A DNA stretch of 64,000 nucleotides. Source: Dictyoglomus thermophilum H-6-12. Its GTDB lineage: Bacteria; Dictyoglomota; Dictyoglomia; Dictyoglomales; Dictyoglomaceae. Positions 1-64,000 of the stretch are shown piece after piece; position 1 is the first letter of the stretch; each line of letters starts with the position of its first letter. Under the pieces are notes generated by a model that was not told the origin of the DNA, ran no database searches, and was given only the letters and a program-made list of their open reading frames with translations. The DNA lies in the NCBI RefSeq assembly GCF_000020965.1, contig NC_011297.1:310001-374000 (forward strand). Reading direction: 5' to 3'. The translations under genes were made by a program, and so were the position numbers.

Positions 1-2
1 AT

Positions 3-95
3 AGGGTAATAGATGGAGCATATGGATCTAAGTTTCTTATGAAAATAAAGGAATTTTTAGAAAGTCCTGATTTATTAGTAAGCAGGGAGGAATAA
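3..95 (+). CDS. C-terminal fragment of an unidentified protein
   Basis: An open frame enters from the left edge and ends at a TAA two bases before the next start codon. The 30 visible residues are rich in Lys, Glu and Leu and carry no motif I recognise. The stop lies inside the ribosome-binding stretch (agggaggaa) of the SorE-like gene, so the two are almost certainly co-transcribed. By context it may be another enzyme of the same sugar operon, for example a kinase, but the sequence does not show that. Confidence 0.55.
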   Translation, partial: RVIDGAYGSKFLMKIKEFLESPDLLVSREE

Positions 96-97
96 AG

Positions 98-1369
98 ATG
101 GAGACAATAGCTTTGAGAATGTATGGAAAGATGGATTTGAGACTTGAGAAATTTGAACTTCCTCAGATTAAGGAAGATGAAATACTTGCAGAGATAATTT
201 CAGATACTAGTTGTCCTTCAACCTATAAAGAAATTTTACAAGGGCCAGATCATCCAAGAGTTCCAAAAGATGTGGACAAGAATCCTGTTATTGTAGGACA
301 TGAAATGGCAGGGGTAATTTTGAAGGTAGGATCTAAATGGAAGGGTAAATATGAGGAGGGTCAAAAGTTTACAATTCAACCTGCCTTACTGTATGAAAAG
401 GGTCCTGTAGGAGTGTTAAGCGCTCCAGGCTATTCATATAAATATTTGGGAGGTCTTGCCACAAAGGTTATTATTCCTAACGAGGTTATGGAACAAGATT
501 GCCTTTTAATTTATGAAGGAGATGCCTTTTATAAAGCATCTTTAGTAGAGCCTTTGTCTTGTGTCGTAGGTGCTGTAAATGCTCAATATCATACTAAGGA
601 AAATTCTTATGAGCATATAATGGGGATAAAACGTGGTGGTAAGACTGCAATTCTTGGTGGTGCAGGACCTATGGGACTTGCTTTCCTTGCTTATCTTATC
701 TATGGTCCTCAAAATCCAAGCTTACTGGTTATTACTGATATTGATGATATGAAATTACAAAGAGCTATGAGAGCTTTTCCTAAGGAAGAAGTGAATAAAA
801 GAGGAATAGATATTAGATTTGTAAATCCAACGAAAGATCAATCTTATAAAGATATAAGATATGATGACATTTTTGTTTTATATCCAAGTCCTAAATTAGT
901 AGAAGAAGCGGATTCTCTTCTTGCTAGAGATGGTTGTTTAAATTTCTTTGCGGGGCCTACCGATCATAACTTTACTGCTTGTGTTAACTTTTATAAAGTC
1001 CATTATGATAAACATCATTTTGTGGCTACATCTGGTGGTAATGCTGATGATATGAAAATAGCATTAGATCTTGTGCAAAGAAAAATAATAGATCCTTCTC
1101 CTATGATTACTCATGTAGGTGGTTTGAATGTGGCAAAGGATGTGCTTTTGAACTTTCCTAACATTCCGGGTGGTAAAAAGTTGATCTATACTCATATAAG
1201 ATTTCCATTATCAGAAATAGAGGATTTTGAGAGATTAAGTGTAGAGGGACCTAAAGAGTTGAGAGATATATATAGAGATTTAGCTCAAATAGTGAGAAGT
1301 AATAACGGCTGGTGGTGTAAAGAAGCTGAAGAATATTTATTGACAAGGGGGGAGAAAATAGATGTGTGA
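98..1369 (+). CDS. Zinc-dependent dehydrogenase, L-sorbose-1-phosphate reductase (SorE)-like
   Basis: This is a 423-residue medium-chain dehydrogenase that should oxidise or reduce a sugar (phosphate) with NAD(P). Candidate catalytic-zinc ligands are Cys39, His68-Glu69 and Glu151. The Rossmann glycine motif GGAGPMG sits near residues 187-193. The structural-zinc lobe with four cysteines found in many alcohol dehydrogenases is absent, as in SorE-type reductases. The gene follows a fragment by 2 bp and overlaps the next SDR by 8 bp, so it belongs to a translationally coupled operon with an SDR, a TIM-barrel isomerase and a class II aldolase. The family is fairly certain. The substrate is inferred only from the neighbours, and a deoxy-ketose or ketose phosphate is likely. 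Confidence 0.8.
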   Translation: METIALRMYGKMDLRLEKFELPQIKEDEILAEIISDTSCPSTYKEILQGPDHPRVPKDVDKNPVIVGHEMAGVILKVGSKWKGKYEEGQKFTIQPALLYEKGPVGVLSAPGYSYKYLGGLATKVIIPNEVMEQDCLLIYEGDAFYKASLVEPLSCVVGAVNAQYHTKENSYEHIMGIKRGGKTAILGGAGPMGLAFLAYLIYGPQNPSLLVITDIDDMKLQRAMRAFPKEEVNKRGIDIRFVNPTKDQSYKDIRYDDIFVLYPSPKLVEEADSLLARDGCLNFFAGPTDHNFTACVNFYKVHYDKHHFVATSGGNADDMKIALDLVQRKIIDPSPMITHVGGLNVAKDVLLNFPNIPGGKKLIYTHIRFPLSEIEDFERLSVEGPKELRDIYRDLAQIVRSNNGWWCKEAEEYLLTRGEKIDV

Positions 1370-2159
1370 ATGTCAAAGATTAAAAGATAGGGTTGCGATT
1401 GTTACAGGTGCAGCTCAGGGGCTTGGAGAGGCTCTTTCTTATAGACTTGCTAAAGAGGGATGTAATGTAACTGTGGCTGATATAAAAATAGAAAAACTTC
1501 AAGAGGTAGCAAAAAGGATTGAAGAAGAATATGGCAGAAAGGCTCTTGCGGTGAAGTGTGATGTTACCAGCGAAGAAGATGTAAAAAATATGGTAGAAAA
1601 AACTGTTGAGGCCTTTGGAAAGCTTGATATAATGGTAGCCAATGCTGGTATTTTGATTGCTCATGATATTACGGAGTTTCCTCTTGAGGATTGGAAGAAG
1701 GTAATAGATGTTAATTTGACAGGATATTTCCTTTGTGCAAGAGAGGCAGCAAAAGTTATGGTAAAGCAGAAGTCTGGAGTAATAATTCAGATCAATTCAA
1801 AATCTGGAAAAAAAGGAAGTTTTAGAAATTCTGCTTATTCCGCATCAAAATTTGGAGGAATAGGATTTACTCAAAGTATTGCATTAGATCTTGCACCTTA
1901 TAACGTAAGAGTGGTAGCGGTATGTCCAGGGGATCTTTTAGATTCTCCACTATGGAAGGAAAGCCTTTATGATCAGTATGCTAAGAGATTAGGAATAAGT
2001 AAAGAAGAAGTAAGAGAAAGATATTTAAAGCAGGTGCCTCTTGGTAGGGCGTGTACTTATGATGATGTAGCAAATGTGGTAGTATTTCTTGCTAGTGACG
2101 AGGCCTCTTACATTACTGGCGATGCAGTAAATGTAAGCGGTGGCGTAGAAATGAGGTGA
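1362..2159 (+). CDS. SDR oxidoreductase, sorbitol-6-phosphate 2-dehydrogenase (SorD/GutD)-like
   Basis: A classical 265-residue short-chain dehydrogenase that should use NAD(P) on a sugar or sugar phosphate. It has TGAAQGLG at about residues 16-23, the ANAG motif near 93, the Ser and YSASK catalytic set around 145-162, and the PG segment after it. The C-terminal GDAVNVSGG stretch is typical of the sorbitol-6-phosphate dehydrogenase branch. The start overlaps the SorE-like gene by 8 bp, and the TIM-barrel gene begins 4 bp downstream. The pairing of a SorE-like reductase with a SorD-like SDR is known from sorbose-type pathways, in which a ketose phosphate is reduced and then re-oxidised at another carbon. 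Here the pair stands beside an aldolase, which suggests a variant pathway. Confidence 0.8.
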   Translation: MCECQRLKDRVAIVTGAAQGLGEALSYRLAKEGCNVTVADIKIEKLQEVAKRIEEEYGRKALAVKCDVTSEEDVKNMVEKTVEAFGKLDIMVANAGILIAHDITEFPLEDWKKVIDVNLTGYFLCAREAAKVMVKQKSGVIIQINSKSGKKGSFRNSAYSASKFGGIGFTQSIALDLAPYNVRVVAVCPGDLLDSPLWKESLYDQYAKRLGISKEEVRERYLKQVPLGRACTYDDVANVVVFLASDEASYITGDAVNVSGGVEMR

Positions 2160-2163
2160 AGAG

Positions 2164-3153
2164 ATGAAGGTACATATAGATATTGGTATTAATGGGGCTT
2201 TTTTGACAAGAAGATGGGAGAATCCTGAAAATTTTATAAAACTCACTAAAGAGTTGGGATATGATTATCATTCCTTTTGCAGTGATGTTTTAGATCCATT
2301 CTTTAGTGGTGATAAATCTTATCAAATAGAAACTGCTAAAGAGGTAAGAGAGTATGCGGAGAAATATAAGGTTGAGATATGGGATTATTATACTGGAATG
2401 GCAACTCATAGGTTTCATGGTCTATCTCACAGTGATGAAAGAGTAAGACAGAGGATGAAGGAATGGATAATATCTGCTATGGATATTGTTAAAGAAATGG
2501 GGGCAAAATATCTCGGAGGGCACTGGGATGCTTTGTCGGTGGAAGTTTTGCAAGATCTAGAAAAGACGAAAGAAAGGATCGAATATGTTTATAAGACTTT
2601 TAAGGAACTTGCGAAGATAGCAAAAGAAAAAGGTCTTTTAGGTATATCTAATGAACAGATGTATATACCCAGTGAAAAGCCCTGGACTCTTAAGGAGGCT
2701 GAGGAATTTCTTATTGAGGTAAATAAGGAAAATGATGGTGTTCCTGTATATATAACCATTGATGTAGGACATCAAGCTGGAATGCATTATGGTCTTTCTG
2801 GAGAAGATTTGTCCTACGAGGAATGGCTAAAAAGGTTTGCAGTATTCTCTCCTATAATTCATTTACAACAGACTACAAGAGATGCTAGTGCGCATTGGCC
2901 CTTTACAGAAGAATATAATGCTATAGGTCATGTAAAGATCGATAAAGTTCTCTCTGCAATTGAATACTCTTTTAAGCATTATAAGGAAAATCCTGTTTCT
3001 CAATATTTGAGGCCTGTAGAAGAAATTATTCTAATTGTTGAAGTTATTCCTTCATCTACAAAAACTGAGGAAAAACTTTTAAAGGAGCTTAAAGAGACTG
3101 CTGAATATTTAAGAAAATATATTCCGCAAGGAGGCATTTATTATGAATTCTGA
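2164..3153 (+). CDS. Xylose-isomerase-like TIM-barrel sugar isomerase/epimerase
   Basis: The 329-residue protein belongs to the AP-endonuclease-2/xylose-isomerase-like TIM-barrel superfamily. It shows the metal-site elements of that fold: a GGHWD segment near residue 120, an NEQM strand near 165, TIDVGHQAG near 200 and an IHLQQT strand near 240. A late Glu (VEVIP) probably completes the divalent-metal site. Such enzymes interconvert ketoses or ketose phosphates in the cytoplasm. It sits 4 bp after the SDR and overlaps the aldolase start by 11 bp. I cannot name the exact substrate. By position it would prepare the substrate that the aldolase cleaves. Confidence 0.75.
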   Translation: MKVHIDIGINGAFLTRRWENPENFIKLTKELGYDYHSFCSDVLDPFFSGDKSYQIETAKEVREYAEKYKVEIWDYYTGMATHRFHGLSHSDERVRQRMKEWIISAMDIVKEMGAKYLGGHWDALSVEVLQDLEKTKERIEYVYKTFKELAKIAKEKGLLGISNEQMYIPSEKPWTLKEAEEFLIEVNKENDGVPVYITIDVGHQAGMHYGLSGEDLSYEEWLKRFAVFSPIIHLQQTTRDASAHWPFTEEYNAIGHVKIDKVLSAIEYSFKHYKENPVSQYLRPVEEIILIVEVIPSSTKTEEKLLKELKETAEYLRKYIPQGGIYYEF

Positions 3154-3811
3154 GGTAGAAAAAATAAAAAGGGAGCTTGTAGAGATAGGAAAAAGAATAG
3201 CGCAAGAAAATTTAATTGTGGGACCTGGAGGAAATATTAGTGCAAAAATCGAAGATAAAGTATATATAAAGGCAAGTGGTGTTTCTTTTGAGGATGCTAC
3301 TGAAGATGATTATATTGGTGTTGATTTGAATTCAGGTAGAGTAATTGAAGGTGATAAAAGGCCATCTTCCGAAATATGGATGCATCTTGAGTGTTATAAA
3401 GTAAGAGAAGATGTTAGGGCAGTGGTGCATACTCATCCTATATATTCAATTGCTTATGCTTTTCAAGATGAACCTTTAAAATTATTTACACCTGACATGG
3501 TAGCTCTTCTTGGAGGAGAGATTCCTGTGGTGGAATATGTGGTGCCTGGTGGTAAAGAATTTGCAAGGGTAGTTGGAGAGGTTATAAAAAATCATAATGG
3601 TGTTCTTGTTAAAAATCATGGATTAGTAACTGTAGGAAGTAATCTTAAAGAGGCGCTTTACAGGACTCTTCTAATTGAAAATTCTATAAAGACCATATTC
3701 ATAGCAAAATTATTTGGTAATATGCGCTTCTTTACAAAAGAGCAGATTGAAGAAATTGATAACTTAGAGGTGGAAAAATATAGAAGAAAACTATTAAAAG
3801 AAAAGGGTTAA
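3143..3811 (+). CDS. Class II aldolase/adducin-family sugar-phosphate aldolase
   Basis: A 222-residue zinc aldolase of the L-fuculose-/rhamnulose-1-phosphate type, which cleaves a ketose 1-phosphate to dihydroxyacetone phosphate and an aldehyde such as lactaldehyde. The GPGGNIS segment near residue 27 binds phosphate. Glu77 is the likely catalytic acid/base, and His96, His98 (HTHP) and His159 (KNHG) are the zinc ligands. With the rhamnose isomerase and rhamnulokinase 4-6 kb downstream, it is the best candidate for the aldolase step of L-rhamnose breakdown. L-fuculose or L-ribulose phosphate remain possible. Its stop codon is immediately followed by the stop of the convergent SDR gene, with no spacer. 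Confidence 0.8.
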   Translation: MNSEVEKIKRELVEIGKRIAQENLIVGPGGNISAKIEDKVYIKASGVSFEDATEDDYIGVDLNSGRVIEGDKRPSSEIWMHLECYKVREDVRAVVHTHPIYSIAYAFQDEPLKLFTPDMVALLGGEIPVVEYVVPGGKEFARVVGEVIKNHNGVLVKNHGLVTVGSNLKEALYRTLLIENSIKTIFIAKLFGNMRFFTKEQIEEIDNLEVEKYRRKLLKEKG

Positions 3812-4537
3812 TTATCTCCAAGGAATATTATCTTTTCTTCTTATTTGGATCTCGTCTATAACAGCATTGTTTCTAAATTTTAATAAGAAGACAATTATTT
3901 CTGCGATCTCAAAAGGCTGAATTAGTGATGCTTTTTGAAGGTCAGGTCTTACTTTATTTACAAGATCTGTTGCTACACCACCTGGCGAGATTAAGTGTAC
4001 TCTTATCCCATATTCATATACTTCTTGAGCAAGAACTTTTGTAAACCCATGTAATGCATGCTTTGAGGCTGTATAAGCACTTTGATTTACATAACCCTTA
4101 TATCCTACCACCGAAGATATATTTATAATTGTTGGAATTTCTGAGTTTTTCAGATAAGGGATAGCATACTTACATAAAAAGTAAGGGACTTTTGCATTAA
4201 TAGTCATTATCTCATCCCATTCTTCTTCTGAGGTTTCAATAAGAGGTTTAGATAGGGCTGTTCCTGCATTGTTAATTAGTATGTCTAATTTTCCAAAATA
4301 TTTTATTACTTCTCCTACCACAATCCTTGGTGCATTTTTCTCCCTTAGATCTATAGGCAGTGTGAAGACGTTTGTATTTTCCTTCTCTAATTCTTCTTTG
4401 AGTTCTTTTAGTCTCTTTGCGTCCCTTGCTATAAGAGCAAGATTAGCTCTTTCTTTTGAGAGTCTTCTTACTATCTCTTCGCCTATCCCTCTGCTTGCAC
4501 CAGTTATTAGAATTATTTTATTCTCAAGACTTATCAT
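3812..4537 (-). CDS. Short-chain dehydrogenase/reductase
   Basis: A 241-residue classical SDR with TGASRGIG at residues 12-19, NNAG near 90, a catalytic Ser in the ISSVVGY stretch, and YTASK near 153. It lacks a clear substrate signature and ends with a short positively charged tail. It is transcribed away from the first ABC importer and converges with the aldolase gene, the two stops being directly adjacent. A role in reducing an aldehyde or ketone from sugar breakdown is possible but not shown. The 191-bp gap to the importer gene holds the divergent control region. Confidence 0.75.
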   Translation of the reverse strand: MISLENKIILITGASRGIGEEIVRRLSKERANLALIARDAKRLKELKEELEKENTNVFTLPIDLREKNAPRIVVGEVIKYFGKLDILINNAGTALSKPLIETSEEEWDEIMTINAKVPYFLCKYAIPYLKNSEIPTIINISSVVGYKGYVNQSAYTASKHALHGFTKVLAQEVYEYGIRVHLISPGGVATDLVNKVRPDLQKASLIQPFEIAEIIVFLLKFRNNAVIDEIQIRRKDNIPWR

Positions 4538-4590
4538 GTCTTTATTATAACAAATCTATTTATCTTCTAAAATGGTTCTCTGATTAAAAC

Positions 4591-4619
4591 TTGACATTAA
4601 TGAAAAATTAAAATAAAAT
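4591..4619 (+). promoter_or_regulatory. Promoter of the first ABC importer operon
   Basis: A consensus TTGACA at 4591-4596 is followed after 17 bp by TAAAAT at 4614-4619. It lies about 110 bp upstream of the binding-protein start and is the clearest sigma-70-type promoter in the divergent region. Inference from sequence only. Confidence 0.6.
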
Positions 4620-4659
4620 ATAATGCAAAAAAGTGCAAAGCTATTGCATAATATACAAA
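4619..4659 (+). promoter_or_regulatory. Candidate operator: inverted repeat plus ATAATATACAAA motif
   Basis: TATAATGCAA at 4619-4628 and TTGCATAATA at 4644-4653 form an inverted repeat with 9 of 10 positions paired, overlapping or just downstream of the -10 box. It runs into ATAATATACAAA (4648-4659), a 12-mer also present in the promoter of the second, pectin-linked importer (12407-12418). Both leaders then carry a Shine-Dalgarno-like AAAGG(G/A)GGTGA, 60-80 bp before the real start codon. A regulator site is likely; its owner is unknown. Confidence 0.4.
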
Positions 4660-4728
4660 GGGGGTGATTAAAAGATAAAAGTTTTTTCTAAGGTAATCTA
4701 AAAATAACTTTAAAGGGGGATTTTTAAA

Positions 4729-5997
4729 ATGAGGTTTAAAAAGTTTATTGTTCTATTTCTTCTCCTTCTTATTGTTTTTACTGTAAGTTATTCACAACAA
4801 CCTATAAATTTGAGAGTTGCTTGGTGGGGGAGTCAAACAAGACATAACCAAACCTTAGAAGTGATAAAGCTTTTTGAGAAAAGGTATCCTTACATAAAGA
4901 TAACTCCTGAGTATACTTCTTGGAGTGATTATTGGACTAAACTTAATACTCAAGCTGCTGCTCAGAATTTACCCGATGTTATACAGCATGATTATCAATA
5001 TATAACTGAATGGGTAAATAGGGGACTTCTTTTACCTTTGGACGATTTTGTAAAAAATAATGTTATTAACCTCAAAGATGTAGCTCCTAATTACATAAAA
5101 CCTGGGATAGTGAATGGTAAACTTTATGGTATTAATTTAGGAGTAAATGCATTAGGATTAGTATATGATCCTGAGATTTTTAAACAAGCAGGAGTTCCTA
5201 CCCCAAAGAACGATTGGACTTGGGATGAATTTAAGGATACAGTAATTCGAATAAAAAATAAATTAGGAATTTATGGTGTAGAAGGTTTTACAGGTCAGAT
5301 AGAATGTTTCAAAATATGGTTAATTGAAAATGGAGAGTGGTTATATGCTTCTGATGGAAAATCAATAGGATTTAGCAAGGATACATTTGTAAAATGGTGG
5401 AAGATGATGTTGGATATAGAAGATGCAGGTGCAGCTCCTAATATTGCTGTAGATGTTTCAAGAAGTGGTCTTGGAGTAGAAGACCAGTTTATTGTAACCA
5501 AGAAATCTGCTATGTCTCTTGCTTGGAGTAATCAACTTATTGCTATATCAAGAGCAGCAGGTAGACCTTTAAAAATGGTTCTTTTCCCAAGACTTGATAA
5601 AAAGTCAAAATCTGGTACATACCTTAAAGCCTCAATGTTTTTCTCTATTAACGCAAGGACAAAATATCCTAAAGAATCAGCTATGTTTATAGACTTTTTT
5701 ACTAATAGTTTAGAAGCTCATAAAATAATGAAAGCAGAAAGAGGAGTACCTATATCAAGCAGAGTCCAAACCTTCTTAAAACCATATCTTGAAGCGCCTC
5801 AGAAAGAGGCTTTTGCTTTTGTAAAACTTGCCGAGAAAGAAGGTTCTCCTACACCACCTCCTGATATTCCAAAACATGCTGAGGTATCTAATAACGTCAT
5901 AGCACCTATCTGGGAACAGATTAGATATAAAAAGATCAGTATAGAGGATGCCTACAATAATCTAAAGAAAGAGGCAGAAAGAATATTAAATAGATAA
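4729..5997 (+). CDS. Sugar ABC transporter substrate-binding protein (rhamnose cluster)
   Basis: A 422-residue extracellular solute-binding protein of the family 1/MalE type. It has a hydrophobic signal segment (residues 5-20) ending near YSQQ, and no lipobox cysteine is evident. The mature part opens with LRVAWWGSQTRHNQT and contains the usual family 1 block around LPDVIQHDY. A strong ribosome-binding site (aaaggggga) precedes the ATG. It is followed by a terminator-like hairpin and two permease genes. The protein is clearly paralogous to the binding protein at 12533. Placement between an aldolase/dehydrogenase cluster and rhamnose isomerase/kinase suggests import of rhamnose or a rhamnose-containing oligosaccharide; this is inferred. 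Confidence 0.85.
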   Translation: MRFKKFIVLFLLLLIVFTVSYSQQPINLRVAWWGSQTRHNQTLEVIKLFEKRYPYIKITPEYTSWSDYWTKLNTQAAAQNLPDVIQHDYQYITEWVNRGLLLPLDDFVKNNVINLKDVAPNYIKPGIVNGKLYGINLGVNALGLVYDPEIFKQAGVPTPKNDWTWDEFKDTVIRIKNKLGIYGVEGFTGQIECFKIWLIENGEWLYASDGKSIGFSKDTFVKWWKMMLDIEDAGAAPNIAVDVSRSGLGVEDQFIVTKKSAMSLAWSNQLIAISRAAGRPLKMVLFPRLDKKSKSGTYLKASMFFSINARTKYPKESAMFIDFFTNSLEAHKIMKAERGVPISSRVQTFLKPYLEAPQKEAFAFVKLAEKEGSPTPPPDIPKHAEVSNNVIAPIWEQIRYKKISIEDAYNNLKKEAERILNR

Positions 5998-6012
5998 TTC
6001 TAATTTCATTAA

Positions 6013-6046
6013 GGGGGGAAGATATGATTCTTCCCCCCTATTTTTT
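6013..6046 (+). terminator. Intra-operon terminator/attenuator after the binding-protein gene
   Basis: A perfect 10-bp stem (GGGGGGAAGA at 6013-6022 with TCTTCCCCCC at 6029-6038, loop of 6) is followed by TATTTTTT. It lies between the binding protein and the first permease. Partial termination there would give more binding protein than permease, a common arrangement in sugar importer operons. Confidence 0.85.
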
Positions 6047-6077
6047 ATCCTAAATCAATAGGGGGAGTATTAGGAAT

Positions 6078-6986
6078 ATGAGATTATCTAAGAAAAAGAT
6101 GTCTAACATTATTGCAGGATATTTTTTCATTTCTCCGTGGATTATTGGATTTTTAGTTTTTATTCTTTTTCCGCTTGTAGCTTCTTTCCTTTTGTCCTTT
6201 ACTAAATATGATGTATTAGGTACTCCTAAATTCATAGGATTGGAAAATTGGCAGAGAATGTTTTTTGAAGATAGACGTTTTTATAATGCTTTGAGAGCAA
6301 CTTTCAAATATGTGGTTTTTGCTGTACCTTTTAGATTATTGTTTGCATTTATAGTAGCATTGGTTTTAAATTTAGTTGAACATAAGATTATAAGGTTATA
6401 TCGTGCAATATACTATGTTCCATCTCTTGTTGGGGGAAGTGTTGCTGTTGCTGTAATGTGGAAACAAATCTTTGGAATGGATGGACTTGTAAATTATATT
6501 TTGCAAAACTTTTTTGGTTTTTCAGAAAAGATTATGTGGCTTGGTGATCCTCGCTTTGCTATATGGACTTTGATTTTGCTTGCAATGTGGCAGTTTGGAT
6601 CTCCCATGCTTATATTTTTAGCAGGATTGAAACAGATACCTGTAGAACTTTATGAGGCAGCTTCTATTGATGGAGCAAGCTTTTGGAGACAACTTTTTAA
6701 AATTACCATACCCCTCTTAAGTCCTGTAATCTTTTTTAATCTTGTCATGCAAACTATTGGAGGATTCATGGTGTTTACTCAAGCATATATTATAACTGGA
6801 GGAGCACCTCTTGATACTACTTTGTTTTATGCTCTCTATGTATACCAAAAAGCCTTCAGAGATTATGATATGGGATATGCATCAGCTATGGCATGGTTTA
6901 TGTTGGTTATTGTTGCTATAGTGACCTTCTTGTTATTTAGGAGTTCTAAAAAGTGGGTTTACTATGAGGCAGGGGAGGTTAAATAA
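6078..6986 (+). CDS. ABC sugar transporter permease (MalF-like)
   Basis: A 302-residue inner-membrane permease with about six transmembrane helices; the first is around residues 10-40. The EAA coupling motif EAASIDGAS...F.ITIPLL is near residues 193-215 and contacts the ATPase. It starts at an ATG behind gggggag. It pairs with the next gene, separated by 3 bp. No ATPase gene is present in the operon, so a shared MsmX/MsiK-type ATPase encoded elsewhere must energise it (inference from known CUT1 systems). It closely resembles the permease at 13870. Confidence 0.88.
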   Translation: MRLSKKKMSNIIAGYFFISPWIIGFLVFILFPLVASFLLSFTKYDVLGTPKFIGLENWQRMFFEDRRFYNALRATFKYVVFAVPFRLLFAFIVALVLNLVEHKIIRLYRAIYYVPSLVGGSVAVAVMWKQIFGMDGLVNYILQNFFGFSEKIMWLGDPRFAIWTLILLAMWQFGSPMLIFLAGLKQIPVELYEAASIDGASFWRQLFKITIPLLSPVIFFNLVMQTIGGFMVFTQAYIITGGAPLDTTLFYALYVYQKAFRDYDMGYASAMAWFMLVIVAIVTFLLFRSSKKWVYYEAGEVK

Positions 6987-6989
6987 TTT

Positions 6990-7835
6990 ATGATAAAAAA
7001 ATCTTTGAGTTTCTATATAATTTATTATATTTTAATAACTATTTTTGCTTTTGTCATGGTTTATCCTCTGTTGTGGCTTATCGGGTCTTCTTTCAAAACT
7101 CATCAGGAAATTTTTTCTAATATGACATCTTTGATTCCTAAAAAAATAACTTTTGAAAATTATATTGAGGGTTGGAAGGGTTTTGGAGGTATAACTTTTG
7201 CCACCTTTTTTAAAAATTCATTTATTCTCTCTACTGGAGTTACAATTGGTGTTTTAATTTCCTCTACTATGATTGCTTATGGACTTTCAAGAATAGCTTT
7301 CCCTGGAAGAAATTTCTGGTTTACTACTATTATGCTAACTCTTCTTCTGCCGGGACAAGTACTCATAGTACCAAGGTATATATTGTTCTATAAACTTGGT
7401 TGGGTAAATTCTTTTAAGCCCTTAATTATCCCAGCCTTTTTTGGGGGACCATTTTTTATCTTCTTAATGATGCAATTTATTAGAGGTATTCCCTATGAAT
7501 ATGACGAGGCTGCCTCTATTGATGGTGCGAGTAAATATCAGATATTCTGGTATATAATTCTTCCTGGATTGAAACCTGCTATTATAACAAGTATTATATT
7601 TGCTTTTTACTGGACATGGGATGATTTTATGGGGCCTCTCTTATATTTAAATAAGCCTGAACTTTATCCCGTAGCTCTTGCTCTAAAGGCTTTTGCAGAT
7701 CCTACTACAATCACAAATTGGGGGGCTGTTTTTGCTATGTCGGTTCTTTCATTGGTTCCTATATTCTTTATTTTTGTGTTCTTCCAAAAGTATATGGAAG
7801 CTGGAATTGCTACTACTTCAGTTTCAAAGTTATAG
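6990..7835 (+). CDS. ABC sugar transporter permease (MalG-like)
   Basis: A 281-residue partner permease with an N-terminal helix at about residues 8-30. The EAA motif YDEAASIDGAS..QIF..IILPGLKP lies near residues 170-195, and it ends in a short KYMEAGIATTS tail typical of MalG-type subunits. It begins 4 bp after the first permease's stop codon. A 111-bp gap to the rhamnose isomerase gene contains a possible internal promoter (TTGACC at 7842). It is the counterpart of the permease at 14778. Confidence 0.88.
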   Translation: MIKKSLSFYIIYYILITIFAFVMVYPLLWLIGSSFKTHQEIFSNMTSLIPKKITFENYIEGWKGFGGITFATFFKNSFILSTGVTIGVLISSTMIAYGLSRIAFPGRNFWFTTIMLTLLLPGQVLIVPRYILFYKLGWVNSFKPLIIPAFFGGPFFIFLMMQFIRGIPYEYDEAASIDGASKYQIFWYIILPGLKPAIITSIIFAFYWTWDDFMGPLLYLNKPELYPVALALKAFADPTTITNWGAVFAMSVLSLVPIFFIFVFFQKYMEAGIATTSVSKL

Positions 7836-7946
7836 ACTCTATTGTTGACCTTTAAAGACTTTTGTGATACTTTTAAAGTAATAAAAAATGAAAATAAAAA
7901 TTAAAAATAATGGATAAAAAATAAAAATTAATAGGGGGAATTTTTT

Positions 7947-9140
7947 ATGAAAGATTATGAAAAGAGATATGAAATCCTGAGAAAAATGCTGGAAGAAGAG
8001 GGTATAGAGGTGGATGAAGTTGAGAAAAAGTTAAAAAGTTTCAAAGTGGAAACTCCTTCTTGGGGGTATGGTAATTCGGGAACTCGATTTTACGTTTTTA
8101 AACAGAAAGGAGCTGCAAGAAATGTAAAGGAAAAGCTCCAAGATGCTGCAATGGTGCATAAACTGACAGGGATATGTCCTACTGTAGCTCTTCATATTCC
8201 ATGGGATATGTACGATGATTGGGATGAACTTTTAAGATATGCTGAGTCTCTTGGAGTAAGACCTGGAGCTATTAATCCTAACCTTTTTCAGGACGATGAT
8301 TATAAGTTTGGAAGTTTAACCCATCCTGATAAAAGAGTGAGAGAAAAAGCTATAAAGCATATTTTAGATTGCATTGAAATAGCTAAAAAACTTGGCTCAA
8401 GGGATATTTCTTTATGGCTTGCTGACGGGACTAACCATCCAGGCCAAGATGACTTTAGATTAAGGAAACATAGATTGGAAGAAAGTCTAAAAGAGGTTTA
8501 TTCTCATTTAGAACCTAATATGAGGCTTCTAATAGAATATAAGTTTTTTGAACCTGCCTTTTATCACACTGATATTTCTGATTGGGGGACTGCTATCATA
8601 CTTTCTAAAAAGCTTGGAGATAAAGCCTATGTTCTAGTGGATTTGGGGCATCATCCTCTTGGAACTAATATTGAACAGATAGTTGCTATTCTCCTTGATG
8701 AAGGAAAACTTGGTGGTTTTCATTTTAATAATAAGAAATACGCTGATGATGATTTAACTACTGGTTCTATTAATCCTTATGAGTTGTTTTTGATTTTTAA
8801 CGAACTTGTTTCTGCAGAGCAAGATGGTTTAAAGATGGATATAGCTTATATGATAGATGAGTCTCATAATTTAAAAAATAAGATAGAGGAAATGATACAA
8901 AGTGTAGAAAATATATTTAGAACCTATGCAAAAGCTTTAATTGTTAACAGAAAAGTTCTTAGAAAATATCAAGAAGAACAAGATATAGTTATGGCTGAGA
9001 ATACTTTGGTTAAGGCTTTTGAGACTGATGTAATGCCTTTAATCTACAAGGTTAGAGAGGAGATGGGAGTTCCTCTTGATCCTCTTAAAGCGTTTAGAGA
9101 AAGTGGATACATGGAAAAAGTGATTAAAGAGAGAGGATAA
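7947..9140 (+). CDS. rhaI: L-rhamnose isomerase, RhaI type
   Basis: A 397-residue TIM-barrel aldose-ketose isomerase of the Pseudomonas stutzeri RhaI type rather than the E. coli RhaA type. It converts L-rhamnose to L-rhamnulose in the cytoplasm and is usually Mn/Co dependent. Visible landmarks are the early WGYGNSGTRF block near residue 38, ALHIPWD near 88, the metal-site Glu in LLIEYKFFEP near 195, and VLVDLGHHP near 230. HFNNKKYADDD near 258 supplies a His and Asp ligands. It is followed 11 bp later by the rhamnulokinase gene, which strongly supports the assignment. Enzymes of this branch tolerate several aldoses, so broader specificity is possible. Confidence 0.85.
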   Translation: MKDYEKRYEILRKMLEEEGIEVDEVEKKLKSFKVETPSWGYGNSGTRFYVFKQKGAARNVKEKLQDAAMVHKLTGICPTVALHIPWDMYDDWDELLRYAESLGVRPGAINPNLFQDDDYKFGSLTHPDKRVREKAIKHILDCIEIAKKLGSRDISLWLADGTNHPGQDDFRLRKHRLEESLKEVYSHLEPNMRLLIEYKFFEPAFYHTDISDWGTAIILSKKLGDKAYVLVDLGHHPLGTNIEQIVAILLDEGKLGGFHFNNKKYADDDLTTGSINPYELFLIFNELVSAEQDGLKMDIAYMIDESHNLKNKIEEMIQSVENIFRTYAKALIVNRKVLRKYQEEQDIVMAENTLVKAFETDVMPLIYKVREEMGVPLDPLKAFRESGYMEKVIKERG

Positions 9141-9151
9141 GGGGGAGGCAT

Positions 9152-10633
9152 ATGGAAGATAGGAAATTTCTTGCTATCGATCTTGGAGCAGAAAGTGGTA
9201 GAGTAATTGTAGGGATATTAAAGGATGGAAAATTAACTATTGAAGAAGTTCACAGATTTATAAATAGACCTGTAGATATCTTAGGTAGATTATATTGGAA
9301 TGTAACTCAAATATTTCAAGACATAAAGGATGGTTTAGTAAAGGCATTTTCTAAGTATAGAGATATAGAAAGTATAGGTATTGATACATGGGGGGTTGAT
9401 TTTGGATTAGTAACCAAAGAGGGATACTTTGCTGGCATACCTGTATGTTATAGAGATCATAGGACTGATGGTATTCTTGAAAAAGCTTTTGAGGTTATGT
9501 CCAGAGAAAGGATATATGAATTGACGGGAATACAAATAATGCAGATTAACACACTGTTTCAACTTTACAGCATGGTTCTTGAAAAATCCTCTCTTTTTAA
9601 CTCTGCTTATAAACTATTGTTTATGCCTGATCTATTCAATTTTATGCTAACTGGAGAGATGAAAACTGAATTTTCTATAGCTACTACTTCTCAAATGTAT
9701 AACCCTATAAGAGATGGATGGGAAGAAGAGATATTGGAAAAATTCGGTATACCAAAGGATCTTATGCCTGAGGTCTTACCCCCAGGAACGGTAATAGGGA
9801 ATCTAAATAAAAGTATAGAAGAAGAGTTAGGAGTTAAGAATATTTCTGTTATAGCTCCTTGTGAACATGATACAGGATGTGCGGTAGTGGGAGTCCCAGG
9901 AGAAGGTGAGGACTGGGCTTATATTAGTTCTGGTACTTGGTCTTTGATGGGAGTTGAACTAAAATCTCCAATTATAAATAATGAATCTTTAAAAGCTAAT
10001 TTCACTAACGAGGGAGGATATAACAAGACTTTTAGATTTTTGAAAAATATTATGGGGCTTTGGTTATTACAGAGAGTAAAGAGAGAATGGGCAAAAGAGG
10101 GCGAAGATTTATCTTATAACGAGATTACAAGACTTGCAGAACAAGAAAAGTCTTTTCAATATTTTATAAATCCTGATGATGTTTCTTTCTTAAATCCTCC
10201 CAGTATGATTAAGGCAATACAGTATTACTGTAAGAAAACTGGACAGGAGATTCCAGAGAAAAAGGGCGAAATTGCAAGATGCATATTAGAGTCACTTGCT
10301 TTCAGATATAAAGATGTATTTACGGATTTGGAGAGAATATTGAATAAAAAGATTAGTGTATTGCATATTGTAGGTGGCGGTTCTCAAAATCAACTGCTTT
10401 CACAATTTACTGCTAATATTCTTGGAATACCAGTTATTACAGGGCCTATAGAGGCTACTGCTCTTGGAAATATTGTGGTTCAAGCTATAACAAAAGGAGC
10501 TATTAAAGATGTTGTAGAAGCAAGAAAGATTATAAGGGATTCCTCTGAAATGAAAGTTTATCAGCCACAGAATACTGAGGAATGGATTAGAAATTATGAA
10601 AAATATAAAGAAGTAACAGAAAAGAAAAATTAA
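9152..10633 (+). CDS. rhaB: L-rhamnulokinase (FGGY family)
   Basis: A 493-residue FGGY carbohydrate kinase that should phosphorylate L-rhamnulose to L-rhamnulose 1-phosphate with ATP. The N-terminal phosphate-binding motif (IDLGAESGRV) is at residues 9-18, the IDTWGVDFG block near 78 contains the catalytic-region Asp, and the C-terminal ATP-binding VGGGSQNQLL is near 410. GTWSLMGVE near 265 is characteristic of rhamnulokinases. It lies directly behind rhaI with a good ribosome-binding site (gggggagg). No rhamnose regulator gene is visible nearby. Confidence 0.9.
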   Translation: MEDRKFLAIDLGAESGRVIVGILKDGKLTIEEVHRFINRPVDILGRLYWNVTQIFQDIKDGLVKAFSKYRDIESIGIDTWGVDFGLVTKEGYFAGIPVCYRDHRTDGILEKAFEVMSRERIYELTGIQIMQINTLFQLYSMVLEKSSLFNSAYKLLFMPDLFNFMLTGEMKTEFSIATTSQMYNPIRDGWEEEILEKFGIPKDLMPEVLPPGTVIGNLNKSIEEELGVKNISVIAPCEHDTGCAVVGVPGEGEDWAYISSGTWSLMGVELKSPIINNESLKANFTNEGGYNKTFRFLKNIMGLWLLQRVKREWAKEGEDLSYNEITRLAEQEKSFQYFINPDDVSFLNPPSMIKAIQYYCKKTGQEIPEKKGEIARCILESLAFRYKDVFTDLERILNKKISVLHIVGGGSQNQLLSQFTANILGIPVITGPIEATALGNIVVQAITKGAIKDVVEARKIIRDSSEMKVYQPQNTEEWIRNYEKYKEVTEKKN

Positions 10634-10710
10634 AAAATTCAAAAGTTGCAATCCCTCTCAGTTTGGTATAAAATCAAATTGAAATAATTTTAATTAGGGG
10701 AGGGATAAAG

Positions 10711-11100
10711 ATGGCAAGCGTAAAAGATCTTTTCCAAAGTGCCGATTGGACAAAGGAAAAGCATGTTCCTGTCATTGAGATATTAGAAAAAGATAAAGAG
10801 AAGGGAGTTAGAGTTAGAGTCTCTGTAGGGAAAGAAATTCCTCATCCAAATACCACTGCTCATCATATTGTTTGGATAGAAGTCTATTTCCAACCAGAGG
10901 GCGATAAATATCCATACCACGTAGGAAGATTTGAATTTGTAGCCCATGGGGCCACAGTACAGGGACCTGATACCAGTACAGTATATTCTGAACCTGTAGT
11001 TGAATTTGTATTCAAGACCCAAAAAGATGGTGTAATCTTCGCAACATCTTATTGTAATATACATGGTCTTTGGGAAAATTCTACTGAGCTAAAACTATAA
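10711..11100 (+). CDS. Superoxide reductase, neelaredoxin (class II) type
   Basis: A 129-residue cytoplasmic protein that reduces superoxide to hydrogen peroxide at a mononuclear Fe(His4Cys) centre without making oxygen. The ligands can be seen: His18 in the EKHVP motif, His45 (HPN), His51, Cys115 and His118 (CNIHG). Glu16-Lys17 match the conserved active-site pair of neelaredoxins. The N-terminal desulforedoxin domain of class I enzymes is absent. It is monocistronic, with its own ribosome-binding site (aggggaggga) and a terminator. Rubredoxin or another electron donor is not encoded nearby. Confidence 0.92.
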   Translation: MASVKDLFQSADWTKEKHVPVIEILEKDKEKGVRVRVSVGKEIPHPNTTAHHIVWIEVYFQPEGDKYPYHVGRFEFVAHGATVQGPDTSTVYSEPVVEFVFKTQKDGVIFATSYCNIHGLWENSTELKL

Positions 11101-11136
11101 AGGTAAATATTTTATTCTTCAATATTTTTTAAGAAT

Positions 11137-11172
11137 AAGGAGGAGAGAATTTAAACTCTCCTCCTTTTTTAT
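11137..11172 (+). terminator. Rho-independent terminator after superoxide reductase
   Basis: An 11-bp stem, AAGGAGGAGAG (11137-11147) with CTCTCCTCCTT (11156-11166), loop of 8, followed by a T-run. Confidence 0.9.
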
Positions 11173-11222
11173 TTATTATGAAAAAATACTCCTGTGCTAA
11201 AATATATTTGCAAAGATTATAA

Positions 11223-12245
11223 TTGAGGAGGTTGAGTATGAAGAAGTACTTAATCGTTTTTATGATTCTCTTAGGGTTAATTCTTACTTTGGGTTTTTCT
11301 CAAGAAGAGTTTAAAGAGAATGTGCTTACCCTAAATGACAAACCAGTAGGTTTTGGAGAATCAACTACAGGTGGTGCAGGTGGAAAGATTGTAACTGTTG
11401 ATAATATAAGTGATTTTAAGAAGTATGCGCAAGCTCAGGAACCTTACATAATACTGGTGAAAGGAGTAATAGACACCAGTAAAGAAGAAGGTCAAGTAAA
11501 GATAGGGTCAAACAAGACGATAATTGGAATTACCCCTGATGCAAGCATAATTGGATGGGGATTATATCTAAAAGAAGTAAATAATGTGATAATAAGAAAT
11601 CTAACCATAAAAAATAAAGTTGAGAATCCCAAAAACGATGCCATTACTGTTGAAGCCTCTCAAAATGTTTGGATTGACCACTGCACATTATCTAGTGATA
11701 TGGTTGTTGTTCCAGAAAGAGAAAAAGATAAAGATAAGGTGGACGCACTCCTTGATATAATAAAAGGCTCTAAAGGAATAACTGTTTCTTGGAATATCTT
11801 TGAGAATAGCTGGAAATGTACTCAGGTAGGAAGTAGTGATAGTTCTACAATAGATGCAGAGGCGAGAGTTACATATCATCATAACATATTTAGAAATACA
11901 AATTCCAGAAATCCCAGTGTAAGATTTGGAGTAGTACATATATACAATAACTATTACCAGAATATACTTCTTTATGCTATAGCATCCAGAATGGGAGCAA
12001 AGGTTCTTGTGGAGAATAACTATTTTGATACTGTAGCTCTTCCTATTACAACTCAGTTCGAAAGTCCTCAAGATGGGTATGTTAAAGAATCAGGAAATTT
12101 ATACTGGGATTGTGGAGATAATAATATAACTCAAGAATTAAAAGAGCTAAAGGTACCATATAATTATGAATTGGATGAGGCTGATGTACTTTCTTACCTT
12201 CTTGAAAAAGGTGCTGGAGCAGGAAAAGAGGTAGAGATTAAGTAA
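11223..12245 (+). CDS. Secreted pectate lyase, polysaccharide lyase family 1
   Basis: The ATG at 11238 (MKKYLIVFM) is as likely a start as 11223. The protein has a signal peptide with a hydrophobic core at about residues 8-24, cut near FSQEE. The mature right-handed beta-helix shows PL1 landmarks: STTGGAGGKIVTV near residue 48, WIDHCTLSSD near 152, a GS(K)GITVSWN strand near 182, and the RNPSVRFG stretch near 232 with the catalytic Arg. HIYNNYYQ follows. It would cleave polygalacturonate outside the cell by beta-elimination at alkaline pH with calcium. It heads the pectin cluster but has its own terminator, so it is a separate transcript. Confidence 0.9.
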   Translation: MRRLSMKKYLIVFMILLGLILTLGFSQEEFKENVLTLNDKPVGFGESTTGGAGGKIVTVDNISDFKKYAQAQEPYIILVKGVIDTSKEEGQVKIGSNKTIIGITPDASIIGWGLYLKEVNNVIIRNLTIKNKVENPKNDAITVEASQNVWIDHCTLSSDMVVVPEREKDKDKVDALLDIIKGSKGITVSWNIFENSWKCTQVGSSDSSTIDAEARVTYHHNIFRNTNSRNPSVRFGVVHIYNNYYQNILLYAIASRMGAKVLVENNYFDTVALPITTQFESPQDGYVKESGNLYWDCGDNNITQELKELKVPYNYELDEADVLSYLLEKGAGAGKEVEIK

Positions 12246-12259
12246 CTTTATAAATCTTA

Positions 12260-12297
12260 GGGGGGAGGGCATTTGCTCTCTCCCCCTTTATTTTTTT
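12260..12297 (+). terminator. Terminator after pectate lyase
   Basis: A G-rich arm (12260-12269) pairs with a C-rich arm (about 12278-12287) over 9 positions with one G-T pair, followed by TTTATTTTTTT. Confidence 0.85.
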
Positions 12298-12381
12298 GTC
12301 CACAATTTTTTATTTATTACCCTTTGAGAAGAAATTTTTCCCCTTATCTTTTTAATCCATTAGAGGTTTTTATTTTTTTTG

Positions 12382-12411
12382 TTGAAGAAAATTTTAAATT
12401 TTGTGTATAAT
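12382..12411 (+). promoter_or_regulatory. Promoter of the pectin-oligosaccharide importer operon
   Basis: TTGAAG at 12382-12387 and a perfect TATAAT at 12406-12411 are separated by 18 bp. The -10 box sits in the middle of the 21-bp palindrome described separately. The transcript would have a leader of about 115 nt before the binding-protein ATG at 12533. Confidence 0.65.
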
Positions 12412-12419
12412 ATACAAAA
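12399..12419 (+). promoter_or_regulatory. Near-perfect 21-bp palindromic operator over the -10 box
   Basis: The arms TTTTGTGTAT (12399-12408) and ATATACAAAA (12410-12419) flank a central A. Nine of ten positions are complementary; only position 7 against 15 fails. A dimeric repressor bound here would block the -10 box. The IclR-family gene at the end of this operon (19139) is the natural candidate for the protein, by analogy with KdgR control of pectin genes. Binding itself is inferred. Confidence 0.6.
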
Positions 12420-12532
12420 GTATTTTATTATATGCAAAGGAGGTGACATTAAGTAGAGAAAAACAAAAATTTATACCTTCTTGCTTTTGTTTCTCTTATC
12501 TTAAAAATTCGTTTGGGGGAGGCTAAAAAGAT

Positions 12533-13807
12533 ATGAAAAAATACTTTAAATTAGTAGTTTTAATGTTGATTTTAGTTAGTTTTATCCTTGTAATTTCTCC
12601 TGCTCAGCAGCAGATTACATTAAGAATTATTTGGTGGGGTTCTCAGGATAGACACAATAGAACTTTAAAGGTAATTGATCTTTTCCAAAAGAAATATCCT
12701 AATATTAAGATCGTATCAGAGTACACAGGATGGTCTGAGTATTATACCAAGCTTACCACCATGGCTGCAGGTGGGAACCTTCCAGATATTATGCAACAAG
12801 ATCATGCCTATATTAGAGGATGGGTAGAGAAAGGGCTCCTTCTACCCCTTGATGATTTAGTAGCTCAAGGTGTTATCAATCTTAAGGATGTGTCAAAAAG
12901 CATAGTTGATTCTGGAAGATTGGGTGGAAAACTTTACGCAATAAACTTGGGTAATAACTCTCAAGCTTTTGCAATTGATCCAGAGTTATTTAGAAAAGCT
13001 GGAGTTCCTCTTCCACCAATTTTATGGACATGGGATGATTTCAAGAGAATTGCAAGAATAATCCATAGAAAGCTTGGAATATATGGAGCAGCAGAAAACC
13101 TTGGTGACCACAATGTATTTAGAGTATGGACTATTGAAAATGGTGGATATCTCTTTAGTGAGGATGGCAAATCTTTAGGCTATGAAGATGATAATGTATA
13201 TGCAAGTTTTTATAAAATGCTTCTTGAACTTCAAGATGAAGGTGTAATTCCTTCCAGAGATGTGGAAGTAGCAAGAGGTAGTGTAAGCCCTGAGCAAAGA
13301 TTTCTCTGCCTTGGAAAGTCTGCAATGCAATTTACCTGGAGCAATCAGCTCACAGCAATGAGTACTGCTCTGAAGGGTAAACCATTAAAGCTATATATGC
13401 TTCCAACTCTGAATGGAAAGGTTGGAAACTTCTTGAAACCATCAATGTTCTTTGCAATTAATGCTAAGACAAAATATCCTAAGGAAGCAGCCATGTTTAT
13501 AAACTTCTTCATCAACGATATTGAAGCTGCTAAGATATTAATGGCAGAAAGAGGAGTACCAGTATCCAAGAGAGTACAGCTTGCTTTAAAGCCACTCTTA
13601 ACTCCAGTTGAGAAAGAAATGTTCAATTTTATAGCTACTGTTGAGAAATATGGGGCTCCAACTCCTCCACCAGATCCAGAGAGATGGCAAGAAATTTATA
13701 ATAATGTCTATACTCCACTTTACGATCAGATAATGTATAAGAAGATTACTCCAGAAGAGGCTGCAAAGAAGTTTAGAGAGCAGGTAACTCAGATATTGAG
13801 GAAGTAA
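12533..13807 (+). CDS. Sugar ABC transporter substrate-binding protein (pectin cluster)
   Basis: A 424-residue family 1 solute-binding protein with a signal peptide (hydrophobic residues 8-23, cut near SPAQQ). The mature start LRIIWWGSQDRHNRT and the DIMQQDHAYIRGW block are nearly the same as in the binding protein at 4729, showing a duplication. Pro-rich PTPPPDPE precedes the C-terminal helix pair in both. Co-transcription with an alpha-galacturonidase and KDG kinase points to oligogalacturonides or rhamnogalacturonan fragments as ligands; this is inference. The ATG is preceded by gggggagg. Confidence 0.87.
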   Translation: MKKYFKLVVLMLILVSFILVISPAQQQITLRIIWWGSQDRHNRTLKVIDLFQKKYPNIKIVSEYTGWSEYYTKLTTMAAGGNLPDIMQQDHAYIRGWVEKGLLLPLDDLVAQGVINLKDVSKSIVDSGRLGGKLYAINLGNNSQAFAIDPELFRKAGVPLPPILWTWDDFKRIARIIHRKLGIYGAAENLGDHNVFRVWTIENGGYLFSEDGKSLGYEDDNVYASFYKMLLELQDEGVIPSRDVEVARGSVSPEQRFLCLGKSAMQFTWSNQLTAMSTALKGKPLKLYMLPTLNGKVGNFLKPSMFFAINAKTKYPKEAAMFINFFINDIEAAKILMAERGVPVSKRVQLALKPLLTPVEKEMFNFIATVEKYGAPTPPPDPERWQEIYNNVYTPLYDQIMYKKITPEEAAKKFREQVTQILRK

Positions 13808-13811
13808 AGTA

Positions 13812-13844
13812 GAGGGGGAGGGGATTATCCCTCCCCTCGAAGTT
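13812..13844 (+). terminator. Intra-operon attenuator after the binding-protein gene
   Basis: GAGGGGGAGGGGAT pairs with ATCCCTCCCCTC with small bulges, followed by a weak GAAGTTTTATT tract. It occupies the same place as the hairpin at 6013 in the paralogous operon. Confidence 0.7.
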
Positions 13845-13869
13845 TTATTCTTAGGGAGGTTAAGTTTGA

Positions 13870-14778
13870 ATGAAGAAACTTACTAAGAAGAAGAAACATG
13901 ATATTTTGATGGGATATCTTTTTACCAGTCCTTGGATATTAGGCTTTTTGTTCTTTATTGTATTTCCTTTGGTGACTTCTTTGTATCTTTCTTTTACAAG
14001 ATATGACATTCTATCTGCTCCAAGGTGGATAGGTTTGCAAAACTGGGTAAGAATGTTTACTCAAGATCCAAGGTTCTGGAATGCGACTAAAGCAACGTTT
14101 AAGTATGTAATATTTGAGGTGCCTTTAAGACTTCTTTTTGCTTTTATTGTAGCTCTTATTTTTAGCCAAAGAGAAAGTAAAATATTAAACTTATACCGTG
14201 CTATTTACTATATTCCTTCTCTTATAGGTGGAAGTGTGGCAATTGCTGTGGTTTGGAGACAAATATGGGGATATCCTGATGGTATAGTTAATGCCATATT
14301 ATCTATCTTCGGACTTAGAGGAATAAATTGGCTGGGAGATACTCGTACTGCTATATGGACTCTTATATTACTTGCAGTATGGCAGTTTGGATCCCCCATG
14401 CTTATATTTTTGGCTGCTTTGAAGCAAGTTCCTACTGAGTTATATGAGGCAGCAACTATTGATGGTGCAAATTTCTGGGGTAGATTGTTTAAGATTACCA
14501 TTCCAATGGTAACTCCAGTGATTCTTTTTAACCTTATAAATCAGATGATACATGCTTTTATGGCCTTCACACAGTCTTATATTATAACTCAGGGTGGACC
14601 ATTGGACTCCACCTTATTCTATGCAGTTTATATGTATAGAAAAGCCTTTAATGACTTTGAAATGGGTTACGCATCTGCTCTTGCCTGGTTCATGCTTGCT
14701 CTTGTGGGAATATTTACCGTTATTATATTTAAGACCTCCAATCGTTGGGTCTATTATGAGGCAGAGGAGGGAGTATAG
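13870..14778 (+). CDS. ABC sugar transporter permease (MalF-like)
   Basis: A 302-residue permease with six predicted membrane helices and the EAA motif YEAATIDGAN..GRLFKITIPM near residues 195-216. It is the counterpart of the permease at 6078, with the same length and clear residue identity through the membrane segments, for example YRAIYYIPSLIGGSVAIAV. The stop overlaps the next gene's GTG start by one base, so translation is coupled. Confidence 0.9.
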   Translation: MKKLTKKKKHDILMGYLFTSPWILGFLFFIVFPLVTSLYLSFTRYDILSAPRWIGLQNWVRMFTQDPRFWNATKATFKYVIFEVPLRLLFAFIVALIFSQRESKILNLYRAIYYIPSLIGGSVAIAVVWRQIWGYPDGIVNAILSIFGLRGINWLGDTRTAIWTLILLAVWQFGSPMLIFLAALKQVPTELYEAATIDGANFWGRLFKITIPMVTPVILFNLINQMIHAFMAFTQSYIITQGGPLDSTLFYAVYMYRKAFNDFEMGYASALAWFMLALVGIFTVIIFKTSNRWVYYEAEEGV

Positions 14779-15617
14779 TGAAAAGAAAAACTTTGAATAC
14801 CATAATTTATTATACTGTTGTTACCTTAATTGCTATCTTTATGGTTTATCCTGCTCTTTGGATGTTGAGCAGTTCTTTTAAACAGCCCTGGGAAATATTT
14901 GGAGATATTTTAAATCTTATTCCAAAGGAGCCTACTTTAAATAACTATAAAGAGGGTTGGCAAGGATTTGGTGGTATAACTTTTGCAACCTTCTTTAAGA
15001 ACTCCTTTATTATTGCAGGATTGAACACTATCGGAACAGTAATTTCTTCAACTATTGTTGCCTATGGACTTTCAAGAATACCTTTCCCAGGAAGGAGAAT
15101 AATCTTTACAACAGTTATATTAACCCTTATGCTTCCTATGCAAGTCCAGATTGTTCCAAGATATATACTCTTTTCTAAAATTGGTTGGATAAATACCTTT
15201 TATCCTTTAATTGTTCCTGCCTTTTTAGGAGGGCCCTTCTTCATATTTATGGTAATGCAATTTATTAGAGGAATACCAAAGGAGCTTGATGAATCTGCTT
15301 TTATTGATGGAGCTGACAGAATTAAGATTTTCTACCATATTATTCTTCCCAATTTAAAGCCTGTGATAACTACAGCAGCAATTTTTGCTTTTTATTGGGC
15401 ATGGAATGATTTTATGGGACCCTTGGTATATTTGAATAGTCCTGAAAAGTATCCTGTATCAGTAGCCCTTAGGGCTTTCTCAGATCCTTCTGCTGTAACT
15501 AACTGGGGTGCAGTATTTGCTATGTCCACATTGTCTCTTATTCCAGTTTTGGTGATATTTGTATTATTCCAAAAATATATCGTTCAGGGTGTTACGACTA
15601 CTGGGTTGAGAGGTTAG
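14778..15617 (+). CDS. ABC sugar transporter permease (MalG-like)
   Basis: A 279-residue permease starting at GTG 14778, preceded by gaggaggga inside the upstream gene. The EAA motif is LDESAFIDGADRIKIFYHIILP near residues 167-188; the usual Ala-Ala pair is Ser-Ala here. It is paralogous to the permease at 6990. As in that operon, no ATPase gene follows; the next gene is the alpha-galacturonidase. Confidence 0.9.
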   Translation: MKRKTLNTIIYYTVVTLIAIFMVYPALWMLSSSFKQPWEIFGDILNLIPKEPTLNNYKEGWQGFGGITFATFFKNSFIIAGLNTIGTVISSTIVAYGLSRIPFPGRRIIFTTVILTLMLPMQVQIVPRYILFSKIGWINTFYPLIVPAFLGGPFFIFMVMQFIRGIPKELDESAFIDGADRIKIFYHIILPNLKPVITTAAIFAFYWAWNDFMGPLVYLNSPEKYPVSVALRAFSDPSAVTNWGAVFAMSTLSLIPVLVIFVLFQKYIVQGVTTTGLRG

Positions 15618-15632
15618 GAAAGGAGGATAAAA

Positions 15633-17015
15633 ATGGATAATGTAAAGATCGCATATATTGGTGGTGGTTCAAAGGGTTGGGCATGGAAATTTATGGCAGA
15701 TCTCGCTTTGGAAGAAAGCTTTAGCGGTGAGGTAAGGCTCTATGATATTAATTTTGAGGCTGCGAAGACTAATGAAATTATTGGAAACAGAATCAGTGAA
15801 CAAAAGGATGCTAAAAGTAAGTGGCGATATAGAGCTGTAAAAGAGATAGGAGAGGCATTAGATGGTGCCGATTTTGTGATTATCTCTATACTTCCTGGAA
15901 CTCTTGATGAAATGGAGGTAGATGTTCATCTTCCAGAAAAATATGGTATTTATCAAGCAGTAGGAGATACGCCGGGTCCTGGTGGTGTTATAAGAAGTCT
16001 TAGAACCATACCTATTTATATAGAATTTGCAGAGGCTATAAAAAAATATGCACCTTCTGCTTGGGTAATAAACTATACCAATCCTATGGCTCTCTGTGTC
16101 AGAACTCTCTATGTTACCTTTCCAAAGGTAAAAGCTATAGGGTGTTGCCATGAAGTATTTAAAATTCCAAAGATTTTATCTCTTATGTTAAAGGAAAAGG
16201 AAGGAATAAACGCAGATCCATCAGAGATAAAACAAAATGTTCTTGGCATAAATCATTTCACATGGGTAGATAAGATTTCATATAAAAATAAAGATCTTCT
16301 TCCTGTTTATGGAGAATTTGCAGAGAAATATTATGAAGAAGGTTTTGAAGAAGAGAAAGATAGATGGAAGAGAGATTATTTTGCCTCGGCCAATAGGGTT
16401 AAATTTGATCTATATAGAAGATATAAAATTATAGCTGCAGCAGGAGATAGGCATCTTGCTGAATTTTTCCCTGCTAATTGGTATTTAGAAAATCCTGAAA
16501 AGGTTAGAGAGTGGAAGTTTTCCTTAACTCCTGTTTCATTCCGCAGAGAGCAGGCAAAGGAATTATATGAGATGAGCCAAAAACTTGCAAAAGGTGAAAT
16601 GGAGTTTCCAATAAAGCCGTCAGGGGAAGTTGGAGTGCAGATAATGAAGGCACTTCTTGGTCTTTCTGATTTCATTACTAATGTAAACTATCCTAACGTA
16701 GGACAGATGGATAATGTTCCTCAAGATGTAATAGTAGAAACTAATGTGTACATCACAAGAGATAGTATAAGGCCAATATACGCAGGTAAACTTCCCAATG
16801 ATGTAAATTCCTGGGTCTTGAGACACATAATGAATCAAGAGATGATTCTTGAGGCAGTTTTGAATAAAGATTTAGAGCTTGCTTTTCGAGCTTTTTACAA
16901 TGATCCAATAGTAGAATCCAAATTAGATTTTGATACTGCAAGAAAACTATTCAAAGAGATGATAGAGGGTACTAAGAGATACCTTCCTAAATATTTTGGA
17001 GGAGAGAAGGATTAG
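15633..17015 (+). CDS. Alpha-galacturonidase, glycoside hydrolase family 4 (LplD-like)
   Basis: A 460-residue NAD- and divalent-metal-dependent GH4 enzyme. The N-terminal Rossmann motif (IAYIGGGSKGWAW) is at residues 6-18 and an asparagine-proline substrate block (NYTNPMA) at 147-153. The family's specificity motif reads Cys172-His-Glu-Val. GH4 members with CHEV in this position have been shown to be alpha-galacturonidases (Bacillus LplD), whereas CHSV marks galactosidases and CNxP marks phospho-beta-glucosidases. It would release galacturonate from imported short oligogalacturonides in the cytoplasm. Its place between importer and KDG kinase fits well. The metal-ligand His (GINHFTW) is near residue 208. 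Confidence 0.88.
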   Translation: MDNVKIAYIGGGSKGWAWKFMADLALEESFSGEVRLYDINFEAAKTNEIIGNRISEQKDAKSKWRYRAVKEIGEALDGADFVIISILPGTLDEMEVDVHLPEKYGIYQAVGDTPGPGGVIRSLRTIPIYIEFAEAIKKYAPSAWVINYTNPMALCVRTLYVTFPKVKAIGCCHEVFKIPKILSLMLKEKEGINADPSEIKQNVLGINHFTWVDKISYKNKDLLPVYGEFAEKYYEEGFEEEKDRWKRDYFASANRVKFDLYRRYKIIAAAGDRHLAEFFPANWYLENPEKVREWKFSLTPVSFRREQAKELYEMSQKLAKGEMEFPIKPSGEVGVQIMKALLGLSDFITNVNYPNVGQMDNVPQDVIVETNVYITRDSIRPIYAGKLPNDVNSWVLRHIMNQEMILEAVLNKDLELAFRAFYNDPIVESKLDFDTARKLFKEMIEGTKRYLPKYFGGEKD

Positions 17016-17027
17016 AAGGTGAATTTT

Positions 17028-18164
17028 ATGAAAAGAATACTAATTCTGTCGCTCTTTATATTGTTAATCCTAATTCCCGCCCTGTCCCAGGACAAGTTCC
17101 TGGGAGGGTGGGATAAGGTCTATGGGGGACCAAAGAGTGAAAAGGGATATGGAATTGTAAAGGTCAAAGATGGGTACTTATTGGTTGGAGAGACTACATC
17201 TTTTGGAAGCGGTGGGAAAGATATTTATCTTTTAAAGATTGACAGGAATGGAAATAAAATTTTTGAAAAGGCTATTGGTGGACAAAAGGATGATTATGCC
17301 TTCTCTATACTTGAGGGAAAAGAAGGATATTTCATAGTGGGTGCTACAAGGTCTTTTGGGGTTGGCAATAGTGATGTGTATATAGTTAAAGTGAAAGAGG
17401 ATGGAGAAATTCTTTGGCAAAAAACTTATGGAGGAAAGGGATTTGAAGAGGGTTGGAGGATAACAAGAGATAATGAAGGAAATTATGTAGTGGTTGGCAG
17501 AACTAATTCTTTTGGAAATGGTCAATATGATCTTTACCTTTTAAAGATAGATGAAGATGGGAATCTTATTTGGGAAAAGGCTTATGGGAGAGAAATGAGT
17601 GAGTATGGTTATGGGATATGTGCTGATAATGATGGATATGTAGCAGTTGGAATTACAAACTCCTTTTCAGAAGGACAAGATGTATATGTGGTTAAAGTGG
17701 ATAAAAATGGCAATCTTTCGTGGGAAAAGGTTTATGGTGGAAAAGGTTATGACTATGCTTATGATGTAACAAATTGCGAAGATGGATATTTAATGGTAGG
17801 CAACTCTAATTCTTTTTCTGATTCGGTGGATTTATATGTGTTAAAAATTGACAAAAATGGTGGTAAGATTTGGGAAAAGACCTATGGGAGTAAGGGATAC
17901 GATACTGGATTTTTCGTTTTACAAGATGATGATAAATTTTTAATTGTAGGTGGTTCAAATTCTCAAGGTGCAGGAAATAGCGATGTTTATATAGTTGAGC
18001 TTGATAATAATGGAAAACTTCTTTGGGAGAAATATTTTGGTGGTGCAGATCTTGATGAGGGTTGGGGAATAATATTAGACGATGGTTGGTTTGTGGTGGT
18101 AGGCAGATCAGAATCTTTTAGTACTGCTAATAGTGAACTTTATGTGGTGAAATTTAGAGAATAG
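17028..18164 (+). CDS. Secreted seven-repeat beta-propeller protein in the pectin operon
   Basis: The start is placed at ATG 17028, behind aaggtg, giving 378 residues. A signal peptide (hydrophobic residues 4-18, cut after ALSQ) is followed by seven repeats of about 50 residues. Each has a Gly/Asp-rich turn, a (D/N)GY.(V/L)VG..(N/T)S strand, a D(I/V)Y(L/V)(L/V)K(I/V)D strand and a G...WEK.YGG strand. This pattern predicts a seven-bladed propeller covering the whole mature chain, with no catalytic domain. Propeller proteins of this type are usually binding or scaffolding modules. Sitting between the galacturonidase and KDG kinase genes, it may bind pectin or its fragments at the cell surface. 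Function unknown. Confidence 0.8.
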   Translation: MKRILILSLFILLILIPALSQDKFLGGWDKVYGGPKSEKGYGIVKVKDGYLLVGETTSFGSGGKDIYLLKIDRNGNKIFEKAIGGQKDDYAFSILEGKEGYFIVGATRSFGVGNSDVYIVKVKEDGEILWQKTYGGKGFEEGWRITRDNEGNYVVVGRTNSFGNGQYDLYLLKIDEDGNLIWEKAYGREMSEYGYGICADNDGYVAVGITNSFSEGQDVYVVKVDKNGNLSWEKVYGGKGYDYAYDVTNCEDGYLMVGNSNSFSDSVDLYVLKIDKNGGKIWEKTYGSKGYDTGFFVLQDDDKFLIVGGSNSQGAGNSDVYIVELDNNGKLLWEKYFGGADLDEGWGIILDDGWFVVVGRSESFSTANSELYVVKFRE

Positions 18165-18182
18165 ATTATTGAGGGAGGAATT

Positions 18183-19142
18183 ATGGTTGATGTAATTTCT
18201 TATGGTGAGGTAATGTTGAGATTTACTCCTGAAAGATATCGTACTTTTTTAAATAGCAATACTTGGAATGTAGAGGTTGGAGGTACAGAGGCTAATGTTC
18301 TTGCTTCGCTTTCTCTTTTAGGATTAAAGACTGAGTTTATATCCTTTTTTCCTGATAATTTTCTTGGCTTTAAAGCAATTAGTGAACTAAAGAAGTATGG
18401 AGTTGGGGTTGATAAAGTAAGGCTTGTTCAAGAAGGAAGAATGGGGCTTTATTTTGTGGAGCTACATCATCGCTCGAAAGGTATAAGGGTTCTTTATGAT
18501 AGAAGAGACTCCTCTTTTTCCAGAGGAGTTCTTTCGGATACAGACCTTGAATTCATAAGAAAGGCAAGGCTTATACACCTTACAGGAGTTACTCCAAGTT
18601 TAAGTGATATTTGTAAGACTAATGTTATTAAGATATGTACTTCCAAAAAAGATAGCCAGATTTTATCCTTTGATATAAACTATAGAAAAAAATTATGGAG
18701 TGAGAAAGAGTGTAGGAGATTTCTTGATATCATCCTTCCTTTTGTAGATATTTTGTTTGTTAAAAAAGAAGACTATAATCTCCTTTTTGAGGAAGAAAAT
18801 GATGAAGAAAAGATTCTCTCCAAGCTTCAAAAATCTTACGGAAAAGAGAAGATTTACATTTTGACCCAAGGAGAAGAAGGGTGTTCAGTGCTCTTTAAGG
18901 ATGAGTACTTTTCTCAACAAGCATATAACACTGACGTGGTAGATAGAATTGGAGCAGGTGATGCTTTTGTAGCTGGTTTCTTATATGGTTATCTTACAGG
19001 AAAGACCTTAAAAGAATCTGCAAAATATGGGAGTTTGCTTGCTTCAATTAAAATGAGCCTTTTTGGTGATTTTCCTACTTTAGATAGAAAGACTCTTTTA
19101 GAGCTTTTAGAGTCAGAAAATAATAGGAGTGTTGAAAGATGA
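18183..19142 (+). CDS. kdgK: 2-keto-3-deoxygluconate kinase (PfkB family)
   Basis: A 319-residue ribokinase-family sugar kinase. The N-terminal VGGTEANVLASL block is near residues 36-47, and the C-terminal catalytic signature DRIGAGDAFVAGF (residues about 255-267) carries the base Asp. It would convert 2-keto-3-deoxygluconate from galacturonate and glucuronate breakdown to KDPG. No KDPG aldolase gene is in the window. Its TGA overlaps the ATG of the IclR regulator by 4 bp. Other PfkB sugars are possible, but the pectin context favours KDG. Confidence 0.85.
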   Translation: MVDVISYGEVMLRFTPERYRTFLNSNTWNVEVGGTEANVLASLSLLGLKTEFISFFPDNFLGFKAISELKKYGVGVDKVRLVQEGRMGLYFVELHHRSKGIRVLYDRRDSSFSRGVLSDTDLEFIRKARLIHLTGVTPSLSDICKTNVIKICTSKKDSQILSFDINYRKKLWSEKECRRFLDIILPFVDILFVKKEDYNLLFEEENDEEKILSKLQKSYGKEKIYILTQGEEGCSVLFKDEYFSQQAYNTDVVDRIGAGDAFVAGFLYGYLTGKTLKESAKYGSLLASIKMSLFGDFPTLDRKTLLELLESENNRSVER

Positions 19143-19903
19143 AACAAAAAATAGGTATAAGTTCTGCAAATCAGACCCTTGAGATTTTAGAGTATATTGT
19201 TCTTTCAGGAAGAGAAGTATCCTTAAAGGAGATTGCAGAAGAGATTGGGCTTCATGTTTCCACAGTACACCGTTATCTTTCTTCCCTCTTGGAAAAGGGA
19301 TATGTGAGAAGAACTCCCAATGGACTTTATAAGCCTGGATTTAGAATATTGGAACTTTCCTCATATATTCTTCAGAGTCTTGATTTGAGAGAAATTGCTC
19401 GTCCCTATCTTATAGAACTTATGGAAAATACAAAACAAACGGTACATTTAACCATTAGGGATGGTTATGAGGGAGTTTATATAGATAAGGTTGAAGGTCC
19501 TGGTACTCTTCCTATGATGTCTCGAATTGGAATGAGAATGCCTTTATACTCTACCAGTTTTGGTAAAGTGCTTCTTGCATACAGTCCTGAAAGTTTCATA
19601 AATGAATATCTAAAGAAGGTTCCTCTTATTCCAAGGACAGAAAATACTATAACTGATCCTGAAAAATTGAGAGAGGAACTTTTAAAAGTGAGAAAACAAG
19701 GATACGCTTTTGATAATGAGGAAAATGAGAGGGGAATTAAGTGTATGGGGGCACCTATATTTGATTTTTCTGGAAATGTAGTTGCTGCAGTTTCCATTTC
19801 AGGCTATTACAAGAATTTTGAAGGGGAGAATGGGGAGAGGCTTCTTAGAGAACTTCTAAATACCTGTGAAAAGATAAGTTCTGCTATGAGAAGCAAAGCT
19901 TAA
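19139..19903 (+). CDS. kdgR: IclR-family transcriptional regulator, KdgR-like
   Basis: A 254-residue regulator. A winged helix-turn-helix occupies residues 8-70 (SLKEIAEEIGLHVSTVHRYLSSL) and the IclR effector domain 75-250, with the RIGMRMPLYSTSFGKVLLA stretch and the ENERGIKCMGAPIFD segment lining the ligand pocket. It is translationally coupled to the KDG kinase. IclR proteins in this context (KdgR) repress pectin genes and respond to KDG or KDPG. The 21-bp palindrome at 12399 in this operon's promoter is its likely site, implying autoregulation. Confidence 0.85.
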   Translation: MKQKIGISSANQTLEILEYIVLSGREVSLKEIAEEIGLHVSTVHRYLSSLLEKGYVRRTPNGLYKPGFRILELSSYILQSLDLREIARPYLIELMENTKQTVHLTIRDGYEGVYIDKVEGPGTLPMMSRIGMRMPLYSTSFGKVLLAYSPESFINEYLKKVPLIPRTENTITDPEKLREELLKVRKQGYAFDNEENERGIKCMGAPIFDFSGNVVAAVSISGYYKNFEGENGERLLRELLNTCEKISSAMRSKA

Positions 19904-19915
19904 GGAGGTTTTTAT

Positions 19916-21088
19916 ATGGACTTATCCGTAAATTATGTGGGACTTAAGCTTAGAAATCCTGTAATTATTGCATCTTCAGGCCTTACAGAGAATTTGAAGA
20001 ATATGAAAAAATGTGAGGAAAACGGAGCAGGTGCTTTAGTAGTAAAATCACTATTTGAAGAAGAGGTATGTAGAGTTTCACCTACTCCACGTTTTGAAAT
20101 AATAAACAGAAGTATGGGGCCACTAAGGTCTCAGACTTTTTACTCTTTTGAACAGGCAAGTCCCTTTGGGCCTGAAGAGTATTTTAAGGAGATAAATAAA
20201 GCCTTAGATGTTTTATCTATTCCTGTTATCCCAAGCATAAACTGCATCACCGATGAGGGATGGTTAAAATATTCAAAGATGGCAGAGGAAGCTGGTGCTC
20301 CTGCTTTGGAGTTAAATGTTTCCTGTCCTCATGCTTCTATATCCTTTCGAGGACAAGATGTGGATGATACTATTCTTCATGTGGCAAGGCTTGTAAGGGA
20401 TAATGTTAAAATTCCAATCATTGTAAAGCTACCAATGCAACTTTCTTCACCTCTTGCTGTGGCAAAAGCCCTTGAGAATATTGGAATAGACGGGGTAGTT
20501 ATGTTCAATAGACTTACAGGACTTGATATAGATTTAGAGACAGAAAAGCCTATCCTTCATGGGGGTTATGCAGGGCATGGAGGACCTTGGGCATTTAATT
20601 ATGTGTTAAGGTGGATATCTACTTCTCGTCCTCACTTAAAGCTTTCCATAGCAGGCTCTGGAGGAGTTGGAAGTGGGGATGATGTAGCAAAATATATACT
20701 TACTGGGGCTGACGTGGTGCAGATATGTAGTATTGTGTATCTTATGGGATATGAAATTATCCCACGAATTATTGATGGATTAAAGAGATTTATGGAAAAG
20801 AAGGGTTATAACACTTTAAGTGAATTTAGAGGAAAAGTTTCTGGAAGGGTTATTCTTGGTAATAATGAGATTGATAGAAGACATTTATATGAGGCATATA
20901 TAAATCCTGACTTGTGTACTTCTTGTGGTATATGTAAAAAAGTTTGTATTTATGACGCACCAGTAGAAAAAGAAGGCAAATATATCATTACTGATTTATG
21001 CGATGGTTGTGGGCTTTGTGTAAAACTCTGTCCTGTAAGAGCTATAAGCATGGTTTTTGTGGGAGGAAGAGAAAATGCAAAAAATTAA
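19916..21088 (+). CDS. Dihydroorotate/dihydropyrimidine dehydrogenase-like flavoprotein with two [4Fe-4S] clusters (PreA-like)
   Basis: A 390-residue protein. Residues 1-300 form an FMN TIM barrel of the dihydroorotate dehydrogenase family (opening LSVNYVGLKLRNPVIIASS, later LELNVSCPHA and AGSGGVGSGDD). The C-terminus is a ferredoxin domain with CTSCGICKKVC and CDGCGLCVKLCP. The PreA subunit of dihydropyrimidine dehydrogenase has this architecture. However, no pyrimidine genes are nearby, and it is coupled to a fumarate-reductase-like flavoprotein in an operon for pectin use. It may therefore act on a sugar-derived substrate or shuttle electrons. Substrate unknown. Confidence 0.75.
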   Translation: MDLSVNYVGLKLRNPVIIASSGLTENLKNMKKCEENGAGALVVKSLFEEEVCRVSPTPRFEIINRSMGPLRSQTFYSFEQASPFGPEEYFKEINKALDVLSIPVIPSINCITDEGWLKYSKMAEEAGAPALELNVSCPHASISFRGQDVDDTILHVARLVRDNVKIPIIVKLPMQLSSPLAVAKALENIGIDGVVMFNRLTGLDIDLETEKPILHGGYAGHGGPWAFNYVLRWISTSRPHLKLSIAGSGGVGSGDDVAKYILTGADVVQICSIVYLMGYEIIPRIIDGLKRFMEKKGYNTLSEFRGKVSGRVILGNNEIDRRHLYEAYINPDLCTSCGICKKVCIYDAPVEKEGKYIITDLCDGCGLCVKLCPVRAISMVFVGGRENAKN

Positions 21089-22841
21089 AGGCGATGTAAT
21101 AGTAATTGGAGCTGGAGGGGCAGGTTTAAAATCTGCTATTTCTGCTTACGAAAAGGATCCGTCTTTAAAGATTTTACTTATTTCTAAGAAACCTATTGGG
21201 GTTGGTGGTGTTACTGCTAATGCTTTTTCTGATAGGATGGCTTTTCATGCTACTCTGTCTTACACATTACCTTATGAAAATAACTATTTGTACCATGCCC
21301 TTGATATATACAAAATAGGGGGAGAGGTTTCGGATTATAATCTGGCAGAGATTTTAGCAAGGAGAAGCGAAGAAGAGATTAACTATCTCATCTCTATTGG
21401 AGTACCTTTTGTCAGAAGAGAAGATGGAAAAATAGATCAGTTTTTAACTGATGGTTCGGAGTATCCAAGAGCTTGTTATGTGGGTCCTAACACTGCTATT
21501 GAGATTTCAAAGGCATTAATGAAGAGATTAAGGGAAACAAAGGTGGAAATTTATGAGAATATAATGGTTTATGATTTTATTGTTAAAGATAATAGGGTAA
21601 TCGGAGCAAAGGCGATAAATGTATTATCTCAAGAAAAATATTTAATTCAAGGAAAGGCATTTATTTTGGCAACGGGAGGAGCAGGAGAACTTTATCATCA
21701 AAATGTTTTTACCTCAGAGATGACAGGAGATGGTTATGCAGCAGCATTAAGAGCAGGTGCAGAACTTGTCAATATAGAGTTTATGCAGATAGGTATATGC
21801 CATCCCAACATTCTCTTTGCTGAGTCAGGAAGTATGTTTAGAGCTCTTCCTAAGATTGTTGATGAAAATGGAAGAGAATTTTTACTGGATTATCTTAAAG
21901 AAGACAGGAAAAACCTATGTGTACTTGAATTTAAAAAGGGAGCTCATTGGCCTGTTTCTTATGAGTCGCCCACAAAGGTAATAGATTTAGCAGTTTATTA
22001 TCATATCAAAAATGGGCATAAGGTATTTATGAACTTTATGGAAAATCCGTCGTATTTAGACTATGAAAATATTCCTGAAGAAATTCTTAAATGGAGTGAG
22101 AAAATAGGAAAGGAAGTTTTTAAAGGTACTACTCCTTATGAGAGACTTCAAAAGATTAATCCTCAAATTATAGAGTGGTTGAAGGAGTACAATATTGATC
22201 TTTCTAAAGAACTTTTGCCTATTCAGAATGCTCTGCAGCACTTCCAAGGAGGGGTAAAGATAAGAGAGAATGCAGAAACATCTCTTAAAGGACTTTTTGC
22301 AGCAGGAGAGGTGGCAGGAGGACAGCATGGTGCCAATAGACCTGGAGGAAATTCTCTTCTTGATACACAGGTTTTTGGGAGGATTGCTGGTGAGAGTGCT
22401 GTAAATTATGCTAAAAACAACGATTTTGTGGATTTTGAAATAGAGGAAGAAAAAATTGAGGGCGAAATTCCTGCAACCTTTGCAAGAAAGAAGATAAAGG
22501 ATATAGTTTCTGAATATGGATTTTTGGTAAGGATTGAAGAGGATATAAAGAAAGGAATTTCTGAGCTTAGGAATATTAGGGAGAAGGGAATTTTTCCTGA
22601 TGAAAAAGGACTCGCCTATTATTATGAGACAGTAAATATGTTAGATATCGCAGAGGTAATTCTTCATGCAATTTTGATAAGAGATGAAAGTAGAGGCCCT
22701 CATTTGAGATTTTATAGATTTTCTCCTCCCATTATGGAGTTTGTTCCCAAAAAACCTGAGTGGAATAAATATATAGTCTTCTCTAAAAAGGATGGAGAAT
22801 TAAGGTTTGAAATAAGAGAGCCTGTGAGGCCTAAATTATAA
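21075..22841 (+). CDS. FAD-dependent fumarate reductase/succinate dehydrogenase-like flavoprotein
   Basis: The ATG at 21075 with ggaggaaga in front is preferred; it overlaps the previous gene by 14 bp and gives 588 residues. The N-terminal FAD motif (VIVIGAGGAGLKSAI) is followed by the flavoprotein fold with ATGGAGELYH near residue 205. A C-terminal AAGEVAGGQHGANRPGGNSLLD block near 415 corresponds to the second FAD contact in succinate dehydrogenase and L-aspartate oxidase. The helical C-terminal domain is present. No heme or Fe-S subunit gene follows, so the coupled PreA-like protein may serve as its electron partner. The substrate is not determined. Confidence 0.75.
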   Translation: MQKIKGDVIVIGAGGAGLKSAISAYEKDPSLKILLISKKPIGVGGVTANAFSDRMAFHATLSYTLPYENNYLYHALDIYKIGGEVSDYNLAEILARRSEEEINYLISIGVPFVRREDGKIDQFLTDGSEYPRACYVGPNTAIEISKALMKRLRETKVEIYENIMVYDFIVKDNRVIGAKAINVLSQEKYLIQGKAFILATGGAGELYHQNVFTSEMTGDGYAAALRAGAELVNIEFMQIGICHPNILFAESGSMFRALPKIVDENGREFLLDYLKEDRKNLCVLEFKKGAHWPVSYESPTKVIDLAVYYHIKNGHKVFMNFMENPSYLDYENIPEEILKWSEKIGKEVFKGTTPYERLQKINPQIIEWLKEYNIDLSKELLPIQNALQHFQGGVKIRENAETSLKGLFAAGEVAGGQHGANRPGGNSLLDTQVFGRIAGESAVNYAKNNDFVDFEIEEEKIEGEIPATFARKKIKDIVSEYGFLVRIEEDIKKGISELRNIREKGIFPDEKGLAYYYETVNMLDIAEVILHAILIRDESRGPHLRFYRFSPPIMEFVPKKPEWNKYIVFSKKDGELRFEIREPVRPKL

Positions 22842-22843
22842 AT

Positions 22844-23929
22844 ATGAAGGCAAAGGCTGCAATTCTGGAGGAATTTAAAAAACCTCTTGTAATAAGGTAT
22901 GTAGACATACCCCCTCTTCTTGAAGGGGGTATTTTGGTTAAGATGGTATCTTCGGGTATATGTGGATCCGATATTCATATGGTTGATGGAGAGGATCCGA
23001 GGGTTCCTGTACCTATAATCTTAGGCCATGAAGGAGTAGGAGAGATAGTAGAGATAAATGGGGATAAAAGAGATTTAAATGGGGAAATTCTTAAAAAGGG
23101 AGATCTAATTATATGGAATAGGGGAGTAGTATGTGGTGAATGCTATTTTTGTAAAGTTTTGAAAATGCCTTATCTATGTGAAAATAGAAAAATTTATGGG
23201 ATTAATAGGTCTTTTAAAGAATATCCTCATCTTTCTGGGGCTTTTGCTGAGTTTATAATTCTTGAAGAGAAAACTGAGATTTTAAGATTGTCTCCTAATA
23301 CGGATCCTAATGTAATAGTAATGGCAGGATGTTCTGGAGCAACGGCTGTACACGCAATTGATGCTCTTGAGGATAATTTGCTTGATAAAACAGTAGTGGT
23401 TCAAGGGGGAGGTCCTCTTGGTATATTTGCTTTATCTCTTGCTAAATTTCAGGGGGCAAAAAACACCATCCTTATTACAGGGAGTAGTTTTAGAAAGGAG
23501 ATTGCGGAAAAGATAGGAATAGATATGATTCTTGATAGAAATACGTCGGCAGAAGAGAGATTAAATAAAATTCTTGATATAACTTATGGTAGAGGTGCAG
23601 ATGTAGTTATAGAGGCTACCGGAACTAATAAGGCTGTACCTGAAGGTTTAAGATTTTTGAGAAAGGGTGGAACATATATTATAGCTGGAGTAGCATCCCC
23701 TCAAGAAAAGGTCCCTATAGATTTTTATGAGGTTTCTTCAAAAAACATTACTATAAAAGGAGTATGGGTTAGTGATGCAGAACATTTTAAAAAAGCAGTC
23801 TCTTTTGTTGAGAAGCATCAAGACTTATTTGCTACTCTAATTACCCATAAGATCTCCTTAGATGAAATAAATTACGGTCTTGATCTTGTAAGAGAAAGAA
23901 AGGCAGGTAAAGTAGTTATTACATATTAG
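22844..23929 (+). CDS. Zinc-dependent alcohol dehydrogenase
   Basis: A 361-residue medium-chain dehydrogenase. The catalytic-zinc ligands are Cys39 (GICGSDIH), His-Glu in GHEGVGEI near residue 63, and a third in the ACSGA region. The structural-zinc lobe is represented by CGECYFC and a later Cys near residues 99-112. The NAD site is VQGGGPLG near 186. It begins 2 bp after the flavoprotein gene, within the same operon. Similar genes stand in pectin loci of thermophiles, and a role in uronate reduction is plausible but unproven. Its stop overlaps the stop of the convergent SDR by 3 bp. Confidence 0.8.
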   Translation: MKAKAAILEEFKKPLVIRYVDIPPLLEGGILVKMVSSGICGSDIHMVDGEDPRVPVPIILGHEGVGEIVEINGDKRDLNGEILKKGDLIIWNRGVVCGECYFCKVLKMPYLCENRKIYGINRSFKEYPHLSGAFAEFIILEEKTEILRLSPNTDPNVIVMAGCSGATAVHAIDALEDNLLDKTVVVQGGGPLGIFALSLAKFQGAKNTILITGSSFRKEIAEKIGIDMILDRNTSAEERLNKILDITYGRGADVVIEATGTNKAVPEGLRFLRKGGTYIIAGVASPQEKVPIDFYEVSSKNITIKGVWVSDAEHFKKAVSFVEKHQDLFATLITHKISLDEINYGLDLVRERKAGKVVITY

Positions 23930-24675
23930 AGATAAATCATCTTTCTTGTCATACCTCCATCTACAATGAAATTTGCCCCTGTAATAAATTCTGCTTCTTC
24001 CGATATCAAAAACATAACTAAGCTTGCAATATCTTCTGGCTTACCTACTCTTCCTGCAGGATGTTGTGTATGATCAAGTTCTGTTAATTCAGGCTTTCTT
24101 CTTAAGGCTTTCTTTTTCCACTCAGAGGTTTCTATCCAGCCGGGACTTATACAATTTACTCTTACCTCAGGTCCAAGGCTTATGGCAAGGGCATGGGTTA
24201 AGGCATATATGCCACCTTTTGAGGCTGAGTAGGCTTCAGTATTAGGCTCTGACATAAAGGCTCTTGTAGAACTAATATTGATTATTACTCCTTTTTCTTT
24301 TCTTAAATAGGGAGAGGTATATTTTGCACATAAAAAGGCTCCTGTTAGATTTACACCTAAAACTTTATTCCATTCTTCTAATGTGAGCTCTGATATGGGT
24401 TTGTTTATACTAATCCCTGCATTATTTATTAGGTAATTAATTTTACCAAAAGTTTTTACCGTCTCTTCTACCATATTGATTACATCTTCTTCTTTGGAAA
24501 CATCAGTTTTGACAAATTTTATCTTGCCTAAGGAAGAATATTCTTCTTCTGTTTCTTTACCTGCTTCCTCATCTATCTCTGCAATTACCACTGAGATGTT
24601 ATTTTCCAAAAATCTTCTTGCAATAGCCTTTCCTATACCCTGACCTCCTCCTGTAACTATGGCAACTTTATCCAT
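23926..24675 (-). CDS. Short-chain dehydrogenase/reductase
   Basis: A 249-residue SDR with TGGGQGIG at residues 8-15, NNAG near 88, a catalytic Ser in NISSTRA and YSASKGG near 150, and the GANFIVDGGMTRK ending of glucose-dehydrogenase-like members. It is transcribed towards the pectin operon and its stop overlaps that of the Zn dehydrogenase. The ribosome-binding site gggaggtat precedes the ATG. Likely substrates are sugars, keto acids or alcohols; nothing in the sequence decides among them. Confidence 0.78.
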   Translation of the reverse strand: MDKVAIVTGGGQGIGKAIARRFLENNISVVIAEIDEEAGKETEEEYSSLGKIKFVKTDVSKEEDVINMVEETVKTFGKINYLINNAGISINKPISELTLEEWNKVLGVNLTGAFLCAKYTSPYLRKEKGVIINISSTRAFMSEPNTEAYSASKGGIYALTHALAISLGPEVRVNCISPGWIETSEWKKKALRRKPELTELDHTQHPAGRVGKPEDIASLVMFLISEEAEFITGANFIVDGGMTRKMIYL

Positions 24676-24923
24676 ACTAAATACCTCCCTATACTCTTTT
24701 AGATTGATTATAGCATTGAGTTGACTCTCCTTCTTATGCTTTCACCTTTTTAATGTGGAGATTCAAAAAAGTTTATTATAAAATAAAAACAAGTTATTCA
24801 GTAAAGAAAAAAGGTGACGACTTTCTTAAAAACCCAATAGGTAGGCACTTTGTAGTAATACTGGAAGATGAGGAAGAAAAGATAAAAAATTAGAAAAGTA
24901 GGATGGAGATGGTGTAGATTATT
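24676..24923. other. Intergenic region with a possible gene remnant
   Basis: This 248-bp divergent gap must hold both promoters. An open frame without a start codon between about 24800 and 24892 would encode a stretch ending ILEDEEEKIKN, which looks like the tail of a lost gene rather than a functional ORF. Nothing else stands out. Confidence 0.3.
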
Positions 24924-25769
24924 ATGAAGAAAAGAATCTTAATAACAGGAGCAAAAGGATTTTTAGGGCAATATTTTGTAAAAGAATTTGAGGATGAGGA
25001 AGTTATACCTATCACCCATCAAGATATAAACTTGGAAGATAAAAATGCTATTGAAAAAATTACCTCTCTAAAGCCTGATCTTGTAATCCATCCTGCAGCT
25101 ATAAGATCTCCTGATATATGCGAAGAAGATCCAGAAAAAGCTTGGAAAGTAAATGCAGTAGGGACAAAACATGTTGCTATAGCCTGTTCCCTTTTAGATA
25201 TACCATTAATTTATATAAGTACTGATTATGTTTTCTCAGGGGGAAAAGATACTCCTTATACTGAATTTTATCCTCCAAATCCTATTAATCTTTACGGAAA
25301 AACAAAACTTTATGGGGAGATTTTTACAAAAGAGTTCTGTAAAAAGCATTTTATAATAAGAACTTCTTATGTGTTTGGAGAATACGGAAACAATGCACTA
25401 ACTCAAATCTATAATAGCTTGAAAGAAGGAAAAGAAATAAAACTTAGTAATTACCATTTTGCGTCCTGTACCTATGCAAAAGATCTTGTAAGAAAAGTAA
25501 AAGAACTATCCTTTACAAATCTTTACGGAACCTATCACATAGTAAATAAGGGAATCATAACAAGATATGATTTTGCTTGCAAAGTTGCAGAAATTGCAGG
25601 ATTTTCAAAGGAAAAAGTTATTCCTTTAAATTCCGAAACTTTTAAAGCTCCTGCTAAAAGACCTCTTTATTCTGTGCTAAGAAACTATATGCTGGAGATA
25701 TATAATATGGATGATTTGCCTTATTATGAAGAATCCTTAAGAAAAGCAATGAGGCTGTTCAAAAAATGA
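24924..25769 (+). CDS. NAD-dependent sugar reductase, dTDP-4-dehydrorhamnose reductase (RmlD)-like, with transposon-replaced C-terminus
   Basis: A 281-residue extended SDR. ITGAKGFLGQ is at residues 6-15, the YISTDYVFSG strand with catalytic Thr/Ser near 105, and YGKTKLYGE with the catalytic Tyr-Lys near 132. RmlD-type proteins reduce a keto-sugar nucleotide; no other dTDP-rhamnose genes lie near, so the substrate is uncertain. The last six codons (MRLFKK) and the TGA belong to the left end of the IS that starts at 25751. The original ending, IENLKT and TAA, is visible on the far side of the composite transposon at 34591-34611. The protein length is unchanged by the insertion. Confidence 0.85.
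   Translation: MKKRILITGAKGFLGQYFVKEFEDEEVIPITHQDINLEDKNAIEKITSLKPDLVIHPAAIRSPDICEEDPEKAWKVNAVGTKHVAIACSLLDIPLIYISTDYVFSGGKDTPYTEFYPPNPINLYGKTKLYGEIFTKEFCKKHFIIRTSYVFGEYGNNALTQIYNSLKEGKEIKLSNYHFASCTYAKDLVRKVKELSFTNLYGTYHIVNKGIITRYDFACKVAEIAGFSKEKVIPLNSETFKAPAKRPLYSVLRNYMLEIYNMDDLPYYEESLRKAMRLFKK
25741..25750 (+). repeat. Left 10-bp target-site duplication of the composite transposon
   Basis: GAAAAGCAAT, directly before the left IS terminus, is identical to 34583-34592 directly after the right IS terminus. Confidence 0.92.
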
Positions 25770-26773
25770 AGGGAGATGAGGAGAAAAGAGGTTAGGAGAA
25801 GTGTTATTTAGTGCAAGTGAAGGAGAGAATAGGTTTCTGGAATATGAAGGATTAAGTTGTGGGATGTATAATATAGGTATGAAGGAGAGGATAAAGGATA
25901 AGGGTAAGGTAGAGGTTATTGTAGATTTTATTATAGATTTTAGGAGGATTTATAGGAATATTAAGGAGATGATAAAGGTTAAGGAGGAGGGGTAGGAAGA
26001 AGAAATATGATGATGGATTGATAATATTAGCGGGTATGTTAATGATAGGGTGTGGATTTACATATAGGGAGGTTGCTAGGTTGATAAATAGGGTATTAGG
26101 GGTTAAGATACACATATCGAATATATATTATAGGTTGAAGGAGATGGAGGGATTAGAGGAGGTAGTTAATAAGGTGATAAGGAGTATAAATGTAGAGAAG
26201 GTGAAGGGTAGATGTAGGGGTTTGTTAGTAGATGGTGCGGGATTTGGGTATAATTTTAAGATAAAGCAGAGGTTATATTTTGGTAGGGAGATAAGGGAGA
26301 AGAGGGATCATGTGAAATGTGAATTGTTAGTGTTAGTAGATGAGAGGGGTAAGAGTTATATAGTGGGTGTATTTGTGGATGATGGGTATAAGGACGAGAG
26401 GAAGATACTGAAGAGTAAGTTTGAGGAGGTTAAGAAGCTAAAGGAGGAGGTGGATTTTAGGAAGGTTTATGGGGATAGGTTATACAACAGGGATATAGAG
26501 TTATTGAGGGAATTTGAGAAGGAGGGGGTTGAGATGATATTGCCGGTAGAGGATGGGATACATAACAAGGTTAAGAGTGAGGAGAGGAAGAGGGTTAAGG
26601 AGTCGTATAATCGGAAGAGGCATGCGTACAATAGGAATAGGTACAAGATAGAGCAAAAGATAGGGAACATAAAGAGGTTTATGGGTACATATTTGAATAC
26701 AAAGGATAAAGAGGTAAGTAAGAATTTAGTATTGTTAGGAGTATAAGGAAGAAGTGAATTTTTGAACACTCTC
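25751..26773 (+). mobile_element. IS copy, left (1,023 bp), DDE-type, inactive
   Basis: The termini are GAGGCTGTTCAAAAA (25751-25765) and the complement of GAGAGTGTTCAAAAA (26759-26773), matching at 13 of 15 positions. Apart from three indels it is nearly identical to the right copy: it has 62 bp and 12 bp near the transposase N-terminus that the right copy lacks, and lacks 8 bp near 25990 that the right copy has. The 10-bp duplication and DDE transposase would fit an IS4/IS5-like group; the family is not certain. Confidence 0.9.
25801..26746 (+). pseudogene. DDE transposase, frameshifted copy
   Basis: The reading frame from about 25801 stops at 25995, and the remainder resumes in another frame and runs to 26746. 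Relative to the right copy, an 8-bp deletion near 25988 causes the break. The second part retains LLVDGAGFGYN (first Asp), a GDRLYNRD segment (second Asp) and the RYKIEQKIGNIKRF helix (Glu), so catalytic residues persist but the N-terminal DNA-binding part is detached. The coding strand is strikingly poor in C and uses AGG, ATA and GGG codons heavily. Confidence 0.88.
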
Positions 26774-26832
26774 AAGAAATATTGAAAGACAGTTGGTTTA
26801 ACTTTGAAAATAAAATTTATAGAGGTATATTT

Positions 26833-27282
26833 ATGAAAGTTATTCTTCTTAAGGATGTCAAAGGTTTGGGTAAGTTAGGGGAAATCAAAAATGTTGCAGA
26901 TGGTTATGCTAGAAATTTCTTAATAAAGAATAAGCTAGCACTAGAGGCAACAGAGAGTAATATTAAATATGTAAAGTCACAATTAGATGCATTACAGAAG
27001 AAGAATGAAAGGAAGTTTGAGAATGCTAAGGAGCTTAAAGAGGTAATAGAGTCTTTAAATGTTGTGATAAAAGCCAAAGCTGGAGAGAGTGGAAAGCTTT
27101 TTGGTTCTATAACTTCTGAAGATATAGCTCTAGCTTTGAAAGAGCAACATAACTTAGAAATTGATAAGAAAATTATTGAGACTGAACCTATAAAACTTGT
27201 TGGTGAATATATCGTTGATGTTAGGCTCGGAATGAATGTAATTGCAAAATTAAAAGTAAAAATAGAGAGTGATTGCCCATGA
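26833..27282 (+). CDS. rplI: 50S ribosomal protein L9
   Basis: The start is set at ATG 26833, giving 149 residues, the usual L9 length. The N-terminal rRNA-binding signature ([28 protein letters not shown]) is complete, the central connecting helix is Lys/Glu-rich, and the C-terminal domain ([14 protein letters not shown]) is intact. It begins only 60 bp after the left IS and stands apart from rpsF, ssb and rpsR, its normal partners. As transposon cargo it may duplicate a chromosomal rplI outside this window. It overlaps the next gene by 10 bp. Confidence 0.93.
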
Positions 27283-28772
27283 CTAGAAAAATACCTAGAA
27301 CAATGTCAACACAGCATCCTGATAATGCTAATGTACCTTTTTTCTCAAATAATCCCGTTCTTCAAGGTGATGATGAAATAAAAGAAGCGTATTATGCTTT
27401 TTCATATCTTGGCGTGGATGAGGTGATGTGGGATGTTGAAGGTAAGGAGACAGATGAGTTTGTAATCAGAAAATTGGTATCTGATTATCCAGAATTCTTT
27501 AAACAAAAAGTAATAGGAAAAGATATATTTATAACCTTAAGGGTACCAAATCCTAATTACGAGAAAGCTGAAGGTAAATTACTTATAGAAACTCTTGAAA
27601 GTATTCCTAGGTCTTACGATACAGCATATGTCTTCTACCAAGATGAAAGTGTTGTACCTATATTTGAGGTTATAGTGCCAATGGCAGATACTGAGACCTG
27701 TAACAGAGTGTACTACTACTATAAGAATGTAGTTGCTGGTAAGGAAGATAAACCGTTTTGTGACACAAATCCTCAGCTAAAACTTAAGGATTGGATTGGA
27801 GAGTTTAGACCCAAAAAGATAAATGTTATACCTCTTTTTGAAGATATTGATAATATTATCAATGTTGACAAAAATCTAAAGGAGTTTCTAAAGGATAAAC
27901 TTGATGAAGTTGAATATCAGAGGGTGTTTTTAGCTAGATCTGATCCTGCAATGAATTATTCTTCTTTAAGTGTTATAATTGCCATAAAGCTTGCTCTAGA
28001 GAAACTTTATGAACTTCAAGAAAGTTTAAAACTACCTATTTATCCTATACTTGGCTGTGGTACAGCTCCGTTTAGAGGAAATTTTTCACCTAATACCTAT
28101 AGGTATGTTATAAATAATTATCCTAGTGTAGCAACATTTACCATCCAGTCGGCTTTTAAATATGATTTCCCAGTTAAAGAAGTTCAAAGAGCAATAGAAA
28201 ATATAAACTTAACTCCTGTAAAATCACCAAATTCAATAAGTTCAAAAGACAGAGTTGAAAGTATAATGTACAAAGTTTCTTCGGAATACAAGAAACAGCT
28301 TGCTGAAATTGCACCTTTAGTTAATAATATAGCTGTTTTTGTACCAAAAAGAAGAGCTAGGAAAATACATGTTGGATTGTTTGGTTATTCAAGACAAACT
28401 GATGAAGGTATAACCTTGCCAAGAGTAATTTCGTTTTGTGCTGTTTTATACTCTTTGGGATTGCCTCCAGATATTCTAGGTCTTAGTGCCTTAACAGATG
28501 AAGATATAAAATATGTTGAGTCGGTTTTCCCAAGGTTTAAAGAAGAAATGTCTGAAATATTGTCAATGTGGAATGAAGATGTTCTTGATCTACTTCCAGT
28601 TAGCATAAGGAGTGAGATAAAGCAAACGGTGAAAAGGTTTGACTTTGAAATCAACCAAGAACATTTATCTTTCTCAAAGGATCTTGTTAAACGAATAAAG
28701 GAAAATAAGTTTGATACCAAAATCACTGATCTTATAGTTGCATCAGCAAAAGTAAGAAACTTTCTAGGTTAA
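27273..28772 (+). CDS. ppcA: Archaeal-type phosphoenolpyruvate carboxylase
   Basis: A 499-residue protein of the short archaeal-type PEP carboxylase family (about half the length of the bacterial enzyme), which makes oxaloacetate from PEP and bicarbonate. Signatures include [10 protein letters not shown] near residue 9 and [13 protein letters not shown] near 262, with a Gly/Arg-rich C-terminal region. The likely start is ATG 27279 (MTRKI); 27273 also reads in frame. The family is patchy in bacteria, and its presence here beside L9 on a composite transposon supports transfer. The gene is intact, unlike purM and the penicillin-binding protein gene downstream. Confidence 0.87.
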
Positions 28773-28876
28773 ACTGTTGTATACCCAACTTTTTTATCTT
28801 CTTGCAAAAGTAAATAATGAAGCATGAAATTACTGTTTCTATAAGTATGGTGCTGCCTGCAATGCTTCAAGCTATT

Positions 28877-28906
28877 TTGATAAGAAACAAATTGCTAATT
28901 TATAAT
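28877..28906 (+). promoter_or_regulatory. Promoter inside the cargo, giving a near-leaderless transcript
   Basis: TTGATA (28877-28882), an 18-bp spacer and TATAAT (28901-28906) lie just upstream of the ATG at 28920. A start about 7 bp after the -10 box would leave almost no 5' leader, and no Shine-Dalgarno sequence is visible. Confidence 0.5.
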
Positions 28907-28919
28907 AGTTTTTACTTGT

Positions 28920-29894
28920 ATGTTAAAAGTTGAGAAAATAGAGGGAGAATATTGTTTTACTTCTAAGGTTGATGCCTGGGTGAACAAGATAATAGGGGTT
29001 ATTTTAGAAAGTCCGGAATTTAAAACTCTAGTTTTAGAAAATTTTATTTCAGCCAACACAAAAGCAATTGATCTTGTTGAAGAAGTGGAGTATAAGAAGC
29101 AAAATGATAATTTAATATTGATAAATGGTGAAGATATTGAGATTTTATTAAATGATAATATAGTTAATGGAACAATAATGTTAGTATCTGAAAATTTTAG
29201 GTCATTAGCGACTAAAGAAATACCAACCTTAGGTAAGTTGGCACAGGATTATAGAATGGAAATAAAGGACAACAAATTTGAGGTAGTATATAGAAATCCT
29301 AAGTATACTTCAAAACTAATATCTTTTCTGATTTACCGCAAAATAGGAATAGTACCTTCAGATTTACTTGTTGAGAAGCTAAGTACCTTATTGCAGGATA
29401 ACATACCACAGAACTTTGAAAAACTTGAACTAAAAATAGAAAAATTTGGTAAGTATATTTTACCGAATAAGATATTATTATCAATTAAATTGATAATTGA
29501 CGGTAAGGTGAATTATTACCTTCTGAAATATGAAAGGGGTAGATGGAGTATAAAGAGTATAAACTTACAAAAGGGATCTATTAATTTTTTCCACAAACTA
29601 TTGGTACAATTGACAGAATCTGTAGGTGTTTTTTTATCATCAAAAGGTTGGTTTTATAGGCTGGTTGATACTTTTAGAAAGATTGATAAGTTTATAACTT
29701 CAAATGCTTTTTTGAAATATTCTATACTAATTTTTGCTTTGATAGTTGGTGTATATATAGTTTTGAAGGTTAGATTGTTACTTATACTACTTTTTCTTTA
29801 CATTTTGTGGTTATTGTATAAAAGATTTTGCTTATTTTTGGTTTTTAATAGAGAGGTAGACTATTATGGCAGATTACAGAGAGGCAGGAGTTGA
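28920..29894 (+). CDS. Hypothetical membrane-anchored protein on the transposon
   Basis: A 324-residue protein that I do not recognise. Residues 1-250 are soluble, Lys/Glu/Ile-rich and without obvious catalytic motifs. Residues about 267-310 form two closely spaced hydrophobic helices (ILIFALIVGVYIVL and LLLILLFLYILWLL), followed by a basic tail. It has no N-terminal signal, so the bulk should face the cytoplasm. Its end overlaps the purM start by 29 bp. The family is unknown and the gene looks intact. Confidence 0.6.
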   Translation: MLKVEKIEGEYCFTSKVDAWVNKIIGVILESPEFKTLVLENFISANTKAIDLVEEVEYKKQNDNLILINGEDIEILLNDNIVNGTIMLVSENFRSLATKEIPTLGKLAQDYRMEIKDNKFEVVYRNPKYTSKLISFLIYRKIGIVPSDLLVEKLSTLLQDNIPQNFEKLELKIEKFGKYILPNKILLSIKLIIDGKVNYYLLKYERGRWSIKSINLQKGSINFFHKLLVQLTESVGVFLSSKGWFYRLVDTFRKIDKFITSNAFLKYSILIFALIVGVYIVLKVRLLLILLFLYILWLLYKRFCLFLVFNREVDYYGRLQRGRS

Positions 29895-30852
29895 TATAGA
29901 TAAAGCGAATAGCTTGATAAATAAGCTAAAGGAGGAAATTTCATCTACAAATAATGAGTATGTTATAACTGGTGTAGGTGGATTTGGAGCGATAATTGAT
30001 GTGAATTTAAAAGAATTCAAAAATCCAATAATTTCTGTATCCACGGATGGGTAGGTACTAAGCTATTATTAGCTAAGGAGTACAATAAACTTGAAGGGGT
30101 AGGGATAGATCTTGTTGCTATGAATGTTGATGATGTTGTGTGTACTGGAGCAAAACCAGTGGCTTTTGTTGATTATTATGCCTGTGGTAAACTTGATGAA
30201 GGAGTTTACTCAAAAGTAATAAGAAGTATAGTTGAAGGGTGTAAAATAGCTAAGGTTGCTTTGGTGGGTGGTGAAACTGCGGAGATGCCAGGAATGTATG
30301 CCGAAGGGGATTTTGATCTAAACGGGACGGCTATAGGAATTGCTGAAAAAGATAACATTCTGCCTAAAAACATAAAGGAAGGGAGATGTTTTGGTAGCAC
30401 TGGAATCAAGTGGATTTCATAGTAATGGTTATTCGCTAATAAGAAAGATTTTAAAGGATAAAGAGATAGATCCAACGAAAGATTATGGATTTGGAAGACC
30501 TTTAGTAGATCTTTTGCTTGAACCTACTAGAATCTATTGCCATGTTGTATACCCATTGATTGAAAAGGGATTAGTTAAGGCACTTTCTCACGTAAGGGGT
30601 GGAGGGATAGTAGAAAATACCCTAAGGGTAACTATGGGTAGGGGAGTAAAGTTATTCAAAGAAAAGATAAAAACTCAAGAATTCATGAAATTTATAATAA
30701 AGGAAGGGAATGTCTCTGAAGAGGAAGCGATGAGGGTATTTAATATGGGGGTTGGGATGGTAATAACTACAAACAACGAAGATAGGTTACTAGAGGAACT
30801 TAAAAATCAAAACCTAGATTATGACTTTTACCTAGTAGGTAAGGTGGTATGA
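29866..30852 (+). pseudogene. purM: Phosphoribosylformylglycinamidine cyclo-ligase, two frameshifts
   Basis: Translation opens with YREAGVDIDKANSLI, typical of PurM, and runs to STDG. There one G is missing from a G-run near 30048, and the expected VGTKL continues in the next frame through the NVDDVVCTGAKP and GGETAEMPGMY motifs. Near 30384 an extra G restores the first frame at LESSGFHSNGYSLIRK, which runs to the end, including HVRGGGI. With both corrected the protein is full length (about 329 residues). Unless both are sequencing errors, the gene is inactive. Its TGA overlaps the next start. Confidence 0.88.
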
Positions 30853-32664
30853 TTAACTTCAGAATTATTGAAGCGAACTTAGGAATAAGTAGGTTAAGGT
30901 TGATTGTATTTTTGTTAATAGTTGGGATTATTGTTAGCATAGTAACGATAAGAGTAATAGACATGCAGATATTGAATAGAGAAAAGTTCGTTAAGTTAGC
31001 CATGGTAATAAACATGGCTCAGCAAATTTACATTCCCGCAAAAAGAGGTACGATTTTTGATAGAAATGGTGAGATTATATCTCTAAGTGATGAGATAATA
31101 GGAGTTTTTGTAATTCAAAAATATTTACCGCAGAATGAAGCGCAAAAATTAGTTGTTCTGTCTAAGTTATCAGCTATTATAGATAAGGATATAAAGGTTA
31201 TTTTGCAAAACATTGAAAGGAGAAAATGGGACCTTTATGGGCCTATATTTATAAGTGAAATAACAAAAGAACAGGCGATAAAAATATTAGAGAAGCAGGG
31301 GGAGTTACCTGGAATAGTGGTTGATACTACATACTCTAGATATAACTATTACCCTTATGAAACAGCGCACTTAATGGGATATTTGGGAGCTATATCCCAA
31401 GATGAAATGAAAAAGTTGTCGGAAGCGTACAAAGAAATATATCACTCAAGCAGTATGATAGGTAAGGATGGAATTGAAAAAGTATATGATAGAATACTAA
31501 GAGGTAAAGATGGTAAATTATTTAGATATATTGATGCTAAAAATAATATAGTAGGGACAGAAATAGCAGAGATACCTGTAGAAGGTAATTCAATAAGATT
31601 ATCAATAGATATTGATATCCAAAGGCTTGGGTACAAGCTTCTTAAGAATTACAGAAGTAGTTTAGTAATGTTGAAGCCAGCAACGGGGGAAATAATAGCA
31701 TTAGTATCTTCGCCATCCTTTGATCCAAATAGATTATCGATAGGGGATAATGCTTACTTTTTATCTTTATCAACAGATAATAAGAATTTTCCATTGTTCA
31801 ATAGATCAATTCAAGGGACATATCAACCAGGTTCAACTTTTAAGTTGGTGACAGCTGCTACCGCATTGAAGAATAATAAATGGGATCCTAATAGGAGCGA
31901 AAATTGTACAGGGGCGCTAAGGATAGGTAAAAGATATTCAATGATTGGGCGATACATGGTTTTGTTAAGGATATAGTGAGGGCGATAGAAGTTTCTTGTG
32001 ACGTTTATTTCTACAAAGTGGGACTTTCCTTAGATCCCGATGACCTTATAAAAACTTCAAAAGAATTTGGTGTAGGAGAACCAACCTTTATAGATCTGCC
32101 AAATGAAAAGTTAGGTTACAGAATATCGGTAGAGGCGCACAAAAGAAAATACAATAGAGATATACTAGGGGGGACATGGCAAACTTGGCAATAGGGCAAG
32201 GTGACTGGCTACTGACTCCTCTGCAGCTAGCCTTAGTTGGGGCTTTTATTTATAATGAAGGTGTTGTATTTAAACCGCACATAGTGAAAGAAATATTATC
32301 AAGTGATGGAAAAGAAGTTATAAAAAGAATTGAACCTGAGGTTTTAAGAAAAAGTACAGATATATCTCATGAAATTTTTAGCATTATCAAAGAAGGTATG
32401 ATTAACGTGTTTGAATCAGGAACTGCAAGAGCACTAAAGTATATAACCAAATACCCAATAGCTGGTAAGACAGGTACTGCTGAGAATCCACATGGTAAAC
32501 CTCATTCTATATTTTTGTGTTACGGACCTACAGACGGAGTGGATCCAAATGATGCAGTAGTTAGTGTGATAATAGAGAATGTCGGATCTGGATCTGCTTA
32601 TGCGGGACCAGTTGCAGCAAAATTGATTGATGCTTACTTTGATAAGTACGGATACAAAAAATAA
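30849..32664 (+). pseudogene. Class B penicillin-binding protein (PBP2/MrdA-like), two frameshifts
   Basis: One N-terminal membrane helix (residues 14-36), a dimerisation domain and a transpeptidase domain are spread over three frames. The active-site Ser lies in GSTFK (first frame) and the SCD motif of the SxN type in the second. KTG (AGKTGTAE) lies in the third. Loss of one T near 31939 and one G in a G-run near 32171 breaks the frame. With both repaired the protein is about 605 residues, normal for PBP2, which makes cell-wall peptide cross-links in rod-shape synthesis. It is coupled to purM by an ATGA overlap. Confidence 0.86.
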
Positions 32665-33066
32665 TTTTTCATTATTTAACTTTGGACCTCTATGTTTATT
32701 TATTTTGTGGACCTCCTGTCTGCTATTTTATGTGTAGGGGCTAACGCCTCCTATCATTCTTAGTCTCTATTTTCTTAGTTAGGGACATCCTATCCGCAGT
32801 TCTACGTACAAGAGGTTTCGCACCTTATGTAACTAATCCCGTTTTGTAAAAGAACTACCTTTGTAGGTATTTAGGTATTAAAGAAGGATATAATTCTTTA
32901 GAAAGGAAGAAAAATGAATTTTGAATACTTTTAGTTAAGTTGCATTTGTTTTTAAAATTTCTATAAAATATGCAGACATTGTAGAATACTCTTTTAGTAA
33001 TGGTTTTTTCTGACAAGAGTTTTGTTCTTTGTTTTTGTTATAGTCCTAAATTTAAGGAGGTATATT
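32665..33066. other. 402-bp non-coding stretch between the PBP pseudogene and purE
   Basis: No ORF of note. The first 200 bp are richer in C and G than the surroundings and contain small hairpin-like units (for example AGGGGC...GCCTCCT near 32735 and repeated GGACCTC at about 32685 and 32710). This is unlike the C-poor intergenic DNA elsewhere. A plausible promoter, TTGCAT (32940) with TATAAA (32962), precedes purE with a leader of about 95 nt. No known riboswitch consensus is visible. Confidence 0.45.
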
Positions 33067-33585
33067 ATGAGGGTAGGAATAGTAATGGGCAGCGATTCCG
33101 ACTTAGAGATTATGTCAGAAGCTGCTAAAGTACTAGAAGAGTTTGGTGTCGATTACGAGATACATGTGATGTCAGCACATAGGACACCAGAAAAAGTCTT
33201 TGATTATACAAAAACGGCTGAAGAAAGAGGTATTGAGGTATTTATAGCGGGAGCAGGAGGAGCTGCACATTTACCTGGTGTAATTGCTGCACTAACAACG
33301 TTTCCTGTTATAGGAGTACCTATAAAAACTTCTTCGTTAAATGGACTTGATTCATTGTTATCAATAGTACAAATGCCTTCAGGAATACCTGTAGCCACAG
33401 TAGCAATAAACGGAAGTAAAAATGCTGGATTATTAGCATTACAAATCCTTTCAATAAAATATCCAGAGATAAAACAAAAATTGAAAGAGTTCAAAGATAA
33501 GATGAAAGAAGAGGTTACTTCTAAAGATGAGAAATTGCAATCACTAGGATACAAAAACTACCTCTCTTCAGTTAAGAAATCTTAA
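33067..33585 (+). CDS. purE: N5-carboxyaminoimidazole ribonucleotide mutase (class I PurE)
   Basis: The start is placed at ATG 33067 behind aaggaggta, giving 172 residues; an upstream in-frame ATG at 33022 lacks a ribosome-binding site. The class I PurE signatures are present: GSDSDLEIM near residue 8, SAHRTPEK near 40 and [14 protein letters not shown] near 68, all lining the nucleotide site. It catalyses the carboxylate shift from N5-CAIR to CAIR in purine synthesis. purK is absent here. As the last cargo gene it appears intact and has its own promoter. Confidence 0.93.
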
Positions 33586-33625
33586 AATTGTTGAGATTAG
33601 CAAAACTATTTGGTTTACCTTTTTT

Positions 33626-34582
33626 GAGGCTGTTCAAAAAATGAAGGGAGATGAGGAGAAAAGAGGCTAGGAGAAGTGTTATTTAGTGCAAGTGAAGAAG
33701 AGGATAAAGGATAAGGGTAAGGTAGATTTTATTATAGATTTTAGGAGGATTTATAGGAATATTAAGGAGATGATAAAGGTTAAGGAGGAAAGGAGAAGAG
33801 GTAGGAAGAAGAAATATGATGATGGATTGATAATATTAGCGGGTATGTTAATGATAGGGTGTGGATTTACATATAGGGAGGTTGCTAGGTTGATAAATAG
33901 GGTATTAGGGGTTAAGATACACATATCGAATATATATTATAGGTTGAAGGAGATGGAGGGATTAGAGGGGGTAGTTAATAAGGTGATAAGGAGTATAAAT
34001 GTAGAGAAGGTGAAGGGTAGATGTAGGGGTTTGTTAGTAGATGGTGCGGGATTTGGGTATAATTTTAAGATAAAGCAGAGGTTATATTTTGGTAGGGAGA
34101 TAAGGGAGAAGAGGGATCATGTGAAATGTGAATTGTTAGTGTTAGTAGATGAGAGGGGTAAGAGTTATATAGTGGGTGTATTTGTGGATGATGGGTATAA
34201 GGACGAGAGGAAGATACTGAAGAGTAAGTTTGAGGAGGTTAAGAAGCTAAAGGAGGAGGTGGATTTTAGGAAGGTTTATGGGGATAGGTTATACAACAGG
34301 GATATAGAGTTATTGAGGGAATTTGAGAAGGAGGGGGTTGAGATGATATTGCCGGTAGAGGATGGGATACATAACAAGGTTAAGAGTGAGGAGAGGAAGA
34401 GGGTTAAGGAGTCGTATAATCGGAAGAGGCATGCGTACAATAGGAATAGGTACAAGATAGAGCAAAAGATAGGGAACATAAAGAGGTTTATGGGTACATA
34501 TTTGAATACAAAGGATAAAGAGGTAAGTAAGAATTTAGTATTGTTAGGAGTATAAGGAAGAAGTGAATTTTTGAACACTCTC
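33626..34582 (+). mobile_element. IS copy, right (957 bp), with an open transposase frame
   Basis: The same termini as the left copy: GAGGCTGTTCAAAAA at 33626-33640 and the complement of GAGAGTGTTCAAAAA at 34568-34582. It lacks 62 bp and 12 bp in the transposase N-terminal region but keeps the 8 bp missing from the left copy. The outer flank is the 10-bp duplication; the inner flank is unrelated sequence. Confidence 0.92.
33686..34555 (+). CDS. IS transposase, DDE type
   Basis: A 289-residue frame from GTG 33686, with a basic N-terminus (RRIYRNIKEMIKVKEERRRGRKKK) and a short helix-turn-helix-like segment. The catalytic domain carries Asp in LLVDGAGFGYN, Asp in VYGDRLYNRD, and Glu in the YKIEQKIGNIKRF helix. 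It is probably the only complete transposase of the element and could act on both IS copies in trans. The N-terminus may be shortened by the 62- and 12-bp deletions, so activity is uncertain. The coding strand is very poor in C. Confidence 0.85.
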   Translation: MQVKKRIKDKGKVDFIIDFRRIYRNIKEMIKVKEERRRGRKKKYDDGLIILAGMLMIGCGFTYREVARLINRVLGVKIHISNIYYRLKEMEGLEGVVNKVIRSINVEKVKGRCRGLLVDGAGFGYNFKIKQRLYFGREIREKRDHVKCELLVLVDERGKSYIVGVFVDDGYKDERKILKSKFEEVKKLKEEVDFRKVYGDRLYNRDIELLREFEKEGVEMILPVEDGIHNKVKSEERKRVKESYNRKRHAYNRNRYKIEQKIGNIKRFMGTYLNTKDKEVSKNLVLLGV

Positions 34583-34611
34583 GAAAAGCAATTGAAAATT
34601 TAAAAACGTAA
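34583..34611 (+). repeat. Right target-site duplication and original 3' end of the RmlD-like gene
   Basis: GAAAAGCAAT (34583-34592) repeats 25741-25750. Joined to the left flank it restores the codons for SLRKAIENLKT and a TAA at 34609-34611, the ancestral end of the SDR gene. Confidence 0.92.
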
Positions 34612-34666
34612 TATAATAGTCTTTAAAAATTCCCTATAGAATATGGTTTTAGAGGGGAGTATTTTT

Positions 34667-34867
34667 ATGTTTGATCTATCTCTCTGGGAAGAAAAAATTT
34701 CAAAAGAGTACGAAATGAGAAGTGAAGAGAAAAAGATTCTCTTTTTGGAAGTTTTTTACGCAACCAAGACTGTTAGTCAGAATATCACTCCTGTAAAAGA
34801 GGAATCTCCATCAGAGTTTAAGAAAAAATGTGTGTTTATACCTTGTAAGATTGGGGAGAGACTTTGA
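34667..34867 (+). CDS. Small protein, possibly a truncated nucleotidyltransferase
   Basis: The start is ATG 34667 after gaggggag, giving 66 residues. The opening LWEEKISKEYEMRSEEKKILFLEVFYAT resembles the helix that precedes the nucleotidyl-transfer domain in MNT-type minimal nucleotidyltransferases, but the GSRARG/DxD catalytic core is absent. A second short frame (34867-34932) follows immediately. It may be a decayed gene at the edge of the insertion. The assignment is weak. Confidence 0.35.
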   Translation: MFDLSLWEEKISKEYEMRSEEKKILFLEVFYATKTVSQNITPVKEESPSEFKKKCVFIPCKIGERL

Positions 34868-34989
34868 TGAGAGTTAATGTAACTTTTAAAGATTTCTATT
34901 GGGATGATGCTATACTTGTAAGGAGAAAATAAGACTATTACATTACTAGAAGTAGAAGTAAAATATATAGAAATAATCAAGTAAAATTA

Positions 34990-35012
34990 GGGGGGAATCA
35001 TTCCCCCCTTTT
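34990..35012 (+). terminator. Terminator downstream of the small ORFs
   Basis: GGGGGGAA (34990-34997) pairs with TTCCCCCC (35001-35008) around a 3-nt loop, followed by TTTT. Confidence 0.8.
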
Positions 35013-35033
35013 GGCCCTGGATGATACTATCTC

Positions 35034-35228
35034 TTATTTAGCAGTGGATTTGTTTATTAATCTATAAAGAGGACAATATCTTATTGCGGCTGTGAAAACA
35101 AGGATGGTACCAATTATATGGAGAATAACTGCCCAAGCTGTTCCTGACAATACTCCCCATTTTGTTAAGTGAGGAAGGATTAAACCTATAATAACTCTTA
35201 TGATGGCATCAGTCTTCCCTACGTTCAT
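35034..35228 (-). CDS. YgaP-type transmembrane protein, DUF2892
   Basis: A 64-residue membrane protein starting at the ATG at 35228, behind gggggggtaa. It has the DUF2892 opening NVGKTDAIIRVIIG, two hydrophobic helices (about residues 10-22 and 32-50), and the AIRYCPLYRLI ending with a Cys close to the membrane face. Related domains occur fused to rhodanese in YgaP. Function unknown; it stands alone between two + strand genes. Confidence 0.8.
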   Translation of the reverse strand: MNVGKTDAIIRVIIGLILPHLTKWGVLSGTAWAVILHIIGTILVFTAAIRYCPLYRLINKSTAK

Positions 35229-35356
35229 TTTTTTTACCCCCCCTTTTGAATTTGAAATAATTATACATACAAATGTAAAAAATTTCAATATGTCATTTAA
35301 TAATTATGGCTTATAATTTTAACTAAATAATTTTTTTATAAAAGGAGTGATATTTT

Positions 35357-36388
35357 ATGGGATTTATAGACTTGAGAAGTGATACTGTAACAAAACCTAC
35401 GGAAGAGATGCGTAAAGCGATGTATTCTGCTGAGGTTGGAGATGACGGATATGGAGAAGATCCTACGGTAAATTTTTTAGAAGAAAAGGCAGCAGAAATC
35501 TTAGGCAAAGAGGCAGGACTTTTTGTAGTCTCTGGGACTATGGGAAATCAGGTAGCTTTGTTAACTTGGACCCGCCCCGGAGATGAAGTTATATTAGAGT
35601 CTGAATCTCATATTTACTATTATGAGGCAGGAGGAATGGCTGCTAATTCGGGGGTTCAGCCCTTTTTGATTGACGGAAAAGATGGAATGATGCCTATAGA
35701 GGAGATAAGAAAAGCCATAAGACCTAAAGGTAGAGTTTTTCCTAATACATCTCTTATAGTTCTTGAAAATACTCATAATAGAGCTGGAGGTAAAGTTTTG
35801 CCTCTTGGTTATATGAAAGAGGTTTATGAGTTAAGTAGAGAACATAATATACCTATCCATCTTGATGGTGCAAGGATATTCAATGCAGCTATCCATTTGA
35901 AAGTTTCTGCTAAAGAGATTGCAAAATATGCAGACTCAGTTATGTTTTGCCTCTCTAAAGGACTTTCTTGTCCTATGGGCTCTCTTCTTGTAGGTCCTAA
36001 AGAATTCATAGAGGAAGCAAGAAGAAAAAGACAAAGGCTTGGTGGTGGGTTAAGACAGGCTGGTGTGGTTGCTGCATGTGGAATTGTTGCCCTTGAAAAG
36101 ATGATTGACAGATTAGAAGAGGATCATGAGAAGGCTAAGATATTATATGAATTTTTGAAAGATATGGAGATTTTTAATGTTGAAAGGCCTGATACTAATA
36201 TTTTAAAGGTAAAAATTAAAATAAATAAAAAGGCAAGAGAATTTTTAGCCGAGTTTAAAAAATATGGGCTTCTTGCCACAAGTTTCGATGATGAAACTTT
36301 AAGATTTGTTACTCATAAAGATGTTTCCTTTGAGGATATAGAAAAGGCTAAAGGAATTATATATAAAGTATGTAAATTGATGGATTGA
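35357..36388 (+). CDS. ltaE: Low-specificity L-threonine aldolase
   Basis: A 343-residue PLP enzyme of fold type I that cleaves threonine or allo-threonine to glycine and acetaldehyde. Signatures are DLRSDTVTKPT at residues 5-15, VGDDGYGEDPTVN near 29, HLDGARIFNAA near 170 with the PLP-binding Asp, and CLSKGLSCPMGS near 197 with the Schiff-base Lys. Length and motifs are complete. The start is ATG 35357 with aaaggagtga in front. Its stop codon overlaps the -35 box of the next gene's promoter. Confidence 0.92.
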   Translation: MGFIDLRSDTVTKPTEEMRKAMYSAEVGDDGYGEDPTVNFLEEKAAEILGKEAGLFVVSGTMGNQVALLTWTRPGDEVILESESHIYYYEAGGMAANSGVQPFLIDGKDGMMPIEEIRKAIRPKGRVFPNTSLIVLENTHNRAGGKVLPLGYMKEVYELSREHNIPIHLDGARIFNAAIHLKVSAKEIAKYADSVMFCLSKGLSCPMGSLLVGPKEFIEEARRKRQRLGGGLRQAGVVAACGIVALEKMIDRLEEDHEKAKILYEFLKDMEIFNVERPDTNILKVKIKINKKAREFLAEFKKYGLLATSFDDETLRFVTHKDVSFEDIEKAKGIIYKVCKLMD

Positions 36389-36413
36389 CAAATGGTTTTT
36401 TGGGTAGTATATT
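36385..36413 (+). promoter_or_regulatory. Promoter of the polysaccharide deacetylase gene
   Basis: TTGACA (36385-36390), a 17-bp spacer and TATATT (36408-36413). The -35 box contains the TGA stop of the threonine aldolase gene. Confidence 0.7.
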
Positions 36414-36459
36414 GTTTATCAAAACGTTTTTATGTATTAAATAAGTGGGGAGGTTTGCT

Positions 36460-37167
36460 ATGAAAAAGTTAGTCATGGTTTTACTTCTTTCTTTATTTTT
36501 TGTCCCATCCCTTGCTACCCAAGAGTATCCAAAGCCTGATAAACTCTGTGCATTAACTTTTGATGACGGACCTGATGCAAGGCTTACCCCACGAGTACTT
36601 GATAAGCTTGAAAAATATAACGTAGTTGCTACCTTTTTCCTTGTTGGGCAGAGAATAAATGATAGTGTAAAGCCTGTGCTTGACAGAATGGTAGCTATGG
36701 GATGTGAATTTGGCAATCATTCTTGGGATTATAATCCGATGGATAAGATGGATCCTGAAAAGATTAAGGAATACATAAAAAGGACTAATGAAGCTATAGA
36801 AAAATATACAGGGAAAACTCCTCGCTTTTTCCGTCCACCAAATCTTGCAGTAAGTCCTGTTATGTTTGAGGTTATAAATATGCCCTTCGCAAGTGGGGTT
36901 CTTGGATTTGATTGGGCAGGATGTGATAGAACTCCTGAAAATATTGCAAATAATGTTTTAAAAGGTATTAGAGATGGTGCTATTATACTCTTACACGATG
37001 TACAGCCAGAACCTCATCCTACTCCCGAGGCTTTGGATATCTTAATACCAGAGTTAAAAAAGAGAGGATATGAGTTTGTAACCCTAAGTGAGCTCTTCAA
37101 GAGAAAGGGTGTAGATCCTACAGATCCTAAGTATAAAAATAAGATGTGGGTTTATGTAGAGCCATAA
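36460..37167 (+). CDS. Secreted polysaccharide deacetylase (NodB domain)
   Basis: The start is ATG 36460 behind ggggaggttt, giving 235 residues. A signal peptide (hydrophobic residues 4-17) precedes a NodB domain with TFDDGPDARLTP (catalytic Asp and metal Asp), GNHSWDYNP (metal His), FFRPPNL and the late ILLHDV motif. The usual second metal His of an HSxxHP motif is replaced: here the motif reads HSWDYNP. It would remove acetyl groups from chitin, peptidoglycan or xylan outside the cell. It has its own promoter and terminator. Confidence 0.87.
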   Translation: MKKLVMVLLLSLFFVPSLATQEYPKPDKLCALTFDDGPDARLTPRVLDKLEKYNVVATFFLVGQRINDSVKPVLDRMVAMGCEFGNHSWDYNPMDKMDPEKIKEYIKRTNEAIEKYTGKTPRFFRPPNLAVSPVMFEVINMPFASGVLGFDWAGCDRTPENIANNVLKGIRDGAIILLHDVQPEPHPTPEALDILIPELKKRGYEFVTLSELFKRKGVDPTDPKYKNKMWVYVEP

Positions 37168-37194
37168 AAGCGAGGTAGGGGGATTTAAAGGAAA

Positions 37195-37235
37195 GGGGAG
37201 AGAGGATTTTTATCCTCTCTCTCCTTATATTTTTT
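37195..37235 (+). terminator. Terminator after the deacetylase gene
   Basis: Arms 37195-37206 and 37213-37224 (GGGGAGAGAGGA with TCCTCTCTCTCC, one G-T pair), loop of 6, followed by a T-rich tract. It may also serve the convergent laminarinase gene. Confidence 0.85.
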
Positions 37236-37248
37236 ATTTTTTTTATTT

Positions 37249-39138
37249 TTATTGAATTTTTTCTAACTTAACATCTTTGAAGTAGACTTTTCCTGTGGCA
37301 GGATTTGAAGTTTTTCCAAGTTCAAAGGAGAGATTTGCTCTTGGATCTTGATTATTGTTAAAGGTGAACTCAAGGGTAAAGGTTTGCCAATTAGTAGTTA
37401 GATTGCAAGTTGTGTTTGCATATAGAGCATAGGTTGTTGGGTTAAGGAATTTTACATTAATATCTCTTGGAGTGTCTGCTTTAGCTTGGAAAGTTAATCT
37501 GTAGGTATTTCCTGCTGTAAGTCCTACCCATTGATTGAACTGTACATGCCAAGATTCCCAGCCTGTGTCTGTCACATCTACTATTGCCATTTTGTTTGCG
37601 GTATCTATTGTTGCTGTAGCAGTTCCACCCATACCGTATGGTGATCCATACCATAAGAACCAGTCATCGGGCCAGTTTGTTTGATCATTTGTGAATGGGA
37701 ATTCAAATGTTCCGTTGTTTATTTCTTCCATGGTTACACCTTTGTATACTTTTATATAATCCACATACATTTTCTGTGGAAATACGGTAGTATTATCAGG
37801 GTATCCAGGCCAGTAGCCACCTACTGCTACATTCATTATGATAAAGAATGGATGATCAAATACCCAATCTCCGGGAACCTCTGTTCTTGTTATAGTGAAG
37901 AACTTCTGATCATCCACATACCAGGATATTCCTATTGGATCCCACTCTATGGCAAAGATGTGGAAGTCTTGGGAGAAGTCTCCCGATGGAAGGGTATAGT
38001 TTCCTCCCTTACCACTTGCTCCAGAGTACCCAGGTCCATGTATTGTACCATATACCTTGTTGGGTTCATGTCCCACAAGTTCCATTACATCTATCTCGCC
38101 ACAAGTAGGCCATCCTACTTGTGTGATATTTTCGCCAAGCATCCATAGAGCAGGCCATATTCCTTTACCTTTTGGAAGTTTTGCTCTAAACTCTATCCTT
38201 CCAAATTTTACATCAAATTTTCCTTGGGTCTTCATCCTCGCAGAGGTGTAATTGTATGTTTCAGGGGTTCCGTCTTGGTTATCGTCTGCTGTTACAGTCT
38301 CTTGTTTGGCCTCAATTACTAAGACTCCATTCTCTACGTAGGCATTTTCTCTCTTATAGTACTCTGATTCTCCATTACCCCATCCTGGAAGGTTTGGTCC
38401 ACCATTACCAATTTCGAAACTCCAAGTATTTTCGTCTATTGTATTATTATCAAAATTCTGTTCCCATACTACTGCATACCAGTATTTTTGTCCTAATGCT
38501 GGTGGTGGAGGAGGTGGTTCAGCAGTACCAACTTTTACAAGTTTTACATTATCAATGTAAATTGTTCCATCATCTCGTCCAAGTTGGAATTCAAATCTTG
38601 CTGCTGTATCTGTGGCTTGTTTCATAGTAAATTCAAAGGTATAAGTTTGTCTTTGGGGGGTAATATCTATGGCATATCCTCCTGATTGATCTGCAGGTTG
38701 TCCACTTGGTGGTGGATTATATGGAGTCCAACCTTTATATCCATTTGCTCCTATTTTTACTCCAATTCTTCTATTCTTGGTTGCCCATGCCTCAAAGCTT
38801 ACCCTATATATTCCTAAGTACTCTACAGTAATTGGCGATTGTAATAGTTGTACTGACCAAGTATTTGGCCCACCATTAGTTATTTCAACCTTTAATACTC
38901 CATTTTCAACCGTTCCTGTAGCTACCGCCCCATCGCCAGTTCTAAAGAGCCATGTTCCTTGGGTATTGAAATCACCATTAGGAAGTTCAGGATAAGTGTC
39001 ACTTATATAAATAAGTGGTTTTGAAAAATCTCCATTTTGGAGAATGTTTACTTCTGTTGAAGCTTGAGTCCTTGGTGCACAGCCGGCAATCAGTAAGATC
39101 AATAAGGTAAGAAGTAGAATAGAAAAATATCTTTTCAT
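37249..39138 (-). CDS. Laminarinase lipoprotein: GH16 with carbohydrate-binding modules at both ends
   Basis: A 629-residue endo-1,3-beta-glucanase. A lipoprotein signal (LLILLIAGC, lipobox Cys at residue 20) anchors it at the surface. Residues about 33-207 form a CBM4/9-like beta-sandwich (ILQNGDFSKP start). A proline hinge (EPPPPPPA) leads to the GH16 domain at about 218-465, with the catalytic block GEIDVMELVG (nucleophile Glu in EID, acid/base Glu in MEL). A second CBM4/9-like module (EINNGTFEFPF to the end) closes the chain. It should cut laminarin-type beta-1,3-glucans. It is monocistronic, with a strong promoter containing a palindrome. Confidence 0.92.
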   Translation of the reverse strand: MKRYFSILLLTLLILLIAGCAPRTQASTEVNILQNGDFSKPLIYISDTYPELPNGDFNTQGTWLFRTGDGAVATGTVENGVLKVEITNGGPNTWSVQLLQSPITVEYLGIYRVSFEAWATKNRRIGVKIGANGYKGWTPYNPPPSGQPADQSGGYAIDITPQRQTYTFEFTMKQATDTAARFEFQLGRDDGTIYIDNVKLVKVGTAEPPPPPPALGQKYWYAVVWEQNFDNNTIDENTWSFEIGNGGPNLPGWGNGESEYYKRENAYVENGVLVIEAKQETVTADDNQDGTPETYNYTSARMKTQGKFDVKFGRIEFRAKLPKGKGIWPALWMLGENITQVGWPTCGEIDVMELVGHEPNKVYGTIHGPGYSGASGKGGNYTLPSGDFSQDFHIFAIEWDPIGISWYVDDQKFFTITRTEVPGDWVFDHPFFIIMNVAVGGYWPGYPDNTTVFPQKMYVDYIKVYKGVTMEEINNGTFEFPFTNDQTNWPDDWFLWYGSPYGMGGTATATIDTANKMAIVDVTDTGWESWHVQFNQWVGLTAGNTYRLTFQAKADTPRDINVKFLNPTTYALYANTTCNLTTNWQTFTLEFTFNNNQDPRANLSFELGKTSNPATGKVYFKDVKLEKIQ

Positions 39139-39266
39139 ATTTTTTGTTTCCCCCTTTTAATAAAGGTTTGAGGGTAAGAAAAAACTAATTTGTTTTAGTG
39201 AGTTTTGTTTACCATATCCCTCCTTTCTTTGTTTGATTTCAGAAAATAACAATTTCTTTTAATATT

Positions 39267-39295
39267 AGTTTAAATAAAGTAAACTTTATTGTCAA
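39267..39295 (-). promoter_or_regulatory. Laminarinase promoter with an 18-bp palindrome in the spacer
   Basis: On the minus strand TTGACA (39295-39290) is followed after 17 bp by TAAACT (39272-39267). The spacer and one flanking base form a palindrome, AATAAAGT-AA-ACTTTATT (39273-39290), with perfect 8-bp arms. A repressor such as a LacI- or TetR-type dimer bound there would occlude the promoter. Confidence 0.6.
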
Positions 39296-39323
39296 TAGAG
39301 GGTTAAACCGATTACAACTTAGG

Positions 39324-39647
39324 TTATTCCTTCTTTTTAAGCCTTACAGCAGTACCATATGCGAGTATTTCTGCAACTCCTTGCATAATTTGAGTTGTAC
39401 CAAACCTTACTCCTATTACTGCATCAGCCCCTAATCTTTTTGCCTCTTCAATCATCCTATCTAATGCTTGTTCTCTTGCTTCTCCTATTAGTTTTGTGTA
39501 TTCGACTACTTCTCCACCTACTAAATTTCTAAGGCTTGCCAATATATCTTTACCTACGTGCCTTGTTCTTGCTGTACTCCCCTTAACAATTCCCAAAATT
39601 TCAATCACCTCATAGCCAGGAACATACTCAGTTGTAGTAATAATCAT
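39324..39647 (-). CDS. YbjQ/UPF0145 family protein
   Basis: A 107-residue protein matching the YbjQ heavy-metal-binding-like family, which assembles into pentamers. It opens MIITTTEYVPGYEVIEILGIV, has the TARTRHVGKDI stretch, and ends with LGADAVIGVRF and EILAYGTAV strands. The biochemical role of the family is unknown. It is transcribed with the small membrane protein gene upstream (13-bp gap). Confidence 0.88.
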   Translation of the reverse strand: MIITTTEYVPGYEVIEILGIVKGSTARTRHVGKDILASLRNLVGGEVVEYTKLIGEAREQALDRMIEEAKRLGADAVIGVRFGTTQIMQGVAEILAYGTAVRLKKKE

Positions 39648-39660
39648 ATTTTTACCTCCC

Positions 39661-39864
39661 TCACCATCTTACATCTTTATATTTCTCATCTTCACTTTTA
39701 CTCTTAATCCTATCTTTCAAGACCTTTATAAAGAGAAGGCCAAAGGCAAGAATTAATAAAAGGCCAATTAAGCCTACAGGAAAGGCGAGAATTAGACCAA
39801 AAATTATAGCAAGGAGCCATATTATTACAATAATAGATAATATTAAATAGGCTATTCTCTCCAT
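39661..39864 (-). CDS. Small two-helix membrane protein
   Basis: 67 residues with two adjacent hydrophobic helices (about residues 5-25 and 28-48, rich in Ile, Leu and Gly) and a Lys/Glu/Asp-rich cytoplasmic tail. A ribosome-binding site (ggaggtt) precedes the ATG. Not a recognised family. It precedes the YbjQ-like gene and probably shares its transcript. Confidence 0.6.
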   Translation of the reverse strand: MERIAYLILSIIVIIWLLAIIFGLILAFPVGLIGLLLILAFGLLFIKVLKDRIKSKSEDEKYKDVRW

Positions 39865-39884
39865 ATTTTAACCTCCATAGGAGT

Positions 39885-39971
39885 TGGTGCGGATGGGGGG
39901 ACTTGAACCCCCACGGGGTTTTACCCCACAAGATCCTGAATCTTGCGCGTCTGCCATTCCGCCACATCCGC
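39885..39971 (-). tRNA. tRNA-Leu(CAG) with encoded CCA
   Basis: A class II tRNA of 87 nt including CCA. The acceptor stem GCGGATG pairs with CATCCGC. The anticodon loop TTCAGGA is closed by CAAGA/TCTTG, giving anticodon CAG. A long variable arm follows (GGGGT...ACCCC), then the T arm GGGGG-TTCAAGT-CCCCC. The discriminator base is A. On the plus strand the CCA appears as TGG at 39885-39887. Confidence 0.95.
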
Positions 39972-39994
39972 AAAAATCTCTATCTTATATTTTA

Positions 39995-40975
39995 TCAGAT
40001 TTTAGAAAGTAATACCATGTAGAGGGGCATTATGATAATGCTAAATAAAGTAGTGTATGTAATCATACTTACGGCAAATTCATAATCTCCTCCATACATC
40101 CTTGCTACAATGGCAGAGTTTACCATAACTGGCATTGCAGACATTATGACAAATACATCTCTCATTAATTTAGGTATAGGTATAAAAAATTCCAAAAGTA
40201 TTACAAGGAGTGGTGTTATTAAAAATCTACCTAAGAAGGTTAAGATAGCATCTTTATCAAGCTTAAATTTTTCAAACCCCATGTTATACATTATGATGCT
40301 TACATAGAATAGAGAAAGGGGAGTAGTAAGATTTCCAATTAGTTTGAAGCTATCAAATAAAAATTTGGGAAGTTTAAGATCCATGATAACTATACCTACA
40401 CCTACTAAGAATCCCAAGAAAGGAGGATTAAGAATCCTCTTTAATGTTTCTATATTAAAGATTTTTTCTTTTTTCTCCTGGGTATCAAGGATTACTCCAT
40501 AAACACCAAGACTCCACCATATGGTAGTATTTGCCATATAGTAAAGGAGAGTATAGGGGGTAGCAATCTCTCCAAAGAGGGCTTGAGACATGGGAAGTCC
40601 TATAAAAATGGAGTTTGAGAGGGAGAAGATTCCTGCCAAAAGACCTCTTCTTCCCTTTTTTGTTTTAAAAATGAGGGCTAAAAAATAGCCTAAGAAATAG
40701 GATATTAGTATTGATAAAAAGGGTATAATAAGACCTTTTGCAGAATTGATGAGATCATTTTTGGTGAAAAAGGATGATATGTTTACAATCATACCCAAGG
40801 GAAGACTGAGGTTCAAAACTATTTTTGCAAAAAGATCTGCTGTTTTTTCTTCAAACCATCTTTTATGAGTTAATAGATATCCTATAGCTATGATGATAAC
40901 TATCTCTAATACTCCTTGTAGCGCAGAGAAAAATACCCTCATAAACTCCTCCTTTTTTTGAAAAGAATAACACAA
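39995..40975 (-). CDS. Auxin efflux carrier (AEC) family transporter
   Basis: A 326-residue membrane protein with about ten helices, of the bile acid/auxin permease-like AEC family that exports organic acids. Its first helix follows MRVFFSALQGVLEIVIIIAIGYLL; the likely start is this Met (ATG at about 40942, behind aggagg), shortening the chain by 11 residues. FSLSNSIFIGLPMSQALFG is a family landmark, and a C-terminal MSAMPVMVNSAIVARMYGGD segment is present. The substrate is unknown (malate-like acids in characterised members). It is the first gene after the tRNA on this strand. Confidence 0.85.
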   Translation of the reverse strand: MCYSFQKKEEFMRVFFSALQGVLEIVIIIAIGYLLTHKRWFEEKTADLFAKIVLNLSLPLGMIVNISSFFTKNDLINSAKGLIIPFLSILISYFLGYFLALIFKTKKGRRGLLAGIFSLSNSIFIGLPMSQALFGEIATPYTLLYYMANTTIWWSLGVYGVILDTQEKKEKIFNIETLKRILNPPFLGFLVGVGIVIMDLKLPKFLFDSFKLIGNLTTPLSLFYVSIIMYNMGFEKFKLDKDAILTFLGRFLITPLLVILLEFFIPIPKLMRDVFVIMSAMPVMVNSAIVARMYGGDYEFAVSMITYTTLFSIIIMPLYMVLLSKI

Positions 40976-41082
40976 ATTGAATTTTTAAATGAAGATGAAA
41001 AAATAAGAGAAGGACTTGAAGCTATATATGATTATTGCATGTTTACTTCCTTTAAAGATTTTTTAGAAACTTGAACTCTTAA

Positions 41083-42723
41083 ATGAAAAACTTTTTGAAA
41101 GGTTTATTGGTTTTAGCTGTTATCCTCTTTTTTATTCTCCTCTCTCGTTTCAATTTTCTTCTCTTTCATGTAATAATAGAGCTTTATTCTATCCTCATAG
41201 GAATAATGATCTTTATCCTTTCCACTTCTACTTATCAATTTGTTAAGACAAATTATTTTACTTTTATTGGTATTTCCTACTTATTTGTTAGTTTATTAGA
41301 TTTTGTGCACACGTTAGCCTATAAGAGAATGAATATTTTTCCTTTTGTGAATACTGCAAATTATGCTACCCAGTTTTGGATCTCTGCAAGATATTTAGAG
41401 GCTGTATCTTTATTTTTATCTCCCTTTTTTATTAAAAGAAAACTAAAACTAATTCCTACCTACTTAGGCTATTTTCTTTATTTTATTGCTTCACTTCTTT
41501 CCATTTTCTATTTTAAGAATTTCCCAGCATGCTACATTGAAGGTTTTGGACTTACTACTTTTAAAATAGCAAGCGAGTATATTATCTCTTTGATACTTCT
41601 TCTTGCCATATATAATCATTGGAAGAATAAAGATTACTTTTATCCCTATGTACTTAAACTTTTAATATTTAGTATTGTTTCAACCATTATAAGCGAGATG
41701 TTTTTTACTCTTTATGTAGATGTTTATGGAATGATGAATGCTATGGGGCATATATTTAAGCTTATCTCCTTTTATCTCATTTATATGTCCATTGTGGAGA
41801 CTTCTCTAAGAAGTCCTTATAGAACTATCTTTTATGAGTTTTTAAAAGAATCAAAAAGCTTTAAGGACTATATAGAATATGCAGGAATTATGTTTTTGAT
41901 ATTGGATACCAAAGGAAATATTATTCTTATAAATAAAAGGGGAGAAGAGATTTTAGGTTATAAAAGAGAAGAGATTATAGGTAGAAACTGGTTTGAAAAT
42001 TTTGTCCCTGAGGAGATAAGGGATGAATTGAGAAAATATTTTGAGTTTTTAATAAGAAATAATGCCTTTGAGCAAGAGGATAAATTCAAGGAGAATCCAG
42101 TTAAGACAAGAGATGGGATTAAAATCATAAGATGGTATAACACTATTTTAAGGGATGAAAAAGGCAAAATTGTAGGAGTAATCTCATCGGGAGAGGATAT
42201 TACAGAAAAGAAGAAGGAAGAGGATTTTCTAAAATATTTAGCTTCAGTAGATCCTCTTACAGGTGTATACAACAAAAGGGTTGGTTTTGAAATCTTTCAA
42301 AAAGAAATGGGCTTATCTTTAGTGAGAAATAGTCCCTTAGCTGTGGTGTTTGTAGATATTGATGATCTTAAAAAAGTGAATGATAATTTTGGACATAATG
42401 AGGGAGACGTTTATATAAAAATAATAACGGAGGCAATTAAAAAGAATATTAGGAAAACAGATACTCTATTTAGATTTGGAGGAGATGAGTTTGTTTTAAT
42501 TTTGCCTCATTGTGATAGGGAGACAGCAGAGAGGATTATAGAAAAGATTTTGGTAAATTTAAAGAAGTTAAGGGAAGAATTAAATAAACCCTATGAATTC
42601 TCTTTTAGTTATGGTATTGCAGTGTTTTATCCCAAAGAGGGTAAGAGTATAGATGATCTTGTAAGGGAAGCAGATATGAAGATGTATGAAATGAAAAAAA
42701 CAAAAAATAAGGAGGGGGAGTAA
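41083..42723 (+). CDS. Diguanylate cyclase with MASE3 sensor and PAS domains
   Basis: A 546-residue protein. Residues 1-235 form a MASE3 membrane sensor with seven or eight helices (DFVHTLAYKRMNIFPF and ANYATQFWISARYLEA signatures). A PAS domain with PAC ending spans about 265-385 (LILDTKGNIILINKRGEEILGY). A GGDEF domain spans about 390-546, with the active loop RFGGDEFVLI and DIDDLKKVND. It should make cyclic di-GMP in response to a small hydrophobic or redox signal. No RxxD inhibitory site is evident upstream of GGDEF. It ends inside a palindrome shared with the convergent reductase gene. Confidence 0.92.
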   Translation: MKNFLKGLLVLAVILFFILLSRFNFLLFHVIIELYSILIGIMIFILSTSTYQFVKTNYFTFIGISYLFVSLLDFVHTLAYKRMNIFPFVNTANYATQFWISARYLEAVSLFLSPFFIKRKLKLIPTYLGYFLYFIASLLSIFYFKNFPACYIEGFGLTTFKIASEYIISLILLLAIYNHWKNKDYFYPYVLKLLIFSIVSTIISEMFFTLYVDVYGMMNAMGHIFKLISFYLIYMSIVETSLRSPYRTIFYEFLKESKSFKDYIEYAGIMFLILDTKGNIILINKRGEEILGYKREEIIGRNWFENFVPEEIRDELRKYFEFLIRNNAFEQEDKFKENPVKTRDGIKIIRWYNTILRDEKGKIVGVISSGEDITEKKKEEDFLKYLASVDPLTGVYNKRVGFEIFQKEMGLSLVRNSPLAVVFVDIDDLKKVNDNFGHNEGDVYIKIITEAIKKNIRKTDTLFRFGGDEFVLILPHCDRETAERIIEKILVNLKKLREELNKPYEFSFSYGIAVFYPKEGKSIDDLVREADMKMYEMKKTKNKEGE

Positions 42724-42735
42724 ATTTACTCCCCC
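42714..42735. terminator. Shared palindrome spanning two convergent stop codons
   Basis: GGGGGAGTAAA and its exact complement TTTACTCCCCC form a 22-bp palindrome that contains the TAA of the cyclase gene and the TAA of the reductase gene. No long T-run follows on either strand. It probably acts as a bidirectional terminator or 3' stabilising stem. Confidence 0.6.
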
Positions 42736-43748
42736 AAGTATTCTCTTACAGTAGCTATATTCTTTTCAATAAGGTCAGGGATAGGAAGGTTATAGGGGCA
42801 TCTTGTCATACAGGTCCCACATTTGGTGCAATTTTGCGCCTTCAAATAGGCATCATAGAACCAACCTCTTCTTATGGTTTCATCGGGAAGTCTTTTTAAG
42901 AATGATTCTGATCTTATCACAGTAGATATAGGTATACCTACAGGGCATGGTTGACAATAGTCGCATTTTCTACAAAAGGTTGAACCCATTTCTTCTATTG
43001 TCTTTTCAATCTCTTTCCATTCTTCATCGGTTAAGGGTGTAAGATTCATGGCTATTTCTACATCTTCTTCTAACTCTTTGATAGATTCTATACCTGGGTC
43101 AGGTACTAAGAATTCTTTTTGAAGGGCAAACTTCAATGCAAGTTTTGGGTTAGGTATTACTCCTCCTGCCATAGGTTTCATAGCAATGATTCCAATATCC
43201 TTTTCCAATGCCATGGGAAATATTTTTTCTTCTGGTTCTCTTTCAATAAAATTATAACTTACCTGGATTACATCAAATTTATCGGTGGCAATAAGATCGG
43301 CAAGAATATCATTGCTATGACTTGATACTGCTATAAAATCAATGAGTCCTTCCTCTTTTGCTTTTAAAAGTCCATAATAGGCGCCATCAGGTTCGAATAT
43401 TTTATTAAAGGCCTCTCTGTTGTTTACTCCATGGATATGGTAAATTTCTATCTTTTCTACTCCTAAATTCCTCAAGCTGGTTTTTACATCCTCATATATT
43501 CCATCTTTAGTTCTGTTTTGAGATTTAGAAGATAGGTATACCTTTTTATCAATTCCTTTTAGAGCTTTTCCAATTTTTATTTCGCTGTCGGTGTAGCCTC
43601 TGGCAGTGTCTATAAGATTGATTCCAAGCTCTATTGCTCTTCTTATAATCTTTATAGCTGTATCTTCATCTACCCTTTGGATGGGAATTCCTCCAAAGGC
43701 TATAGGAAATACTTCAAGATTTGTTCTTCCAAGTCTTCTCAGTTTCAT
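42726..43748 (-). CDS. Aldo/keto reductase with C-terminal ferredoxin-type Fe-S domain
   Basis: A 340-residue protein. Residues 1-255 form the AKR TIM barrel, with Asp-Tyr in LIDTARGYTDSE, the Lys in KVYLSSKS and the His in IYHIHG as the catalytic tetrad. The tail holds CRKCDYCQPCPVGIP near 260 and CTKCGTCMTRCPYNLP near 308, the pattern of two clusters of the 4Fe-4S type. Such fused reductases are common in anaerobes and probably link NAD(P)H and ferredoxin pools. Substrate unknown. Its stop lies in the same palindrome as that of the cyclase gene. Confidence 0.87.
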   Translation of the reverse strand: MKLRRLGRTNLEVFPIAFGGIPIQRVDEDTAIKIIRRAIELGINLIDTARGYTDSEIKIGKALKGIDKKVYLSSKSQNRTKDGIYEDVKTSLRNLGVEKIEIYHIHGVNNREAFNKIFEPDGAYYGLLKAKEEGLIDFIAVSSHSNDILADLIATDKFDVIQVSYNFIEREPEEKIFPMALEKDIGIIAMKPMAGGVIPNPKLALKFALQKEFLVPDPGIESIKELEEDVEIAMNLTPLTDEEWKEIEKTIEEMGSTFCRKCDYCQPCPVGIPISTVIRSESFLKRLPDETIRRGWFYDAYLKAQNCTKCGTCMTRCPYNLPIPDLIEKNIATVREYLGE

Positions 43749-43827
43749 TTATTTTCCCTCCAATTTAATTAGTTCATTTTGTTTATATTATAGATTTTGG
43801 AGTTAACTCTAAGTAAAGACAAATTTC

Positions 43828-43908
43828 TAAGCAAAATTTAAGGTTCTTCTAAATTTTGCTTAAGAATACTTATTTACAATTAAAACCAAACTCAAGGGAA
43901 ACCTTGAG
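43828..43908 (+). promoter_or_regulatory. Leader region with two hairpins upstream of a secreted protein
   Basis: A perfect 13-bp inverted repeat, TAAGCAAAATTTA (43828-43840) with TAAATTTTGCTTA (43850-43862), is followed by CTCAAGG-GAAA-CCTTGAG (43891-43908), a 7-bp stem with a GNRA-type tetraloop. The second stem lies 15 bp before the ribosome-binding site of the gene at 43936 and could affect its translation or mRNA stability. Confidence 0.4.
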
Positions 43909-43935
43909 AAAAAAATAAAAAGTGGAGGTGGTACC

Positions 43936-44379
43936 ATGAAGTTTAAAGGATTGGCAATTTTAAGTTTAGTGATCTTAGGTTTGTTCTCTTTATCCTATGC
44001 TTATGGCCCAAGATTTGGAGGTTATCTTGCTAATAATGTACAGCTAACAAAAATATCAGGCACAGTTACCAAAATAGCCAATAATCCTGCCTTGACTGTA
44101 ACAGTAAAAACCACATCTGGAGATAAGGAAGTAATCCTTGGACCTGCTTGGCTACAGATAAAGGAACTAAAGGTAGGAAGTAAGATAGAGATAGAGGGAT
44201 TTGAGTCTCCTGTAACCAAGAATTTTAAAGCGGTAAGAGTTGTGGTAGATGGGAAGGAAGTATTAAACTTGTCAAAGAATACAGCTTGGGGGAATCCAAA
44301 TTATGGCAATTTAAGAGGTAGAGGAAGAGGCCTTCAAAATTATCCAAATTGTCCATGCTGGAACTTACAAACCAATTAA
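43936..44379 (+). CDS. Small secreted protein with an OB-like domain and Gly/Asn-rich tail
   Basis: 147 residues: a signal peptide (hydrophobic 6-21, cut near SYAYG), then a beta-rich domain of about 75 residues with ISGTVTKI, VTVKTTSGDKEVILGP and LKVGSKIEIEGFE strands. This pattern is seen in DUF5666-like/OB-type periplasmic proteins. The tail NPNYGNLRGRGRGLQNYPNCPCW is Gly/Arg/Asn-rich and ends with CPCW, a possible metal or redox site. Not assigned to a known function. A strong ribosome-binding site (ggaggtgg) and a very strong terminator suggest high expression. Confidence 0.65.
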   Translation: MKFKGLAILSLVILGLFSLSYAYGPRFGGYLANNVQLTKISGTVTKIANNPALTVTVKTTSGDKEVILGPAWLQIKELKVGSKIEIEGFESPVTKNFKAVRVVVDGKEVLNLSKNTAWGNPNYGNLRGRGRGLQNYPNCPCWNLQTN

Positions 44380-44411
44380 ATTAGAGCCAAGTTATAAACT
44401 TACAAATTCTT

Positions 44412-44446
44412 AAGGGGAAGCCTTTAAAGGCTTCCCCTTTTTTTTA
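44412..44446 (+). terminator. Strong terminator after the small secreted protein
   Basis: A perfect 28-bp palindrome (AAGGGGAAGCCTTT with AAAGGCTTCCCCTT, 44412-44439) runs into eight T residues. Confidence 0.92.
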
Positions 44447-44507
44447 ATACTACTTTTTGTTATAATTTCTGAGAACTAATTTTTACAGAGAGGGGTGTTG
44501 TGTTTTC

Positions 44508-45707
44508 ATGAATAGTACTAATCTTTTAAAGAGAAGATGGTTTCTTATACCCTTAGGAATAATTATTTACATATGTCTTGGTACTGTTTATTCTTGGAGT
44601 GTATTTAGAAAACCTTTGGAGAATATTTTGCAGATTTCAGCTTTTCAGAGTGGTTTACCTTATATGCTATTTTTATTTTTCTTTGCTCTTTTTATGGCAC
44701 TCTCTGGAAAATATGTTAGCAAATATCCGAGGTTGATTATTTTTATAGGAGGTCTTATAGTTGGTTTGGGTTGGATTCTTTCAGGTTTTTTTAGGGATAT
44801 AAAAATTATTGCGATAACTTATGGAATTATTGCGGGAAGTGGAGTAGGAATAGTGTATGGAGTACCTATTACTGTAATTTCTAAGTGGTTCCCTGATAAA
44901 AGAGGGCTGGCTATGGGCCTTGTGATATCAGGGTTTGGACTGTCTCCCCTTATTACTGCCCCTCTTGCAAGGTATTTAATTGAGTTATATGGGCCCTTTG
45001 AGACCTTTAAGATATTAGGCTTAATATTTTTAATATTACTATCTCTTCTTAGTTTGGCGTTTAAACTTCCTCCTTTAGATTTCTCGGTTGGAGCTTTGAA
45101 AACTACGAAAAGGAAGATATTGGCAGAATTAAATACAAGGGAAATGTTAAAGAGCTCTAAATTTTATGGTCTTTGGCTATGTTACACCTTAGGTACTTTA
45201 ATAGGATTGATGATAATAGGAATAACAAGTCCTGTAGGGGAGGAGATAGTAGGGCTTGATCCTAAATTTACTGCAAGTTTGGTTTCATTTTTTGCAATTT
45301 TCAATGCTGTGGGAAGGCCTCTTTTTGGTTGGATTACCGATAGAATTTTTCCGAGAAAGGCAAGTATTGTCTCATATCTTTTAGCTATGCTGGCTTCTTT
45401 ACTTATGATTTCTACTGGTGGTAGTAATTTAGGGGTGTATATTATTTCTTTTTCTCTTTTCTGGTTGATTTTAGGATCTTGGCTTGCTATTGCACCTGCT
45501 TCTACCATAATTCTTTTTGGTGAGAGGAATTACGGCCAAAATTATGGTATAGTTTTCACTGCTTATGGAGTTGGAGCAATTTTAGGAGGTACCATATCGG
45601 GCATACTGAGAGATCTTTTAGGAAGTTATTTTTATGTATTCTATGTAATAATTGGTTTAAGCATTGTTGGTATTTTAATTACCTTGGCTTTATTAAAGGA
45701 GAATTAA
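44508..45707 (+). CDS. MFS transporter, oxalate/formate antiporter (OFA)-like
   Basis: A 399-residue, twelve-helix major facilitator. LGIIIYICLGTVYSWSVFRKPLE in helix 1, the GSGVGIVYGVPITVISKWFPDKRGLAMG stretch in helices 4-5 and the GRPLFGWITDR loop are typical of the OFA subfamily, which exchanges monocarboxylates or dicarboxylates. The Arg of helix 11 known from OxlT is not evident. The substrate is unknown; fermentation acids are plausible. Its stop overlaps the stop of the convergent HAD gene by 4 bp. Confidence 0.82.
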   Translation: MNSTNLLKRRWFLIPLGIIIYICLGTVYSWSVFRKPLENILQISAFQSGLPYMLFLFFFALFMALSGKYVSKYPRLIIFIGGLIVGLGWILSGFFRDIKIIAITYGIIAGSGVGIVYGVPITVISKWFPDKRGLAMGLVISGFGLSPLITAPLARYLIELYGPFETFKILGLIFLILLSLLSLAFKLPPLDFSVGALKTTKRKILAELNTREMLKSSKFYGLWLCYTLGTLIGLMIIGITSPVGEEIVGLDPKFTASLVSFFAIFNAVGRPLFGWITDRIFPRKASIVSYLLAMLASLLMISTGGSNLGVYIISFSLFWLILGSWLAIAPASTIILFGERNYGQNYGIVFTAYGVGAILGGTISGILRDLLGSYFYVFYVIIGLSIVGILITLALLKEN

Positions 45708-46357
45708 ATTATCTCTTTTAAATACTCTTTTACCTCTATTAAGGAGTTAAATACTTTATAGGCTCGGCTTAAAGTTTCGGGGCGGGGTGGCTTAAAGTCA
45801 AGAATAAGTAGAGGAGTCATCCCTGCCCTTGTAGCTGCAAGTACTCCATTGTCGGAGTCTTCAAGGACTATACATTCTTTGGGATCTACTTTTAACTTTT
45901 TGGCGGTAAGGAGGAATATATCAGGTTCTGGTTTACTTTTTTCTACCTCATCTCCGCATACAATTACATCAAATCTATTTAATATATTTGCTCTTTGAAG
46001 AAGGGGAATTGCCCTTTCTCTCTCTGTAGAGGTGGCAATGCCTCTCGGCATCTTCTTTTCATCAAGAAAGTCCAAAAGTTCAAAGAGTCCATCCTTTATA
46101 GGTATACCATTTTTCTCAATATATTCCTCTGTAAGCTCTATCTTTCTCTTATAAATTTTATCGAAGGGTATATCTCCCAGATATTTTTTAAATATTCTTT
46201 CGGTCTCTAAAATATTCACTCCTACAGTTTCATTATAAATCTCTTCAGTCATTATATAGCCAAATTCCTCACAGGCCTTTTTCCAGAGGATGTATCCAAG
46301 CCTTTCTGTGTCAAATATGACTCCATCCATATCAAAAATTACTGCCGAAACTTTCAT
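45704..46357 (-). CDS. HAD-family phosphatase, beta-phosphoglucomutase-like
   Basis: A 217-residue HAD hydrolase with the nucleophile motif FDMDGVIFDTE (residues 8-18), motif II Thr/Ser in GIATSTERE near 110, the Lys in KSKPEPDIFL near 143, and the acidic motif VLEDSDNGVLAA near 168. The cap between residues 20 and 85 is helical, as in sugar phosphatases and beta-phosphoglucomutases. It lies back to back with the GH1 beta-glucosidase gene, fitting work on sugar phosphates. Exact substrate unknown. Confidence 0.85.
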   Translation of the reverse strand: MKVSAVIFDMDGVIFDTERLGYILWKKACEEFGYIMTEEIYNETVGVNILETERIFKKYLGDIPFDKIYKRKIELTEEYIEKNGIPIKDGLFELLDFLDEKKMPRGIATSTERERAIPLLQRANILNRFDVIVCGDEVEKSKPEPDIFLLTAKKLKVDPKECIVLEDSDNGVLAATRAGMTPLLILDFKPPRPETLSRAYKVFNSLIEVKEYLKEII

Positions 46358-46502
46358 ACTCCCTTTTCTCCTAAATTTTTTATTTTATAGTAAAGCATAT
46401 TGATTTTTGTTTTTCAATTTAAGTTTTTTTAAAGCTTGTTTTACTGATAAAATTGTTAATGGTGAAAGTATTTTAGAAAATTAAAATTTTAATTTTAGAA
46501 GT

Positions 46503-47774
46503 ATGTGGGAGGTATATATGCTTAAATACAGGTTTCCTGAGGGGTTTTTGTGGGGGACTGCTACTGCTTCTCATCAAATTGAAGGTGATAATTTTTACAA
46601 CGATTGGTGGGAGTTTGAGCAGAAAGGTAAGGTTAAAAATGGGCAAATTTCAGGCAAGGCTTGTGATAGCTGGAATAGATACGAAGAAGATTTTGATCTT
46701 ATAGAAAAGCTTAATAATAATGCTTATAGGTTTTCCATAGAGTGGAGTAGAGTGGAACCAGAGGAAGGAAGGTTTGATCAATCGGCTATTGAAAGATATA
46801 GAGCTATGCTACTTTCTTTGAGGAGGAGAAATATAGAGCCTTTTGTTACCTTGCACCATTTTACCAATCCCTTGTGGATAGCCAAAAAAGGTGGATGGTT
46901 AAATTCAGAAATCATTGATTATTATTTACGTTATGTGGAGAGAATTGTGAGCGAGTTTAAGGATCTTGTGAATTACTGGATGACTATAAATGAGCCCAAT
47001 GCTTATGCCTTTATGGCATATCTTTATGGACAATTTCCGCCTCAAAAAAGGAGCCTTATGAAAATGCTTAGGGTTTTAAATAATATGGTAAAGGCTCATG
47101 CTAAAGCTTACCAGGTTATCCATAAAATATCCCCAAATTCTAAAGTGGGTATTGCATATAATGTAATTTATTTTGAGCCTAAAAATCCAAAGTCTTTCAT
47201 AGATAGAAAGCTTACTAACTTTGCAGATCGAATTTACAATAGGGTGTTTATTGAAACTTTGACTACAGGAAGATTTTCTTCTCCTTTTATTAAAGAAGAA
47301 ATTCCCTATGCAAAGGATACTTTAGATTATCTTGGAGTAAATTATTACACAAGGATTTTAATGGGGTTAAGAATGACACCCCCCTCGGGAGAGAAGTCAG
47401 ATTTTGGATGGGAGATTTATCCTGAAGGAATATATAAGGTAGTAAAAAGATTTTATAAACTCACAGGGAAGCCTATATATATTACGGAAAATGGTATATC
47501 CGATGCAAAGGACGAAAAAAGGCCTAAATATCTTATATCTCACCTTATTCAGCTACATAAGGCTATAGAGGATGGGGTAGATATAAAGGGGTATTTTCAC
47601 TGGTCATTGGTGGACAACTTTGAGTGGGCAGAAGGCTTTCTCCAGAGGTTTGGACTTTTTGAGACTGATTTTAATAACTTTGAAAGGAAATGGCGTAAAA
47701 GTGCGAGAATATATAGTGAAATTGCAAAGAACAATGGAATAACGGAAGAGATGGAGAAAGAGTTTCTTAAATAG
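46503..47774 (+). CDS. Beta-glucosidase/beta-galactosidase, glycoside hydrolase family 1
   Basis: A 423-residue retaining GH1 enzyme without signal peptide, hence cytoplasmic. The Met at 46518 (MLKYRFPEGFLWG) is the better start, behind gggaggtat. The opening FLWGTATASHQIEG, the acid/base TINEPNAYAF (Glu near 165), the nucleophile YITENGI (Glu near 327) and the NFEWAEGFLQRFG aglycone block are present. It would hydrolyse beta-glucosides such as laminaribiose or cellobiose, complementing the secreted laminarinase. It overlaps the convergent radical SAM gene by 8 bp. Confidence 0.92.
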   Translation: MWEVYMLKYRFPEGFLWGTATASHQIEGDNFYNDWWEFEQKGKVKNGQISGKACDSWNRYEEDFDLIEKLNNNAYRFSIEWSRVEPEEGRFDQSAIERYRAMLLSLRRRNIEPFVTLHHFTNPLWIAKKGGWLNSEIIDYYLRYVERIVSEFKDLVNYWMTINEPNAYAFMAYLYGQFPPQKRSLMKMLRVLNNMVKAHAKAYQVIHKISPNSKVGIAYNVIYFEPKNPKSFIDRKLTNFADRIYNRVFIETLTTGRFSSPFIKEEIPYAKDTLDYLGVNYYTRILMGLRMTPPSGEKSDFGWEIYPEGIYKVVKRFYKLTGKPIYITENGISDAKDEKRPKYLISHLIQLHKAIEDGVDIKGYFHWSLVDNFEWAEGFLQRFGLFETDFNNFERKWRKSARIYSEIAKNNGITEEMEKEFLK

Positions 47775-48777
47775 TAAAGATCTTATTTTCTGGGATGTAA
47801 TTTTTAATTTTGGAAATTATAAAGTTTAAAAGCTCTTCTTTTATAGGGGAAGGATAGGTATAGGCTTCTTTGTCCTCTATATAAGGGAAAAGGGTGATTT
47901 CATTTTCAAAGGTTTTTCTCATCTTTTTTAAATACTCCTTAGGTATTCGGAATACACCTACAGATATATCCTGAATTTGGGAAGAAGGTATTTTTCTGAA
48001 AACGTAGTCTATAAACCTTTCATAGATCTCTCTCCAATCTTCTACAAAAATTATGGGATCAAAGCTTAGTCTTACCCTCCATCCATCATGAATTGCCTTC
48101 TTTATTGTGTTTATCCTAATAGGAAGCCTTGGGGTTTGAGGCTCAAATCTTTCAATAATCTCTTGGGGTAGAAGAGTCCAAGCTAAGATCACATTGGGGG
48201 AAGGTTTTAGGCTTTTTAGTACCATGTAATTTACACTTTTTGTTCTAACTTCAAGGATTAAATCCTCTTTAGAATAGGTGAAGTTAACAAATTGGCTAAA
48301 AAATGGCGCAATTCCCTCCATGGCTAAGAGATCTGTTTCGTAGGATATAGAGAGATAAAGAGGGTGTTTTTTTAACATATTCTCTATTTCTTGAAAATAA
48401 TCTTCTATATTTACAAAGATAACTATATTAGCAGAGCTATACATTCCTTTTAAAAAACAGTAATCACAATTAAAGATGCAATTTATTATAAGGTTTGTGT
48501 AGTAGAAGTAATGATAGCCAAAATTTTGACAGAGAGGGGAGGCAGGGGAGAGGAAAGTATCTCTTCTTTTTGCAAGTATTAATTTTTTGCTTAGTTCTTG
48601 CAATTTATAGCTTTGTCTTGGTCTTGAAAATACCTCTTTATAATGGTTAATGGGTATGACCTTTGAATGGGTAAACTTTTTTAAAATCTCCTGGGTTATA
48701 TGGTGGGAGATTACTTCTTTTTCCACATATATATGGGAAAAGGGTTTAGAGAGCGAGAATTTTTTTGAGTTTTTCAA
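47767..48777 (-). CDS. Spore photoproduct lyase-like radical SAM protein
   Basis: A 336-residue radical SAM enzyme of the SPL/SplB type. The [4Fe-4S] triad is CIFNCDYCFL near residue 112. The flanking NFGYHYFYYTNLIINC and the ISYETDLLAMEG and IRINTIKKAIHDGWRVRLSFDPII stretches match the SPL barrel. SPL repairs spore thymine dimers, but the operon carries a nucleosidase and a metal transporter and the genome is not obviously sporulating, so another nucleic-acid or nucleoside substrate is possible. The gene's start lies within the end of the nucleosidase gene (32-bp overlap). Confidence 0.8.
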   Translation of the reverse strand: MKNSKKFSLSKPFSHIYVEKEVISHHITQEILKKFTHSKVIPINHYKEVFSRPRQSYKLQELSKKLILAKRRDTFLSPASPLCQNFGYHYFYYTNLIINCIFNCDYCFLKGMYSSANIVIFVNIEDYFQEIENMLKKHPLYLSISYETDLLAMEGIAPFFSQFVNFTYSKEDLILEVRTKSVNYMVLKSLKPSPNVILAWTLLPQEIIERFEPQTPRLPIRINTIKKAIHDGWRVRLSFDPIIFVEDWREIYERFIDYVFRKIPSSQIQDISVGVFRIPKEYLKKMRKTFENEITLFPYIEDKEAYTYPSPIKEELLNFIISKIKNYIPENKIFTI

Positions 48778-49582
48778 AATATTCCTTTCCTTCCTTTTTA
48801 GAATTTACCTTTATATTTATGAATTCTGCTATTTCCTCAGGCAATTCTTTATTTCTAACCAGGTATCCTTTCAAAATTCTTTTAAGTTCATTTTCCATGG
48901 ATTTTGTAAGATGTAGGTTTTCTTTTAGTTTTTGTAAGATTTCATTAAGCTTTTCATCTTCTTTCTGAATTTTTAAATATTTCTCGTTGAAGGCTAAAAG
49001 AGAATTCATAAAATCCTCTATATGAGGAATATTCTTTCTTAAAATATTGGCTATATCTTTGGGATCAATTTTATCATACTCTAAAAAATCGTATACTGTT
49101 TTTATACAATGGATATTATGAGGGGGCAGAAAGGAGGAAACAGCTTCAAAAAATCCAGCACCCTCCATATCTACTATATCTCCTTCTACATATTCTTGAT
49201 GTTCTTTTTTTACTGGGAAATCAAAGCTTTCTAATACTGCCTCTTTCATACTGTGGTTTATTAAGATATCAGGATAAAAAGCCTTTTTTGAGTTATGATT
49301 TATTATCTTATTGCATAATATTAAGTCACCTTTTGAAAACTGTGTTTTTATAGCTCCACAAATACCTATATTTAAAGCAATATCTTCACTTCTCCATCCA
49401 TATTTAGTTAATAGGTAAGTGGTAGCTATGGCAGAGTTTACAATACCAACTCCGCTTATGATCAAAAAAAGCTCGTCTTTATTGAAGACTTGAAATTTTG
49501 ATGGATTGTCTAATTTTTCAAGTTTAAAGTGGTCTATAAAGACCTTTCCTTCGGTGTAGGAGGCCGTCACAATATAGATCAT
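48746..49582 (-). CDS. Nucleoside phosphorylase/MTA-SAH nucleosidase-like protein with C-terminal helical extension
   Basis: 278 residues. The first about 190 form a PNP/UDP-family fold with SGVGIVNSA, LNIGICGAI and the purine-site motif VDMEGAGFFEAVS (Glu contacting ribose). A catalytic Asp comparable to MTAN Asp197 appears in KTVYDFLEYD. The remaining about 85 residues are a Lys/Glu-rich, probably coiled-coil tail not found in standard MTAN or futalosine hydrolase. It is translationally coupled to the NRAMP gene upstream (4-bp ATGA overlap) and to the SPL-like gene downstream. Exact substrate unknown. Confidence 0.78.
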   Translation of the reverse strand: MIYIVTASYTEGKVFIDHFKLEKLDNPSKFQVFNKDELFLIISGVGIVNSAIATTYLLTKYGWRSEDIALNIGICGAIKTQFSKGDLILCNKIINHNSKKAFYPDILINHSMKEAVLESFDFPVKKEHQEYVEGDIVDMEGAGFFEAVSSFLPPHNIHCIKTVYDFLEYDKIDPKDIANILRKNIPHIEDFMNSLLAFNEKYLKIQKEDEKLNEILQKLKENLHLTKSMENELKRILKGYLVRNKELPEEIAEFINIKVNSKKEGKEYFEKLKKILAL

Positions 49583-50835
49583 AAGAAGCTAAGAAAGAGG
49601 GTTATATTTAATATTGTTACAATTATTCCGATGATGAGAAGGATAATATTATCTAATCTTGAGTTTTTGAACTTTCCCATAACTTTTTCCCAGGAGGTAA
49701 GTCTGATCAAAGAGAATACAGTAAGAGGGAGTTGAATACTTAGCATTATTTGGCTCCAGATAAGGCCTTGGAAAGGATTGGATACAAAGAATATTACAAT
49801 TAGGGCTCCTAACAAGGTGATGGTTATACCTATGCGGGTGTGGTTATCTTTGATATCAAAAGGCTCATTGAACATTCCTGCCCAAGTAGTTCCTCCTGCC
49901 ATTCCTGCGGTAATGGATGAAGAGAATCCAGAAAAGATAAGGGCAATGGCAAAAACATAGGATGCAAGATGCCCAAGTATAGGTTTTAGGGTAACATATG
50001 CCTGGGGAAGCTCTGTAATGATGATACCATTTTTGTAAAATGTTTCAGCAGCGATAAGGATCATAGAGCTGTTTATTGCCCAACCCACAAGCATTGCCCC
50101 AATGGTGTCTAAATATTCATATTTTAACTGTTTCTTTATAGTATTTTCATCCTCTAAGTTCCATTGTCTACTTTGAATAATCTCTGAATGTAGAAAAAGG
50201 TTGTGGGGCATAACTACTGCTCCTAAAACACTCATAATTATGGGTATGGAGCTTTGCGGAAAAGAAGGAATTATCCATCCCTCTATGGCGCTTTTCCAAT
50301 TTATTTTTACTAAGGAAAGCTCAAAAAGAAAAGATAGACCAATTATGGACACAAATCCAATTATATATTTTTCAATTTTTCTGTAATTGTTGGAAATAAG
50401 CATTAATATTGCAACAAAAGTAGTAATCAATGCTCCTATATTTAGTGGAAGGTTGAAAAGCATGTTAAGTCCAATGGCAGCACCTAATATTTCTGCAAGG
50501 GCGGTAGAAATAGAGGCAAGCATAGCGGTTATAAGTACGAAATAGCGAGGAAATTTTGGAAAATATTTTGAGATGGCTTCAGAAAGGCAAAGTCCTGTGG
50601 CAATTCCAAGGTGAGCTGCATTGTGTTGTAGGAAAATTAGCATTATGGTAGAAAGAGTTACCATCCAAAGTAGTTTATAACCAAATTGCGAACCTGCTGC
50701 CATATTTGATGCCCAGTTACCAGGATCAATAAATCCAACAGTTACAAGAAATCCGGGGCCTATGTATTTTAATATCTCCAGAGCCCCTAATTTAGGTTTA
50801 TGTCCCTTAAAAAGTTTTTGTAAAAAGGTCTTCAT
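49579..50835 (-). CDS. mntH: NRAMP-family divalent metal transporter
   Basis: A 418-residue, eleven-helix NRAMP protein that imports Mn(II) or Fe(II) with protons. The metal-site DPGN in helix 1 (FIDPGNWASN near residue 36) and MPHN in helix 6 (VVMPHNLFLHS near 212) are intact; the Asp, Asn and Met metal ligands are all present. It is the first gene of a three-gene operon with a nucleosidase and an SPL-like radical SAM protein. The gene is placed on the minus strand, with no recognisable manganese riboswitch in front. Confidence 0.88.
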   Translation of the reverse strand: MKTFLQKLFKGHKPKLGALEILKYIGPGFLVTVGFIDPGNWASNMAAGSQFGYKLLWMVTLSTIMLIFLQHNAAHLGIATGLCLSEAISKYFPKFPRYFVLITAMLASISTALAEILGAAIGLNMLFNLPLNIGALITTFVAILMLISNNYRKIEKYIIGFVSIIGLSFLFELSLVKINWKSAIEGWIIPSFPQSSIPIIMSVLGAVVMPHNLFLHSEIIQSRQWNLEDENTIKKQLKYEYLDTIGAMLVGWAINSSMILIAAETFYKNGIIITELPQAYVTLKPILGHLASYVFAIALIFSGFSSSITAGMAGGTTWAGMFNEPFDIKDNHTRIGITITLLGALIVIFFVSNPFQGLIWSQIMLSIQLPLTVFSLIRLTSWEKVMGKFKNSRLDNIILLIIGIIVTILNITLFLSFL

Positions 50836-50887
50836 GATTATAAATTTAATATATAACTGGTAATTTTTTCAACTATTTTAATTAAAC

Positions 50888-50930
50888 TAAATCTACCAGC
50901 TGAGTTGTTAGTCCCCAGCTGGTAGATTTA
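50888..50930. terminator. Long hairpin downstream of the YvrJ gene
   Basis: Perfect 15-bp arms TAAATCTACCAGCTG (50888-50902) and CAGCTGGTAGATTTA (50916-50930) enclose a 13-nt loop. It lies 4 bp past the stop of the YvrJ gene on the minus strand. No long T-run follows. Confidence 0.65.
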
Positions 50931-50934
50931 ACGT

Positions 50935-51093
50935 TTATGTAGATGCTTTTCCTGAGAGATTAAGTATTGCTTGAGACAGTTCATTTATGGCCTTAGTAAG
51001 ATTTTCAAGTCTTGTTTCTATTCTTATAAGAAGGATTAAAGAAACCACAATAGGAAATCCTAAATTACTTATGAGTTGAGCGATCTCATTCAT
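50935..51093 (-). CDS. YvrJ family small membrane protein (holin-like)
   Basis: A 52-residue protein starting with MNEIAQLISNLGFPIVVSLILLIRIETRLENLTKAINELSQ: one hydrophobic helix (residues 8-23) followed by an amphipathic helix. This is the layout of the YvrJ family and of BhlA/UviB-type small holins. The start codon has ggaggtg at the right distance. It is directly downstream of an M15 peptidase gene in a five-gene minus-strand cassette with DUF1659 and DUF2922 genes. Membrane permeabilisation is a hypothesis. Confidence 0.82.
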   Translation of the reverse strand: MNEIAQLISNLGFPIVVSLILLIRIETRLENLTKAINELSQAILNLSGKAST

Positions 51094-51095
51094 TT

Positions 51096-51428
51096 TTACA
51101 CCTCCATATGGATATATTTTTTTAATTTATCAATCTTCACATAGGAAAAACCAAGCTTTTGGACTATCTCATAAGCCTTTTCAAGTTCAGGACTGGTTAT
51201 ATCGCAAGCCATTCCCTTCATATGCTTTGAGTTTGGCACTCCTCCAACCTCTGTATTGTGCTTTTCGCATCTATATCCACTGGTAATTTTTATTTTTACT
51301 CCGCTTAAAATTAGTCTCTCTAACTTCTCTAAAAGGTCAGGATGAAGCATTACCCTTTTACAGCATGGACATTCAAAATCCTTCAAGTAAAAATTTTTAG
51401 ATATCTTAATCTCATTTACCTTAGGCAT
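51096..51428 (-). CDS. M15-family zinc peptidase (D-Ala-D-Ala carboxypeptidase/endolysin type)
   Basis: 110 residues. The zinc-site pattern is HMKGMACDI (His and Asp ligands, His at about residue 80), then the catalytic Glu and the last His in YIHMEV at the C-terminus. The core KITSGYRCEKHNTEVGGVPNSKHMKG is typical of M15A peptidases such as phage L-alanyl-D-glutamate endopeptidases. An N-terminal CPCC motif (residues 20-23) is unusual. It has no signal peptide, so it would need a holin or lysis to reach the wall. It overlaps the upstream small gene by 8 bp. Confidence 0.85.
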   Translation of the reverse strand: MPKVNEIKISKNFYLKDFECPCCKRVMLHPDLLEKLERLILSGVKIKITSGYRCEKHNTEVGGVPNSKHMKGMACDITSPELEKAYEIVQKLGFSYVKIDKLKKYIHMEV

Positions 51429-51651
51429 TTTTGTCCTCCCTATGTTCCATGCTTAAAATAATCTTTGAGATAAGTAAGGGTAGGAATTGTTTTTCTAAAA
51501 AAGTAGGAAAGCATTCTGGACATATGGGAGTTTCATCTATAAAAAATATGAAGTTTTTCTTTTTACCACATATTTTGCAAGAATAAACTGGAAATATCTC
51601 ATAGAGAAAACTAAATTTAAATTGTACTTTTTTAATGATATTCTCTAACAT
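51421..51651 (-). CDS. Small zinc-ribbon protein
   Basis: 76 residues with two CxxC pairs (CKICGKKK near residue 25 and CPEC near 45) forming a zinc ribbon, flanked by hydrophobic-aromatic stretches. No known family recognised. It overlaps the M15 peptidase start by 8 bp and is preceded by a 22-bp palindrome that separates it from the DUF2922 gene. A regulatory or adaptor role is possible. Confidence 0.6.
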   Translation of the reverse strand: MLENIIKKVQFKFSFLYEIFPVYSCKICGKKKNFIFFIDETPICPECFPTFLEKQFLPLLISKIILSMEHREDKNA

Positions 51652-51672
51652 CCTATCTCCTCCTTTTTAGTG

Positions 51673-51694
51673 GGGGCGGATTATAATCCGCCCC
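51673..51694 (-). terminator. Perfect 22-bp palindrome between DUF2922 and zinc-ribbon genes
   Basis: GGGGCGGATTA and its exact complement TAATCCGCCCC. It lies 7 bp past the DUF2922 stop on the minus strand; no T-run follows there, so it is more likely an mRNA processing or stabilising stem, or a leaky terminator, allowing unequal expression of the two halves of the operon. Confidence 0.55.
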
Positions 51695-51700
51695 TTATTT

Positions 51701-51931
51701 TTAATCGTAGTAATCACTTATGTTAGTCTCTATAACTCTTGCATCGACCTTTTCTACTAAATCTCCTGTTCTTCCCTGAAATATGTTCTGATTTATAATA
51801 GTGTCCATAGCGTTTAATATCTCTTGTTCAGTTATGTCATCCTTTGGGTCTGGAATCCTTAAGGTAAAATTGCTTCCGCCATTGTCTTTGAAGATCATTC
51901 TTATATATTTTCTTGAGCTATAATTTGCCAT
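51701..51931 (-). CDS. DUF2922 family protein
   Basis: 76 residues with the family pattern of a basic beta-hairpin (IRMIFKDNGGSNFTLRIPDPKDDITEQEILNAMDTII) and the ending KVDARVIETNISDYYD. DUF2922 genes habitually accompany DUF1659 and YvrJ genes in Firmicutes, as here. Function unknown. The ribosome-binding site aaaggaggtg precedes the ATG. Confidence 0.82.
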   Translation of the reverse strand: MANYSSRKYIRMIFKDNGGSNFTLRIPDPKDDITEQEILNAMDTIINQNIFQGRTGDLVEKVDARVIETNISDYYD

Positions 51932-51965
51932 CTTATCACCTCCTTTAAGTTAAATTTTTAGGGGC

Positions 51966-52187
51966 TTAGACCTCTACAAGCTCTTCATCATTGGTTCTTA
52001 CTACTTTCACTACGGGATATTTCTGCAAATTTCCTAAAGTTTGAGCTACAACGTATACTGCCTCGTCAGGAGCATTGGGTTTTACGTTGTTAAAGCTCCT
52101 GTTTCTTAATACAGGATTTCCAGATTGGACTCCGATCTGAACTCTTAAAATAAGGCGAGAGTTGTAAGGTAGAGATTGTAATGCCAT
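51966..52187 (-). CDS. DUF1659 family protein
   Basis: The start is set at the ATG at 52187 behind aaaggaggtg, giving 73 residues; a longer in-frame start at 52217 has no ribosome-binding site. The sequence (LILRVQIGVQSGNPVLRNRSFNNVKPNAPDEAVYVVAQTLGNLQKYPV) is the standard DUF1659 layout. It is the first gene of the cassette, followed by DUF2922. Function unknown. Confidence 0.82.
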   Translation of the reverse strand: MALQSLPYNSRLILRVQIGVQSGNPVLRNRSFNNVKPNAPDEAVYVVAQTLGNLQKYPVVKVVRTNDEELVEV

Positions 52188-52294
52188 TTTTTCACCTCCT
52201 TTCTTTTTGTTTTCCAATAAATAAATCCATAGGGTGGGTGACAGAGGGAAAATTGTTTTTGTGATATAATGAGTAAAAAAGTAGGGGGTATAAA

Positions 52295-53425
52295 ATGAGA
52301 TATAAAGTTTTTGTTTTAGCTTTTTTAATTTTTCTTATTACTACTGTTTTTTCTCAGACTTCTCTTGTAATTTATCAGCAAAATATGGGGGTTTTATCTT
52401 TTGACAAAGAGGTAGATTTAAAAAAGGGGTTGAATTTTGTTCCTCTTGACGAGGTTGTAGGAAATATCTCTTATAACAATTTGTTTATTCTTTCTACCTC
52501 CGGGAATCTTATAAAGGAGATAGTCTATCCATCCTTAGGGATTTGGATTGAGGCAAAGGAAGATTGTAGGGATGTATTGAAGATTTATCTTATAGTTCCT
52601 AATATTAGATGGAGTGCAGATCATATGTTCTTGATTGATGGAGATAGGGTAAGATTTAATACTCGTGTAGCTATACAGAATTCTTCTGAGGTAAATTTTC
52701 AAAGGGTTAAAATTTCGCTTCTTTCAGGGAGCTTAAATATGGCAGGAGGAGATGAATATAGGGTTTTTACAAAGATGGCTCCAGCTACGGAGGAAGAGTA
52801 TAATCTCTCTTTGCCCACTGCAGAGTCTGTACAAGGATATAAGATTTTTGATATTCCAGGGGAGTGGAGTATATCCAAAGGTACTATAAAGTTGATTCCT
52901 CTTATTGATACTTGGATAAAGGATCCTGTAAAAAGATATGTTTTAGGATATGGGGGAAATATGAGGAATGCTTATATTCTTTGGAATGTTGAGAATAAAA
53001 AGGAAAAGGGTCTTGGTGTTCCCATTCCCTCAGGTAAGTTAAGCATTTTTGCTATTGATAATGGCAAAGTAGTATTCTTAGGTAGTACTAATATTCAAAA
53101 TATTCCAGAGGGGGAGAAAATAGAGGTTGTGCAAGGTTTAGATTTTGATATCACTGCTGATAGAAAGGTGCTTGAGGAGAAGAAAAGGGTAGAAGGAAAG
53201 TATGAGATTACGGAAAGAACTGTAGCTATAACTATAAAGAATGCTAAAAAGGAGAAAGTTGTGGTAGAGGTTTGGGAGTATATTTCTGGGGGAGAGATAG
53301 AAATAAAGAGTAGCAATTTTAATTATGAGAAGATTGATAAAAACAATTTTAGATTTTATGTGGGAATAGATTCTCAAAAAAGCTCTGTTTTGAACTACGT
53401 ATGTACTATTAAGAATTTAAAATGA
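52295..53425 (+). CDS. Secreted DUF4139-domain protein
   Basis: A 376-residue protein with a signal peptide (hydrophobic residues 5-19, cut near FSQTS). The mature part is all-beta and carries the DUF4139 layout: WSADHMFLIDGDRVRFNTRVAIQNSSEVNFQRVKISLLSG near residue 105, an IPSGKLSIFA strand near 250, and the terminal KEKVVVEVWEYISGG...INNF-like block. Such proteins are secreted and of unknown role, sometimes called mucoidy-inhibitor-like. It has its own ribosome-binding site and precedes an Fe-S membrane protein gene. Confidence 0.75.
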   Translation: MRYKVFVLAFLIFLITTVFSQTSLVIYQQNMGVLSFDKEVDLKKGLNFVPLDEVVGNISYNNLFILSTSGNLIKEIVYPSLGIWIEAKEDCRDVLKIYLIVPNIRWSADHMFLIDGDRVRFNTRVAIQNSSEVNFQRVKISLLSGSLNMAGGDEYRVFTKMAPATEEEYNLSLPTAESVQGYKIFDIPGEWSISKGTIKLIPLIDTWIKDPVKRYVLGYGGNMRNAYILWNVENKKEKGLGVPIPSGKLSIFAIDNGKVVFLGSTNIQNIPEGEKIEVVQGLDFDITADRKVLEEKKRVEGKYEITERTVAITIKNAKKEKVVVEVWEYISGGEIEIKSSNFNYEKIDKNNFRFYVGIDSQKSSVLNYVCTIKNLK

Positions 53426-53468
53426 TTTAGTATTAATTTTTGCTTTCTTATAAGTTATAATTTTTCCT

Positions 53469-54245
53469 ATGAGAAGAAGGAGGTCATTTTTAAAGTTAAG
53501 AAGTCTTTGGCAATCTATAAGTTTGATTATTATTAATTCTTATTTTTTAGCACCATGGGGTAAGTATATTCCTATACCAGTTTTTAACTGTTATTCTTGT
53601 CCTTTGGCAAGTTTTGCATGTCCTATTGGTACCTTACAGCACTTCATTGTGCTCCATAAATTTCCTTTCTTTACATTAGGGATTCTTTTCCTTGCTGGTA
53701 TTCTTTTAGGGAGATTTTTCTGTGGTTGGTTATGTCCTTTTGGCTTTATCCAGGATCTACTATATAAAATTCCTACGAAAAAGTTGGTTATTGAGAATCG
53801 GTTTGCTACTTTTATAAGATGGAGTATATTCATAATTTTGGTGATAATTATTCCTTACATAACCCTTGAGCCATGGTTTTGTAAGCTTTGCCCTGCAGGA
53901 ACTCTTGAGGCAGGTATTCCTCAAATATTGCTTCATCCACCATTACGAAGTTTGATTGGTTTTCTTTTTGCAATTAAAATTTTTATTCTTACTATTTTTA
54001 TTATCTCGAGCATATTTATCTCCAGACCTTTCTGTAGGTTTGTATGTCCTCTTGGGACTATCCTTTCTGTGTTTAATAAGATTTCCTTTTATCAACTCGA
54101 GGTAAAGCCAACCTGCTCTCAGTGTAGTCTTTGCAAGCCAAAATGTCCTGTAAATATTGAGGTTTATGAGGATCCTAATTCTACTCACTGTATAAGATGT
54201 CATGAGTGTTTTTCCTGTGGGCAGGTTAATTGGAAAATAAAGTGA
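53469..54245 (+). CDS. Membrane polyferredoxin, NapH/CcoG-like
   Basis: A 258-residue protein with about four membrane helices. Membrane-proximal Cys motifs are CYSCPLASFACP near residue 41, FFCGWLCPFG near 83, CKLCPAG near 132 and FCRFVCPLG near 187. A C-terminal ferredoxin domain has CSQCSLCKPKCP and CIRCHECFSC. NapH/FixG relatives pass electrons across the membrane or serve cofactor maturation. No nitrate or oxidase genes are nearby, so the partner is unknown. It precedes the beta-CASP gene by 15 bp. Confidence 0.82.
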   Translation: MRRRRSFLKLRSLWQSISLIIINSYFLAPWGKYIPIPVFNCYSCPLASFACPIGTLQHFIVLHKFPFFTLGILFLAGILLGRFFCGWLCPFGFIQDLLYKIPTKKLVIENRFATFIRWSIFIILVIIIPYITLEPWFCKLCPAGTLEAGIPQILLHPPLRSLIGFLFAIKIFILTIFIISSIFISRPFCRFVCPLGTILSVFNKISFYQLEVKPTCSQCSLCKPKCPVNIEVYEDPNSTHCIRCHECFSCGQVNWKIK

Positions 54246-54260
54246 AAAGGGTGATATATT

Positions 54261-55808
54261 ATGAAAATTACTTTTTATGGGGCCGCTGGAGAAGTTACAG
54301 GATCGTGCTATCTTCTTGAGAATAATTTTAAGTATCTTGTGGATTGTGGTATCTTTCAAGGTAAATCAGAGAGGGAGAATGAAAGCCCGTTTTTATTTGA
54401 TCCAAAGGAGATAAAAGCGGTTATTTTAACCCATGCCCATTTAGATCATTCAGGTAGAATTCCAAAGCTTGTTAAAGAAGGTTTTAAAGGCAAAATCTAT
54501 GCTACTTATCCCACCATTGAGCTTTGCGAGATTTTATGGCTGGATACTGTAAAGTTGATGAAGGAAGAAGTAGAAAGAATAAATAGAAAGAATTTAAGGT
54601 CAGGAAAACCTCTTGTGGAGCCTTTATATACAGAGAAAGAAGTGGAGATGGCCATGAAACTTTTTGAACCAGTACCCTATGATGAGGTTGTAGATCTCTC
54701 AGATATAAAGATAAGATTTAGAGATTCTGCTCATATATTAGGGGCTTCCTCTTTAGAACTTTGGAGTGATGGGACAAAGATTGTTTTTTCTGGAGATATA
54801 GGCCCACAAAATAATGTGATGGAGGGCCAACCATCTATTATTGAAGGAGCAGATTATGTAATTATAGAGTCCACCTATGGAGATAGATTGCATAAAAGCT
54901 TGGAAGAAACAAGATCAGAGTTTGAAAGTGTAGTACTTGACGCAATTAAGTCTCAAGGCAAGATTCTTATACCGTCCTTTGTGGTAGATAGGGCTCAAAG
55001 GGTTATGTATGAGCTTATGCTCCTTACCTATAAGTATCCTTTTCTCTCTAAGGTACCTATATTTTTTGATAGCCCTATGGGGAAAAAGGTGACAGAGGTT
55101 TATGAAAAACATAGTAATCTTTTATCGGGAGAAATCCAGAAATACTTTCTTGAAGGTATAAATCCCTTTGAATTGAAGAATTTAAGGTACTTGGTAACTC
55201 CTGATGAGTCGAAAAGTATAAATGAACTTGACACGGGAATTATTATCGCAGGATCTGGAATGTGTACGGGAGGAAGAATTTTACACCATTTAAAACACAA
55301 CTTATGGAAAGAAAATACCCATGTCATATTTGTGGGATATCAAGCAGAGGGGACTTTAGGAAGAAGAATTGTAGATGGAGAAAAGACAGTACATATAATG
55401 GGAGAGGAAATTACTGTAAGGGCTAAGATTCATACTATAAACGGTTTTTCTGCTCATGCTGATCAGAGTGATCTTGTAAAATGGACAGAGTACTTTAAGA
55501 ATGATCCAATATTCGTAATAGTTCATGGAGAACCAAAAGCTTCTCAAGCCTTAAGTCAGATTTTGCAGTTAAAGGGCAAGAGAACTATTATTCCATCTTA
55601 TGCTCAAAGTTTAGATCTTGAGAAGAAAGAGATTGTAGCTCCTAAGGTTGCGCCTTCCTTTGATATAGAATCTTTACTTGAGGAACTTAGCTCTTATGCA
55701 GTAAAGCTGAAATCCTCCACTGTTCCCCAAGATTTAGAAACTTATTCTTTATTAAAATCTGCTCTTCATCTTTTAAAAGAAGTAAGTGATAGGGGTAAAA
55801 GTTTATGA
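54261..55808 (+). CDS. Metallo-beta-lactamase/beta-CASP RNA nuclease (CPSF/YSH1-like)
   Basis: A 515-residue protein. The MBL motif THAHLDHSG (residues 55-63) and an upstream Asp hold two zincs; further ligands are a His in DSAHILG near 157 and an Asp in FSGDIG near 179. The beta-CASP domain at about 210-410 contains GSGMCTGGRILHHL near 335. The final zinc-site His is in GFSAHADQSDL near 397. Related enzymes process RNA 3' ends or decay mRNA. The C-terminal about 60 residues are a helical extension. Its stop overlaps the next start by 4 bp. Confidence 0.88.
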   Translation: MKITFYGAAGEVTGSCYLLENNFKYLVDCGIFQGKSERENESPFLFDPKEIKAVILTHAHLDHSGRIPKLVKEGFKGKIYATYPTIELCEILWLDTVKLMKEEVERINRKNLRSGKPLVEPLYTEKEVEMAMKLFEPVPYDEVVDLSDIKIRFRDSAHILGASSLELWSDGTKIVFSGDIGPQNNVMEGQPSIIEGADYVIIESTYGDRLHKSLEETRSEFESVVLDAIKSQGKILIPSFVVDRAQRVMYELMLLTYKYPFLSKVPIFFDSPMGKKVTEVYEKHSNLLSGEIQKYFLEGINPFELKNLRYLVTPDESKSINELDTGIIIAGSGMCTGGRILHHLKHNLWKENTHVIFVGYQAEGTLGRRIVDGEKTVHIMGEEITVRAKIHTINGFSAHADQSDLVKWTEYFKNDPIFVIVHGEPKASQALSQILQLKGKRTIIPSYAQSLDLEKKEIVAPKVAPSFDIESLLEELSSYAVKLKSSTVPQDLETYSLLKSALHLLKEVSDRGKSL

Positions 55809-57079
55809 AAAAGATTAATAGGGTAATAATATTTTTGAGCCTCATTATACTTTTGCTCTCCTCAGTAAGATCTAACGTTAGAGGAGATTATGCATTGATG
55901 ATTATAAGAGAACTTTCCAGTGCAGAATACAAGGGAAGGCAAGCAGGAACCTTTGAAAATCTTGAGGCATTAAAATTTATTGAAGGAGAATTAAAAAATT
56001 TAGGTTTAAAAGATATATTCTATCAAGAGTTTCCTGTAGAGGTTTTTTATTATGATGGGGCTCCTGAATTTCTCTTAAAGACTGAAGGAAGGGTTTTGAA
56101 AAGATATGAGTATAGAAAAGATTTTAGAGATAGGTTTTCGGGAAATTACAAGGTAGAGGCAGTAATAAAAAACAATGTAAGGGAGATTAAGGGTGCTTTT
56201 TATCTTGTAAAAGATAGATATGCAGATAGAAATATGCTTTTAGCGCATATATATGGGGCAAAAGGAGTAATTTTAGGGCTTCCTGAGGATAGAACTGAAT
56301 TGATATTACAAAGATCAATGTTCTTTTTAAAAGAAGATATGCCTGTAGTGTATGTAACTTCTGAGGTTTTTAATGAGATCTCAAATTATATGCGTTCTGA
56401 GAATAAATTAAGGGCTTATTATAGAATTGGATATGTAAAAGAGATGGCAAAAGCTTTTAATTTATATTTCTTTATTCCTTCTTCGAGAAAAACAAAGAAA
56501 ACTGTAGTGCTTACTGCTCATATTGATCATGTTGGAGATGATTATGATGGTAGCTATTTTCCTGGGGCAAATGATAATGCTTCAGGGGTTGGTGTAGTTT
56601 TAGAAATTGCAAAGGAGATCTTTGAAAAGGGTAATAATTATCCTTATAATTTTTTATTTTTAATCACCAATGGTGAGGAGAAGGGACTTCTTGGTTCTGA
56701 ATATTTTGTAGACTATCCTCCAATCCCTCTTGAAGATATAGTTTTAGAGGTGAATTTTGACTGTTTGGGAAGGGGAGAAAATCTGGTAATAAGTTATAAT
56801 GATTATGCAAGTAAGTTGGTAAGTAAGATTAAATCAATTAATTTGAATAATAATGTGTATTTTGCGAAGGATTATTATCTTAATGAGTCAGATCAATATC
56901 CTTTTCATGTTCACGAAAAACCCTTTTTATTTTTCATAAGGGTAGAAAAAGATGAAAAAATTTCAGATCTGCACCAGAAGACTGATACTGTTGATAAGAT
57001 TTCAAAGGATGTTGTTTCTTCCACTATAGATACGTTTTTTAAAATTTTAAGAAGTTTATCCTATGATTCTTTAAATTAG
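55805..57079 (+). CDS. Exported M28-family zinc aminopeptidase
   Basis: A 424-residue protein with a short N-terminal hydrophobic signal (residues 6-19). A protease-associated (PA)-like insert lies near 110-200. The M28 catalytic domain follows: HIDHVGDDYDG (His ligand), GANDNASGVGV (bridging Asp), TNGEEKGLLGSEYF (catalytic and ligand Glu), VNFDCLG (Asp) and LHQKTDT (last His). All zinc ligands are present. It should release N-terminal amino acids outside the cytoplasm. It is coupled to the beta-CASP gene; pstC starts about 50 bp later. Confidence 0.85.
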   Translation: MKKINRVIIFLSLIILLLSSVRSNVRGDYALMIIRELSSAEYKGRQAGTFENLEALKFIEGELKNLGLKDIFYQEFPVEVFYYDGAPEFLLKTEGRVLKRYEYRKDFRDRFSGNYKVEAVIKNNVREIKGAFYLVKDRYADRNMLLAHIYGAKGVILGLPEDRTELILQRSMFFLKEDMPVVYVTSEVFNEISNYMRSENKLRAYYRIGYVKEMAKAFNLYFFIPSSRKTKKTVVLTAHIDHVGDDYDGSYFPGANDNASGVGVVLEIAKEIFEKGNNYPYNFLFLITNGEEKGLLGSEYFVDYPPIPLEDIVLEVNFDCLGRGENLVISYNDYASKLVSKIKSINLNNNVYFAKDYYLNESDQYPFHVHEKPFLFFIRVEKDEKISDLHQKTDTVDKISKDVVSSTIDTFFKILRSLSYDSLN

Positions 57080-57132
57080 TTTTAAATTTTTTAACTTAAA
57101 ATTATAATAGGATAATATTGCGATTAGGAGCT

Positions 57133-58041
57133 ATGAAAAGAAATTTGGGAGATATAATATTCAAAATATTGGCTGTCCTGTCAAGCTTGGCTTTAATTTC
57201 GCTTGTGCTTTTTTTATTTGTTGAACTTGTTATTTATTCTGTTCCTAGTATTAAAAAATTTGGAATTAAGTTTTTAATTGAAAAGATATGGGATCCTGTA
57301 GCTGAAAAATATGGAGCACTCCCTGCCATTTATGGAACTTTAGTTACCTCCTTTTTTGCTCTTTTAATTGCTTTTCCTTTAAGTATAGGTATTGCGATTT
57401 TTATATCTGAACTTTCTCCTCCTCTTTTGCAGAGGCCTCTTTCTTTTATTATTGAACTTTTAGGTGCAATTCCAAGCCTTATATATGGTATGTGGGGACT
57501 TTTTTCCCTTGCTCCATTAATTCAGCTTAAGGTTGGTCCTTTTTTGCAAAGGATATTAGGATTTTTGCCTCTTTTTCAGGGATATCCTATAGGAGTTGGA
57601 TATTTGACTGCGAGTATAGTTCTTTCTATAATGATAATTCCTACTATTTCTTCTCTTTCAAGAGAAATTTTAATGGCCGTTCCTAAGGATCAAAGAGAGG
57701 CAGGATATGCTTTGGGTATGACTAAATGGGAAGTAATATGGAGAGTAGTTCTTGGTAATGCAAAATCGGGAATTTTTGCGGCAGGAATGTTAGGATTAGG
57801 AAGGGCTCTTGGAGAAGCTGTGGCAGTTACTATGGTGATAGGTAATTTCTATGATATATCCATCTCTTTATTTTCTCCAGGTGTTACTATAACCAGTGTT
57901 ATTATAAATGAGTTTGCTGAAGCAACAGGACAATTGAAGATTTCAGTTCTTATGGAACTTGCATTAATACTTTTTATCATTACTTTCTTTGTTATGGGAT
58001 TTGCCCGATATTATATCTTAAAGAGGATTGAAGGACGATGA
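57133..58041 (+). CDS. pstC: Phosphate ABC transporter permease PstC
   Basis: The start is placed at ATG 57133 behind taggag (an in-frame TTG at 57118 is unlikely), giving 302 residues. Six membrane helices, the PstC-type FLIEKIWDPVAEKYGALPAIYGTLVTS region near residue 52, and the coupling loop REAGYALGMTKWEVIWRVVLGNAKSGI near 187 are present. It works with PstA and PstB to import inorganic phosphate. The periplasmic binding protein gene pstS is not next to it in this window. The stop overlaps pstA by an ATGA. Confidence 0.92.
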   Translation: MKRNLGDIIFKILAVLSSLALISLVLFLFVELVIYSVPSIKKFGIKFLIEKIWDPVAEKYGALPAIYGTLVTSFFALLIAFPLSIGIAIFISELSPPLLQRPLSFIIELLGAIPSLIYGMWGLFSLAPLIQLKVGPFLQRILGFLPLFQGYPIGVGYLTASIVLSIMIIPTISSLSREILMAVPKDQREAGYALGMTKWEVIWRVVLGNAKSGIFAAGMLGLGRALGEAVAVTMVIGNFYDISISLFSPGVTITSVIINEFAEATGQLKISVLMELALILFIITFFVMGFARYYILKRIEGR

Positions 58042-58868
58042 GTTATAAAAGAAGGAAAGCTATAAATAAGGTAATGATATTTATAAGCATACTAACCTTT
58101 TTAATAGGAGCTTTCTTTCTTTTCTGGATTCTTGGAGATATATTTTTAAAAGGAATAAGACATATTAACTTACGAATGTTTGTTGAGCTTCCTAAACCTC
58201 CAGGGGTTCCCGGAGGAGGTATTGGTAATGCTCTTGTAGGTACACTTATCCTCACCATACTTGCAAGTATTATTGGTATTCCTATAGGAATAATGGTGGG
58301 AGTCTATGTAAATGAGTATGGAAGAGGAAAACTTGCTTGGTGGACTAAATTTCTTTCAGAGGTTTTAACCAGCTTTCCTACCATAATTATCGGTGTCTTT
58401 GTTTATCTTATTGTGGTGGTTCCTATGAAGTCTTTCTCTGCCCTTGCAGGTGGAATAGCCTTAGGAATTATTATGTTGCCTATTATTGCAAAATCTGCCG
58501 ATGAATCTATAAAAATGGTCCCTAACTCTTTAAGGGAAGCTGCTTATGCTTTAGGAGTTCCAAAATGGAGAACTATTCTAAAAGTAGTCATCCCTTCTGC
58601 ATCCAGTGGAATTATTACAGGTATAATGATAGCTATAGCAAGGGTTATGGGGGAGACTGCGCCTCTTCTCTTTACTTCTTTGAATAATGTGTACTGGAGC
58701 CTTAGTTTAACAAAGCCAATAGGAAGTCTTACGGTGACTATTTTTAATTATGCTACATCGCCTTATGATGACTGGAGGAATATGGCTTATGCTTCTGCCC
58801 TTGTTTTAGTGTTTCTTATCCTGATCCTAAATATTATTGCTAGGATTTATGGTGGAAGAAAGAAATAG
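58038..58868 (+). CDS. pstA: Phosphate ABC transporter permease PstA
   Basis: A 276-residue partner permease with GGGIGNALVGTLILT near residue 54, the PTIIIGVFVYLIVV helix, and the loop LREAAYALGVPKWRTILKVVIPSASSGIITG near 163. GETAPLLFTSL near 203 is a PstA hallmark. It starts within the pstC stop and ends 21 bp before pstB. Confidence 0.93.
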   Translation: MSYKRRKAINKVMIFISILTFLIGAFFLFWILGDIFLKGIRHINLRMFVELPKPPGVPGGGIGNALVGTLILTILASIIGIPIGIMVGVYVNEYGRGKLAWWTKFLSEVLTSFPTIIIGVFVYLIVVVPMKSFSALAGGIALGIIMLPIIAKSADESIKMVPNSLREAAYALGVPKWRTILKVVIPSASSGIITGIMIAIARVMGETAPLLFTSLNNVYWSLSLTKPIGSLTVTIFNYATSPYDDWRNMAYASALVLVFLILILNIIARIYGGRKK

Positions 58869-58889
58869 ATCAAGGGAGGAGAATAAGAG

Positions 58890-59648
58890 TTGGAGAAGAT
58901 AAGGGTTGAAAAGTTAAATGCATGGTTTGGAAATATGAAAGTTTTGAAAGATGTTAATGTCTCTATGAAAGAGAAGCATATTACTGCAATAATTGGCCCT
59001 TCTGGATGTGGTAAGACTACGCTTTTGAGATGTTTTAATAGGCTTCATGAGCTAACGCCAGGAGCCAAAGTAGAAGGTAAAATATTCTTAGATGATTTGA
59101 ATATATACGATAAGGATGTAGATCCTGTAATGGTAAGAAGAAGAATCGGAATGGTATTCCAAAGACCTAATCTTTTTAATCACATGACCATCTATGATAA
59201 TGTAATTGCTGGATATATTCTTAACAGTAAAAAACTGCCAAGGGATGAATTAGATAATATAGTAGAGCAAAGCTTGAAGCTTGCAGGAATTTGGGAGGAG
59301 GTTAAAAACAGGCTTAGAGAATATCCCTCTGCTCTTTCGGGAGGCCAGCAACAGAGAGTTTGTATTGCAAGGGCTCTTGCAGTGAAACCAGAAGTACTTC
59401 TTATGGATGAACCAACCTCTGCCCTTGATCCTATTTCTACTTATCGTATTGAGGAAACTATAAGGGAATTAAAGGAACACATAACTATTATTATTGTTAC
59501 TCATAATATGCAGCAAGCAGCAAGAGTCTCTGATGATACCATTTTTATGTATATGGGTGAAGTTATTGAAGCAGGTCCAACTCCTCAAATATTCACCAAT
59601 CCGAAACAAAAGCTTACCGAGGATTACATTACAGGAAAGTTTGGCTAA
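58890..59648 (+). CDS. pstB: Phosphate ABC transporter ATPase PstB
   Basis: 252 residues from a TTG start with gggaggag 9 bp in front. Walker [10 protein letters not shown] (residues 32-40), Q-loop FQRPNLF near 88, signature ALSGGQQQR near 146, Walker [13 protein letters not shown] near 168 and the switch His in VTHNM near 202 are all intact. The length is normal for PstB. Convergent phoU follows with no gap. Confidence 0.95.
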
Positions 59649-60305
59649 TTACTCGTGTAGCTCTTTTAATTCTCCTGTTTCCATATAGTAGATTCTTTCT
59701 GCCACATTTGTTACGTGGTCTGCAACTCTTTCTAAGAACTTTGCTATCATAAGCAATCTTATTTGTTGAGGTGCAGTTTCAGGGGCATGCTCTATCTCTT
59801 CTACTATTTCATCATAGATCTTATAGTAGGTTCTGTCTATAGCATCATCCTGCTCCACTACGCTTATTATGAAGTTTATATCTCTATTTACAAAGGCTTC
59901 TAAGGAATCACAGAGTATTTTTTCTACAAGTTGGAACATTTTTATTAGATTTTCGTTGGTAGGAAGAGGCGGCATTTTTATAAGCTCTATGGTAAACTTT
60001 GCTATGTCTACGCAATAGTCTCCCATTCTTTCAATATCGCTGATAATCTTCATTGCAGCAGCAATTACCCTTAAATCGTGGGCCATAGGTTGTTGAAGGG
60101 CAAGAAGTTTTAAACATTTATCTTCAATATCCCAATTATATTTGTCTACAATATCATCCATTTCAATGACTTTTTTAGCCAGATTTTCATCTCTTTCTAA
60201 TAGTGCATTCTTGCTTTTTTCAAGCATTTCTTTAACTTGATTCCCCATTTCCAAAAGGGAATTTTCTAATTTTCTTAACTCTTCCACAAAGCTATGCCTC
60301 AGCAA
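59649..60305 (-). CDS. phoU: Phosphate uptake regulator PhoU
   Basis: A 218-residue all-helical protein made of two PhoU repeats of about 95 residues. Each has the metal-binding E..DD motif (ARDENLAKKVIEMDDIVDK near residue 38 and VVEQDDAIDR near 140) and an R(M)GDYCVDIAKF / RVADHVTNVAE helix. It modulates Pst transport and the phosphate sensor. Unusually it is encoded on the opposite strand to pstCAB, its stop directly next to that of pstB, so it has its own promoter. Confidence 0.92.
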   Translation of the reverse strand: MLRHSFVEELRKLENSLLEMGNQVKEMLEKSKNALLERDENLAKKVIEMDDIVDKYNWDIEDKCLKLLALQQPMAHDLRVIAAAMKIISDIERMGDYCVDIAKFTIELIKMPPLPTNENLIKMFQLVEKILCDSLEAFVNRDINFIISVVEQDDAIDRTYYKIYDEIVEEIEHAPETAPQQIRLLMIAKFLERVADHVTNVAERIYYMETGELKELHE

Positions 60306-60473
60306 AATTTTCCCTCCCTATTTTTATAGTTTAAAAATTATAACAAAAATTTTTCTTTATAGACAATAAAAATTGGCAAAATATACCACATAGGTATGAA
60401 AATAAGCGCTAATATAAAAAATATTAAGTTGCTTGTTTATTGTGAGAGAAAGTTATTGTAATTAGTACTCTTT

Positions 60474-61538
60474 TTAGTTATTAACGTTTACAAGTATGCT
60501 TATGCTTCTTTTGTTTTCTGCCTCATCATATGCCTTTACCATTATTGTGTGCTCTCCATTAGAGCATAAGTTGGTATTCCAAGTATATGCATATGGTGGC
60601 AAGTTGTCTATATATTTTAATTCGTCGTCAATATAAAACTCAACCCTTGATACATGCAAATTATCTGTAGCAGTTGCCTCTATGGTTATTGTTCCAGTTA
60701 AAGTTGCTCCATCTGTGGGATATGTTATGGAAACTGTTGGTAGGATAATGTCTACTATTTGAGCAAGATATCCTGTATTTTGATAGTTACAACGGAATTT
60801 AGGCCATACGGATTTTGCAAGTCCATAACTTGTGGAATTTATTGCATAAAGATAACCATCATCACTTCCTACATATACAGTTTTATTCCCTAATGTAGGT
60901 GATGAATTAATGAAGTCTCCAGTTTTATATTTCCACTTCAACGTACCATCAGGGTTTATTGCGTAAAGATAGTTATCCCAACTTCCCACATATATAGTTC
61001 CGTCTTGCCCTATGGCTGGTGAGGAATGAATGCGATCTTCAGTCTCGTATTTCCATTTTAGCGTACCATCTGGATTTATCGCATAAAGATATCTATCCCA
61101 ATCTCCTACGTATATAGTGCCATCTGATCCTATTGCTGGTGAGGAAGTGATAGACCATTCAGTTTGATATGCCCACTTCAGTTTATCCATATTACTTACG
61201 AATATCCTTATAATTTTGGATATGCTTGAATTTCCAGCTAAATCTATGGCTTTTGCAGAGATAAGGTATAACCCTTCATCATATTGGGTTGTATCCCATG
61301 TATATGTATAAGGTGCTTTTGTTTTTTCTATTATCTTTTTACTGTCTATGTAAAGCTCTACCTTTGAGATTCCTTTATCATCAATTGCTTCTACTGTTAT
61401 TGTTATTGTTTTGCTTACAGTTTCTCCATCTGCAGGCGAGAGAATTGATACTGTTGGGGGTTGTGTGTCTTTCGGTGCGCATCCATAAAATAAAAAAAGA
61501 AGTATTAAAATTAAGAAATTAAAAACGCTTCTCCTCAT
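60474..61538 (-). CDS. Lipoprotein with Ig-like domains flanking PQQ-type propeller repeats
   Basis: 354 residues. The lipoprotein signal LILLFLFYGC puts the lipid-bearing Cys at about residue 20. Residues about 27-115 are a bacterial Ig-like domain (PPTVSILSPADGETVSKTITITVEAIDDKGISKVELYIDSK). Residues about 118-235 contain three near-identical repeats of the type SPAIG.DGTIYVG.WD.YLYAINPDGTLKWKY, as in PQQ/BamB-type blades. A second Ig-like domain closes the chain (residues about 262-354). Three blades cannot close a propeller, so it probably oligomerises or is a reduced form. The DNA repeats are so alike that recent duplication is likely. Function unknown. Confidence 0.78.
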   Translation of the reverse strand: MRRSVFNFLILILLFLFYGCAPKDTQPPTVSILSPADGETVSKTITITVEAIDDKGISKVELYIDSKKIIEKTKAPYTYTWDTTQYDEGLYLISAKAIDLAGNSSISKIIRIFVSNMDKLKWAYQTEWSITSSPAIGSDGTIYVGDWDRYLYAINPDGTLKWKYETEDRIHSSPAIGQDGTIYVGSWDNYLYAINPDGTLKWKYKTGDFINSSPTLGNKTVYVGSDDGYLYAINSTSYGLAKSVWPKFRCNYQNTGYLAQIVDIILPTVSITYPTDGATLTGTITIEATATDNLHVSRVEFYIDDELKYIDNLPPYAYTWNTNLCSNGEHTIMVKAYDEAENKRSISILVNVNN

Positions 61539-61715
61539 TTTACTAACCCCCTTAAATAAGGTTATAAAAATCGTTGGTTAGAATATTGCTCTATTTTTTT
61601 CTTTAAACCTTGATTTTTTATTTTAGTCTTTTCATTAATATTATTATACTTATGTTTTTATTTCTTGAAAATAATTAGTAGAATATAGAAAATAAAACCT
61701 TTTAGGAGGGAAAGT

Positions 61716-62423
61716 ATGGCAGGAATTCTTGAGGGAAGAAGGATGGTTATTACTGGAGCTTCAAGAGGGATTGGTTTTGAGATATGTAAGTTATTCCTTA
61801 AAGAGGGTGCAAGTATAATTGGAGTGGCAAAGGATGAGAAAAGATTAAAAGAGGCAGAAAAGCTTTTAAGAGAGATGGGAGATTTTGAGGGTGTAGCCGT
61901 TGATTTAGAAGAGGATAACTTTACCTCAAAGATAGTGGAAAAGGTAGAGAAGAAATGGAATGCCCTTGATGTTCTATTCAATAATGCGGGAGTTATGCTT
62001 GCTTATGGTGGATTTTTGGAGGAAAGTGATGAAGTATTTGAAAGAACATTTAAAGTGAACCTTTATGCTCCATATAAACTTGTAAAAGCAATGTTGCCAT
62101 TTTTACTTAGAGGAAAAGAGCCAAGAATTATTAATACGAGTTCTGGGGCAGGTATTTTTGATGAAATAAGAAAAAAGTATGATATTGCAAGTTATAGACT
62201 TAGTAAATTTGCATTAAATGGATTTACTATTATTCTTGCTAACGAACTCAAGGGCAAGATAGCAGTAAATGCTTTTGATCCTGGCTGGGTTAAGACGGAT
62301 CTTGGAGGACCAAATGCTCCAGGATCTCCAGAGGATTCTGCAAGGGGAGCTCTTGCAGTAGTTACCTTGCCTTTTGAGGTTACAGGAAAGTTTTTTAAAG
62401 ATGGAAGAGAAATAAACTTTTAA
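61716..62423 (+). CDS. Short-chain dehydrogenase/reductase
   Basis: A 235-residue SDR with TGASRGIG at residues 13-20, NNAG near 90 and a catalytic Ser in NTSSGAG. The Tyr-x3-Lys appears as YRLSK near 158, and the product-release segment is FDPGWVKTDLGGPNAPGSPEDSA, as in carbonyl-reductase-like members. The ribosome-binding site aggaggga precedes the ATG. Substrate unknown; it is the fourth classical SDR in the window. Confidence 0.8.
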   Translation: MAGILEGRRMVITGASRGIGFEICKLFLKEGASIIGVAKDEKRLKEAEKLLREMGDFEGVAVDLEEDNFTSKIVEKVEKKWNALDVLFNNAGVMLAYGGFLEESDEVFERTFKVNLYAPYKLVKAMLPFLLRGKEPRIINTSSGAGIFDEIRKKYDIASYRLSKFALNGFTIILANELKGKIAVNAFDPGWVKTDLGGPNAPGSPEDSARGALAVVTLPFEVTGKFFKDGREINF

Positions 62424-62488
62424 TTTAGATTTGTTTTGTTATAATATTTACTAAGGGAAATAAGGATAGAAGGGAAGGGGACTTTTAT

Positions 62489-63484
62489 ATGAAATTTCCT
62501 TTGGGACAGGAGATTTATAAAAAGACGCCTGCGCCTCTTGTAAATTTAAAAGAGCTCATATCCTGGTTTAGGTTGGAAAAATTTAATGGGCTTTTGATGG
62601 GGGAGACATCCAATATAATTACTGAAATTTTGGTTTATGATGGTAAAATTCCTAAGGCTTTTACAGAAAGAAATGGAGAAGTATTAGCAGAGGATTGTTC
62701 GGCAATAGAGATATTTATAAATGATTATTTGGCAAGGGTTAGTTCTCTATCTCTTTTTTCTTATGATAAAGAGTTAATAACTCCTATCTTAATTTTATAT
62801 TTTTCAACTCCTAATATACTCCATGAGGAAACCTATTTATTTGTTCCCGAAAGACTGATTGATGAAAGTAGGAAAGAGAATACTTTGTCTCATATTTTAA
62901 TTGAGGATTTAGAGGATAAGGTGCATTTTCTCTTTTATAATGGAATTTTTAAAGGGTATTATTCTGAGAAGGACGGAGTTATTAGAGAAGATTTAAATTT
63001 TCTTTTTGAATTATTTAACAAGGGTAATACTTTTGTTAGCTTTTATCAGACATCCATTAAGGATTTTGAGAGATTAGATGTTTCGTCTTTAAAGTTTAGT
63101 TTTATTGAGGATGAAATTAACAAATGGGTGGAAAGGCTTTTGGAGTATGTTAACTTTATAATTGGATATTACGATGAGCATGGTATGCATGTGGAGAATC
63201 TCAATAGGGTTTTGGAGGGACTTAATATTTTATTTAATTCATTAGTATGTTTAGATAACAAATTTATCATTAAAAGGGAGATTATAGGTAGTTATGATGA
63301 AATTGAAAACGAAATTGTTGAACTTATAAAGAGGATAAATAAGGAGCTTTCAGATTTGTGGGGAAAGAAGTTTGTATATCAAAAGTATATCCAAGGTTAT
63401 AAGAGTTTTATGGAAAAGTATAAAAATGACAAGGTTATTATGGAGCTTCTTGATAGGATAAACCCAGAGAATATTGAGTTTTAG
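62489..63484 (+). CDS. Hypothetical protein with DUF4388-like N-terminus
   Basis: A 331-residue protein without signal or membrane helices. The opening 90 residues (KELISWFRLEKFNGLLMGETSNIITEILVYDGKIPKAFTERNGEVLAED) look like DUF4388/PATAN-type domains, which have a Gly-rich strand, a hydrophobic core and a small hinge and occur in signalling proteins. The remainder (about 220-331) is helical and probably coiled-coil. It precedes a membrane sensor-like gene by 12 bp. The name is descriptive; function unknown. Confidence 0.5.
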   Translation: MKFPLGQEIYKKTPAPLVNLKELISWFRLEKFNGLLMGETSNIITEILVYDGKIPKAFTERNGEVLAEDCSAIEIFINDYLARVSSLSLFSYDKELITPILILYFSTPNILHEETYLFVPERLIDESRKENTLSHILIEDLEDKVHFLFYNGIFKGYYSEKDGVIREDLNFLFELFNKGNTFVSFYQTSIKDFERLDVSSLKFSFIEDEINKWVERLLEYVNFIIGYYDEHGMHVENLNRVLEGLNILFNSLVCLDNKFIIKREIIGSYDEIENEIVELIKRINKELSDLWGKKFVYQKYIQGYKSFMEKYKNDKVIMELLDRINPENIEF

Positions 63485-63496
63485 GGAGGAGTACTG

Positions 63497-64000
63497 ATGA
63501 GTATGAGTTTAGGAAAAAAGATTTCTATTTTTTTTGTTTTTCTTTTTTTAATTCCATTTTTCATTTTCTTATCTGTTGAATTTAGTAATTTTAAGAATGA
63601 GGCTTTATATCCTATCTTTTACCAGATATCAGAAGGTATTGCACTAATTATTGCTGTTTATTATTTCTTGAAAATTGAAAAGAAGTGGCGAGGATGGTTG
63701 GGTTGGTTTTTGGTTGTTTTGAGTTTGGTTTTTCTATTTATTGCTGATTCTATATGGAATTTTTATGCCATATTTAGAGGAGAAGAGGCACCTTTCCCAG
63801 GTATATCTGATATTTTTTATGTGCTTTTTTATGTTTTTGCCTTTGTTTTTCTTGTTTATTTTATAAGGCTTTTGAAGTTAGAATTTGATCCTTCAGAAAA
63901 GTTTTTTATTTCCATAATTTTTCTTGTAATTTTTGTACTTCTTCTCCAAGGTATTTTAATTTCTATCTTTGGGAGTAAAGAGATGGATTTTTGGGAAAAG
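63497..64000 (+). CDS. Membrane sensor protein, N-terminal part (runs off the window)
   Basis: 168 codons are visible from ATG 63497 behind agggaggagt. The chain has at least five hydrophobic helices and the PFPGISDIFYVLFYV stretch near residue 98. That stretch is common in the N-terminal membrane sensors of diguanylate cyclases and histidine kinases. The output domain, if any, lies beyond the right edge. It follows the DUF4388-like gene at 12 bp, suggesting a signalling pair. Confidence 0.6.
   Translation, partial: MSMSLGKKISIFFVFLFLIPFFIFLSVEFSNFKNEALYPIFYQISEGIALIIAVYYFLKIEKKWRGWLGWFLVVLSLVFLFIADSIWNFYAIFRGEEAPFPGISDIFYVLFYVFAFVFLVYFIRLLKLEFDPSEKFFISIIFLVIFVLLLQGILISIFGSKEMDFWEK

What the first reader, a model, noticed from the sequence alone, without database searches (positions are those of the whole stretch)
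50935..52187. DUF1659-DUF2922-Zn ribbon-M15 peptidase-YvrJ cassette resembles a domesticated lysis module
A signal-less wall peptidase of endolysin type stands next to a holin-shaped single-helix protein (YvrJ), behind two small conserved proteins of unknown role. Palindromes within and after the operon suggest controlled expression. No phage structural genes are near. YvrJ/DUF1659/DUF2922 trios are known, but their link to an endolysin-type peptidase and a CPCC motif is suggestive of programmed lysis, DNA release or protein export.
Basis: inference. Interest (0 to 1): 0.6.

Follow-up and report, generated by a model that had tools for sequence, protein, structure and literature searches.

The report
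Chromosomal holin–endolysin-like cassette in Dictyoglomus
A hot-spring bacterium carries a conserved five-gene cassette whose last two genes look like the lysis pair phages use to open cells, and relatives in many other bacteria swap the wall-cutting enzyme while keeping the other small genes, so it is probably a bacterial lysis or release device whose purpose is still unknown.

Summary
The five-gene minus-strand operon (DUF1659, DUF2922, Zn-ribbon-like, M15_3 peptidase, YvrJ) is real, at the stated coordinates, and under purifying selection. It keeps this order in all five well-assembled Dictyoglomota genomes searched. By length the genome is Dictyoglomus thermophilum H-6-12. Beyond this phylum, DUF1659-DUF2922-YvrJ is a widespread cassette: YvrJ occurs in 123 of 300 sampled Bacillota genomes. 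In 34 of 75 cassettes a leaderless peptidoglycan hydrolase sits beside it, from five unrelated families. Of 19 M15_3 genes in those 300 genomes, 10 lie within 700 bp of YvrJ (0.011 expected). In phi29-like phage contigs, YvrJ relatives directly precede diverse endolysins and match the PHROG 'holin' family. YvrJ is therefore best read as a holin-type protein, and the M15 enzyme as its endolysin. DUF1659 and DUF2922 share a predicted fold but have no known role, and were absent from the phage loci. In Bacillota the cassette is strongly linked to an unannotated ComK-like family, which Dictyoglomus lacks. The CPCC motif is simply part of the M15_3 domain.

The parts
51966..52187 (-). DUF1659 protein (73 aa), first gene; predicted beta-beta-alpha-beta fold
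   Evidence: PF07872 E 3.7e-23; AlphaFold pLDDT 89.8; dN/dS 0.10 against G001
51701..51931 (-). DUF2922 protein (76 aa); same predicted topology as DUF1659
   Evidence: PF11148 E 1.4e-24; PHROG 21372 E 2e-15; AlphaFold pLDDT 78.5
51672..51695 (.). Hairpin between DUF2922 and the Zn-ribbon gene, separating the DUF pair from the lysis-type genes; no U-run on the operon strand
   Evidence: Folding, terminator-like only on the + strand; hairpin kept with different sequence in G001, G004, G005, G006
51421..51651 (-). Zn-ribbon-like small protein (76 aa), seen only in Dictyoglomota
   Evidence: Zn_ribbon_8 and FmdB-type hits below cut-off; conserved in the Dictyoglomota relatives; not detectably related to the CxxC ORF at the same place in L122/L154/L127
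51096..51428 (-). Leaderless M15_3 peptidase, endolysin type; putative zinc ligands His69, Asp76, His107; the only M15_3 gene in the genome
   Evidence: PF08291 E 1.1e-14; PHROG 894 endolysin E 1.7e-26; invariant residues in A6; no hydrophobic leader; single copy
50935..51093 (-). YvrJ (52 aa): one hydrophobic N-terminal helix and an amphipathic/charged C-terminal part; holin candidate; the only YvrJ gene in the genome
   Evidence: PF12841 E 3.7e-18; PHROG 4898 holin E 8.6e-11; hydropathy; single copy
50894..50930 (-). Strong hairpin downstream of YvrJ, probable 3' end of the operon
   Evidence: -29.3 kcal/mol, z -9.5; hairpins at the same place in four relatives

Best explanation
The cassette is a chromosomal holin-endolysin-type module. 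The M15_3 peptidase is made without a leader and stays in the cytoplasm. YvrJ gathers in the membrane and at a threshold lets the peptidase, or other cargo, reach the wall, which opens the cell or releases a product. DUF1659 and DUF2922, two small proteins of one predicted fold made from the first half of the operon, are conserved accessory or regulatory parts, perhaps controlling when YvrJ acts or binding a cargo. A hairpin between the two halves probably sets the ratio of the lysis genes to the DUF pair. Shown by sequence: gene order, families, conservation, interchangeable hydrolases, phage parallels and hairpins. Inferred: membrane permeabilisation, wall cleavage, timing and the roles of the DUFs.
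For: YvrJ matches the PHROG holin family. In phi29-like contigs YvrJ relatives are directly followed by GH25, phage lysozyme, CHAP, NlpC/P60, Amidase_5, Amidase_2, M23, M15_3 or Phage_lysozyme2 in about 23 of 31 loci with a next gene. DUF1659-DUF2922-YvrJ order holds in 71 of 75 bacterial loci; 34 have a hydrolase (Amidase_2 20, M15_3 9, Glucosaminidase 3, GH108 1, Amidase_3 1), 33 of them directly beside YvrJ. 10 of 19 M15_3 genes in 300 Bacillota genomes lie within 700 bp of YvrJ, expected 0.011, P 6e-27. The adjacent hydrolases lack hydrophobic leaders while most secreted controls have them. Same order in five Dictyoglomota; dN/dS 0.02-0.13; one Dictyoglomota genome has a second cassette with GH108 in place of M15.
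Against: 41 of 75 cassettes have no hydrolase in the same-strand run, so the core can exist without one. DUF1659 and DUF2922 were absent from the phage loci, so the trio is not a plain phage lysis cassette. Phage YvrJ relatives fall below Pfam's YvrJ cut-off; the profile link of 98.5% is partly circular because both sets were collected with the same query. The PHROG name 'holin' is an annotation and may itself rest on gene position. No activity has been tested.
Confidence: 0.6

Rival explanations
1. A non-lytic release system: YvrJ and the wall enzyme let a specific protein, such as a bacteriocin or enzyme, out without killing the cell, as described for other chromosomal or plasmid holin systems.
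For: [quoted passage not shown] Several cassettes have a sigma-70-like gene next to them, and B. subtilis yvrJ is transcribed by the SigO-RsoA sigma factor (PMC8103513).
Against: No constant cargo gene is linked to the cassette across loci. YvrJ is not detectably related to BhlA by profile comparison (0.8-4%).
Confidence: 0.25
2. A competence-linked DNA release or local wall-opening system in Bacillota, controlled by a ComK-like regulator, of which Dictyoglomus keeps the effector half.
For: An unannotated family linked to the cassette aligns with ComK (96.6%, E 5e-10; shuffled, reversed and unrelated controls below 1%). Co-occurrence with YvrJ has odds ratio 15, p 1.5e-24, and 52 of 120 of these genes lie within 1.5 kb of YvrJ. 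Other copies neighbour RecD2 and ComFC-like genes. The DUF1659 model resembles, weakly, the DNA-binding protein p6 of phi29-like phages.
Against: Dictyoglomus and its relatives lack the ComK-like gene. p6 shows no sequence-profile similarity to DUF1659. A ComK-like fold need not mean competence, and whether these genomes carry DNA-uptake genes was not checked.
Confidence: 0.2
3. A sporulation-associated module, for example helping mother-cell lysis.
For: DUF1659 clusters with sporulation domains in a phenotype-prediction study (PMC2955703).
Against: The cassette is conserved in D. thermophilum, which is described as non-spore-forming (PMC3931368), and occurs in Caldisericaceae and Coprothermobacter. 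The reported correlation may simply follow Bacillota ancestry.
Confidence: 0.08
4. YvrJ is not a holin but a small membrane anchor or adaptor, and the hydrolases are ordinary wall-remodelling enzymes.
For: A single-helix protein can have many roles; cassettes without a hydrolase exist.
Against: The hydrolases lack leaders and so need a way out; YvrJ relatives occupy the position of a holin next to endolysins in phages.
Confidence: 0.2

Closest known systems
Phage lysis cassettes of phi29-like podoviruses (holin gene followed by endolysin gene)
   Same: Same holin-type family by PHROG 4898, directly adjacent to an interchangeable hydrolase, including M15_3 in one contig (L043)
   Different: Chromosomal, no virion genes nearby, and preceded by DUF1659-DUF2922, which the phage loci lack; phi29's own holin is annotated as a 131-aa protein, far longer than YvrJ
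UviA/UviB/amidase bacteriocin-release loci and other BhlA-family holins
   Same: Small single-helix holin-like protein, amidase and, in some cassettes, a sigma factor in one locus (PMC9527704)
   Different: YvrJ is not detected as a BhlA relative; no constant bacteriocin gene; the DUF1659-DUF2922 pair is specific to this cassette
Holin/endopeptidase secretion of chitinases in Serratia marcescens
   Same: Bacterial holin plus peptidoglycan endopeptidase pair (cited in PMC9527704)
   Different: Found in a Gram-negative host for chitinase secretion; not compared by sequence here
B. subtilis YvrJ in the SigO-RsoA regulon
   Same: Same Pfam family; transcribed by a dedicated sigma factor (PMC8103513)
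   Different: Function unknown there; described with the oxdC-yvrL and yvrI-yvrHa operons rather than with DUF1659-DUF2922 or a hydrolase

Membership tests
Phage holin-endolysin lysis cassette | Small membrane protein of a holin family | tested here: met
   PHROG 4898 holin E 8.6e-11; one hydrophobic segment
Phage holin-endolysin lysis cassette | Leaderless peptidoglycan hydrolase directly adjacent | tested here: met
   M15_3, PHROG 894 endolysin E 1.7e-26, no leader, 2 bp upstream of YvrJ
Phage holin-endolysin lysis cassette | Located in a phage or prophage | tested here: not met
   Housekeeping neighbours on both sides
Phage holin-endolysin lysis cassette | Membrane permeabilisation and lysis on expression | not testable with these tools
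   Needs experiment
Peptidase M15_3 | Family profile and putative zinc ligands S-x-H-x-x-G-x-A-x-D and C-terminal H | tested here: met
   PF08291 55 bits over cut-off 23.2; H69, D76, H107 invariant
BhlA/UviB holin family | Profile similarity to Holin_BhlA (PF10960) | tested here: not met
   hhalign 0.8% with bacterial and 4.4% with phage YvrJ, using only three BhlA sequences
YvrJ (PF12841) | Score above Pfam cut-off | tested here: met
   65.2 bits over 29.5
ComK (PF06338), for the linked Bacillota gene | Profile-profile match over most of ComK | tested here: met
   96.6%, E 5e-10 over 119 columns; controls below 1%
ComK (PF06338), for the linked Bacillota gene | Direct Pfam match | tested here: not met
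   No ComK hit in Pfam for two members and no NCBIfam hit for any of 21
phi29 p6 DNA-binding protein, for DUF1659 | Sequence-profile similarity | tested here: not met
   hhalign 0.1%; only weak fold hits, best E about 0.008

The most novel reading that the evidence does not exclude
DUF1659-DUF2922-YvrJ plus an interchangeable hydrolase is a widespread bacterial lysis or release system in its own right. In Bacillota it is controlled by a previously unannotated ComK-like regulator and serves DNA release or uptake, with the DUF1659/DUF2922 pair as DNA-handling or holin-timing proteins. Dictyoglomota keep the effector core.
Probability: 0.15. Interest if true: 0.88.

Novelty: new variant of a known kind. 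Interest (0 to 1): 0.6.

Why it matters
DUF1659, DUF2922 and YvrJ are three families without known function found across much of Bacillota, and no paper in the open library links them to lysis. The interchangeable hydrolases give them a concrete, testable role as a chromosomal holin-endolysin-type system. The linked ComK-like family could give clostridia an unsuspected competence-type regulator.

Tried and rejected
A separate redox role for CPCC: rejected, it belongs to the M15_3 domain. Membership of YvrJ in BhlA: not supported. Homology of DUF1659 or DUF2922 to phi29 p6: weak fold match only, sequence profiles negative. Homology of the Dictyoglomus Zn-ribbon ORF to the CxxC ORF of L122/L154/L127: not supported. 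A direct tblastn of YvrJ or DUF1659 against annotated phages found nothing. A search of viral contigs with the DUF2922 alignment found no relative. A ComK-like gene in Dictyoglomota: none. A sigma-like gene a few kb from the cassette in G006 (L012) has no counterpart in the window or in L009-L011. The second 300-genome YvrJ search drew the same genomes as the first and added nothing.

Full report
What is there. The operon runs on the minus strand from 52187 to 50935: DUF1659, DUF2922, a Zn-ribbon-like ORF, an M15_3 peptidase and YvrJ. The last three genes are tightly packed: the Zn-ribbon and M15 genes overlap by 8 bp, and M15 and YvrJ are 2 bp apart. The source genome (1,959,987 bases, one contig) has exactly the published length of Dictyoglomus thermophilum H-6-12 (PMC3931368). 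YvrJ and M15_3 each occur once in this genome, both here. Flanking genes are housekeeping genes.

Conservation. The same five genes in the same order are found in five Dictyoglomota genomes, G000, G001, G004, G005 and G006; the two genomes of the genus without a YvrJ match, G002 and G003, are 86% and 72% complete. Between D. thermophilum and G001, dN/dS is 0.02-0.13 for all five genes (dS is near saturation for several). A hairpin lies between DUF2922 and the Zn-ribbon gene and another after YvrJ in all five genomes, with different sequences in the stems. The internal hairpin lacks a U-run on the operon strand, so it is more likely an attenuator or processing site than a full terminator; this is inference.

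Survey. YvrJ was found in 123 of 300 Bacillota genomes. I collected 138 YvrJ loci and labelled neighbours with profiles built here. Of 75 non-redundant bacterial loci with DUF1659 and/or DUF2922, 71 have the order DUF1659-DUF2922-YvrJ. Thirty-four carry a peptidoglycan hydrolase in the same-strand run, 33 directly beside YvrJ: Amidase_2, M15_3, Glucosaminidase, GH108 and Amidase_3. These enzymes lack hydrophobic leaders. In the reverse direction, 10 of 19 M15_3 genes in the same 300 genomes lie within 700 bp of YvrJ, against 0.011 expected. A second cassette in G004 (L015) carries GH108 instead of M15 and lies near restriction-modification-type and phage-like ORFs, judged by eye. A P. bifermentans plasmid carries the trio with an amidase gene nearby on the other strand. 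Limits: ORFs were called mechanically, loci were chosen mostly from the higher-scoring YvrJ matches, some are cut by contig ends, and families were confirmed by Pfam on representatives of each cluster.

Phage parallels. YvrJ relatives occur in IMG/VR contigs, mostly 13-16 kb; a checked contig carries a phi29-type DNA polymerase, packaging terminase and major head protein, and another a major head protein and connector. The gene after YvrJ is a hydrolase in about 23 of 31 loci, from many unrelated families. Phage and bacterial YvrJ both match PHROG 4898 'holin'. This is the main argument that YvrJ is a holin-type protein; it remains association, and the annotation may be positional.

DUF1659 and DUF2922. 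AlphaFold gives both a beta-beta-alpha-beta topology, and their profiles show a weak similarity (15-26%; shuffled controls below 1%), so they may be distant paralogues. Fold searches give no strong match; the best weak ones include phi29-group proteins p6 (for DUF1659) and p56 (for DUF2922), but p6 sequence profiles do not match. Their role is open.

ComK-like neighbour. A family of about 200 aa with no Pfam or NCBIfam name aligns with ComK at 96.6% probability while all controls stay below 1%. It is in 115 of 300 Bacillota genomes, co-occurs with YvrJ (odds ratio 15, p 1.5e-24; the genomes are related, so the p-value overstates independence), and 52 of 120 copies lie within 1.5 kb of YvrJ. 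Other copies sit beside RecD2 and ComFC-like genes or an Amidase_2 gene. Dictyoglomota lack it. It suggests a regulatory or DNA-related context in Bacillota but says nothing direct about Dictyoglomus.

Verdict. The holin-endolysin reading is the best explanation (0.6); whether it lyses cells, exports a product or serves DNA release is undecided.

Noticed in passing
L112:1792-2385, L128:3258-3902 and 19 other loci (alignment A3): An unannotated ComK-like protein family in Bacillota, often directly downstream of the YvrJ cassette; other copies neighbour RecD2 and ComFC-like genes.
   Followed up: partly
L009:1001-4800: A CRISPR-type array of about 51 repeats (GTTTCAATCCCTTATAGGTACGCTACAAAC) lies between the cassette and the Nramp gene in G001; it is absent at this place in the window.
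   Followed up: partly
L015:5586-7004: A second YvrJ cassette in G004 with a GH108 hydrolase and an extra 78-aa ORF, near restriction-modification-type and phage-like ORFs.
   Followed up: partly
L214:5679-8373: P. bifermentans DSM 14991 plasmid carries DUF1659-DUF2922-YvrJ with an amidase gene in the opposite direction nearby.
   Followed up: partly
L122:2756-2977, L154:3200-3487, L127:3169-3414: A CxxC-containing small ORF sits between DUF2922 and YvrJ in some Bacillota, at the place of the Dictyoglomus Zn-ribbon gene but not detectably related to it.
   Followed up: partly
L049, L052, L106, L111, L116, L138, L166, L169, L180: Sigma-70-like genes (cluster c10) lie beside YvrJ or the cassette, reminiscent of SigO-RsoA in B. 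subtilis.
   Followed up: partly
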